Positions 1 through 38,790 of a DNA stretch of 38,790 nucleotides are shown one piece after another (position 1 is the first letter of the stretch; the number at the start of each line of letters is the position of its first letter). The stretch covers positions 8,726 through 47,515 of the forward strand of contig JAJZRE010000006.1 of the NCBI GenBank assembly GCA_021802945.1, written 5' to 3'. The DNA comes from Pseudomonadota bacterium (lineage in GTDB: Bacteria; Pseudomonadota; Gammaproteobacteria; Burkholderiales; Thiobacillaceae). The translations under genes and the position numbers were made by a program. The notes below the pieces were generated by a model. It made no database searches. It was not told the origin of the DNA and saw nothing but the letters and a program-made list of their open reading frames with translations.

Positions 1-722
1 TATTGGCGTGCGGCAGCAGGAGGCAGCCTCGCCATTTCGGTTTCGATCCAGGCCTCGACCGCGCGCGTGAGCTCGGCCGCGCTTTTGCCCTCGGCAGGAA
101 TCGCCGGGCCGATGCGTACGGTGATCGTGCCGGGACGCTTGATGAAGGCATTCTTCGGCCACACCTCGCCGGCATTGTGCGCCACCGGCACGACGGGCGC
201 GCCGGTTTCCGCCGCCAGCCAGCCGCCGCCGATGCCGTACTTGCCCTTTTCGCCCGGGGCGACGCGCGTGCCCTCGGGGAACACCAGCACCCAGAACCCT
301 TGCGCTAGCTTTTCCTTGCCCTGGCTGACGATCTGCCTCAGCGCTTCGCGCCCTGCGCTGCGGTCGATGGCGATGGGAGAGAGCATGCGGAATGCCCAGC
401 CGAAGAACGGCAGCTTCAGCAGTTCCTGCTTGATCACCGGCGAGACTGGCGGAAACAGGAACAGGAACGCCACCGTCTCCCAGGCCGATTGGTGCTTGGC
501 GAGAATGATGGCAGGTTGCGCAGGCAGGTTTTCCCTGCCTTCCACCACATAGCGGATGCCCAGCACCCCGCGCGCCAGCCAGATCACGGCGTGGTTGTAG
601 CCGGTGATCAGCCGGTAGCGCACATGCGCCGAAAACGGAAAGCTGAAGAACGCCACCAGACTGAAGAAGATCGTCAGCGTGGTCTGCAGGACCGCGAAAA
701 TCACCGAGCGGATCAGACTCAT
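1..722 (-). CDS. plsC: 1-acyl-sn-glycerol-3-phosphate acyltransferase (3' end at window edge)
   Basis: Inner-membrane enzyme that acylates lysophosphatidic acid to phosphatidic acid in phospholipid synthesis. The reading frame starts with ATG at 722 and runs to the window edge, giving 240 codons. The next two bases read TA, so the stop may fall right at the edge. An N-terminal hydrophobic stretch (SVIFAVLQTTLTIFFSLVAF) is followed by the acyltransferase block KHQSAWET (an H-x4-E form of the usual H-x4-D motif, which I recall as normal for related betaproteobacterial proteins) and by FPEGTR. The start codon overlaps the gmhB stop as ATGA, so translation is probably coupled. It is the last gene of the glyQ-glyS-gmhB-plsC series. 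Confidence 0.9.
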   Translation of the reverse strand, partial: MSLIRSVIFAVLQTTLTIFFSLVAFFSFPFSAHVRYRLITGYNHAVIWLARGVLGIRYVVEGRENLPAQPAIILAKHQSAWETVAFLFLFPPVSPVIKQELLKLPFFGWAFRMLSPIAIDRSAGREALRQIVSQGKEKLAQGFWVLVFPEGTRVAPGEKGKYGIGGGWLAAETGAPVVPVAHNAGEVWPKNAFIKRPGTITVRIGPAIPAEGKSAAELTRAVEAWIETEMARLPPAAARQ

Positions 723-1261
723 GCCGCTGCCTTGAGCAGGTGATCGACAGCTTCCCTCAAGTCGGCAAACACCGGCGTGTTCGCGGGCAGGCCGCCCGCC
801 GCCAGGGTTTTCTCACCCTTGCCGGTGCGCACCAGCAGCGGATGCGCGCCCACGCTGGCCGCCGCGACCAGATCGCGCAGCGAATCGCCCACGGCGGGGA
901 CATCGCGCAGGTCGTGGCCATAGCGCGCCGCAATCTCGTCGAACAGGCCAGGCTTGGGCTTGCGGCAGCCGCAGTTCATGTCTGCCGCGTGGGGGCAATA
1001 AAACACCGCCTCGATGCGCCCCCCCGCCTGCGCCACCGCCTTGTGCATCTTGGCGTGGATGGCGTTGAGCGTCGCCATCTCGAACAGCCCGCGCGCCAGT
1101 CCCGACTGGTTGGTCGCCACCACCACGCGCCAGCCCTCGCGCGTCAGCCGCGCGATCGCTTCCAGGCTGCCGGGAATGGGTTTCCATTCGTCGGGCGACT
1201 TGATGAACTGGTCGGAGTCGAAATTGATGACGCCGTCGCGGTCGAGGATGATGAGCTTCAT
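719..1261 (-). CDS. gmhB: D-glycero-beta-D-manno-heptose 1,7-bisphosphate 7-phosphatase
   Basis: HAD-superfamily phosphatase of about 180 residues that removes the C7 phosphate during ADP-heptose synthesis for the lipopolysaccharide core. The protein begins MKLIILDRDGVIN, where DRDG is the nucleophile motif. It carries ATNQSGLARG (motif II) and a Cys/His zinc-binding cluster around YCPHAADMNCGCRKPKPG, with VGDSLRDL as the acidic motif near the C-terminus. I chose the ATG at 1261 over an in-frame start at 1300, because the 13 extra residues are not family-like and would overlap glyS. The stop overlaps the plsC start by 4 nt, and the glyS stop lies 10 nt upstream. Confidence 0.92.
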   Translation of the reverse strand: MKLIILDRDGVINFDSDQFIKSPDEWKPIPGSLEAIARLTREGWRVVVATNQSGLARGLFEMATLNAIHAKMHKAVAQAGGRIEAVFYCPHAADMNCGCRKPKPGLFDEIAARYGHDLRDVPAVGDSLRDLVAAASVGAHPLLVRTGKGEKTLAAGGLPANTPVFADLREAVDHLLKAAA

Positions 1262-1271
1262 GGACGAAAGT

Positions 1272-3401
1272 TTACGCCGCCAGACGCGACAAGTCCGCAA
1301 CCCGGTTCATGGTCTGGCGCAACTGGTTCAGCAGCGCCAGCCGGTTGGCTTTCAGCGCGGGATCGTCGGCGTTGACCATCACGTTGTCGAAGAAGGCATC
1401 GACCGGCGTCTTCAGCGCGGCCAGCGCCTGCAGCGAGGCCGTGTAGTCGCCGGCGGCAAACGCGGCCTCGGCGCGCGGTGCGATCTCACTGAGCGCTGCA
1501 AACAATGCCGTTTCCGCCGCCTCGACGAAGCGGGACGGGTCGGCTTTCTCCCCCACCTCCCCCTCGGCTTTTTTCAGAATGTTGCCGACGCGCTTGTTGG
1601 CCGCCGCCAGACTGGGGGACTCGGGCAGCGAGGCAAATTCCCGCACCGCGCGCAGCCGTTTTACGACGTCGTGCAGCGGCGGCATGTTGGCGAACACCGC
1701 AGCGGTCGCCTCGGCGCCGTAGGCGGGCGCCAGCTGATTCGCATTGCGCTCGTAGATGAACAGTTTCAGTTCCTCGGCCACGTTCCCGGCGAGCACACCG
1801 GCCGGGAAGACCGACATGCCGAAGGCGATCAGCGCGTCGAGATCAAGCTGCATTTCCTGATTAAGCGCGCAGGACATGCCGCCCAACAGCTGGAACGACT
1901 TGATCACCGAGAGCGCATGGCGGCGCAGGGCAAACGGATCCTTGTCGCCTGTCGGCCTGAGCCCGATGCCCCAGATGCCCACCAGCGTTTCCGTACGGTC
2001 CGCGATCTGCAGCACCTCACTGATGAGATTGGAGACATCCTCGGTCTCGTCGCGGCGCACCCGATACTGGTCGGCGATCGCCTGCGCGACCGCCTCGTCC
2101 TCGCCGTCGTGGCGCGCGTAATAGCCGCCCATGATGCCCTGCAGTTCGGGGAACTCGCCGACCATGTCGGTGAGGAGATCGGCCTTGGCGAGCAACGCCG
2201 CACGGTCTGCCAGATCCACGTTCGCACCCACCTTGTCCGCCACCCACCTGGCGATGGCGCGCACCCGCTCGACCCGCTCGCCCTGGCTGCCGAGTTTGTT
2301 GTGGTAGACGACCTTCATCAGCCCCGGCACGCGATCCGCCAGTTTCTTCTTGCGATCCTGATCGAAGAAGAACTTGGCATCGGCCAGACGCGGGCGCACC
2401 ACGCGCTCGTTGCCGCCGATCACGGCGGACGCATCGGCGGGCGAGATGTTGGAAACGATGAGGAAGCGGTTGGTCAGCTTGCCCGCCGCGTCAAGCAGCG
2501 GGAAGTATTTCTGGTTTGCCTTCATCGTGAGGATCAGGCACTCCGGCGGCACCTCGAGGAAAGCCTCCTCGAACTGGCCGACCAGCACATTGGGGCGTTC
2601 GACCAGCGCGGTGACTTCGTCCAGCAGGGCATCGTCCTCGATCGGCGTCAGGCCTGACGGTGCGGCCGCTGCCTGCAACTGGCGGACGATCTCGGCGCGG
2701 CGTTCGGCGAAGCTGGCGATCACCGCACCGTCATCCTTCAACTGGCTGGCGTAACCGTCCGCACTTTGGATCATCACCGGGCTCACGCGCGCCTCGAAGC
2801 GATGGCCCCGGGTCTCGCGCCCGGCCTGCAGGCCCAGCACGGTAACTGGCACGATGTCCGTGCCGTGCAAAGCGATCAGGCTGTGCGCGGGACGCACGAA
2901 ATTGACCGTTTCCCAGCCATCGCCTGACGGATCGGGATAGGTCATCACCTTGGGAATCGGCAGCTTGGCCAAGGTCTCCTCGATAGCTGTTTTCAGGCCG
3001 CCTTCCAAGCCCATACCGGGCACAAGAATATCCAGGAACAACGCTTCGGCTTTGCCGTCCGAGGCGCGTTTAAGCATCGGCATGTTGTCAGCATCGTATC
3101 CAAGTGGGGCTAGTTTTTTAAGCAATGCTGCCGTGGGCTGGCCATTGGCGTCGAGGCCCACACTGACGGGCATCAGCTTTTGTGACTGTCGTTTGTCGTT
3201 GGCCTGGACGGCCACGGCCGTGATGTGCGCCGCTAGGCGGCGAGGTGAAGCATAGGACGTGGCCACACTATCGGTTTCCGTCAGCCCCTGAGCCTTGAGG
3301 GACTCGAACAAGGCAATGGAGAAAGCCTCGCCCAGCTTTTTCAGCGCCTTGGGCGGCAGTTCCTCGACGAACAGTTCAACCAGTAGATTTTGAGCGCTCA
3401 T
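1272..3401 (-). CDS. glyS: glycine--tRNA ligase, beta subunit
   Basis: Beta subunit (709 residues) of the heterotetrameric bacterial glycyl-tRNA synthetase, which charges tRNA-Gly together with GlyQ. The N-terminus ([20 protein letters not shown]) is highly characteristic, as are the internal blocks [19 protein letters not shown] and [15 protein letters not shown] and the [13 protein letters not shown] segment. The length matches the roughly 690-residue family norm. The start ATG overlaps the glyQ stop as ATGA, so the two subunits are translationally coupled, as expected for an obligate complex. Nothing unusual was seen. Confidence 0.96.
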
Positions 3402-4321
3402 GCCGCCGCCTTCTTTTCGATCTGCGCCATCACCTCATCCGCCCAGGCACGCGGCGCCATCGGAAAGCCCAGCCGCGCGCGGCTGTCGAGGTAGCTCTTC
3501 GCCACCGCGCGCGCCAGGTTGCGGATGCGGCCGATGTAGGCGGCGCGCTCGGTCACCGAAATCGCGCCGCGGGCGTCGAGCAGGTTGAAGGTGTGCGCGG
3601 CTTTCAGCACCTGCTCGTAGCCCGGCAGCGCGAGCTGCGCCGCCATCAGTTCCTGCGCGGTCTTCTCGTGCGCGGCAAACGCGGCGAGCAGGAAATCGAC
3701 GTCGCTGTGCTCGAAGTTGTAGGCGGACTGCTCGACCTCGTTCTGGTGGTAGACGTCGCGGTAGGTCAGGCCCTCGGTCCAGACCAGGTCGTACACGCTT
3801 TCCACGCCCTGCAGGTACATGGCCAGGCGCTCCAGGCCGTAGGTGATCTCGCCGGTGATCGGCTTGCAGTCGATGCCGCCGACCTGCTGGAAGTAGGTGA
3901 ACTGGGTCACTTCCATGCCGTTCAGCCACACCTCCCAGCCCAGCCCCCAGGCGCCCAGCGTGGGATTTTCCCAGTCGTCCTCGACGAAGCGCACGTCGTT
4001 CTTCTTGAGGTCGAAGCCCAGCGCTTCCAGCGAGCCGAGATACAGCTCCAGGATGTCCGCCGGCGCGGGTTTCAGCACCACCTGGAACTGGTAATAATGC
4101 TGCAGCCGGTTGGGGTTGTCGCCGTAGCGGCCGTCCTTGGGGCGGCGGCTCGGCTGCACGTAGGCGGCCTTCCACGGCTCGGGACCGAGCGCGCGCAGGA
4201 AGGTCGCGGTATGCGAGGTGCCGGCGCCGACTTCCATGTCGTAGGGCTGCAGCAGCGCGCAGCCGCGCTCGGCCCAGTAGCGCTGCAGGGTGAGGATGAT
4301 GTCCTGGAAGGTGGGTTTCAC
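3398..4321 (-). CDS. glyQ: glycine--tRNA ligase, alpha subunit
   Basis: Alpha subunit (307 residues) of tetrameric glycyl-tRNA synthetase, the class II catalytic subunit. It opens [16 protein letters not shown] and contains [34 protein letters not shown] and [15 protein letters not shown], which form the class II core. Length is normal for the family (about 300). It is the first gene of the minus-strand glyQ-glyS-gmhB-plsC set. A weak -10-like TAAAAT on the minus strand at 4352-4357 may belong to its promoter, but no convincing -35 was seen. Confidence 0.96.
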
Positions 4322-4402
4322 GGGGAATAAACGGCTTTTCGGGAAAGGCGCATTTTAACGTGGTTGGGAGGGGTTTCGTTGTTGGCGGCAGCAGTCGCCT
4401 GT

Positions 4403-4457
4403 GATGGGCGATTGACCGTTGGCCGGGGGTTGCCCGGCCAACGGGCAGCAGCCCATC
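4403..4457. repeat. strong nested inverted repeat between glyQ and the YheS-type gene
   Basis: A perfect 12-bp inverted repeat (CCGTTGGCCGGG at 4416-4427 and its complement at 4433-4444) has a 5-nt loop. It is enclosed by an outer 7-bp pair (GATGGGC at 4403-4409, GCCCATC at 4451-4457) with symmetric 6-nt internal loops. It lies 7 nt past the stop of the upstream minus-strand gene at 4464. No U-tract follows on either strand, so it is not a canonical intrinsic terminator. It may protect the transcript 3' end or be a REP-like element. Confidence 0.7.
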
Positions 4458-4463
4458 GCTAAA

Positions 4464-6422
4464 TCAAGCACCCTCCAGCGCCTCAATCTCCCCCGACAAC
4501 GCCAGCCACTCCCCCTCTTCAATCGCCAATTCGTCAATGACGTGCTGGAGCTGCCGGCCGGTTTCGGTAATTTCCTCGACAGAAAGCGTTTCGCACAAAC
4601 GCGCTTCGAACGCCGCCTTTTCGGCCTGCAGCGCAGCCATGCTTTTGTCGAGCTTCTCCAGTTTCTGCCTGAGCGACTTGAGCTTGCCCGAAGACACCGG
4701 CTTCTTCGCCGGCGCCGGCGCGGGTTCCGCTTTCACAACCGGCGCTTCCGCCAGCTTGCCCGCCTGCTTCAGTTCTTCGCGCAGCCGCTTGCCCTCCTCC
4801 AGCAGATAGCGCTGGTAGTCGTCGAGGTCGCCGTCGAACGGCTCCACTCCGCCGCGCGTGACCAGCCAGAACTCGTCGCACACGGATCGCAGCAGGGCGC
4901 GGTCGTGGCTGACCAGCATGACGGTGCCTTCGAATTCGTTGAGCGCCATTGCCAACGCTTCGCGCGTGGCCAGATCCAGATGGTTGGTCGGCTCGTCCAG
5001 CAGCAGCAGATTCGGCCGTTGCCACACGATCATGCACAGCACCAGCCGCGCCTTTTCGCCGCCGCTCATGGTGCCGACCGCCTGCTTGACCATGTCGCCG
5101 CTGAAGTTGAAGGTGCCGAGAAAGGTGCGCAGGTCCTGCTCGCGGCTGCTGAACTGGCCGGCGCCGCCATTCGCAATCGTGTCGCGGGCGAGCCGGATCA
5201 TGTGTTCCAGCGGCGTATCCAGCGGACGCAGCACGTCGAGTTCCTGCTGCGCGAAGTAGCCGATGTTGAGGCCGCGGCCTTCGGTGACGGCCCCGGCGGC
5301 GACCGGCAGCGCGCGCGCGACGGTCTTCACCAGCGTCGACTTGCCCTGGCCGTTGGCGCCGAGGATGCCGATGCGCTGCCCGGCGAAGACCGACTTGCTG
5401 ACGTGCCGCACGATCACCGTGGCGGGCGTGCCGGCCGGCGCATCCGCCGGCGGCGGGTAGCCGAAGCTGGCGTCGTCGATCGTCAGCATGGGGTTGGGCA
5501 GGTTCTGCGGCTCCTTGAATTCGAAGGTGAAATCCGCGCTCGCCAGCATCGGCGCCAGCTTTTCCATGCGATCCAGCGCCTTGACCCGGCTTTGCGCCTG
5601 CTTGGCCTTGCTGGCCTTGGCCTTGAAGCGGTTGATGAAGGCCTGCAGGTGGGCGATCTTGTCCTGCTGTTTGGCGAACGCCGCCTGCTGCAGCGCCATC
5701 TGCTCGGCGCGCATGTCCTCGAAGGTGCTGTAGTTGCCGCCGTAGCGGGTGAGCTGGCCGTTTTCGATGTGGATGGTGACGTTGGTCACCGCGTCGAGAA
5801 ATTCGCGGTCGTGGCTGATCACCAGCAGGGTGCCGGGGTATTTCTTCAGCCAGGCTTCCAGCCACACCAGGGCGTCGAGGTCGAGGTGGTTGGTCGGTTC
5901 GTCGAGCAGCAGCAGGTCGGACGGGCACATCAGCGCGCGCGCGAGCTGCAGGCGCATGCGCCAGCCGCCGGAAAAGCTGTTGACCGGCCGGTCGAGCTCG
6001 CGCACCTGGAAGCCCAGCCCGAGAATCAACGCCTGCGCGCGCGACTGCGCATCGTGCGCGCCGGCGTCGTGCAGCGCCATGTAGGCGTGCGCCATGCGCT
6101 CGCCGTCGTCGCTGGCCTCGGCCGAAACCACTTCACGCTGCGCATCGGCCAAAAGCGTATCGCCGGCGATGACGAAATCGGTCGCGGATTCGCTCGTCTC
6201 CGGCATGTCCTGCGCCACCTGCGCCATGCGCCACTGCGACGGCATGGAAAAGTCGCCGCGGTCTTCGTGCAGGGTGCCGTTCAGCAATGCGAACAGGCTG
6301 GACTTGCCGGCGCCGTTGCGGCCGACCAGGCCGACCTTTTCGCCGGGATTGATCGACACCGAGGCATTGTCGAGCAGGACCTTGGCGCTGCGCCGCAGGC
6401 TGATGTTCTTGAGGATGATCAT
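4464..6422 (-). CDS. yheS: ABC-F family ATPase, YheS type
   Basis: Soluble ABC-F protein (652 residues) with two ATPase domains and no membrane segments; the family acts on ribosomes to relieve translational problems. Domain 1 has Walker A GRNGAGKSS, signature FSGGW and Walker B LLLLDEPTNHLDLD. A linker of the kind that reaches the ribosomal E site follows. Domain 2 has GANGQGKST, MSGGEKARL and LLLLDEPTNHLDLA. The C-terminal ~80 residues are Lys/Glu-rich and predicted coiled coil, as in YheS and Uup. The start MIILKNISLRR and the length (E. coli YheS is about 637) favour YheS over EttA or Uup. The ATG at 6422 is preferred over an in-frame start at 6764, whose 114 extra codons lack family resemblance. 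No clear ribosome-binding site was seen. Confidence 0.9.
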   Translation of the reverse strand: MIILKNISLRRSAKVLLDNASVSINPGEKVGLVGRNGAGKSSLFALLNGTLHEDRGDFSMPSQWRMAQVAQDMPETSESATDFVIAGDTLLADAQREVVSAEASDDGERMAHAYMALHDAGAHDAQSRAQALILGLGFQVRELDRPVNSFSGGWRMRLQLARALMCPSDLLLLDEPTNHLDLDALVWLEAWLKKYPGTLLVISHDREFLDAVTNVTIHIENGQLTRYGGNYSTFEDMRAEQMALQQAAFAKQQDKIAHLQAFINRFKAKASKAKQAQSRVKALDRMEKLAPMLASADFTFEFKEPQNLPNPMLTIDDASFGYPPPADAPAGTPATVIVRHVSKSVFAGQRIGILGANGQGKSTLVKTVARALPVAAGAVTEGRGLNIGYFAQQELDVLRPLDTPLEHMIRLARDTIANGGAGQFSSREQDLRTFLGTFNFSGDMVKQAVGTMSGGEKARLVLCMIVWQRPNLLLLDEPTNHLDLATREALAMALNEFEGTVMLVSHDRALLRSVCDEFWLVTRGGVEPFDGDLDDYQRYLLEEGKRLREELKQAGKLAEAPVVKAEPAPAPAKKPVSSGKLKSLRQKLEKLDKSMAALQAEKAAFEARLCETLSVEEITETGRQLQHVIDELAIEEGEWLALSGEIEALEGA

Positions 6423-6695
6423 GCTGGGGTGCGGCGCGCAGGACACGCGCCGCCTCAATCGAAAGCCGGATTCTACCTTGCCTCGCCCATCCGCCCGATC
6501 GGCGTGTCGAGTGTTTAACGCTTCGACACGGGATGACGGTTTTCCGTCAATCGGCGCCACGCCGCGCGCCAAGACCTTCGGCACCACGCGTACAACGCAT
6601 TGTTTTGTCTGTGCTTTCCTTGGCCCGCCCCCGGCCGGCCAGATGGCACAGGCATTGCAGGTACTCTGGCAAGCCACCCAACCAAGGAGCGCATC

Positions 6696-6848
6696 ATGAA
6701 ACTGCAATTCGGCCAAAACCAACTGGTCCTCGAACTCAGCTCCTCGCCTTTTGCCTGGTTTCACGGGCAGACCGAGCGCATGAGCCTCACCAGCCTGTCG
6801 CTGCTGTTCGTGCAGTTTTCGCTGTTTGCCCGTCAGCCCGCGGCCTGA
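6696..6848 (+). CDS. small protein of unknown function, first of a tandem pair
   Basis: A 50-codon ORF with a good ribosome-binding site (AAGGAG at 6684-6689). I do not recognise the product. It has no signal peptide, is moderately hydrophobic at its C-terminal end (MSLTSLSLLFVQF) and lacks Cys. Its stop overlaps the next ORF's start as TGATG. The two products align without gaps over 37 residues with about 18 identities, including PxAxF, GxT, RMS, SLxLLFVxF. That paired similarity is the main evidence that both are real genes. Divergent from the YheS-type gene, with 273 nt between the starts. Confidence 0.65.
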   Translation: MKLQFGQNQLVLELSSSPFAWFHGQTERMSLTSLSLLFVQFSLFARQPAA

Positions 6849-7003
6849 TGCAAGCCGGTCGAGCCACTCGCGTGAGCATCAGCCTGTCGCGCGCTCCGCT
6901 CGCATTTTTCAGCGGCAGCACCGGCCGCATGTCGATGTTCAGCCTGACGCTGCTGTTCGTCGAATTCCGGGTGCTGCGACGCATCCCCGCGCAATGCATG
7001 TGA
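6848..7003 (+). CDS. small protein of unknown function, second of a tandem pair
   Basis: A 51-codon ORF whose ATG shares its first base with the last base of the upstream stop codon, so it is probably translated by re-initiation. The product resembles the 50-residue protein upstream (shared L-S-x2-P-x-A-x-F, G-x-T-x-R-M-S and S-L-x-L-L-F-V-x-F pattern), pointing to a local duplication. It has no signal peptide and one Cys near the C-terminus. The stop lies 4 nt before the end of a decayed kinase gene on the other strand. Function unknown; a small membrane-associated or surface-binding peptide is possible but unsupported. Confidence 0.6.
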   Translation: MQAGRATRVSISLSRAPLAFFSGSTGRMSMFSLTLLFVEFRVLRRIPAQCM

Positions 7004-7007
7004 CGGC

Positions 7008-7265
7008 TTAACGCCGGATTTCCAGTATCGCCCCAAGCCGCGCCGCGCGCGGTTTGCCCGCCCTCTCTCAGCCATTCGATTCCGCCACGGTCGGACAATC
7101 GCCAGGCCCGCTTCGGCTCCCCCGGCAGCCTGCGGATGCGAGCCTTCCAGCCGGCAGAAGGCTGAATATTTTTTCCAACTGATTGCCCGGTTTGTCCGGG
7201 CAATCATCCCGCACGATTACCGGTGCGCGCCTGTTTGCCATTCCGATTCAAAAAGTTCATAGATC
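7008..7265 (-). pseudogene. decayed 3' end of an EnvZ-like histidine kinase gene
   Basis: The minus strand carries the C-terminal part of a histidine kinase ATPase domain scattered over shifted frames. In order these are VELFES-like residues, VIVRD (N of G1), NQLEKIF, then after a frameshift FCRLEGSHPQAAGGAEAGLAIVR (here split: FCRLEGSHPQAA, GGAEAGLAIVR), then VAESNG followed by an in-frame stop, and finally RLGAILEIRR with a stop at 7008-7010. The intact kinase at 13623-14909 has VIVRD, DQLEKVF, FYRLETSRSQAT, GGTGLGLAIVR, LAETNG and GLEAELEMRR in the same order, also ending at the stop. No start codon, H-box or N-box remains. The upstream limit near 7265 is approximate. Confidence 0.75.
7181..7205. 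repeat. 9-bp perfect inverted repeat inside the kinase remnant
   Basis: GATTGCCCG (7181-7189) and its complement (7197-7205) flank a 7-nt loop. It lies where the remnant should encode the G1 glycines (GAGIP), which are missing. It may be a small palindromic insertion or a by-product of decay. No U-tract follows on either strand. Confidence 0.55.
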
Positions 7266-7333
7266 GGGGCATTGCCCGTGCTTTTTGTATCCAAATTTTC
7301 CACTTATTTAACCTAGGCAGACCACTACGCTGG

Positions 7334-7408
7334 GGTTGAACCTCGCTCGTAAAGGGTGAAGTTCAAACCGTTATCCCTCAATCACTGCTTCTTTAGGAGG
7401 TTCAAATG
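7334..7408 (+). promoter_or_regulatory. leader with alternative pairings that could mask the ribosome-binding site
   Basis: The 5' segment TTGAACC (7336-7342) is complementary to GTTCAA at 7361-7366 and also to GGTTCAA at 7399-7405. The latter covers the end of the AGGAGG ribosome-binding site (7395-7400) and abuts the ATG at 7406. The leader could therefore fold in two mutually exclusive ways, one sequestering the start. This is inferred from complementarity only. GTTCAA could alternatively be a DNA operator repeat. Confidence 0.35.
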
Positions 7409-7699
7409 AACGCGAAAAAACTGGTAACCACCCTTGTGGCTGTCCCTCTCGTGGCAATGTCCAGCCTGGTTTTTGCAGCCGAGCCTATGCAACTGAGCGA
7501 CGCGCAGATGGACGGCGTTACCGCCGGTGGTCTTGCTGACGCCATGGCTACCGCCATCGCCATTGGCAAGTCCACTGCGGCTACGCAAACTTTTACCTTG
7601 ACCACGCTTACAGCAACCGCCCCCGTGACTGGTGAGCTCAGTCGGCTCGTGCGGATCAACTCACTTTCACAGGCGGGGTCGGTTTCGATTGCGTTTTAA
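7406..7699 (+). CDS. small exported Q-M-D motif protein 1
   Basis: A 97-residue protein with a clear Sec signal peptide (KK at 4-5, hydrophobic 6-23, likely cleavage at VFA-A or just after). The conserved motif follows directly: LSDAQMDGVTAGG at residues 30-42. The remainder is Thr/Ala/Ser-rich with alternating polar and apolar residues (FTLTTLTATAPV), suggesting beta structure, and has no Cys. The ribosome-binding site AGGAGG is excellent. The motif recurs in the next two genes and at 11290. It resembles a double-glycine leader end, which C39 peptidases cut, and a C39-type protease gene lies at 8880. I do not recognise a characterised homologue; a secreted or fibre-forming subunit is my inference. 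Confidence 0.85.
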   Translation: MNAKKLVTTLVAVPLVAMSSLVFAAEPMQLSDAQMDGVTAGGLADAMATAIAIGKSTAATQTFTLTTLTATAPVTGELSRLVRINSLSQAGSVSIAF

Positions 7700-7759
7700 T
7701 GCGCATTCCGAATGCTGATTTTACTGATTAATCTTGGCTCTTCCATAGGAGATTTAGAC

Positions 7760-8065
7760 ATGAAAACCATTACTTCCACGTTCGTTGCTGGCCTGCTGCT
7801 CGCTTCCGCCGGTCTAGCCAATGCCGGGCCCGTCGCCCTTACCGATGCCCAGATGGACGGCGTCACCGCCGGTGGCACCGCCATTGCTCTTGGTGCCGCT
7901 GGCAGCTTCGGCGACTGGGTTTCGCACACTGGCGCCTATACTCAGACGCTTGTGAACGACAACACGTTCGCGGGTGGGGCGGCTCAGTCTTATGCGGTTG
8001 CCGTTTCGTACCTGGGTGTGGCTCTCGCAGGCAGCACCGCCGCCTCTACCGCCACGCTGCCGTAA
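7760..8065 (+). CDS. small exported Q-M-D motif protein 2
   Basis: A 101-residue protein with signal peptide (cleavage near ANA-GP, residue 22) followed by LTDAQMDGVTAGG at residues 27-39, nearly identical to the motif in the upstream protein. The rest is Ala/Gly/Ser/Thr-rich (GAAGSFGDW, AGGAAQSYAVAVSYLGVALAG) and Cys-free. AGGAG precedes the ATG at 7760; I chose it over an in-frame start at 7712 because it places the signal peptide at the N-terminus. The gap to the upstream gene is 60 nt, so the two are probably co-transcribed. Function not known; see the cluster finding. Confidence 0.85.
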   Translation: MKTITSTFVAGLLLASAGLANAGPVALTDAQMDGVTAGGTAIALGAAGSFGDWVSHTGAYTQTLVNDNTFAGGAAQSYAVAVSYLGVALAGSTAASTATLP

Positions 8066-8087
8066 GGGAGTTCGGGTAGCGGGTGGG

Positions 8088-8116
8088 ACACGCCCTATGC
8101 GCAGCGTGGGGCGTGT
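8088..8116 (+). other. intercistronic hairpin between Q-M-D genes 2 and 3
   Basis: A perfect 8-bp stem (ACACGCCC 8088-8095, GGGCGTGT 8109-8116) with a 13-nt loop, followed by the mildly T-rich GTCTGTCT. It could be a weak terminator/attenuator or an RNA-stability element setting relative subunit levels. Confidence 0.5.
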
Positions 8117-8151
8117 GTCTGTCTAGCTAGGAACGCATAATTTAGGAGAAA

Positions 8152-8598
8152 ATGATGATTAAGAACACCCTTGGTGCGGTGCTGCTCCTATGCGGCGTGT
8201 CGTCAGCGGCCATGGCCGACCCAGTGGTGCTTGGGGCGGCTCAGATGGATGCCGTGACGGCAGGCGCCGACGCTACAGCTGGCAGTCTGGCTCTGGCCGC
8301 CGGCGCCTTTGTCGTTACCGGGACGTCCACCACCTCTAATGTTGCTGCATACACCGTGAGCGGGCCCTATGGAGGATCCTACGATACGGCCGATGTGGCG
8401 GTAGCTGAGTCTGTCGGGACAGCCACAGCGTTCGGGCCGACAGCGGACGTTGCCACGGCAGCCACGACATCGGCCTCGGTGCCGGGAACGCGGATTTTGG
8501 TCATTGGCGGGAACACGAGCCGGCAAGTCGGCGGCACCTCGATCAGCGGCAGCGTCTTGGTGGCATATGGCACTTATGAGCAACCGTTTTTCAGGTGA
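8152..8598 (+). CDS. small exported Q-M-D motif protein 3
   Basis: A 148-residue protein with signal peptide (cleavage near AMA-DP, residue 22), then VVLGAAQMDAVTAGA at residues 26-39, a divergent form of the shared motif. The mature part is a low-complexity Ala/Thr/Ser/Gly/Val sequence with many TxT and AxA steps, as expected for extended beta structure, ending GTYEQPFFR. The single Cys (residue 14) is inside the signal peptide. AGGAG lies at 8144-8148; two adjacent ATGs (8152, 8155) are possible starts. It is the last gene before a strong terminator. Function unknown. Confidence 0.85.
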   Translation: MMIKNTLGAVLLLCGVSSAAMADPVVLGAAQMDAVTAGADATAGSLALAAGAFVVTGTSTTSNVAAYTVSGPYGGSYDTADVAVAESVGTATAFGPTADVATAATTSASVPGTRILVIGGNTSRQVGGTSISGSVLVAYGTYEQPFFR

Positions 8599-8658
8599 GC
8601 CGCCCGCACCGATGCACCTTGCATGCGGGGCCGACGGCAACCATCGTCGTGCTACCGC

Positions 8659-8705
8659 CAAGCAGGGCCGACGATAATCCGTCGCCGGCCCTGCTTGATT
8701 TTTTC
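8659..8705 (+). terminator. Rho-independent terminator after the three Q-M-D genes
   Basis: A 12-bp GC-rich stem (CAAGCAGGGCCG at 8659-8670 pairing with 8686-8697), extendable by an inner ACG/CGT pair, is followed by ATTTTTTC. This is a textbook intrinsic terminator. It separates the three small-protein genes from the protease and barrel genes, which therefore need their own promoter or read-through. Confidence 0.9.
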
Positions 8706-8879
8706 ACAACCGCCTTGACGTGGCGGAATTGATCTTTCCGGCGCACGGCACTAGGATCACGCGACAGGGTCACCGAAAGCACGCCCAGCATCAAGGATTG
8801 CAGGACGCCTCTGCAGCCCCCCCTTTTCTCCGCGAAGATTACGAAAGCAGAAGTCTGTCTTAAGCGAAAGGTCTCATAC

Positions 8880-9515
8880 ATGGTTTCACTCCTGACCGGC
8901 CGGGGCGTCTGTGCCGGTTATGCGATTGTGTTGTTGGCCCTGTCCGCTCCCGCCCAGGCCCAGGAACGTGTGGTCACATCGCTATTTGAAACGCGGCGTG
9001 CGCACGTGGTCATCCAGGAATGGGACTTGAGTTGCGGCGCGGCCGCGCTCGCCACGCTGTTGCGCTACCAGTATGGCGAACCGGTGACCGAGAAGGAGGT
9101 CGCCGTCGCCCTGATGAACCGGCCCGAGTACCTCCGGCATCCCGAGCTGGTGCAGATCCGCCAGGGCTTCTCCTTGCTCGACCTCAAGCGCTACACGGAC
9201 GCCCTGGGCTATCTCGGGGTCGCCACCGGCAAGATGGAACTCAAGGATCTGCTCGTGAGGGCGCCCATCATGGTGCCCATCAATGCCCTGGGCTACAACC
9301 ATTTCGTCATCTTCCGCGGGCTGCGTGGCAATCGCGTGCTGCTCGCGGATCCCGCGTGGGGCAACCGCACCATGCTCGTAAGCGATTTTCTCGACGCATG
9401 GATCGACTTTCCGAATCTCGGCCATGTGGGCTTTGTGGTCAAGCAACGCAACGACGTCGAAGGACCGCCCAACGAGCTGGCGCCTCGGGACATGGATTTT
9501 GTCACCCTTGGGTAA
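8880..9515 (+). CDS. exported C39-family cysteine peptidase, FapD-like
   Basis: A 211-residue protein with a Sec signal peptide (hydrophobic 12-25, cleavage near AQA-QE at 27). A papain-like C39 peptidase domain follows, with probable oxyanion Gln46, nucleophile Cys52 in WDLSCGAAALATLL, His141 in GYNHFVIFRG and Asp157 in LLADPAWG, the expected spacing for C39. There is no ABC transporter fusion, so it should act alone in the periplasm, like FapD of the Pseudomonas functional-amyloid operon. The start of the barrel gene is 58 nt downstream. The double-glycine-like motifs of the neighbouring exported proteins are plausible substrates (inference). AAAGG about 10 nt upstream is the likely ribosome-binding site. 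Confidence 0.88.
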   Translation: MVSLLTGRGVCAGYAIVLLALSAPAQAQERVVTSLFETRRAHVVIQEWDLSCGAAALATLLRYQYGEPVTEKEVAVALMNRPEYLRHPELVQIRQGFSLLDLKRYTDALGYLGVATGKMELKDLLVRAPIMVPINALGYNHFVIFRGLRGNRVLLADPAWGNRTMLVSDFLDAWIDFPNLGHVGFVVKQRNDVEGPPNELAPRDMDFVTLG

Positions 9516-9573
9516 AGCCAATAGGCTTTGCACGGGTTCGAATACGCTTTCAAGTTAATTCAAGAGGCAAGGA

Positions 9574-10842
9574 ATGAGACGGATAAGATCGCAAACGATG
9601 TTGATTTCAGCTTTATCCGGCATCGGCCTGCTGTCCGTTTCGTCACCGTCGCTTGCCGCGGACCCCCCATCCCGAAGCGGCGCATCCGCCGCAACCCGCA
9701 AGCCGACCGCAAACCAAGCGAACATCGCCCAGCTGCAAAAAAGGATGAACGAGCTGGATCGACAACTGGCGGCGCGTGATGCGCTGATCGCCCAGTTGCA
9801 GAAACAGGCGAATGACCTTGAGCGGCGGCTGAATGCCCTTGGAACCCCCGATACCGCCGCAAGCCGGGGCGCGACGGGAAAGGTGGCTGCCGCGGTGCCA
9901 CCGCACGCACCCGTGGCGTCGGCGCAACCGCATCCGCCCGCGGCAACGGACGGCCAGCCCAGCAAGAAACCCGCGGGGCCCGGCAGCTTCTCGGTCGACG
10001 TAGAAGCCGCCCAGCGCGCCCTGGAGCGGAACCTTACCCAGACGGGCGCGCTGTTGCTGCCGGCCGGCCAGATCGATTTCGAGCCGAGTTTTAGCTTTAC
10101 ACACCGTGAAGTCTCTAATCCGTCCTACTACCTATTGGGGGCGAATCTGGTGCTCGCGTCCCAGCAGCTGAAGCGAGACGAAATGACCGGGAGCCTTGAC
10201 GTAAAGGTCGGGCTGCCATGGGACTCCCAGTTGGAATTCGGCCTCCCTTACATCTCCGTGCACCAGCGTCTTTTAACCGATCTCGGCGACGGCGGGCGCT
10301 TTGCCGGATCGGCAAACGCCAGCGGTCTGGGCGATTTGTCGGTGGGGGTGGCCAAGACCCTGACGCGCGAGCACGGCTGGCGCCCTGACCTCATCGGGCG
10401 GCTTACCTATATCGTTGGCAACGGAGACCGGATTAACAACGGGGTTGCGCTGCCGGCAGGCAATCCAGCAGCCCAGGTCCAGCTGGTCGCCCTCAAGCGC
10501 CAGGATCCGTTGGCCTTTGTCGGAAGCCTTTCCTATCAGAAGGCCTTCGAGAAGGACCTGATCAAGCAGGGCGATCAGGTCGGCTTCTCCCTGGGGACCA
10601 TGCTGGCCGCAAGCCCCCAGACATCGCTGCAATTCTCTTTCTCCCAGACCTTCGCGCAGAAGCTGCAAATCAACGGCAGCAAGGTTCCCGGATCGGAGCA
10701 GACGGTCGGTATGTTCAACGTGGGCGCTTCCTCCATCCTGAGCAAGAACGTGATGTTCAACACGGTGTTAAGTATGGGACTGAGCAACGATGCGCCCAAA
10801 TACGCCATCCAGTTTACACTGCCGATCCGCTTCAATTATTGA
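9574..10842 (+). CDS. outer-membrane beta-barrel with N-terminal coiled coil, FapF-like
   Basis: A 422-residue exported protein. Order of parts: signal peptide (cleavage near SLA-AD, residue 29), a heptad-patterned coiled coil at about 48-89 (IAQLQKRMNELDRQL and LIAQLQKQANDLERRL), an Ala/Pro-rich linker (91-137), and from about 165 a C-terminal domain of alternating amphipathic strands ending IQFTLPIRFNY, with a terminal aromatic as in outer-membrane porins. Length and layout match FapF, the trimeric barrel that exports Fap amyloid subunits in Pseudomonas. A generic phenol-pathway-type transporter barrel would be the main alternative, but the C39 protease gene 58 nt upstream favours the Fap reading. 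AGAGG at 9563-9567 is the ribosome-binding site. Confidence 0.83.
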   Translation: MRRIRSQTMLISALSGIGLLSVSSPSLAADPPSRSGASAATRKPTANQANIAQLQKRMNELDRQLAARDALIAQLQKQANDLERRLNALGTPDTAASRGATGKVAAAVPPHAPVASAQPHPPAATDGQPSKKPAGPGSFSVDVEAAQRALERNLTQTGALLLPAGQIDFEPSFSFTHREVSNPSYYLLGANLVLASQQLKRDEMTGSLDVKVGLPWDSQLEFGLPYISVHQRLLTDLGDGGRFAGSANASGLGDLSVGVAKTLTREHGWRPDLIGRLTYIVGNGDRINNGVALPAGNPAAQVQLVALKRQDPLAFVGSLSYQKAFEKDLIKQGDQVGFSLGTMLAASPQTSLQFSFSQTFAQKLQINGSKVPGSEQTVGMFNVGASSILSKNVMFNTVLSMGLSNDAPKYAIQFTLPIRFNY

Positions 10843-11289
10843 ATCTCCACCTCTAGTAACCACCTCACCAAGAGGGGGGTTGCAGAAACTGGCCTCTTGA
10901 TAAAGGGGGCCAGAAAAGGTTCCGGCTCGCTTACGCTCGTCCCTCCCTTCCAAGGACGTTGAGGCCAGGGAGCCTCATTCCCAATCCCCGCGTTTTTACT
11001 CTCCTAGCTGTCGAAAATCTTTACAGCTGCCGGCGCAAGCCGTCACCAAGAAATAAAATACTTCGAATAAACAGATGTATGTCTTCTTAGGCATGGCGTG
11101 TGCTTCCGCTTTATATTGTGGACTGAGTCGAGCGTGCCGCCGCCGTCGCCGTCCACTTCACTTCGCCGGTGGTGGTGAGCGACGTGAAAGCCAGCGCCTC
11201 GCTCCAGTAAAGGCGTAGCGGGGAGGCAGGAAATACCGGGCATTGCACGGAGCGCTTGCTCTTAGAAAAGCACCAGGCCTGGAGAAAAC
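10843..11289. other. 447-nt intergenic region without a supported gene
   Basis: It lies between the barrel gene and the fourth Q-M-D gene. It contains an 8-bp stem (10889-10896 with 10906-10913, one G-T pair, 9-nt loop) with no U-tract on the plus strand. The 11127-11210 stretch reads as 27 codons ending in a stop with no start, possibly a gene remnant. No promoter I would defend was found. Confidence 0.5.
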
Positions 11290-12051
11290 ATGAAGCTGAG
11301 AACACTTTGTGCGGTGGCTGTTCTGGGCGGCGCGATGACTGTGGTCAGGGCCGATCCCGTGGTTCTGGGGCCTGTTCAGATGGACGCGATCACGGCCGCC
11401 GGCGCTTATGCCAACGCACAGGCACATGCAGAGGCCAGTGCGAACGGCCTGGATGCGCTCACCCAGACATTGTCCAACGTGGCCCTCCTGAACGGGGTCC
11501 TGCCCCGTCTAACGGGCTATGGCGGGGGGAGCCAAGCCGCCGCCATGGTGGCCGCCAAGGGCCCTTCTGCGTATGTCGACGCCTCCGCGACGGCGCGGTA
11601 TGGGGCGGCAGGCGAAGCCACTGCGCTGGCCGCCGCCACCGGCCCCTCTGCTTTTGCCGCGATAGGCGCCGGAGTAGTCAGCATTCGTGGGCAGGACTAT
11701 CTGACGGGTTATCTTGCGGGTGGTGCGGACGCCGGGGTGACGACGGTCACCGCCCCCATTGCGCTGAGCGCATCCTCTGGCGTCTGGTCGCTGCCGGCAA
11801 TGCGGCCGGCGGCCAGCGCCCCCGTGGTGTCGGTGGCATCGACCGCGGTCTCGGGCGGGGAGCTTGTGGCCTACACGCTCACCACGGGCGACCGGAATGG
11901 CGACACGTCGACCGGCGACCACGCCACACTTTCGCTGACGTTTTTCAAACCCCCGCGTTCGCGCATCCCGCCGATGATCCCGATCGACATATCCGGTGCC
12001 GTGCCTGTGACGAGCACCACCGTCCTGCACGCAATACCCGTGGCAATGTGA
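11290..12051 (+). CDS. exported Q-M-D motif protein 4 (large form)
   Basis: A 253-residue protein: signal peptide with cleavage near VRA-DP (residue 21), then VVLGPVQMDAITAAG at residues 24-38, closest to the motif of protein 3. The mature region is again Ala/Gly/Thr/Val-rich and Cys-free (stretches such as ANAQAHAEASANG and AAMVAAKGPSAYVDASATA), with two similar segments, GPSAYVDASATA and GPSAFAAIGAG. The C-terminus is Pro-rich (KPPRSRIPPMIP). GGAG lies upstream of the ATG at 11290. Being 447 nt past the barrel gene, it likely has its own promoter. The same region is open in another plus frame (11256-12257), which lacks a signal peptide and is rejected. Function unknown; a candidate minor or tip subunit by analogy only. 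Confidence 0.82.
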   Translation: MKLRTLCAVAVLGGAMTVVRADPVVLGPVQMDAITAAGAYANAQAHAEASANGLDALTQTLSNVALLNGVLPRLTGYGGGSQAAAMVAAKGPSAYVDASATARYGAAGEATALAAATGPSAFAAIGAGVVSIRGQDYLTGYLAGGADAGVTTVTAPIALSASSGVWSLPAMRPAASAPVVSVASTAVSGGELVAYTLTTGDRNGDTSTGDHATLSLTFFKPPRSRIPPMIPIDISGAVPVTSTTVLHAIPVAM

Positions 12052-12538
12052 AGCCCGCCTTGCGCATTCGTGGCCCGCACGGGGAAGATGCAGGGCCGGG
12101 CCCGGTCGGAACGCGCACCTTCTGCAGGAATGCGTCGCCAAAGAACTTGGCTGCTGCGGGCCCCATCACCCCTTGGGGAAATAAAAATCCCCGATTAAAC
12201 AGAGCGCTTCGCCGCCTGCCATGGCATTTTCTGGTTAAAAGGATGGCGGATTTCTAGCATATTCCTACAACTTATCTACCATGGTGAAGGTCTTGCAAAG
12301 ACTGGCTGTTGGAGAGCAGCGTATCCAAACCAGTTCATTGCATGGCGCCCCGGACACTCCACGCGCGACATCTTTCCGACACATTCGGGAATGACTGCCC
12401 TCGCCGCCTGTGCCATGGGCTTGGCGACGGGCTGCAGGCGCCGGGGGTTCGCGGTCTTGTGAGCTTCGATCTCGTGACCTCCGGCAGGGGGTGGATGAAC
12501 CGCCCGGCCAGCGGCCGTGGAAGCAAGAGGATGACAAT
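12052..12538. other. 487-nt intergenic region without a supported gene
   Basis: It lies between Q-M-D gene 4 and the LysR gene. A small CCCC/GGGG hairpin near 12170 and an A/T-rich patch around 12230-12275 (possible LysR-gene promoter) are the only visible structure. A 37-codon ATG ORF at 12280 has no ribosome-binding site or recognisable product. Confidence 0.45.
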
Positions 12539-13582
12539 ATGTCAGCTCAAACACACGCATCGCCTGGCAAGCCAATGGGGCAGCGCAGAAACGGCTGGCT
12601 GGACATCCGGCCAGCCGGTCCCAGAACGCCGCGCATAAGCCTCAAACAATGGCGGGTATTGCACGCAGTGGTGGATCACGGTGGCTTCGCCCAGGCCTCG
12701 GAATTCCTGCATCTCAGCCAGTCCGCAATCAGCTACACGATCGCCAAGCTGCAGGAGCAGCTGGGCGTGCCGCTGCTGCAAATCGATGGAAGAAAGGCGC
12801 ATCTCACGAAAATGGGGTGCGCAATTCTTGAATGCTCGCGGCACTTGATCAAGAAGGCCAACGAGATCGAGGCATTCGCCTATGCTCTGGAGCGCGGCTG
12901 GGAGCCCGAAATACGGCTGGTGGTGGATTTTGCCTTTCCTTCCAGGTTGCTGATTCAGGCCCTGGGAAAATTCGCGAACACCGGGAATGGCACCTCGGTA
13001 CTGCTGAGTGAAGTGCCCGTTTCCAACATGGAAGCCCTGTTGCGGCAGGGCAGCGTGGATCTGGCGATCAGTGCCCAGGTACCCATGGGGTTCCTGGGCA
13101 TCCCTTTGCTGGAAGTTGAATACATCGCCGTGACGTCCCCCGGCCACCCGCTGCGCAGCTTCGGCGAGGAAATCACCGTGGCCGATCTGGAGCGAACAAC
13201 GCAGATCGTCATCCGCGATTTCGAAACCCCCGAAAGAAGAAACGGCACCGGCCAGTGGTTGTATCAGGGAACGAGCTGGAACGTATCCCACTTCGACCTG
13301 GCCGTGGCAGCCGTGCGGGAAGGCCACGGATTTGCCTGGCTCTTGAAATATCGAATACAGGAGTTGCTTGACCAAGGTCTGCTCGTGCCGCTTCCCCTGC
13401 GGGGAGGGCATATCAGCAAATCCACGCTGTATCTGGTCCATGGCGGCCACCGATCCGACAACCCCGGCCCCGCTGTGAGTCATCTGGTCGAAATCCTTCA
13501 TGGCGAAATCGCGGCAGGACGGACCCCTGAAGGCGTCGTGGCGAAGACCCGACAAGCATCAGGCGACATGCCGGTCAGGTAA
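12539..13582 (+). CDS. LysR-family transcriptional regulator
   Basis: A DNA-binding regulator of 347 residues. The winged helix-turn-helix (about residues 33-92) reads ISLKQWRVLHAVVDHGGF, then QASEFLHLSQSAISYTIAKL, typical LysR. A C-terminal ligand-binding domain follows (DLAISAQVPMGF, TSPGHPL). An N-terminal extension of about 30 residues is unusual; an internal ATG at residue 13 is an alternative start. AGAGG at 12526-12530 supports the ATG at 12539 over the in-frame ATG at 12410. LysR proteins usually control neighbouring genes, so the fourth Q-M-D gene or the protease/barrel pair may be targets, although here the regulator is not divergent from them. Its end converges on the histidine kinase gene 40 nt away. 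Confidence 0.9.
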   Translation: MSAQTHASPGKPMGQRRNGWLDIRPAGPRTPRISLKQWRVLHAVVDHGGFAQASEFLHLSQSAISYTIAKLQEQLGVPLLQIDGRKAHLTKMGCAILECSRHLIKKANEIEAFAYALERGWEPEIRLVVDFAFPSRLLIQALGKFANTGNGTSVLLSEVPVSNMEALLRQGSVDLAISAQVPMGFLGIPLLEVEYIAVTSPGHPLRSFGEEITVADLERTTQIVIRDFETPERRNGTGQWLYQGTSWNVSHFDLAVAAVREGHGFAWLLKYRIQELLDQGLLVPLPLRGGHISKSTLYLVHGGHRSDNPGPAVSHLVEILHGEIAAGRTPEGVVAKTRQASGDMPVR

Positions 13583-13622
13583 CGCGACCGGCAAGGCGCG
13601 CGAACGGTAAAGCCCAAAGCGA

Positions 13623-14909
13623 TTAACGGCGCATCTCGAGCTCCGCCTCCAGGCCGCCTTGCGGACGATTGCGAAGCACCACTTTCCAGCCGTTTGTTTC
13701 CGCCAGCTGCCGCACGATCGCCAGTCCCAGCCCGGTCCCCCCGGTGGCCTGCGAGCGCGACGTTTCCAGCCGGTAGAACGGCCTGAACACTTTTTCCAGC
13801 TGATCGTCGGGAATCCCGGCGCCGGCATCCCGCACGATCACGCGCGCCAGCTTGTCGGTACATTCCAGAACCAGTTCGACCGGCGTGCCGCTGCCGTAAC
13901 GCTGCGCGTTCTGGACCAGGTTCGTCACGATCTGCCGCACCGCCAGCCGCACCGCCTCGACCATGCACGGCACCCCGCCCGTCCAGGTCAGGCCCGCATC
14001 GGCGGCGACCTCCTCCAGCAAGGTACCGAGGTCGAAACGCATCTTCGTTTCCGCCTGGGTGGTGCGCGCCAGTTCCAGATAACCGGTTATCAGCTTGTTC
14101 ATGTCGGACAGGTCGGCCATCGCGCGGTCGATACGCGCCGGGCTGGGGTCGTCGCGCAGCATTTCCAGGTTGAGCTGCAGCCGTGTCATGGGCGTGCGCA
14201 GATCGTGCGAGATGCCCGCCAGCAAGGTGGTGCGGTTATCCAGCAGCGCACGCACCTCCGCGGCCATGGTGTTGAAACGGCGCGCCAGTTCGGCGAGTTC
14301 GGAGGGGCCCGTTTCCGGCAGGGGATCGGGCAGCTCGCCCGCCCCCACCTGACTGGCAGCCCGTGCAGCCCGCGCCAGCGGCACGGCAAGGCGACGAACC
14401 AGAAACAGGGCGGTCAGCAGGCTGAGAAACGTGACCAGCACGATCACCGCGATGGCCGCCAGCGGCGGCTTGACGGCATAGCGGTCGGGAAAAAAGCCGG
14501 CCCGGAGCTTGTGCCCCCCCACGGTGATGTCCAGCCACACGGCTTCCGTATCCGGGATCCCGCGCAAAACGACCGTGTGGCCCAGGCGTCGACTCAATGC
14601 CGCCTCGATCTGCCTGCGAAAGGCGAACCGCGGCGCGTCCGCTGTCGCGCCGACATTGATCGTGGTCAAGCGCAGGCCGTGGCGGCGCGACAGTTCGCGT
14701 TCGAATGCCATGCGCGTCTGCGGCGGCAGTTCCGCCCAGGTTTGCGCCGACAGCACGATCAGGCCGGCCAGGTCGTCCGCCGAGCGCTCCGCCACCGGCA
14801 CGATCAGCGTGCGATACACGACCCAGAACGCGGCTGCCTGAAACACGATGAAGGCCAGCGCCAGGGTCAGCGCGGTGCGGGCGAACAGTGAGCGGGTGAG
14901 GTGCTTCAC
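13623..14909 (-). CDS. sensor histidine kinase, EnvZ-like
   Basis: Inner-membrane sensor of 428 residues paired with the regulator gene upstream. Membrane segments at about 11-33 and 148-171 flank a periplasmic region of about 115 residues. A HAMP domain (about 171-222) follows, then the phospho-acceptor His235 in AGISHDLRTPMTRLQL, the N-box QIVTNLVQNAQRYG, G1 DAGAGIPDDQ and G2 GGTGLGLAIV. The start codon is GTG at 14909, overlapping the regulator's stop as GTGA, so the pair is coupled. The signal sensed is not evident. The 3' third of a related, degraded gene lies at 7008-7265. Confidence 0.92.
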   Translation of the reverse strand: MKHLTRSLFARTALTLALAFIVFQAAAFWVVYRTLIVPVAERSADDLAGLIVLSAQTWAELPPQTRMAFERELSRRHGLRLTTINVGATADAPRFAFRRQIEAALSRRLGHTVVLRGIPDTEAVWLDITVGGHKLRAGFFPDRYAVKPPLAAIAVIVLVTFLSLLTALFLVRRLAVPLARAARAASQVGAGELPDPLPETGPSELAELARRFNTMAAEVRALLDNRTTLLAGISHDLRTPMTRLQLNLEMLRDDPSPARIDRAMADLSDMNKLITGYLELARTTQAETKMRFDLGTLLEEVAADAGLTWTGGVPCMVEAVRLAVRQIVTNLVQNAQRYGSGTPVELVLECTDKLARVIVRDAGAGIPDDQLEKVFRPFYRLETSRSQATGGTGLGLAIVRQLAETNGWKVVLRNRPQGGLEAELEMRR

Positions 14910-15619
14910 CCCTTGCCCTGCGGTACGAACAGATAACCCTGGCCGCGCTGAGTCCGGATATAGGCGGGGTTGGCCGGGTCGTCCTCGATCTTCTTGCGCA
15001 GGCGATTCACCCTCACGTCGATGCTGCGGTCGAACGGGTCGCGCTCGAATCCGCGCAGCTGGTCCATCAGCCAGTCGCGCGACAATGCGCGGTTGGCGTG
15101 GGTGACGAAGATTTCCAGCAGTTCGTATTCGCCGCTGGTCAGCGCGATTTCGGCGCCGTCGCGGTTGAGCGTGCGGGCATCGAGGTTGACGCTGAACGGG
15201 CCAAAGTGCGCGAGCCGGCCGGTGTCCTCGGCGACCGGTGCCGAGGCGCCGTTCTGCCGCCGCAGCACCGCGCGGATGCGCGCCAGCAACTCGCGCGGAT
15301 TGAACGGCTTCGGCAGGTAATCGTCGGCACCGACCTCGAGGCCGATGATGCGGTCGATGTCCTCCCCCTTGGCCGACAGCATGATGATGGGGGGAAAGCC
15401 CGGCTGCGCGCGCAGGCGTCGCGCCACCGACAGGCCGTCCTCGCCCGGCATCATCCAGTCGAGCACCAGAAGATCAGGCAGGCGGACGGCGAGCAGGCGA
15501 TCGAGCGCCACCGCATCCTCCGCCGTCTCGACCGCATAGCCCTGGTTCGTCAGGTATTCGGCCACCAGTTCGCGGATGCCCGGGTCGTCGTCGGTCACGT
15601 AAATGCGCGCTTTCTCCAT
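14906..15619 (-). CDS. OmpR-family response regulator
   Basis: Cytoplasmic regulator of 237 residues. The receiver domain has the acidic pocket DDD (10-12), phospho-acceptor Asp54 in LVLDWMMPGEDG and the Lys of PKPFNPREL. The C-terminal winged helix has LTSGEYELLEIFV and DVRVNRLRKKIE, ending at GQGYLFVP, all OmpR type. I chose the ATG at 15619 (MEKARIYVTDDD) over 15652 because the extra 11 residues are not family-like. It is co-translated with the kinase gene. It is divergent from three small envelope-protein genes, with a direct repeat of OmpR-site style in between. Confidence 0.93.
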   Translation of the reverse strand: MEKARIYVTDDDPGIRELVAEYLTNQGYAVETAEDAVALDRLLAVRLPDLLVLDWMMPGEDGLSVARRLRAQPGFPPIIMLSAKGEDIDRIIGLEVGADDYLPKPFNPRELLARIRAVLRRQNGASAPVAEDTGRLAHFGPFSVNLDARTLNRDGAEIALTSGEYELLEIFVTHANRALSRDWLMDQLRGFERDPFDRSIDVRVNRLRKKIEDDPANPAYIRTQRGQGYLFVPQGKG

Positions 15620-15662
15620 GCGCAAACTATAGCAGCGGTGACGCTGCGGCATTACCCATCCG

Positions 15663-15678
15663 GTTACACACTGTTACA
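15663..15678 (+). promoter_or_regulatory. putative OmpR-family operator (GTTACA direct repeat)
   Basis: GTTACA occurs twice in direct orientation, at 15663-15668 and 15673-15678, a 10-bp period. Tandem half-sites at one helical turn are the usual binding mode of OmpR/PhoB-type regulators. The repeat lies in the 153-nt region between the divergent regulator gene and the small exported-protein gene, where either could be controlled. Confidence 0.5.
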
Positions 15679-15772
15679 AAATCACCCCTGCGTGAAACAG
15701 TGCGCTTACTTTCCTCAACCAGACTGCGAAGCGTGGAAGCGAAGCGACGCAACCACGGAAATGGAGACCACG

Positions 15773-16054
15773 ATGAATGCACGACAGAAGTTGATTTCCG
15801 CATTGGCCGGACTGGGTCTGGTGATTGCCGTTCCCGTCCAGGCCGCACCGAATTTCATGGATGGCGCGATCATCGTGGCCAAGCGCGACCGTGCCGATGA
15901 GGTTCGCCAGGATCCGCGCGATACCCGTCGGGATGAGCGGCGCGCGGCCCCGCGCGAAACCGTGCGCGAGGAGCGGGATGGCTACGGCTACGGCTACGAG
16001 CGCCGCCAGCAACAGCGGCTTGAAGAAGACCATCGCCCCCGCGACCGCCGTTGA
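15773..16054 (+). CDS. small exported highly charged protein
   Basis: A 93-residue protein with a Sec signal peptide (cleavage near VQA-AP, residue 25). The mature part is extremely rich in Arg, Asp and Glu (RQDPRDTRRDERR) with a YGYGY patch, probably disordered. GGAG at 15763-15766 fits the ATG at 15773; an in-frame ATG at 15761 would give four more residues. First of three small envelope-protein genes divergent from the two-component system and likely under its control. I do not recognise the family. Confidence 0.7.
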   Translation: MNARQKLISALAGLGLVIAVPVQAAPNFMDGAIIVAKRDRADEVRQDPRDTRRDERRAAPRETVREERDGYGYGYERRQQQRLEEDHRPRDRR

Positions 16055-16107
16055 CCCCCTGCGGGCCAGATAGCCACACTGAATTCACTGTAGCAAGGAG
16101 AGCAAGC

Positions 16108-16695
16108 ATGAAAACGCGCACTTTGAATACGACCCTGATCGCAGCCCTGCTTGCAGCAAGCGGCGCCGCAGAGGCCGGCCCCGGCCGTTACGGCCCGGAT
16201 GGCTTCGTCACCCGCGCCCGCGTGATCTCAAGCACGCCGATCTACGACACGGTCAGCGAACCGCGCCGCGAATGCTGGACCGAAACGGTCGGCTATGAAA
16301 GCCGCAGCTACCGCGGCGGCAATGGCAGCGGCGGTGCGATTCTCGGCGCCATCGCCGGCGGCCTGCTCGGCTCCACCGTCGGCAAGGGCGATGGCCGGGT
16401 CGCCGCCGCCGCGGTGGGCGCGGCCACCGGCGCGGTGGTGGGCGACCGCTGGAATGGCGGCGGCACGCGCTACGAAGAAACACGCCCGCGTCAGGTCGAG
16501 CGCTGCCGCATCCATGACGACTACCGCCAGGTGGTCAGCGGCTACGACGTGCGCTACCGCTTCCAGGGTCGCGTGTACGCTACCCAGCTGCCATACAACC
16601 CCGGCAAGTGGCTGACGCTGAACGGGAATTTTTCGGTGAACGACGATCCGCGCGACGTGCGTTGGCGCGCCCCCGACGACGACTGGGACGATTGA
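16108..16695 (+). CDS. glycine-zipper 2TM-domain envelope protein
   Basis: A 195-residue exported protein: signal peptide (cleavage near AEA-GP), then an RARVISSTPIYDTV segment typical of SlyB/17-kDa-antigen relatives. A glycine zipper follows at about residues 80-120 (GGAILGAIAGGLLGSTVG and AVGAATGAVVGDR). No lipobox Cys is at the signal cleavage site, so it is probably not a lipoprotein. The acidic C-terminus ends DDDWDD. AAGGAG upstream supports the ATG at 16108. The 53-nt gap to the previous gene suggests an operon. Likely an outer-membrane or periplasmic integrity protein; exact role unknown. Confidence 0.85.
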   Translation: MKTRTLNTTLIAALLAASGAAEAGPGRYGPDGFVTRARVISSTPIYDTVSEPRRECWTETVGYESRSYRGGNGSGGAILGAIAGGLLGSTVGKGDGRVAAAAVGAATGAVVGDRWNGGGTRYEETRPRQVERCRIHDDYRQVVSGYDVRYRFQGRVYATQLPYNPGKWLTLNGNFSVNDDPRDVRWRAPDDDWDD

Positions 16696-16736
16696 CGCAC
16701 CCGCGCATCCGTCCCGAGGCTGAAAGGAGAATCACC

Positions 16737-17114
16737 ATGTTACGCAAACTGCTATTGGCAACCGCCCTGCTCACCGCGTCCGGCGCCAGCTTCGCCCATG
16801 GCGGCGGCGATGGCTACGGCCGCGTGGTATCGGTCGAACCGCATTTCGTCATTTCATTCGGTACACGCGAACGGGACGGCTTCCGGGTCCTGTACGAATC
16901 CGGCGGCTATCGCTACTGGACGTACACGTCGTACTACCCCGGCCCCACCATCGTGCTGCCGCCACCCTACCGGGTCGAACGTGTTTATTACCGCGATTAC
17001 CGACGTGACTGGCATGACCGGGACCGGGATCGCCGCGGCGGCGGATGGGGCGGCTGGCGACACGAGCGGTGGGAACATCGCCGCGAACACCGCTACGACG
17101 ATGACGACGATTGA
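16737..17114 (+). CDS. small exported Arg/Tyr/Asp-rich protein
   Basis: A 125-residue protein with signal peptide (cleavage near SFA-HG, residue 20). The sequence is rich in Gly, Tyr, Arg and His (RYWTYTSYYPGP, RVERVYYRDYRRDW) and ends in an Asp run after an Arg/His tract. The alternation of basic and acidic tracts is reminiscent of envelope or metal-binding proteins of RcnB style, but I cannot assign a family. AAAGGAGA precedes the ATG. It is 41 nt after the glycine-zipper gene and probably in the same transcript. In its composition it resembles the 93-residue protein two genes upstream. Confidence 0.75.
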   Translation: MLRKLLLATALLTASGASFAHGGGDGYGRVVSVEPHFVISFGTRERDGFRVLYESGGYRYWTYTSYYPGPTIVLPPPYRVERVYYRDYRRDWHDRDRDRRGGGWGGWRHERWEHRREHRYDDDDD

Positions 17115-17185
17115 GTAATGTCCATCCCTGAGCCCGATCCGCCAGGCGAACCGGACGGGGCCAGCGCAGGTGCGGACGGAACGGT

Positions 17186-19066
17186 TCAGATTTCCACCCG
17201 CGAACCGAGTTCGATCACCCGGTTGGCAGGCAGATTGAAGTACTCCACCGCGCTCCCTGCATTGCGCGACAGCCAGCGGAACACCTGTTCACGCCAGCGG
17301 GCCATCCCGCTGGCGACTTCCGGGCTCGGCACGATGGTTTCGCGGCTGAGGAAATACGAGATCCGCATGGGCTCGAACGTCAGGCCGAACTGCGGCCCCA
17401 GCCCCTGGAGCGCAGCGGGCACGTCGGGGCGGTTCTTGAAACCGAAGGTGAGGGTCACGGCATAGGCTTCGTTGCCCAGCGGCTCGACCCGCATGCGCTC
17501 TTCGAGCGGCACCCACGGTTCGGTCTTGATCCTCACGGTGAGAAACACCAGCCGTTCATGCAGCACGCGGTTGTGGTTCAGGTTGTGCAGCAGCGCATGC
17601 GGCACCGTATCCGCGCTGGCATTCAGAAACACCGCGGTCCCCGGCACGCGCGTCGGCGGATGCGCCATCAGGCCGTCGAGAAAATCGGTCAGCGGGATAT
17701 CCGCCAGACCGATCCGTGCCAGCAGACTGCGCCGGCCCCGCACCCAGGTCCGCATGACGATGAAGATCAGGCTGCCCAGGGCCAGGGGAAACCAGCCCCC
17801 TTCGGCTATTTTCAACAAGCTGGAGGAAAAGAACGCCGCGTCGATCAGCAGAAACACGCCGGTCGCCGCGAGACTGCCCGGAAGCCCATACCCCCAGCCG
17901 TAATGGATGACGAAAAAGGTGAGCAGCGTCGTCACCAGCATGGTGCCGGTTACGGCAAGACCATACGCGGATGCGAGATTGCTTGACCCGCCGAAGCCGG
18001 CGACCACCGCCACCACGAGCACGAACAGCAGCCAGTTGACGACCGGGATGTAGATTTGTCCGAACGCCCTGGACGATGTCTGCACGACCTGCATGCGCGG
18101 CAGGTAGCCCAGCTGGATGGCCTGGCGCGTGAGTGAGAACGCGCCGGTGATCGTGGCCTGGGCGGCGATCACCGTGGCGGCAGTGGCCAGCAGCACCATG
18201 GGGTAGCGCGCCCATGGCGGGTAGAGCAAAAAGAAGGGGTTGCTCAGGGCAGCGGGCACACGCGTCAGCAGCGCCCCCTGCCCCAGGTAATTCAGCACCA
18301 GCGCGGGAAACACCAGTCCATACCAGGCGATTCGGATCGGTGCTCGACCGAAGTGCCCCATGTCGGCATAGAGCGCCTCGGCACCGGTAAACGCGAGCAG
18401 CACGGCGCCCAGCACGACGAACGACGCGAAGCCGTGCTGGGTGACGAACCACCAGGCATGCTCGGGATACAGCGCGCCCAGCACCTGCGGGTGCTGGGCG
18501 ATCTGGTATAGGCCGCCTGCTGCCAATGCAGCGAACCAAACCAGCGCAATCGGACCGAACCAGGCACCCACGCTGGCCGTGCCGTGCTGCTGCATGAAGA
18601 ACAAGCCTGCGAGCACGCCTATCGCAAGCGGCATCACGTAGGGCGCGAACACATGGGTGCCGACCGTCAGGCCTTCAACCGCTGACAGCACGGAAATCGC
18701 CGGCGTCAGCACGGCGTCGCCGTAGAACAGCGCAGCGCCCACCATGCCGGCCAGCGTCACCGCGGCCAGCGCGCGTGGCCGCTGCGCCACCGCCTGCCTC
18801 GCCAGCGCGAGCAGGGCCATGATCCCGCCCTCACCGTGGTTGTCGGCGCGCAGCACCAGCAACACGTATTTCAGCGTGACCACCAGCATCAGCGCCCAGA
18901 AGATCGCCGAAGCGGCGCCCAGCACGGTTTCCGGGCCGGCGGGGATGCCGTGGTGCGGGCTCAGGGTTTCCTTCAGGGCATACAGCGGACTGGTGCCGAT
19001 ATCGCCGTAGACGACACCGAGCGCGGCGAGGGTCAGCGCCGCGCGGCTGTGCGAGTTTGCTTCCAT
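17186..19066 (-). CDS. kup: low-affinity potassium transporter Kup
   Basis: Inner-membrane K+/H+ symporter of 626 residues, the normal family length. The N-terminus has the signature ALGVVYGDIGTSPLYALKE, followed by about a dozen hydrophobic segments and a hydrophilic C-terminal domain of roughly 150 residues. Further Kup blocks include FTGAEALYADMGHFG and LNYLGQGALL. It begins 38 nt after the stop of the ferredoxin-NADP reductase gene on the same strand, so the two may be co-transcribed. Nothing unusual. Confidence 0.95.
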   Translation of the reverse strand: MEANSHSRAALTLAALGVVYGDIGTSPLYALKETLSPHHGIPAGPETVLGAASAIFWALMLVVTLKYVLLVLRADNHGEGGIMALLALARQAVAQRPRALAAVTLAGMVGAALFYGDAVLTPAISVLSAVEGLTVGTHVFAPYVMPLAIGVLAGLFFMQQHGTASVGAWFGPIALVWFAALAAGGLYQIAQHPQVLGALYPEHAWWFVTQHGFASFVVLGAVLLAFTGAEALYADMGHFGRAPIRIAWYGLVFPALVLNYLGQGALLTRVPAALSNPFFLLYPPWARYPMVLLATAATVIAAQATITGAFSLTRQAIQLGYLPRMQVVQTSSRAFGQIYIPVVNWLLFVLVVAVVAGFGGSSNLASAYGLAVTGTMLVTTLLTFFVIHYGWGYGLPGSLAATGVFLLIDAAFFSSSLLKIAEGGWFPLALGSLIFIVMRTWVRGRRSLLARIGLADIPLTDFLDGLMAHPPTRVPGTAVFLNASADTVPHALLHNLNHNRVLHERLVFLTVRIKTEPWVPLEERMRVEPLGNEAYAVTLTFGFKNRPDVPAALQGLGPQFGLTFEPMRISYFLSRETIVPSPEVASGMARWREQVFRWLSRNAGSAVEYFNLPANRVIELGSRVEI

Positions 19067-19104
19067 GAAGCAGGGGCGGTACCGGGAAGGGCGAAGCCGG
19101 CAGA

Positions 19105-19851
19105 TTATTCGTGGTGCACGACAAACGCAACTTCAGTGGTGAAATTGCCGACTCCGCGATGGTTGGTCAGCGTCCAGCCGGTGTCCTTGAGATAATGCGT
19201 GAGTTCGCGCGTCATCGCCGGATTGCCGCAGATCATCACGCGGTCGTGCGCCGGGTCGGGCGCAGGCAGGCCGAGACGCTGCGACAGCGCGCCCGAGCGG
19301 AACAGATCGCCGCCGCGTTCGGGGGTGGGAAACGGCTCGCGCGTCACCGTCGGGACGTAATGCAACTGCGCATTGTCCATGGACTCGATTTCGGCGCGAT
19401 AGGCCAGTTCGGCCACCGTGCGCACCGAGTGCACGAGCACCACGTTTTCGTAGCGGGCATAGAGTTCGGGATCGCGGATCAGGCTCATGAATGGCGCCAG
19501 CCCGGTGCCGGTCGCCAGCATGTACAGCGTGCGTCCGGGCAATACGTGATTGAGCGTGAGCGAGCCGGTGGCCTTGCTGTTCACCCACACGCTGTCGCCG
19601 GGACGAATATGGACCAGGTGGCTGGTGAGGGGGCCGTCCGGAACGTGGATGCTGAGAAACTCCAGATGGTCGCGGTCGGCGGTGGAGACGATGGAGTATG
19701 CGCGCGCCACCAGCTTGCCTTCATGCTTCAAACCGATGGTGACGAATTCGCCGTTTTCAAACGAGAAATCCTGCGGGCGGCTGAGCGTGAAGCTGAAGGT
19801 CTTGTCCGACCACGGGCGTACCGACTGCACCGTTTGTTCACTGTAAGGCAT
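19105..19851 (-). CDS. fpr: ferredoxin--NADP(+) reductase
   Basis: Cytoplasmic FAD enzyme (248 residues) exchanging electrons between NADPH and ferredoxin or flavodoxin, of the short bacterial Fpr type. The FAD site is RAYSIVST and the NADP site contains LATGTGLAPFMSL; VMICGNPAM is the nucleotide-binding C-terminal block, ending GNFTTEVAFVVHHE. I chose the ATG at 19851 (MPYSEQTVQSV) over an upstream in-frame ATG at 19908. A homologue in other proteobacteria serves redox stress and Fe-S metabolism; the local context adds nothing to this. Confidence 0.92.
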   Translation of the reverse strand: MPYSEQTVQSVRPWSDKTFSFTLSRPQDFSFENGEFVTIGLKHEGKLVARAYSIVSTADRDHLEFLSIHVPDGPLTSHLVHIRPGDSVWVNSKATGSLTLNHVLPGRTLYMLATGTGLAPFMSLIRDPELYARYENVVLVHSVRTVAELAYRAEIESMDNAQLHYVPTVTREPFPTPERGGDLFRSGALSQRLGLPAPDPAHDRVMICGNPAMTRELTHYLKDTGWTLTNHRGVGNFTTEVAFVVHHE

Positions 19852-19978
19852 GTTTGACTCCGTTGTCCGATTGCGGCCCATCTTGCCGCTCCGCGCGGCC
19901 GGGCGCAATGGGGTAGACCTTAGTTTCGACGGGGCTGGCGGCGCGCAGTTCCAGCCACTGGATCGAAAGGCGCAGTGC

Positions 19979-21409
19979 CTAGCCCTTGATGCAGACCAGC
20001 GGCTTCAACTTGGCCACCTTGCGCGCCAGTCCGGCACGGTCGGCCGCCTCCACCACGGCGCTGACGTCCTTGTAGGCGCCCGGCGCCTCTTCCGCCACGC
20101 CGCGCAGCGAGGGACTGCGAATCAGAATGCCCTGGCTGGCGAGCTCGTCCACGAGTGCCCGGCCGTGCCACTGGCGGGTGGCCTGGTGGCGGCTCATGGC
20201 CCGCCCGGCGCCATGGCAGGCGGAGCTGAAGGCGCGCGTCATGCCCGTCTCGGTGCCGGCCAGGATGTAGGATGCGGTCCCCATGCTGCCGCCGATCAGC
20301 ACGGGCTGGCCGATGTCCCGCAGTTCATTGGGAAGCGCCGGATGGCCTGGGCCGAACGCGCGCGTCGCCCCCTTGCGATGCACGTAGAGACGACGCGACT
20401 GGCCGTCGACCGTGTGCGATTCCAGCTTGCAGGTATTGTGCGACACGTCGTAGATCAGGGTGAGGTGCGTCCCCGGCAGCAGGTCGGCGAACACCTGGCG
20501 GGTGAGATGGGTGATGACCTGACGGTTGGCCAGGGCGCAATTGATCCCCGCACGCATGGCGCCGAGGTAGGCCTGACCCAGCGGGGACTGGATGGGCGCG
20601 CAGGCGAGCTCGCGGTCGGGCAGTTCAATGCCGTAACCTGGCGCGGCGATCACCATCTGCTTGAGGAATTCGGTGCCGATCTGATGTCCCAGCCCGCGCG
20701 AGCCGCAGTGGATGCTGACCACCACCTCGCCCACGCGCAGGCGAAAACGGTCGGCCGCTTTCGCATCGTAGATCTCGACGATTTCCTGCAGCTCGAGGTA
20801 ATGATTGCCGGAACCCAGCGTGCCGATCTCGTCGCGCTGGCGGCGCTTGGCCTGGTCCGACACCTTGTCGGGTTCGGCGCCGGCCATGCAGCCGTGCTCC
20901 TCGATGCGCTCGAGGTCGGCGGCGCTGCCATAGCCGCGCTCGACCGCCCAGCGCGCGCCGCCGCGCAGCATCGCGTCCATCTCGCCCGCGTTGAGCCGCA
21001 ACGGGCCGGTGCTGCCCACCCCGGCCGGGATGTGGGCGAACAGGCGGTCGGCGAGCCGCTGCTTGAGCGGCGCGACCTCGTCCGCCCTGAGGCCGGTGTG
21101 CAGGGTGCGCACGCCGCAGGAAATGTCGAACCCCACCCCGCCGGCGGACACCACGCCGCCGGCGTCGGCGTCGAATGCGGCCACCCCGCCGATCGGGAAG
21201 CCGTAGCCCCAGTGCGCGTCGGGCATGGCGTAGGCCGCCTGGACGATGCCCGGGAGCGTGGCGACGTTGGCGATCTGTTCGAAAACCTTGTCGTCCATCT
21301 CGCGGATCAGCGCCTGGTCGGCGAAGATCACCGCCGGCACGCGCATCCTGCCGAACGGCGCGATCCGCCATTCGACCTCCGACACCTGCTTGAACCGGGC
21401 AGGATCCAT
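19979..21409 (-). CDS. rtcB: tRNA-splicing/repair RNA ligase RtcB
   Basis: GTP-dependent ligase (476 residues) joining 2',3'-cyclic-phosphate or 3'-phosphate RNA ends to 5'-OH ends. The metal- and GMP-binding motifs are all present: MPDAHWGYGFPIGGVAAFD, GGVGFDISCGVRTL (metal Cys), SIHCGSRGLGHQ, VSHNTCKLE, and the guanylylated His in ACHGAGRAMSR. GAGG is 8 nt before the ATG at 21409; a GTG at 21418 is in frame but too close to that site. It lies 39 nt after the CCA-archease fusion gene, whose archease part belongs to the family that activates RtcB. No RtcR-type activator is nearby. Confidence 0.95.
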   Translation of the reverse strand: MDPARFKQVSEVEWRIAPFGRMRVPAVIFADQALIREMDDKVFEQIANVATLPGIVQAAYAMPDAHWGYGFPIGGVAAFDADAGGVVSAGGVGFDISCGVRTLHTGLRADEVAPLKQRLADRLFAHIPAGVGSTGPLRLNAGEMDAMLRGGARWAVERGYGSAADLERIEEHGCMAGAEPDKVSDQAKRRQRDEIGTLGSGNHYLELQEIVEIYDAKAADRFRLRVGEVVVSIHCGSRGLGHQIGTEFLKQMVIAAPGYGIELPDRELACAPIQSPLGQAYLGAMRAGINCALANRQVITHLTRQVFADLLPGTHLTLIYDVSHNTCKLESHTVDGQSRRLYVHRKGATRAFGPGHPALPNELRDIGQPVLIGGSMGTASYILAGTETGMTRAFSSACHGAGRAMSRHQATRQWHGRALVDELASQGILIRSPSLRGVAEEAPGAYKDVSAVVEAADRAGLARKVAKLKPLVCIKG

Positions 21410-21448
21410 TCTGGACACCTCAGTTGACCGTCAAGGGAGCGGTGGAGC

Positions 21449-23077
21449 TCAGACGTCCACCACGCACTGGGCGAACCACTGCCCGGATTCGTTCCTCCCG
21501 ACTTTCAGTTCAGTATAGGTGGCGCCCTTGATCTCGACGGCCGGCTGGTGTCTGTCCGGGTCGACCGGCTCGCCCCATGCGGTGGCGTGCAGCCGATGGC
21601 TGTCCAGGCTGACCTCGAAGCGGCCGAACAGCAGGTGGCGCGCGGCCATTTCCAGAATCAGCGCATTCAGCCAGTCGACCAGCAGCAGTTCGTCGTCCGG
21701 CGCCTCGCAGCGGATGTCCACCGCCTCGTCCGCCGCCACCCCGGACGGATCGGTCACCACGGCGGTCATTGCCCGCGCAGCCTGCTCGAATGCGGCCGCC
21801 AGGGTCGGGCCGATGCCGCGCACGCCCATGTCCGCCTGGTGCGGGAAATGTTCCCAGTGCGCGCCGCCGCGGCTGCGCGACGCCGCCACGGCCTGCGCCC
21901 GCGCCTGGAAGACCGCTTCCCGGATACGCGCCGGCTCGACGCTGCGCGCCACCGCGGCGGCATCGATGGACTGCGCCGCGCGCAGCGCCTGCCGCAGGCC
22001 ATCCGGTGCGGGGAACGGTTTGTCCTCGTAGCCGGGCCGCCCGCGGAAATCGCATTCGCAGGCCTGCAGAAAGGCCTCGAAGCGCTCGGGGCGGCGGAAG
22101 GCGTCGACCCGTTCCAGCAGTTCGATCACCGTTCCCGGGCGCAATTCCAGGGCGCGATGGACGTTGCCGTGGTCGCGCGCCACCGCGACGGCGAGGTCGC
22201 GGCAGTCGGCCGGCACCCGGATGCGCTCGCAGAGCGCGCGCACCAGTTCGACGCTTCTGGCTTCGTGGCCGTGATGCGCCGGCCACAGCCCGGGTGGGGT
22301 CGCGCCCTTGCCGAGGTCGTGCGTCAACGCGGCGAAACGCACCGGCAGGCTCATGCCCTGCCGCGCCGCCCAGTCGACGACGAGCATGACGTGCACGCCG
22401 GTGTCGATCTCGGGGTGCTGCTCGGCCGGCTGCGGCACGCCGAACAGGCGTTCGATTTCGGGGAACAGCCGGGCCAGGGCACCGCAGTCGCGCAGCACCC
22501 GGAACATGCGCGAGGGCTGCGCCTCCATCAGGCCGCGCGCGATTTCCTGCCACACGCGCTCCGGCACCAGCGCGTCGATTTCGCCCTTGTCCACGATCTG
22601 CCGCATCAGCGCGCCGGTCTCCGGCGCCACCGTAAAATCGGTGAAGCGGGCGGCGAAACGCGCGACCCGCAGAATCCGGACCGGGTCTTCGGCAAAGGCC
22701 TCGCTCACATGGCGGAAGACGCGGGCGGCCAGATCGGCCTGCCCGCCGTAGGGATCGACCAGCGTACCGGCCGTGTCCTCGGCCATCGCGTTGATGGTGA
22801 GGTCGCGCCGGCGCAGGTCCTCTTCCAGCGTGACCTCCGGGGCGGCGTATACGGTGAAGCCCTTGTAGCCGTGCCCGGATTTGCGCTCGGTGCGCGCCAG
22901 CGCGTATTCCTCGTGGGTGTGCGGGTGCAGGAAGACCGGGAAATCCTTGCCGACCGGCTGGTAGCCCAGCGCAAGCATGTCGTCGGGCGTGGCGCCGACG
23001 ACGACGTGATCGCGGTCGGCCACCGGCAGGCCCAGCAACCGGTCACGCACTGCGCCGCCAACGATGTAGGTTTTCAC
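21449..23077 (-). CDS. cca: CCA-adding enzyme fused to archease
   Basis: One 542-residue ORF holding two enzymes. Residues 1 to about 400 are a bacterial CCA tRNA nucleotidyltransferase with HD domain: [11 protein letters not shown] (6-16), catalytic DRD (21-23), [13 protein letters not shown] and the phosphohydrolase motif LTHDLGKG. It builds or repairs the tRNA 3' CCA. Residues about 407-542 (21449-21859) are archease, the RtcB activator: [45 protein letters not shown], the [12 protein letters not shown] block and the terminal VVDV with its conserved Asp. A short Ala/Arg/Gly linker joins them, with no stop or frame change. A typical Cca is about 410 residues, so this is a true extension. 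rtcB follows 39 nt later; the NDUFA9-like gene ends 15 nt upstream. Confidence 0.93.
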
Positions 23078-23092
23078 GGCGGCGCGCCAGGC

Positions 23093-24130
23093 CTAGCGGT
23101 GGGCGTTTTCCCGGTAATCCTCGTACCGCGCGCGTGGCGTGTCGGCGCGCAGGTATTCGGGCGCGATGGCCTCGAGCGAGACTGGCTGGAAATCGAACAC
23201 GGCTGGCCAGCCGCCGCTGCACACGTTGTCCGTGCACAGGGCGTAGTAGTTGTCGCGCGTCATCAGCTTCCTGCCGGGTTTGAGTTCCAGCGCCCAGGCC
23301 TGGAAATATGACATCCATTTTCCCAGCGGGATGATGCTGCGCTTCTTGCCGATGACGTCGCCGACATAGCTCACCAGCTCCTGCAGCGTGTAGGCCCTGG
23401 GGCCGCACAGGTCGTAGGTCTGGCCGAAGGTGGCGGTGTTGTCCAGGCTGTCGACAAAGGCGCGGGCGACGTCCTCGACATGGACCGGGGCGAAACGGCT
23501 GTTCGCTGCGGCGAGCGGCAGCGCCGGGAAGGTTTTGAGCAGGCGGGCGAACATCGACAGGAAGGAATCGCCGCGACCGAAGATCACCGAAGGCCGGAAG
23601 AGGGTGACGTTCAAGCCGTAGCCGTGTATGAACTTGGGGCCGTTGAGATACCAGTTTTCATGCTCGCTGTGGCGCATGCCGGCTTCTCTCACCAGCGCCT
23701 CGGCGATGCCCTTGGAACGCTGGTAGGCCGAGCGCGAATTCGGATTGGCGCCCAGGGCGCTCATGTGCAGCAAACGATGCACGCCGGATTCGCCGCAGGC
23801 ATGGATGACCTTGCGCGGCAGCTCGACGTGGACTTTCTGAAAGTCTCCGCGGCGGGCGCTCGGCAGGTCGACGCGACCGACCTTGCTTTCATGCAGGATG
23901 CCGACCAGATTGATGACGGCGTCCATGCCGCGGAAATGCTGGATGAGTGCCTGCTGGTCGTGCACGTCGGATTCGATCACTTCCACCGTGGGCAACAGGA
24001 TCAGCTCCTTCGCCATTTCGCGGCGGTGGGAGAGCACCCGGACGTGGAGGCCGCGCGCGGCGAGCTGGCTGACGAGCTGGGTGCCGACAAAGCCGGACCC
24101 GCCGAGGATGCAGATGCGTTCAATCTTCAT
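23093..24130 (-). CDS. NAD(P)-binding epimerase/dehydratase, complex I NDUFA9-like
   Basis: A 345-residue atypical short-chain dehydrogenase. It starts with the Rossmann motif ICILGGSGFVGTQLV and has NLVGIL, the loop HMSALGANPNSRSAYQRSKG (Tyr-x3-Lys pair) and FRPSVIFGRGD. This is the group related to the mitochondrial complex I accessory subunit NDUFA9. In betaproteobacteria it commonly lies between slt and cca, as here. Substrate unknown. The stop is 15 nt before the cca-archease start, so they are probably one transcript. Confidence 0.88.
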   Translation of the reverse strand: MKIERICILGGSGFVGTQLVSQLAARGLHVRVLSHRREMAKELILLPTVEVIESDVHDQQALIQHFRGMDAVINLVGILHESKVGRVDLPSARRGDFQKVHVELPRKVIHACGESGVHRLLHMSALGANPNSRSAYQRSKGIAEALVREAGMRHSEHENWYLNGPKFIHGYGLNVTLFRPSVIFGRGDSFLSMFARLLKTFPALPLAAANSRFAPVHVEDVARAFVDSLDNTATFGQTYDLCGPRAYTLQELVSYVGDVIGKKRSIIPLGKWMSYFQAWALELKPGRKLMTRDNYYALCTDNVCSGGWPAVFDFQPVSLEAIAPEYLRADTPRARYEDYRENAHR

Positions 24131-24252
24131 GGTGAGGTTCGTTCAGGCATATAAGGCGATGCTGATTTTATCCCGGAAGTTTCATAAATTCGCGCGATGA
24201 TCGCGCAGGATTTTGACCGAGTGGCCGCATTGCGCCGGCGTGACGTCGCCAT

Positions 24253-26214
24253 TCAGTCGTCCGTGCGCCCGACTTCCTGCGTCGTGTCGGAATCGGGCGC
24301 CGGTGCGACGGGTGTTTCGCGCGCGGGAACCACGCCCAGGCGTTCTTTCAGCAGCATCGAGGGCTGGCCGAAACGCGCCGCGTAATACATGGCATTGCTC
24401 ATCACCTTCTTCACATACTCGCGCGTCTCGGCAAACGGAATCGACTCGATGTAGATCGCAGCCTCCATCGGCCGGGTGTCGCGCCAGCGCTGTGCCCGTC
24501 CGGGACCGGCATTGTAGGCGGCCGTGGCCAGCACCGGCGAACCGTCCAGCGCAGCCTGTACGTGCTTCAGATAATACGCGCCGAACCGGATGTTTCTGCC
24601 CGGGTCGCGCATCTCCTCCACGCGAAATCGCTTGATGCCGAGGCGCTGGGCGATCCAGCGCGCGGTGGCCGGCATGATCTGCATCAGGCCGGCGGCGCCG
24701 ACGCTCGAGCGCGCGACGTTGACGAAGCGGCTTTCCTGGCGCATCAGGCCATACACCCAGGCCTCATCGATGTCGTTTTCGCGCGCCGCCTGCCGTGCCA
24801 GCTCGCGGTAGGGCGCCAGAAAGCGCAGTTCGAAGTTGTGCAGCTCGCGCGTGCGCTCGGCCGTGTTGATGGCGCTGTCATACCATTCCATGCGCCGGGC
24901 GAGTTCGGCGGCCGCCAGCAGTTGCGCATCGGAGAAATCCCGGATCGCCCAGTTCCACTCCTGGGTGGCGTCGCCACGCAAGCCCAGTTCATACAAGGCG
25001 ACTGCACGGGCAACGCCGGGCTCACGGGCGACCACAGCCACGTCATGTCCACCCGTCTTGATGTCGACGGCGGGGGCCTGCATCACCGGGCCGAGTTCTT
25101 CCTGGGCCAGTTGGCTGTAGTAATCGTGCTCACGCGACAGCGCCAGGAAAATGGCATTGGCAGCCACGCGCTTGCCGCTCGCCTGCAGCGCCCGCGCGCG
25201 CCAGTAGCGCCAGACACGCTGCCCGCGAGCGGCCTCGCCCATGCTTCCGATCGCCCGCAGGACCGCTTTCCAGTCCCCCGCGCGAAGCGCCGCGCGGGCC
25301 CACCATTCACGCTGAAAGTCATTGACCGCCACGTCGCCTGCCTGCTGGAACCAGTCCAGCGCAACCGCTTCATGGCGGCGAGCAGCCCAGGTGGCGAGGC
25401 GTGCCCAGGCGGTCCGCAGCTCCACCGGGTTGAGCTGCGGCGCCCACTTTCGCAGGGCCTGCTCCGCCTGTGCGGAATCGCGCCTCGCCAGCTGGTCGAG
25501 CGCGTAGAGCGCGACTTCACGATCGCTGCGCCGATCCAGATCGAGGGTTCCCGCGTTCAGCACGCGCGCCGGGTCGCGGCTGGCCTGATCCAGTGCGGCG
25601 GCAGCCGGACGCTGCGCTTCGGGCAACATGTTGGCCACCGCCCTGGCAACGTTGGGATTGCCCGCATCGAGGGCCAGGCGAAAACGCCGCCAGAGGTCTT
25701 CCTGTCCGATCAGTCCGGCGTCGATCAACTGCGTGAACAGGGGCGTGCAGGCCGACGGCATGTCACGCCCGGTAAACCACAACGAAACCGCCTCGCGCTC
25801 ATGAGTGCGGTTGCCTTGCGCCCATTCCGCTCGATAGGCATAGCACTGAAGCGTTGCATCGGGCTTGGCGAGACGCGGGTACTCGGCCAGATACGCCGGC
25901 CAGGCTTCACGGGCACCAAGCGACTTGAGCCAGTCCACGCGCACCACCTCAGCCAGCCGGCTGCCAGGGTAGCGCGCCAGAAAATCGGCGATGCGGGCAT
26001 CATCGGTGCTGCTTTCCAGCATCAGACGCCAGTATTCGACATAGGGGGCCAACACGTGATCGGCCGGCACGGCACGCGCGGCGCGCTCAAGATCCGGAAG
26101 CCTGCGGGCGGCATACGCCTTTTGCGCCTGCTCCACGGCGGCATCGCCCGGCGCCGCCTGCGCGGTTGCCGCGGCCAGGGCACCCAGCAGAAACAAAACA
26201 ATTATTCGAAGCAT
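24253..26214 (-). CDS. slt: soluble lytic murein transglycosylase
   Basis: Periplasmic enzyme (653 residues) cleaving peptidoglycan with 1,6-anhydro-muropeptide formation. Signal peptide: MLRIIVLFLLGALAAATAQA. A long alpha-superhelical U domain rich in Ala/Arg/Trp follows. The C-terminal SLT domain has catalytic Glu in GLMRQESRFVNVARSSVGA, then GLMQIMPATA, NIRFGAYYLK and ATAAYNAGPGRAQRW. The ATG at 26214 gives the signal peptide; an in-frame start at 26388 adds 58 residues of non-family sequence. Divergent from the DUF2892 gene with a 107-nt gap. Confidence 0.94.
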   Translation of the reverse strand: MLRIIVLFLLGALAAATAQAAPGDAAVEQAQKAYAARRLPDLERAARAVPADHVLAPYVEYWRLMLESSTDDARIADFLARYPGSRLAEVVRVDWLKSLGAREAWPAYLAEYPRLAKPDATLQCYAYRAEWAQGNRTHEREAVSLWFTGRDMPSACTPLFTQLIDAGLIGQEDLWRRFRLALDAGNPNVARAVANMLPEAQRPAAAALDQASRDPARVLNAGTLDLDRRSDREVALYALDQLARRDSAQAEQALRKWAPQLNPVELRTAWARLATWAARRHEAVALDWFQQAGDVAVNDFQREWWARAALRAGDWKAVLRAIGSMGEAARGQRVWRYWRARALQASGKRVAANAIFLALSREHDYYSQLAQEELGPVMQAPAVDIKTGGHDVAVVAREPGVARAVALYELGLRGDATQEWNWAIRDFSDAQLLAAAELARRMEWYDSAINTAERTRELHNFELRFLAPYRELARQAARENDIDEAWVYGLMRQESRFVNVARSSVGAAGLMQIMPATARWIAQRLGIKRFRVEEMRDPGRNIRFGAYYLKHVQAALDGSPVLATAAYNAGPGRAQRWRDTRPMEAAIYIESIPFAETREYVKKVMSNAMYYAARFGQPSMLLKERLGVVPARETPVAPAPDSDTTQEVGRTDD

Positions 26215-26321
26215 CACGTGAGGGTAACATGCGGCAGCCGCACGTCGCCTGAGCGAAATCAGCCATCCCGCCGGGCGCGCGCTATAGTGAAAACTCCGAT
26301 TCACACCGCAAGGAGTCCGCC

Positions 26322-26513
26322 ATGTCCGCCAACGTTGGCACGATCGACCGCATTCTCCGCATTCTCGCAGGACTCGCCCTCCTCGCATGGGCCGCTTTTT
26401 TCAACGGTCCGGTGTGGGCCTGGATCGGCGTGCTGCCATTCGTCACCGGCGTGCTAAGAGTCTGCCCCGCCTACAGCCTCCTCGGCGTCAATACCTGCGG
26501 CCTGAAAAAATAA
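26322..26513 (+). CDS. DUF2892 family small inner-membrane protein
   Basis: A 63-residue protein with two hydrophobic segments (ILRILAGLALLAWAAFF and WIGVLPFVTGVLRVCPAYSL) and the family pattern NVGTIDRILRI near the N-terminus. The paired Cys (CPAYSLLGVNTC) is common in YgaP-C-terminal-like DUF2892 proteins. AAGGAG lies 7 nt upstream of the ATG; TATAGT at 26283-26288 may be the -10. The stop converges on ilvA, only 3 nt away. Function unknown in this stand-alone form. Confidence 0.85.
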   Translation: MSANVGTIDRILRILAGLALLAWAAFFNGPVWAWIGVLPFVTGVLRVCPAYSLLGVNTCGLKK

Positions 26514-26516
26514 GGC

Positions 26517-28034
26517 TCACGCAAGAAACAGCTTGTAGGCCGGATTGCGGGACTCGTCCCAGTAACGGTAGCCCAGCCCGTCGAGGAATTTCTGGAAGCC
26601 GGGCTTTTCCTTGTCCGGCACCTGGATGCCGACCAGCACACGGCCGTAGTCGGCGCCGTGGTTGCGGTAGTGAAACAGGCTGATGTTCCAGCCGCGGCTC
26701 ATGCTCTGCAGGAACTGCATCAGCGCGCCCGGCCGCTCCGGAAACTCGAAGCGGTAAAGCACTTCGTTGACCGCATCGGGCGCCCGCCCGCCGACCAGGT
26801 GGCGGATGTGGAGCTTGGCCATTTCGTTGTCGGTGAGGTCGATCGCCTCGAGCCCGTGGCGCTGCAGCAGTTCGACCACGCGTGCGCTCTCGCCCGCCCC
26901 CGGCACCGACAGGCCGACGAACACGCGTGCCGTTTGGGGATCGGAATAGCGGTAATTGAATTCGGTGATGTTGCGCGCACCCAGGAGGCCGCAAAAATTC
27001 TTGAAGCTGCCCGGCGTTTCGGGAATGGTGACGGCCAGCACCGCTTCGCGCTTTTCGCCCAGCTCGGCGCGCTCGGCGATGTAGCGCAGACGGTCGAAGT
27101 TCATGTTGGCGCCGGAGGCCACGGCCACCAGCGTCCTGCCCTTGAGCTTGTCGCCGGCGATGGCCGCTTTCAGCCCGGCTACCGACAAGGCACCCGCCGG
27201 CTCCAGGATCGAGCGGGTGTCCTCGAACACATCCTTGATCGCCGCGCAGATGGCGTCGTTGTTGACGCGGATGATTTCGTCCACGTACAACTGCGACAGC
27301 CGGAAGGTTTCCCTGCCGACCGTTTTCACCGCCACGCCGTCTGCGAAGATGCCCACGCGCGGCAACGTGATGCGCTTGCCCTTGCACAGCGAGCGGGCCA
27401 TCGCGTCGGCATCCTCGGGCTCGACGCCGACGATGCGGATATCCGGCCGCAGTCGCTTGATGTAGGCGGCCATGCCGGCGATCAGCCCGCCGCCGCCGAC
27501 CGGGATGTACACCGAGTGGATCGGGCCGGGATGCTGGCGCAGGAGTTCCATCGCCACCGTGCCCTGGCCCGCGATCACATCGGGGTCATCGTAGGGGTGG
27601 ACAAAGGTTGCCTTGGCTTCCTTGGCGATCTGGGTAGCATGAGCCCAGGCGTCGTCATAGCTATCTCCGTGCAGGATGACCTGCGCGCCGCGCGCGGCCA
27701 CCGCATCAACCTTGATTTTCGGCGTAGTCACCGGCATCACGATGATGGCAGTCGCCCCCAATTTCTGCGCCGCCAGCGCCACCCCCTGCGCGTGGTTGCC
27801 GGCCGACGCCGCGACCACGCCGCGCGCCAGCTGCGCCGCCGTCAGCCTGGCCATCTTGTTGTAGGCGCCGCGGCACTTGAAGGAGAACACCGGCTGCAGG
27901 TCTTCGCGCTTCAGCAGGACCTGGTTGTTGAGACGGCGCGACAGATTGTGAGCCTCGTCGAGCGGCGACTCGATCGCCACGTCGTAGACGCGCGAGGTGA
28001 GGATGCGTTCGAGGTAATCGTCAGGTTGGCTCAT
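26517..28034 (-). CDS. ilvA: threonine ammonia-lyase, biosynthetic
   Basis: PLP enzyme (505 residues) converting threonine to 2-oxobutanoate, first step of isoleucine synthesis. The PLP lysine is Lys53 in SFKCRGAYNKMA; the phosphate-binding loop is PVGGGGLIAGMA and SAGNHAQGVALAA is the substrate loop. Two C-terminal ACT-like regulatory domains (about 330-505) show it is the allosteric, isoleucine-inhibited long form. The start ATG at 28034 is divergent from rpiA. Confidence 0.96.
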   Translation of the reverse strand: MSQPDDYLERILTSRVYDVAIESPLDEAHNLSRRLNNQVLLKREDLQPVFSFKCRGAYNKMARLTAAQLARGVVAASAGNHAQGVALAAQKLGATAIIVMPVTTPKIKVDAVAARGAQVILHGDSYDDAWAHATQIAKEAKATFVHPYDDPDVIAGQGTVAMELLRQHPGPIHSVYIPVGGGGLIAGMAAYIKRLRPDIRIVGVEPEDADAMARSLCKGKRITLPRVGIFADGVAVKTVGRETFRLSQLYVDEIIRVNNDAICAAIKDVFEDTRSILEPAGALSVAGLKAAIAGDKLKGRTLVAVASGANMNFDRLRYIAERAELGEKREAVLAVTIPETPGSFKNFCGLLGARNITEFNYRYSDPQTARVFVGLSVPGAGESARVVELLQRHGLEAIDLTDNEMAKLHIRHLVGGRAPDAVNEVLYRFEFPERPGALMQFLQSMSRGWNISLFHYRNHGADYGRVLVGIQVPDKEKPGFQKFLDGLGYRYWDESRNPAYKLFLA

Positions 28035-28054
28035 GGCGGCGGCAGGTGCGAGGT

Positions 28055-28083
28055 TTGTAAAAAGGGGGCGATGCCGCTATCTT
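28055..28083 (+). promoter_or_regulatory. putative sigma-70 promoter of rpiA
   Basis: TTGTAA at 28055-28060 and TATCTT at 28078-28083 are separated by exactly 17 nt and end 31 nt before the rpiA ATG. Each box matches the consensus at 4 of 6 positions, within the ilvA-rpiA divergent gap. Confidence 0.55.
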
Positions 28084-28114
28084 AGCGGGCTGCATCCAAA
28101 TCGGCGAAAACATC

Positions 28115-28771
28115 ATGACTCAGGACGAAATGAAGCAAGCCGTGGCGCGTGCCGCGGTGGATTATGCCAAGGGCGGGATCATCGGGGTAGGCACGGGTTC
28201 GACCGCCAACTATTTCATCGACGCGCTGGCCGACGTGAAAGGCCGCATCGACGGCGCCGTCGCCAGTTCGGAAGCCACCGCCGCCCGCCTGAAAAGCCAC
28301 GGCATCCAGGTGCTGGATCTCAACAACGTAGGCGAACTCGAAATCTACGTCGACGGCGCCGACGAAATCACCGAACACTTCGCCATGGTCAAGGGCGGCG
28401 GCGGCGCGCTGACCCGGGAAAAAATCGTTGCGGCGTGCAGCAAGCAGTTCATCTGCATCGCCGACGAGAGCAAGCTGGTCGGCGTGTTGGGCAAATTTCC
28501 GCTGCCCGTGGAAGTGATCCCGATGGCGCGTTCGTACGTCGCACGCGAGCTGGTGAAGCTGGGCGGGCAGCCCCGGCTGCGCGAAGGCTTCACCACCGAC
28601 AACGGCAACCTCATTCTCGACGTGCACGGCCTGTCGATCGTCGATCCGGTATCGCTGGAAACCGCGATCGATCACGTCGTCGGCGTGGTCACCAACGGCC
28701 TCTTCGCCCGGCGCGGCGCGGACGTGCTGCTGCTCGGCACGCCCAATGGCGTCAAGACCTACAAGAAGTAA
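28115..28771 (+). CDS. rpiA: ribose-5-phosphate isomerase A
   Basis: Interconverts ribose 5-phosphate and ribulose 5-phosphate in the pentose phosphate pathway (218 residues, normal length). Motifs: [15 protein letters not shown] near the N-terminus, the VDGADEI active-site block, [12 protein letters not shown], and [11 protein letters not shown]. The C-terminus is normal. The gene is single, flanked by divergent ilvA and convergent yacG. Confidence 0.96.
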
Positions 28772-28774
28772 TCC

Positions 28775-28969
28775 TTACTGCGGCGGCGGGGACCCGTCAT
28801 CGGGTTCCTGCTCCTCGGCCGGCACGCGGTATTTCTCCGTGGCCCACTGGCCCAGGTCGATCATCTTGCAGCGCTCGCTGCAGAACGGTTTCCACCTGCT
28901 TTCCGCCGTCCACGGAACGGTCGCGCCGCAGGTCGGGCAGGCCACGACGGGAGGCTTGGCGGATTTCAC
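28775..28969 (-). CDS. yacG: DNA gyrase inhibitor YacG
   Basis: Small zinc protein (64 residues) known in E. coli to bind GyrB and inhibit gyrase. Four Cys ligands: CPTCG (early) and [11 protein letters not shown] (later), with an acidic, Pro-rich tail. The start is a GTG at 28969 that overlaps the zapD stop as GTGA, so it is translationally coupled; an in-frame longer ORF starting at 29260 is only zapD antiphase sequence. The coaE-zapD-yacG order is conserved in proteobacteria. Its last base is 3 nt from the rpiA stop on the other strand. Confidence 0.92.
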
Positions 28970-29721
28970 AGGGTGCAGAAGGTCAGGTCGAAGTCGAGCG
29001 GCTGGTCGGTACAGGTGCGCATTGCACCCGACCCCGCGTGCACGAAGCGGATGTTGAGCATGTATTTGTTGGCGGACATCTCGGGCACGCACGGCAGGTC
29101 GTCGACCAGCGTAACCCGGATCAGTTGCGGGTTGCGCGATTCGAGCATGCGCTGATAGCTGCCATTTTTCGCATGCTGAAGTTCGGCCTGGCCGCTGTCG
29201 CGCAGCAATCCGAGCACGATCCCGACTGCGGCGCGAATCGACGAGAACGGCGCCAGCCACCGTTGCAACTGCTTCACACGCAAATCAGCCGCCTGGTGCA
29301 GCCAGTAGTGATAGGAGGGCAGATCGAATTCGCACATCCCCCCCGGGATGGCCGCACGCTGCTTGATGGTCATCAGCCAGTCGTCTTCGCGCAGGTGCTG
29401 GCCGACTTTTCCGGGCAGATGGTACATGCCGTGATGGGCCGTCTCGATCGCGGCCAGCACCTGTTCCAGCGTGGTGCCCTGCACATGCGGATTGCCGCGC
29501 AGCGCGGTCAGCACCGTTTTCTGCCGGTCCAGTTCCTGCAGCAGATCGGACTTGAGGTCGGCACGCGCGGCAACCTCGGCCATCTCGAACAGGGTCAGCA
29601 GGGCGGCATGATGGGCGTGCGGGTCGGGCGATGCGGCATAGGCATCGAAACGGTCGAACAGATCTTCCAGCCGCAATAGCGTACGGATGCGTTCGCTCAG
29701 GGGATATTCGTAGTGAATCAC
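28966..29721 (-). CDS. zapD: cell division protein ZapD
   Basis: A 251-residue FtsZ-bundling factor. The start sequence [20 protein letters not shown] is characteristic, with [10 protein letters not shown] and the C-terminal block [13 protein letters not shown] also seen. The start codon is GTG at 29721. It lies 52 nt after coaE and overlaps yacG by 4 nt. Confidence 0.94.
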
Positions 29722-29773
29722 GCCGCCACGCGTTGGTTTGGTTCAGCCGATTGTCGCCGATCCATGCGGAAAA

Positions 29774-30382
29774 TCAAGACGACGTCGCAGGAGAAAGCGC
29801 CAGGTAGTGCCGGTGCAGCGCCGCCACCTGGGTGCGCAACGCCTCGGGGGAGGCCGTGTTTAGGATCACGTCGTCCGCGGCCGCCAGGCGCGCGGCGCGA
29901 CCTGCCTGGGCCGCGAGTATGGCCTCGACTTCGCCCCGAGCGAGCCCGCTGCGCGCCATCACTCGCGCGATCTGCACGTCTTCCGGACAATCGACCACCA
30001 GCACGCGGTTCAATACATCGCGGTAGCCGCCGGTTTCGACCAGCAGCGGAATCACGACCAGCGCATACGGTGCTGCCAGTGTCGCCAGCGTCCGGGTCAC
30101 GATCTGCCGGATACGCGGATGCAGGATCGCTTCGAGTTGGTGTCGCGCCTCGGCATCGGAGAATACGCGATGGCGCAAGGCCGCGCGATCCAGGGTGTCT
30201 CCGGCCGCCATCACCGTCCCGCCGAACGCCGCGCGGATCGCATCCAGGGCTTCGCCGCCCGGCCTGGTCAACTCGCGCGCGATGGCATCGGTGTCGATCA
30301 CCGGCACGCCAAGCGCGGCAAACAGATCGGCGACGGTCGACTTGCCCGAGCCGATCCCGCCGGTAAGGCCGACCGTGAACAT
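29774..30382 (-). CDS. coaE: dephospho-CoA kinase
   Basis: Last enzyme of coenzyme A synthesis (202 residues), phosphorylating the 3'-OH of dephospho-CoA. Walker A GLTGGIGSGKST opens the protein, followed by DTDAIARELT and the LID-region segment HPRIRQIV. Its ATG overlaps the pilD stop as TGATG, the usual pilBCD-coaE arrangement. Confidence 0.95.
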   Translation of the reverse strand: MFTVGLTGGIGSGKSTVADLFAALGVPVIDTDAIARELTRPGGEALDAIRAAFGGTVMAAGDTLDRAALRHRVFSDAEARHQLEAILHPRIRQIVTRTLATLAAPYALVVIPLLVETGGYRDVLNRVLVVDCPEDVQIARVMARSGLARGEVEAILAAQAGRAARLAAADDVILNTASPEALRTQVAALHRHYLALSPATSS

Positions 30383-31233
30383 CAGAATCCGGCGAGGTAG
30401 GCCTGCGTCAGGTCGGCGCCGAAGAACAGCGCCACGAGGCCGCCGCCCGCGAGATACGGGCCGAACGGAATCGGCACGCGGCGGTCATGCTTCACCAGCA
30501 CGATCATCCCGATGCCGATCACCGCACCGACCGCCGACGACAGCAGCAGCGTGACAGGCAGCATCTGCCAGCCGAGCCAGGCGCCGATGGCCGCCAGCAG
30601 CTTGAAGTCGCCGAATCCCATGCCCTCCTTGCCGGTAGCCAGCTTGAACAGCCAATAGACCGACCACAGCACCCCGTAGCCGGCCATGGCGCCGATAACC
30701 GCGTCCGGCAGGCTGGTGAAATGCCCATTCAGGTTGAACAGCAGCCCCAGCCACAGCAGCGGCAGCGTGAGGCTGTCGGGGAGCAGGGTGGTATCGAGAT
30801 CGATGAACGCCAGTGCGATCAGCGTCCATACCAGCAGCAGCGCGCCACCGGTTTGCACGCTGACGCCCCACTTCCAGGCGACGGCCGCGGACAGGAGCGC
30901 GGTCAGCAGTTCCACCAGCGGATAGCGCGCACTGATCGGCGTACCGCAGGCCGAACATCGCCCGCGGAGCCATAGCCACGACAAGATCGGGACGTTTTCC
31001 AGCGCGGTAATCGGATGGCCACACCGGGGGCAGGCCGAACGTGGCACCCACAGGTTGTAGCGCGGGACTTCGGGTGGGGATTCGCCGCGCAATTCCGCGC
31101 ATTGGGCATGCCATTCGGCTTCGATCATGTTGGGTAGCCGATGGATGACGACGTTGAGAAAGCTTCCCACCAGCAGGCCAAGCAAAAGAACCAGCCCGGC
31201 GAGGAGGGCTGGTTCGGCGTACAGTAGTTCCAT
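30382..31233 (-). CDS. pilD: type IV prepilin peptidase/N-methyltransferase
   Basis: Polytopic inner-membrane aspartyl protease (283 residues) that cleaves and N-methylates type IV pilins. The N-terminal methylase domain has the zinc pairs CPRCGH and CSACGT. The catalytic Asp residues lie in DLDTTLLPD and GFGDFKLLAAIG (GxGD motif). About eight hydrophobic segments. I chose the ATG at 31233, sharing a base with the pilC stop (TGATG); a GTG one codon earlier is also possible. Confidence 0.95.
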   Translation of the reverse strand: MELLYAEPALLAGLVLLLGLLVGSFLNVVIHRLPNMIEAEWHAQCAELRGESPPEVPRYNLWVPRSACPRCGHPITALENVPILSWLWLRGRCSACGTPISARYPLVELLTALLSAAVAWKWGVSVQTGGALLLVWTLIALAFIDLDTTLLPDSLTLPLLWLGLLFNLNGHFTSLPDAVIGAMAGYGVLWSVYWLFKLATGKEGMGFGDFKLLAAIGAWLGWQMLPVTLLLSSAVGAVIGIGMIVLVKHDRRVPIPFGPYLAGGGLVALFFGADLTQAYLAGF

Positions 31234-32456
31234 CACCCGACGACCGCGCCCATTTTGAAGATCGGCATGTACATCGCGATCACCATGCCGCCGATCAGCG
31301 TGCCCAGCACCACCATGATGATCGGCTCCATCAGGCTGGACAGCGCCTCGACGGCGTCGTCGACTTCGGCCTCGTAGAAGTCGGCGACCTTGCCCAGCAT
31401 GGCGTCGAGCGAACCGGATTCTTCACCAATGGCCGCCATCTGCAACACCATGTTGGGAAAGCGCCCCGAGTTCTGCATCGCCACCGTCAAGGCGGTACCG
31501 GTCGCCACTTCGCCGCGGATCTTGTTGGTCGCCTCGACAAAGACCTGGTTGCCCGATGCGCCTCCCACCGATTCCAGCGCCTCGACCAGCGGCACGCCGG
31601 CGGCGAACATGGTGGCGAGCGTCCGCGTCCAGCGCGCGATGGTGGCCTTTTCGATGACCGGACCAAAAATCGGCAGCTTGAGCATGAGGCGGTCCATGAA
31701 CATCTGCATCTTGCGCGAGCGTCTCCACGCCTGGAAGAAGGCATACAGCCCTCCGCCGATCACACCGAAAATCGCCCACCACCATTTGACGAAGTAATCC
31801 GATATCGCCATCACGACCAGGGTCGGTCCCGGCAAATCCGCGCCAAAGCTGCTGAACAGTTCCTTGAACGCCGGGATCACGAAAATCATGATGATAGCGG
31901 TGATGACAAACGCCACCACGATGATCGAGACCGGGTAGAACAGGGCCGACTTGATCTTGCCCTTGATGGCAAGGATCTTTTCCTTGTAGACCGCAAGGCG
32001 ATCGAGCACGCCTTCGAGAATACCGGCCGCCTCGCCGGCACCGACCAGGTTGCAGAACAAGGCGTCGAAGTAAAGTGGATGGCGACTGAATGCCTGGGTG
32101 AGGCTGCTGCCCTTTTCGATGTCCGCCTTGATTTCCATCAGCAATCGCTGCATCGATGGATTGGAGTGCCCGCGCGCAACAATCTCGAAGGATTGCAGCA
32201 AGGGTACGCCCGCCTTCATCATGGTGGCCAGCTGGCGGGTGAACAGCGTGACATCCTTCTCGGTGATTTTCTTCGCGCCGCTGAACAGCGTGCTCTGCTT
32301 CTTGACCTTGGTGACGGTGATGCCCTGTCTGCGCAGCTGGGAATTGACCATGGCTTCGCCGCCAGCCTGCAGCTGACCCTTGACCTTCTTGCCACGCTTG
32401 TCCATGCCTTCCCAGAGAAAGGTGGCGTCCTTGACTGTTTTTGCCGCTGTAGCCAT
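31233..32456 (-). CDS. pilC: type IV pilus inner-membrane platform protein PilC
   Basis: A 407-residue polytopic protein on which PilB assembles the pilus. Two GspF domains repeat the pattern FTRQLATMMKAGVPLLQSFE and RTLATMFAAGVPLVEALES, each followed by hydrophobic segments (YPVSIIVVAFVITAIIMIFV; PIIMVVLGTLIGGMVIAMY). The gap to pilB is 12 nt and the stop overlaps pilD, so the three form one operon. Confidence 0.96.
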   Translation of the reverse strand: MATAAKTVKDATFLWEGMDKRGKKVKGQLQAGGEAMVNSQLRRQGITVTKVKKQSTLFSGAKKITEKDVTLFTRQLATMMKAGVPLLQSFEIVARGHSNPSMQRLLMEIKADIEKGSSLTQAFSRHPLYFDALFCNLVGAGEAAGILEGVLDRLAVYKEKILAIKGKIKSALFYPVSIIVVAFVITAIIMIFVIPAFKELFSSFGADLPGPTLVVMAISDYFVKWWWAIFGVIGGGLYAFFQAWRRSRKMQMFMDRLMLKLPIFGPVIEKATIARWTRTLATMFAAGVPLVEALESVGGASGNQVFVEATNKIRGEVATGTALTVAMQNSGRFPNMVLQMAAIGEESGSLDAMLGKVADFYEAEVDDAVEALSSLMEPIIMVVLGTLIGGMVIAMYMPIFKMGAVVG

Positions 32457-32468
32457 AAAGAGAATCCC

Positions 32469-34187
32469 TTAAATGTTGGTAACGGCCTCGACCTCTTCCA
32501 GCGAGGTGAGACCGGATTTCACTTTCAACAGACCCGCCTGCCGCAGGTCGAGCACGCCTTCGCGCCGCGCCTGGTCGGCGATATCGGATTCGTTGCCGCC
32601 CTTGAGGATGATGCGGGTCATGGCCTCGGTGATCGGCATGACCTGATAGATGCCGACGCGCCCCTTGTAGCCGGTGCCGCCGCAGATATCGCAGCCCACC
32701 GGCTTGTAGGGCTTCCACGTGCCGTCCAGCTGTTCCTCGGTAAAGCCGGCGGCCAGCAGCGCTTCCCGCGGAATGTCGGCTGGCTGCTTGCAGCCGCACA
32801 GCTTCCGTCCCAGCCGCTGCGCGGTGATCAGGATCACCGAGGACGCGACGTTGAAAGGCGCCACGCCCATGTTCAACAGGCGGGTCAGCGTGCCGGGGGC
32901 ATCGTTGGTATGCAGGGTGGACATCACCATGTGGCCGGTTTGCGCGGCCTTGATCGCGATGTCGGCGGTTTCCAGGTCGCGGATTTCGCCGACCATGATG
33001 ACGTCGGGATCCTGCCGCAGGAAGGACTTCAGCGCCGCCGAAAAGGTCAGCCCGGCCTTGTCGTTGACGTTGACCTGGTTGATGCCGGGCAGCTGGATTT
33101 CCGCCGGGTCTTCCGCCGTCGATATGTTGACGTCGGGCTTGTTGAGAAGGTTCAGACAGGTATACAGCGACACCGTCTTGCCGGAGCCGGTCGGGCCGGT
33201 CACCAGCACCATGCCGTAGGGGCGCTGTACCGCATTCAGCAGCAGATCCTTCTGCCACGGCTCGTAGCCCAGCGCCTCGATCCCCATCTGCGCGCTGGTG
33301 GGATCGAGAATACGCATGACGATCTTCTCGCCATACAGCGTGGGCAGGGTGCTGACCCGGAAATCGATGGCGCGGTTCTTCGACAGCACCATCTTCATGC
33401 GGCCGTCCTGCGGCACGCGCTTCTCGGAAATGTCCAGCCGCGACAGCACCTTGATGCGCGAGGCCACCTTGTCCTTGATCGCCATCGGCGGCTGCGCCAC
33501 CTCGGACAGGATGCCGTCACGCCGGTAGCGGATGCGGTAAAACTTCTCGTAAGGCTCGAAATGGATGTCGGATGCGCCGAGATTGATGGCGTCGAGCATG
33601 ATTTTCTGAAGGTAGCGCACCACCGGCGCATCGTCGATTTCGATGCCGCCAGTGTCCTGCTGCGCGGCAGCGGCGCTTTCCTCGTCGTGGAAATCGAGGT
33701 CGAGATCCTCGGCGTTCAACACCGCCATCGTGTTGTCGTTTTCCTGGCCGGCTTTCTCGATCAGCTTGCCGAGCTTGTCGTCCTCCACCACCACGGGTTC
33801 TACCGTCTGCCCGGTCTGGAACTTGACCTCGTCCATCGCCTGCAGATGCGTGGGGTCGGATGTCGCCACGTACAGCTTGTTGCCCCGCTGGTACAGGGCC
33901 AGCACGCGCCGCTTCTGTACCAGCTTCGGATCGAGCAGCCCCTGCGGCAGGCTCTCGTGATCCATGGCATTCAGGTCCAGGTAGGGAAAGCCGAACGAGA
34001 CGGCCGCAAACTCGGCAACCTGGTCGGCCTTGAAACGCCGACCCTTGATCAATTCGGTCACGAACGAATCGCCCGACTGGCTGGCGCGCTTCCACACCCC
34101 CTCGGCGTCGTCCTCGGACAGCCAGCCATGGTTGACCATGGCACGCGCCAGTCCGGTTAAATTGTTGGTGTTTGTCACAGCGGCCAT
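32469..34187 (-). CDS. pilB: type IV pilus assembly ATPase PilB
   Basis: Hexameric cytoplasmic ATPase (572 residues) that powers pilus extension. An N-terminal MshEN/GspE-type domain precedes the catalytic core with Walker A GPTGSGKTVSLYTCL, Asp box STAEDPAEIQLPGINQV, Walker B DVIMVGEIRDLETADIA and His box GHMVMSTLHTNDA. The zinc cysteines CGC and CDICGGTGYKGR mark PilB/GspE rather than PilT. It is first in the pilB-pilC-pilD-coaE-zapD-yacG series. No pilin gene is in the window. Confidence 0.96.
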   Translation of the reverse strand: MAAVTNTNNLTGLARAMVNHGWLSEDDAEGVWKRASQSGDSFVTELIKGRRFKADQVAEFAAVSFGFPYLDLNAMDHESLPQGLLDPKLVQKRRVLALYQRGNKLYVATSDPTHLQAMDEVKFQTGQTVEPVVVEDDKLGKLIEKAGQENDNTMAVLNAEDLDLDFHDEESAAAAQQDTGGIEIDDAPVVRYLQKIMLDAINLGASDIHFEPYEKFYRIRYRRDGILSEVAQPPMAIKDKVASRIKVLSRLDISEKRVPQDGRMKMVLSKNRAIDFRVSTLPTLYGEKIVMRILDPTSAQMGIEALGYEPWQKDLLLNAVQRPYGMVLVTGPTGSGKTVSLYTCLNLLNKPDVNISTAEDPAEIQLPGINQVNVNDKAGLTFSAALKSFLRQDPDVIMVGEIRDLETADIAIKAAQTGHMVMSTLHTNDAPGTLTRLLNMGVAPFNVASSVILITAQRLGRKLCGCKQPADIPREALLAAGFTEEQLDGTWKPYKPVGCDICGGTGYKGRVGIYQVMPITEAMTRIILKGGNESDIADQARREGVLDLRQAGLLKVKSGLTSLEEVEAVTNI

Positions 34188-34286
34188 AGCTCGGTTCCAG
34201 ACAAGTCCAGCGATAAAACAATCGTCTCTTCACCCGCGGGAGCCGGCAGACCCGGGGAATCACAGGCCATAACGGCGATTTTTCGA

Positions 34287-35585
34287 CTAAATTGAGGGGG
34301 GCTCGGACAGGGCTTCATCCGCTGCCGGCAGATAGATGCGCGCCATCTTGACCGCGCGGTCCTGCGTCTGCACGATCTCCACCGGCACGTCGCCCAGCTT
34401 GAGGCTGACGCCCACCTCGGGGATGTCCTCGAATTGTTCGAGCAACAGGCCGTTCAGCGTCTTCGGCCCGTCCAGCGGCAGCGACAGGCCCAGCTTGCGG
34501 TTCAGGTGGCGCAGCAGCACGCTGCCCTCGACCAGCCAGCTGCCATCCGCCTCACGCCGCAGATAGCCGGTGTCCGACGGCGCCTGCGTGGTGAATTCGC
34601 CGACCATCTCTTCCAGCAGGTCTTCCAGCGTCACCAGACCCTGGAGCTCGCCGTATTCGTCGACCACCAGCGCCAGCCGCCGGCGGCCGCGCTGAAAGTT
34701 GCGCAACTGGGTGAACAGCGGCGTACCCGCCGGGACGAAATACGGATCCTCGAGATTTCCTTTCAATATCTCCGGATCAAGCTCGTCGCCGGTGAGCGCG
34801 TACAGCACCCGGCGCACATGCAGCACGCCGAGCAGGTTGTCGGGGGAGCCGGCATGCACCACCAGCCGGGTATGGTGGCTGGTGGAAATCTGCTGGCGCA
34901 GACGTTCGGGGTCGTCCTCGATATCGATCGCCTCGATCTGGTTGCGCGGCGTCATCACGTCATCGACGGTGATGTCCTCCAGCTCCAGCAGGTTCATCAG
35001 AATCCGGTGGTGTTCGCGCGGCAACCTGCCGGACGACTCCAGCACGATGGTCCGCAGTTCTTCGAGCCCGAGGCTGGTGCCCTGCCCCGGCTCGGGCTGC
35101 CGGATCCGCAACAGCCTCAGGATGCCCTGTACAAACAGATTGACGAACCACACCACCGGGTACGCCAGCTTCAGCAGTGGCGTGAGCAGCAACGACGCCG
35201 GATAGGCGACGCGTTCGGGAAAGGCGGCTCCCACCACCTTGGGCGTGACTTCGCTGAACACCAGAATCAGGAAGGTGAGCAGGAGCGTCGCCGTGAACAG
35301 CACGACTTCGCCGGAGCCGAACAGGCGGATGGCCAGCACGGCGGACAGCGTGGCCGATGCGGAATTGACCAGGTTGTTGCCGAGCAGGATCACGCCCAGC
35401 AGCTTGTCGGTCTTGTCCAGCAGCGCCTGCGCGCGCATCGCACCGCGCACGCCCGACTCCGCGGCATGGCGCAGCCGATAGCGGTTGATCGCCATCATCG
35501 CGGTCTCGGACGCGGAAAAGAACGCCGAGGTCAGCAGCAGGGCGGCGAGTACCGCGAACAATGTGCTGGTTGAAATGCTTTCCAA
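34287..35585 (-). CDS. CorB-like membrane protein (DUF21-CBS-CorC_HlyC)
   Basis: A 432-residue HlyC/CorC family protein, linked to Mg2+/Co2+ efflux or resistance. Domains: DUF21/CNNM with four hydrophobic segments (SAFFSASETAMMAINRYRLR; GVILLGNNLVNSASAT), two CBS domains (VMTPRNQIEAID; DEYGELQGLVTLEDLLEE), and a C-terminal CorC_HlyC domain. The frame's only start with a ribosome-binding site is a TTG at 35585 (GAGG 9 nt upstream). The corB-like/ypjD/ffh neighbourhood matches E. coli yfjD-ypjD-ffh. It begins 11 nt after the YpjD-like gene. Confidence 0.9.
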   Translation of the reverse strand: MESISTSTLFAVLAALLLTSAFFSASETAMMAINRYRLRHAAESGVRGAMRAQALLDKTDKLLGVILLGNNLVNSASATLSAVLAIRLFGSGEVVLFTATLLLTFLILVFSEVTPKVVGAAFPERVAYPASLLLTPLLKLAYPVVWFVNLFVQGILRLLRIRQPEPGQGTSLGLEELRTIVLESSGRLPREHHRILMNLLELEDITVDDVMTPRNQIEAIDIEDDPERLRQQISTSHHTRLVVHAGSPDNLLGVLHVRRVLYALTGDELDPEILKGNLEDPYFVPAGTPLFTQLRNFQRGRRRLALVVDEYGELQGLVTLEDLLEEMVGEFTTQAPSDTGYLRREADGSWLVEGSVLLRHLNRKLGLSLPLDGPKTLNGLLLEQFEDIPEVGVSLKLGDVPVEIVQTQDRAVKMARIYLPAADEALSEPPSI

Positions 35586-35596
35586 TCAGGATTGCC

Positions 35597-36382
35597 TCAA
35601 CGCCGGAGTATCACTTCCAGCACGAACTGGGTGCCCAGATAGGCCAGCAGCAGCAGGGTGAAGCCGGTGATCGTCCAGACCAGCGCCGTGCGGCCGCGCC
35701 AGCCGCGGAAATGCCGCCCCAGCAGCAGGCCGCCGAACACCAGCCAGGACAGGATGGCGAACACGATCTTGTGGGTGAACTGCAGCGGCTTGCCGAAGAG
35801 CTCTTCCGAAAAGAACACCCCGCTGAACACCGCCAGGGTCAGCAGCGCAAACCCCACGCCGATGGTCCTGAACAGCATCGCTTCCAGCGTCAGCAAAGGC
35901 GGCGCGCCGCCCTGCAGCAACGCGCCGCGATGCAGCTGTTTTTCCAGCATGGTCATCAACACCGCATGCAAGGCGGCCACCGCCAGCAAGCCATAGGCCA
36001 GGAAAGAGACCACCAGATGCGCGCGCAAGGCCAGCGCCTGCGAATCGGGAATGGCGTGGGTCTCGGTAAAAAAAGCCATGATCAGCACCGATACCGCCGC
36101 CAGCCCGCTGACCCACGACTGCAGGCGCGCCAGCGGCGCGCCCTGGCTGGCCAGCCAGTAAGTCAGCGCGGTCAGCCATAGAATCGTCGACAGGGAGTTG
36201 CCGAATCCCAGACGGATATCGCCCTGCCCGAGCGCCGAATTGAAGATCAACGCGCCGTGCGCCAGCAGGGCCAGTGGCGTCAGCACGCGTACCGAGGCAT
36301 CGGACGGTGCACGCTGCAAGCGCCAGGCGACCCAGCCATACAGCGCGCTCACACACAAAGTAACCAGCAATAGCGGAGACAT
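35597..36382 (-). CDS. ypjD: YpjD/CcsA-like inner-membrane protein
   Basis: A 261-residue polytopic protein of the cytochrome c assembly (CcsA-like) superfamily. About eight hydrophobic segments; the conserved His of FTHKIVFAILSWLVFGGLLL and the pair at RAHLVVSFLAYGLLAVAA match haem-handling families. YpjD in gammaproteobacteria lies next to ffh as here, but its role is unproven. The 69-nt divergent gap with ffh must hold both promoters. Confidence 0.88.
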   Translation of the reverse strand: MSPLLLVTLCVSALYGWVAWRLQRAPSDASVRVLTPLALLAHGALIFNSALGQGDIRLGFGNSLSTILWLTALTYWLASQGAPLARLQSWVSGLAAVSVLIMAFFTETHAIPDSQALALRAHLVVSFLAYGLLAVAALHAVLMTMLEKQLHRGALLQGGAPPLLTLEAMLFRTIGVGFALLTLAVFSGVFFSEELFGKPLQFTHKIVFAILSWLVFGGLLLGRHFRGWRGRTALVWTITGFTLLLLAYLGTQFVLEVILRR

Positions 36383-36451
36383 TCGTTAAAATGGAAATTG
36401 GATTCAGCCAGCCTCATTATCCATGCCGCCCATAGCGGCAACAAGGAAGCC

Positions 36452-37795
36452 ATGTTAGAAAACCTCAGCGGACGCCTCGCCGGCGTCGTCAAATCCCTGC
36501 GCGGGCAGGCGCGCATCACCGAAGCCAACGTGCAGGACACGCTGCGCCAGGTGCGTCTCGCCCTGCTCGAGGCCGACGTCGCCCTGCCGGTGGTCAAGGA
36601 CTTCATCGAAGCGGTCAAGACCCGCGCACTGGGCCAGGACGTGCTCGCCAGCCTGTCGCCGGGCCAGGCGCTGATCGGCATCGTCCACGAAGAGCTCACC
36701 CGGCTGATGGGCGGCGAAAACGCCGACCTCAACCTCGCCGCCACCCCGCCCGCCGTGATTCTGATGGCCGGCCTGCAGGGTTCGGGCAAGACCACCACCA
36801 GCGGCAAGCTCGCGCTGCTGCTGAAGAACCGCAAGAAGAAAGTCCTGCTCGCCTCCGCCGACGTCTACCGCCCCGCCGCCATCGACCAGCTGCGCCAGCT
36901 CGGCAAGCAGCTCGACGTCGCCTTCTTCGAGGCCGGCGATGAACGCGATCCGCTGAAGATCGCGCAGGCCGCGCAGGACCACGCGCGCAAGCAGTTCTAC
37001 GACGTGCTGATCGTCGACACCGCCGGCCGCCTGGCGATCGACGAGGCGATGATGAACGAGATCAAGGCGCTGCACGCCGCGGTCAAGCCGGTCGAAACGC
37101 TGTTTGTCGTGGATGCCATGCAGGGCCAGGACGCGATCAACGTCGCCAAGGCCTTCAACGAAGCGCTGCCGCTCACAGGCGTGGTGCTGACCAAGCTCGA
37201 CGGCGACGCCCGCGGTGGCGCGGCGCTGTCAGTGCGCCACATCACCGGCAAGCCGCTGAAGTTCATCGGCGTCGGCGAAAAACCCACCGGGCTGGAAGCC
37301 TTCCACCCCGAGCGCATGGCACAGCGCATCCTCGGCATGGGCGATGTGCTCTCGCTGATCGAACAGGCGCAGAGCTCGGTCGACCTGGCCGAGGCCAGGA
37401 AGCTCGCCGACAAGGTCAAGAAAGGCAAGGACTTCGACCTCGAGGATTTCAAGGCGCAAATCCAGCAGATGCGGAAGATGGGCGGCTTGTCGGCCCTGAT
37501 GGACAAACTCCCCGGCGCCGGGCAGATGGCGATGCCGGCCGGCGCCGACGACAAGGCCGTCAACCGGGTGGAAGGCATCATCAACAGCATGACCCCGCTG
37601 GAGCGCCGCAAGCCCGAGATCATCAAGGCCAGCCGCAAGCGCCGCATCGCAGCCGGCGCGGGGGTGCAGGTGCAGGACGTCAACAAGCTGCTGAACCAGT
37701 TCGAGCAGGCGCAGAAGATGATGAAAATGATGGGCAAGGGCGGGTTGGGCAAGATGATGCGCGGCATGAAGGGCATGCTGCCCGGCATGCGTTAA
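36452..37795 (+). CDS. ffh: signal recognition particle protein Ffh
   Basis: GTPase (447 residues) that binds 4.5S RNA and nascent inner-membrane proteins and hands them to FtsY. The N domain begins MLENLSGRLAGVVKSL. The G domain has GLQGSGKTTTSGKLA, SADVYRPAAIDQL, VDTAGRL and TKLDGDARGGAAL. The C-terminal M domain is Met-rich (MMKMMGKGGLGKMM) and ends GMLPGMR. The ATG at 36452 with AAGGAA before it is preferred over an in-frame ATG at 36398, which would overlap the divergent promoter region. Confidence 0.97.
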   Translation: MLENLSGRLAGVVKSLRGQARITEANVQDTLRQVRLALLEADVALPVVKDFIEAVKTRALGQDVLASLSPGQALIGIVHEELTRLMGGENADLNLAATPPAVILMAGLQGSGKTTTSGKLALLLKNRKKKVLLASADVYRPAAIDQLRQLGKQLDVAFFEAGDERDPLKIAQAAQDHARKQFYDVLIVDTAGRLAIDEAMMNEIKALHAAVKPVETLFVVDAMQGQDAINVAKAFNEALPLTGVVLTKLDGDARGGAALSVRHITGKPLKFIGVGEKPTGLEAFHPERMAQRILGMGDVLSLIEQAQSSVDLAEARKLADKVKKGKDFDLEDFKAQIQQMRKMGGLSALMDKLPGAGQMAMPAGADDKAVNRVEGIINSMTPLERRKPEIIKASRKRRIAAGAGVQVQDVNKLLNQFEQAQKMMKMMGKGGLGKMMRGMKGMLPGMR

Positions 37796-37807
37796 TTACC
37801 GGCCCGA

Positions 37808-37836
37808 CTGGCAAGCCGGCGGATTTCGGGTATAAT
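37808..37836 (+). promoter_or_regulatory. putative sigma-70 promoter of the rpsP-rimM-trmD operon
   Basis: A perfect TATAAT at 37831-37836 is preceded, at 17 nt, by CTGGCA (37808-37813, 4 of 6 consensus). It is located 35 nt before the rpsP ATG. Confidence 0.7.
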
Positions 37837-37871
37837 TCGCGGTTTTCTCCGTTTACCCGGTGGGTTAAATC

Positions 37872-38123
37872 ATGGTCGTTATTCGTCTTTCGCGCGGCGG
37901 CGCAAAAAACCGCCCCTTCTACAACGTGGTGGTGGCCGATTCGCGCTGCCGCCGTGATGGCCGCTTCATCGAGCGCGTCGGTTTCTACAACCCGGTCGCC
38001 GCTGAAGGTGCCGAAGCCGTGCGTCTGGATCAGGATCGCATCGGCTACTGGGTGAGCAACGGTGCGCAGTTGTCCGACACCGTCGCCCGTCTGGTCAAGC
38101 AGAACAAGCCCGCTGCTGCCTGA
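37872..38123 (+). CDS. rpsP: 30S ribosomal protein S16
   Basis: An 83-residue ribosomal protein of the small subunit body. Begins [20 protein letters not shown], continues with [20 protein letters not shown], and has the usual length. First gene of the conserved rpsP-rimM-trmD operon. Confidence 0.98.
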
Positions 38124-38159
38124 TTTGGCTGAACAAGAAGCCTGGGTCGGCCACTTGAA

Positions 38160-38660
38160 TTGAATAACGACTGGGTCGTTATGGGGCGCATCGCCGCCCC
38201 GTTCGGCGTCAAGGGCTGGGTCAAGGTCCAGCCCTACAGCGAAGACCCGGGCACGCTGATGGATTTCGAATCCTGGCGCGTCGGCCGCGGCGAGCAGCAG
38301 GCGCATTTCTCCGTCGAAGCCGTCCAGGACCACGGCAAGGCCCTGATCGCCAAGCTGGCGGGCGTCGACGACCGCGACGCGGCGTATGCCCTGCGCGGGC
38401 AGGAAATCTCGGTGGCGAAAAGCGATCTGCCGCCGCCGGAAGAAAACGAGTTCTACTGGTCGGACCTGATCGGCCTGACCGCGGTCAACCGCGAGGGCGT
38501 CGAACTGGGCAAGGTCGACAGCCTGATGGAAAGCGGCGCGAACGATTTGCTGGTGGTGAAAGGCACGCGCGAGCACCTGATACCCTTCGTCGCCACCTTC
38601 GTCGGCAAGGTCGACCTGGCAGGCGGGACGATCGAGGTGGACTGGGGCGAAGACTACTGA
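38160..38660 (+). CDS. rimM: ribosome maturation factor RimM
   Basis: A 166-residue 16S rRNA processing factor binding S19 and assisting 30S head assembly. It has [18 protein letters not shown] (N domain), [20 protein letters not shown] (PRC barrel) and [14 protein letters not shown], ending with EVDWGEDY. The start is uncertain: a TTG at 38160 gives the natural N-terminus [11 protein letters not shown], while the first ATG (38181) would cut it to MGRI. No strong ribosome-binding site precedes either. The stop overlaps trmD as TGATG. Confidence 0.93.
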
Positions 38661-38790
38661 TGCGCTTCGATGCGGTCACGCTCTTCCCCGAGATGTTCGA
38701 TGCCGTGCTGGATTACGGCATCACGCGGCGGGCGCTGGATCGCGGGCTGTACCGGTTCAAGGCGTGGAATCCGCGCGATTTCACCGACGA
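38660..38790 (+). CDS. trmD: tRNA (guanine-N1)-methyltransferase (5' end, runs off window)
   Basis: Methylates G37 of tRNAs. The 43 codons present read [20 protein letters not shown], then [20 protein letters not shown], the standard TrmD N-terminus, followed by FTDD at the edge. The ATG shares a base with the rimM stop (TGATG). Confidence 0.95.

Follow-up and report, generated by a model that had tools for sequence, protein, structure and literature searches.

A candidate C39-type recognition leader on Sec-exported proteins encoded beside an exported C39 protease and a FapF-type barrel

The locus and its products

Six genes lie on the + strand between positions 7406 and 12051 of the window (the whole stretch of 38,790 nucleotides that was analysed), just as the preliminary description had placed them. 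Three small proteins, regarded here as putative secretion substrates, come first: substrate 1 (7406..7699, +, 97 aa), composed of a Sec signal peptide, a leader and a core of 56 aa; substrate 2 (7760..8065, +, 101 aa), whose listed open reading frame begins at 7712 and for which the ATG at 7760 was preferred based on a ribosome-binding site; and substrate 3 (8152..8598, +, 148 aa). They are followed by the genes for a C39 cysteine protease with a signal peptide (8880..9515, +, 211 aa), a FapF-type outer-membrane barrel (9574..10842, +, 422 aa) and substrate 4 (11290..12051, +, 253 aa). The signal peptides of cargo and protease were assigned by inspection of the sequence. No + strand open reading frame of at least 60 aa lies wholly between the six genes, and scans for promoters and terminators gave nothing exceeding shuffled sequences.

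The four small proteins had been described as Sec-exported, rich in Ala, Thr, Gly and Ser and sharing one motif, of which the composition is confirmed by an A/G/S/T content of 52-60% in the part following the motif, and the shared motif by the specificity of its profile discussed below. They contain no minimal Fap repeat, Q and N together amount to 3.6-6.3% of their cores, and NCBIfam finds no match to FapB or FapC among the window proteins, in agreement with the earlier statement that the Q/N repeat of these subunits is lacking. The substrate family also proved to be unfamiliar, as Pfam and NCBIfam searches with 83 substrates returned scattered weak matches and no known family. A homologue search with substrate 2 gave just 7 proteins at E<=10, for which fast divergence of the cores is probably the cause. 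Across related loci the cores measure 23-241 aa and are likewise A/S/G/T-rich, and 36 of 37 loci hold two to six cargos.

The assignment of the 211-aa protein as an exported C39-type protease with C52, H141 and D157 holds as well: in an alignment of the window's sequence with 27 relatives, all 28 rows have these residues and also Q46, which occupies the position of LahT's oxyanion Gln. Its sequence relatives in the PDB at E<=0.05 are five sequences, all of them C39 domains of bacteriocin-type ABC transporters, and by fold it most resembles PCAT1, LahT150 with leader, and ComA. In the window's genome, which is 87.6% complete, no other C39 domain was found. The 422-aa protein is predicted to consist of a coiled-coil-like helix (residues 47-88; 9712..9837, +), a plug-like helix (residues 143-156; 10000..10041, +) and a beta barrel (residues 166-421; 10069..10836, +), consistent with the barrel and N-terminal coiled coil recognised before; confidence is low in the linker from coil to plug, which thus looks disordered. 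Among solved structures, FapF ranks first for this protein both by profile (1.6e-22) and by fold (1.7e-18), while the model, with 13 strand segments of which the last is broken, does not settle the strand number (12 in FapF). Of 39 loci, 35 include a barrel gene, and at L038 none was found within 3.8 kb downstream.

A shared motif in the register of double-glycine leaders

In the small proteins of the window the signal peptide is directly followed on its C-terminal side by a "Q-M-D" motif: LSDAQMDGVTAG in substrate 1 (7493..7528, +; positions -12 to -1, with a predicted cut after AG), LTDAQMDGVTAG in substrate 2 (7838..7873, +), LGAAQMDAVTAG in substrate 3 (8230..8265, +) and LGPVQMDAITAA in substrate 4 (11365..11400, +). 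It fits the register of double-glycine leaders (L-12, E/Q-8, L/M-7, V/I-4, A/G-2, G-1) and would form a second leader of 15-16 residues with the approximate form (E/D)PVxLTDAQMDGVTAG, the endings being VTAG, VTAG, VTAG and ITAA, with A at -2 in all four. For C39 leaders the consensus L(-12)xxxE(-8)L(-7)xxxxG(-2)G(-1) has been published, in which V-4, L-7 and L-12 occupy a hydrophobic groove of the C39 domain, and the endings described are GG, GA or GS, hence with G always at -2 (PMC6959990, PMC6363468). The Q at -8 poses no obstacle, since according to the same sources Glu -8 can be replaced without loss in the case of LahT150.

A leader profile built solely from the four window N-termini detected 90 open reading frames in 35 of 39 related loci at E<=1e-3 and none in the same frames when reversed or locally shuffled; searched against the window's own genome, it gave no further matches at E<=10. 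The motif is not due to chance. Among the 90 frames L-12 is found in 100%, Q/E-8 in 92%, M/L-7 in 99%, V/I-4 in 97%, A-2 in 98% and G-1 in 92%, percentages that are not independent of the motif, since profiles contain the motif they find, and beyond -1 conservation is slight. N or E at -1 are single cases, G takes the place of A at -2 in a few relatives, and true GG endings occur at five loci (L022, L025, L029, L036 and L044). If the published C39 pattern is relaxed to allow Q at -8 and A at -2 and -1, it is found after the signal peptide in 71 of the 89 frames previously selected by the leader profile and in 1 of 191 unrelated signal-peptide-like frames, and the four window proteins conform to it on inspection. 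These observations suggest that the shared motif is a C39 recognition leader, a possible nature that the preliminary description had overlooked. In the open-licence PMC literature no published description of this leader was found, an absence that is weak evidence.

That the motif is instead mere signal-peptidase context or a structural N-terminus unrelated to the protease might be suspected from its position adjoining the signal peptide and from weak leader matches in 18 of 397 genomes drawn phylum-wide, which rest mainly on the signal peptide, since none passes position 34 of the 44 in the model. We regard this explanation as very improbable, because the motif ends about 16 residues beyond the AxA site, fits an independently published consensus and, in its full-length matches, tracks one protease lineage. 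In a class-wide draw of 232 genomes, leaders occur in 5 of 5 genomes with the protease lineage and in 0 of 227 others (Fisher 2e-10), with a lineage cut of 146 bits that admits G124 and was chosen after the scores had been seen; at a cut of 200 bits the counts are 4 of 4 versus 1 of 228. Among 151 genomes of one order they are 13 of 13 with and 1 of 138 without the lineage (Fisher 7e-18), Fisher values being optimistic here because genomes within one order are kin. The survey of co-occurrence thus shows Q-M-D genes not to be widespread without the protease/barrel pair in the genomes searched, the lone exception being G728, which has leaders, yet neither a protease match (E<=1e-15) nor a barrel within about 9 kb. 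Within 3 kb of a protease or barrel lie 126 of 133 leader-bearing frames. No leader gene adjoins the pair at L024 and in G714. Since G714 and G654 contain unlinked leader-bearing genes (trans substrates), the leader is probably able to act in trans as well. Carriers of these exporters include methanotrophs, nitrifiers, Oxalobacteraceae, purple sulphur bacteria and some alphaproteobacteria.

Relation to Fap, Fil and bacteriocin exporters

As in Fap, the window has an exported C39 protease beside a barrel that carries a coiled coil and a plug helix. Kinship with FapD and FapF is supported by profile and fold matches, and profile searches assigned neither protein to an unrelated family. The earlier interpretation as a Fap-related system is supported in part, namely with regard to kinship. 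In the tree, the protease falls outside the FapD-like rows with a support of 95/80 and also apart from the FilB clade, and its NCBIfam scores are 89.3 bits for FapD and 91.5 bits for FilB (cut-offs 330 and 475), while the barrel scores 51.9 bits for FapF (cut-off 700). Judged by its sequence, the protease is a separate lineage that is neither FapD nor FilB. Because no FapE was found (0 matches in the window's genome, G000, at the completeness given above) and the four proteins lack FapB/FapC repeats, the locus is not taken for a Fap operon; it is best read as a lineage that is sister to both Fap and Fil. The FapD-like and FapF-like pair could in principle belong to a genuine Fap amyloid operon whose subunits have diverged, but the separate lineage, the scores far under the cut-offs, the missing FapE and repeats, and the low Q+N content of the cores make this very unlikely. 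The window system further differs from Fap in having several small cargos per locus, with some unlinked in other genomes.

FapE-type proteins have an element that resembles the leader and agrees with its register at -12, -7 and -2 in 20 of 20 rows, six of which include those in which the register had first been noticed by eye; their endings are mostly G-R, whereas cargo leaders end in A-G. The divergent FapE set was drawn from a genome search because a homologue search had yielded near-identical proteins (88-100% identity to the query among the 120 listed of 1282). A leader regex gave nothing convincing and two chance matches in 15 wider loci, mostly of the FapD type. A loosely similar pattern at FapB N-termini was set aside because FapB is reported to be unprocessed: for Pseudomonas Fap, mass spectrometry found both FapB and FapC unprocessed (PMC5557850), and cargo therefore need not always be cut. 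The substrate of FapD was described as unclear in 2017 (PMC5557850) and as yet to be determined in 2018 (PMC6173800), while FapE and FapF were thought likely in 2025 (PMC12822426); the C39-type leader hints at what FapD may cut.

The Fil system (FilA, FilB, FilC) likewise combines a C39 protease with a smaller barrel, and FilA-like proteins carry M/L-12, L-7, V/I-4, T-3 and G-2 past the signal peptide. However, the protease clade of the window is distinct from FilB, and FilA-like leaders end in G-Q (VTGQ) and are followed by sequence that by inspection looks conserved, unlike the VTAG/ITAA endings of the window. One match in a scan for Fil (L058) looks like chance, and on Fil cleavage nothing usable was found in the open-licence literature.

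With PCAT and type I secretion (LahT, ComA, PCAT1; class II microcins) the window shares the C39 fold, the catalytic residues and the leader register. In contrast to those systems, the window protease is a single C39 domain in a 211-aa protein without an ABC part, both protease and cargo have Sec-type signal peptides, A replaces G at -2 and the likely exit is the FapF-type barrel. The cores might be bacteriocins, either class II microcins or Cdz-like glycine-zipper killers, with the Sec/C39/barrel route replacing the ABC exporter. Their length and composition and the GG-type leader would agree with this, as verified class II microcin precursors are given as 75-120 aa (PMC9746304), Cdz proteins are described with leaders ending in G[G/A/S] and as forming surface aggregates (PMC5380434), and GxxxGxxxG occurs in 12 of 127 cores. 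We nevertheless consider it unlikely, given that the lack of any + strand frame of 60 aa or more wholly between the six genes leaves no obvious immunity gene there, that loci usually hold several cargos, that the genome yielded no second C39 domain and hence no C39-bearing ABC exporter, and that a curlin-like pattern is present in 17 of 24 Oxalobacteraceae cores versus 0 of 103 other cores. The likeness to curli extends to Q-x-G-x2-N-x-A in some Oxalobacteraceae cores (5 of 24), whereas the window cores are devoid of the curlin repeat and the window proteins of Pfam curlin matches; Pfam Curlin_rpt matched 1 of 83 substrates (E 0.004).

A proposed secretion route and its implications

We think it likely that secretion proceeds in two steps, with Sec export followed by periplasmic leader removal by the C39 protease and release through the barrel. 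Sec would carry the four small proteins across the inner membrane, and their signal peptides would be removed. The exported C39 protease would then accommodate L-12, M-7 and V-4 in its hydrophobic groove and cut after A-G, a step for which the register was shown here and docking has been published for cytoplasmic C39 domains. The unfolded A/G/S/T-rich cores would exit via the FapF-type barrel encoded next to the protease; by analogy to FapF, its coiled coil and plug helix may recruit cargo and gate the pore. Outside, the cores would probably remain at the cell surface and form fibres or a matrix, which is the weakest step. Counting against the cleavage model is the A that predominates at -2, where published leaders keep G.

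Alternatively, the leader could be a docking or targeting tag that is bound by the C39 protein or the barrel and retained on the cargo, with the protease cutting elsewhere, for instance in the barrel linker. Some C39-like domains are described as chaperones that do not cut, and the unprocessed FapB and FapC point in the same direction (PMC5557850, PMC6173800), as does the disorder-like linker. This appears improbable in view of the invariance of C52, H141, D157 and Q46 in 28 of 28 sequences, the drop in conservation immediately past -1, which resembles a cut site, and the usual P2-P1 pairs AG, GG and AA, all small residues.

Beyond two-step secretion at this locus, the findings raise the prospect, whose chances we judge to be about even, of a general principle in which a Sec signal is combined with a double-glycine-type leader that is read in the periplasm by exported C39 proteases of the Fap/Fil/Q-M-D superfamily and licenses exit through FapF-type barrels. 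The window family would then represent this principle at its most elaborate, with many cargos and further cargo supplied in trans by unlinked genes, and FapD would have FapE as its substrate, recognised via [LIV]xxxE[LM]xxxRG[RKG]. If true, this would be a general secretion principle that has so far gone unnoticed. The motif points to a way in which such exporters may select cargo, the question of the FapD substrate becomes testable through a leader with defined residues to change, and the leader provides a sequence tag for finding the cargo of these exporters in the groups that carry them. A leader working in trans would, moreover, offer laboratory strains a handle for surface display.

Gene content, protease and barrel

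Six genes on the + strand occupy positions 7406–12051, encoding in order three small signal-peptide proteins, a C39 protease of 211 residues (8880–9515), a barrel protein of 422 residues (9574–10842) and a fourth such small protein. Ribosome-binding sites are clear by inspection upstream of the first three small genes, the second of which should start at 7760, correcting the listed 7712. An upstream gene on the opposite strand (4464–6764), which we take to encode an ABC-F-like ATPase, and a LysR regulator gene downstream were left outside the system. The assembly is 2.55 Mb in 83 contigs and 87.6% complete.

The preliminary description had related the protease to FapD and the barrel to FapF. 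The protease is a Peptidase_C39 member (Pfam, 2.8e-12) and scores 89.3 bits against NCBIfam FapD (cut-off 330) and 91.5 bits against FilB (cut-off 475); since it lies under both cut-offs, it is related to both families and a member of neither, so that kinship with FapD stands while membership does not. Q46, C52, H141 and D157 are invariant among 28 aligned sequences including that of the window, and a PDB search with this profile (E ≤ 0.05) picked up C39 domains from ABC transporters of the bacteriocin type and nothing else, five sequences in all, LahT150 scoring best (6mpz, 6e-7). The top fold matches of its AlphaFold2 model (mean pLDDT 81.6) are PCAT1, LahT150 with leader peptide, and ComA. 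In a tree of 75 proteases, one branch (support 95/80) splits 45 rows of the window's lineage from FapD-like and Fil-like rows; L076 (from G124), a very long row adjoining the lineage, is placed unsurely. An Acetobacteraceae assembly (L035) carries a tandem pair of lineage proteases (2427–3104 and 3318–3947). A second, distant C39 relative accompanies the window-type pair in some genomes (L079, G139 C1; L015:13199–13969); at L079 there is a barrel relative too, as well as a protein containing VSHEELDQMRGG.

The AlphaFold2 model of the barrel protein (mean pLDDT 83.9) consists of a helix (47–88), a short helix (143–156) and a barrel (166–421) modelled as 13 strand segments with a break in the last, which gives a provisional strand count; FapF is described as 12-stranded in a 2018 review (PMC6173800). 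Profile search (5o65, 1.6e-22) and fold comparison (5o67, 1.7e-18; TM 0.79 when scaled to the target length) both give FapF as the closest solved structure, and a COG4313 channel comes next. The supposed kinship with FapF thus stands at the level of nearest solved relative, but the NCBIfam FapF score of 51.9 bits is far below the cut-off of 700. Barrel and protease occur together in 35 of 39 related loci; in three of the four barrel-less loci the sequence stops within 0.4 kb of the protease, and in L038 no barrel was found in about 3.8 kb downstream of it. In five Oxalobacteraceae loci (L009, L010, L013, L014, L017) the barrel gene lies on the opposite strand, with cargo genes between it and the protease gene.

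A leader in the register of C39 leader peptides

Immediately after the signal peptide, the four small proteins of the window carry, in order, LSDAQMDGVTAG, LTDAQMDGVTAG, LGAAQMDAVTAG and LGPVQMDAITAA, with G, G, A and G following the predicted cut. The C39 leader consensus, as worded in two accounts, is L(-12)xxxE(-8)L(-7)xxxxG(-2)G(-1), with V-4, L-7 and L-12 occupying a hydrophobic groove and ends in GG, GA or GS (PMC6959990; PMC6363468). The window motif keeps this spacing at each position, whereas A replaces G at -2. A profile built from the four window N-termini only matched 90 ORFs in 35 of the 39 loci (E ≤ 1e-3), and neither reversed nor locally shuffled ORFs gave a match. Among these 90, conservation is high at L-12 (100%), Q/E-8 (92%), M/L-7 (99%), D-6 (100%), V/I-4 (97%), T/S-3 (97%), A-2 (98%) and G-1 (92%, with single cases of N or E at -1), and there is little past -1.

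A seeded leader profile, whose regex fixes D-6 and restricts further positions, picked out 133 ORFs at E ≤ 0.1, spread over the window and 36 of the 39 loci, and 126 of them have the protease or the barrel no more than 3 kb away; the leader-less loci are L038 and L042, whose available sequence does not reach upstream of the protease, and L024, a true miss. True GG ends occur in five loci. When Q is admitted at -8 and A at -2 and -1, the published pattern matches 1 of 191 unrelated signal-peptide-like ORFs versus 71 of the 89 leader ORFs, a set picked by profile and hence not independent of the pattern. The gene content, the predicted folds, the register of the motif and its co-occurrence with one protease lineage are shown here; we infer further that the small proteins would undergo Sec cleavage and leader cleavage and exit through the barrel. 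In G658 (L104), two Sec-type proteins whose leaders end in true GG (6792–7133 and 7289–7684, both on the + strand; MSEAQLEAVEGG and LGDIALDRIEGG) adjoin a distant, unclassified C39 relative.

Distribution of the leader and nature of its cargo

Whether Q-M-D proteins co-occur with the protease/barrel pair, a check suggested in the preliminary description, was followed in genome draws, where leaders track the protease lineage. In the class draw (232 genomes), leaders (E ≤ 1e-4) were confined to the five genomes with the highest protease scores (5/5; 330, 322, 270, 225 and 146 bits, the next at most 132), all 12 hits lying within 2.4 kb of the protease. The phylum draw (397 genomes) contained the lineage in two genomes, both with full-length leaders (2/2); weak matches in 18 more (E 1e-5 to 1e-3) all ended at or before model position 34 of 44. 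In the order of G106 (151 genomes), leaders accompanied the lineage in 13/13 genomes (322–343 bits), and the 21 genomes with a distant C39 relative only had none at E ≤ 1e-4. The draws overlap (the window's genome is in the class and phylum draws, G106 in all three), and the Fisher p values of 2e-10 (class draw) and 7e-18 (order draw) are optimistic owing to kinship among genomes. The exception in the order draw is G728 (99% complete), which has two leader genes (L087:9653–10330) but neither a protease match at E ≤ 1e-15 nor a barrel in the vicinity; these genes may be orphans or left by a recent loss. A search that is positive in 8 of 14 control genomes detected a single C39 domain in the window's genome, and hence no ABC exporter carrying one.

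All six leader proteins of G714 (E ≤ 1e-4) are encoded far from the protease, with none adjoining it, and of those in G654 four are linked and two are not, which indicates that the leader can do without linkage; L024, near G714 in the protease tree, has a likewise empty protease neighbourhood. The unlinked paralogues are scattered along the chromosome (L083–L086 in G714; L089 and L090 in G654), several of those in G714 combining near-identical N-termini with varied cores.

The cores behind the leader (127 measured of 133) span 23–241 residues and contain 16% A, 11% S, 11% G and 11% T, and Pfam and NCBIfam searches with 83 substrates gave nothing beyond weak matches for scattered members of the set. 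An (A/S)PV..Q plus GN pattern marks 17 of 24 cores in the same five Oxalobacteraceae loci versus 0 of 103 elsewhere, and five of the 24 contain Q.G..N.A, as do the repeats of curli. This curlin-like pattern, absent from the window's own cores, hints at fibres in these loci; that the system as such might form fibres is a guess.

Leader-like sequences in FilA-like proteins and FapE

In six of eight loci judged to be of Fil type (two nearly identical), a FilA-like Sec protein upstream of the FilB-type protease places a MDDAALSGVTGQ-type sequence in the register of the window leaders (L057, L060, L061, L065, L066, L067); for two of these proteins a comparison with NCBIfam FilA gave matches, both under its cut-off.

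The FapE gene sits between those of FapD and FapF, and FapE has the C39 leader register. The L105 protein (6637–7371, - strand), a FapE above the NCBIfam cut-off (346 versus 250 bits), reads LKDQELATLRGR followed by Y. Across 20 FapE and FapE-like rows (L105, L092, L093, L094, L102, L079, L106–L119), the pattern [LIV]xxx(E)[LM]xxx(R)G[RKG] follows the signal peptide and fits at -12, -7 and -2 in every row: -12 is L, V or I (20/20), -8 is E (14/20), -7 is L or M (20/20), -4 carries a hydrophobic residue (16/20) or Q (4/20), G occupies -2 throughout (20/20), and -1 is taken by R (15/20), K (4/20) or G (1/20). The FapE model independently supplied fourteen of the rows, all of them under its cut-off; among the other six (L092, L094 and four that were scanned), L105 exceeds the cut-off, L102 and L093 match beneath it and L079 gives no match. 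Two features speak against extending the leader reading to these proteins: a basic residue at -1 does not figure among the published C39 ends, and conservation continues past -1, so that the exact cut position is uncertain.

A 2013 survey had already considered larger families likely for FapD and FapF (PMC3792158). In the account of PMC5557850, FapC secretion requires FapD's cysteine, FapE is alone among Fap proteins in complete N-terminal processing, FapA–D appearing unprocessed, canonical C39 sequences are said to be absent from Fap proteins and the target is called unclear. Judged by register, the leader reading may extend to FapE. A 2018 review likewise describes the substrate as still to be determined, and adds that homologues of fapD and fapF colocalise in another five phyla (PMC6173800). 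FapD is depicted as acting on FapC in a docking paper from 2023 (PMC10638192), and a 2025 review names FapE and FapF as the presumed targets of FapD processing (PMC12822426).
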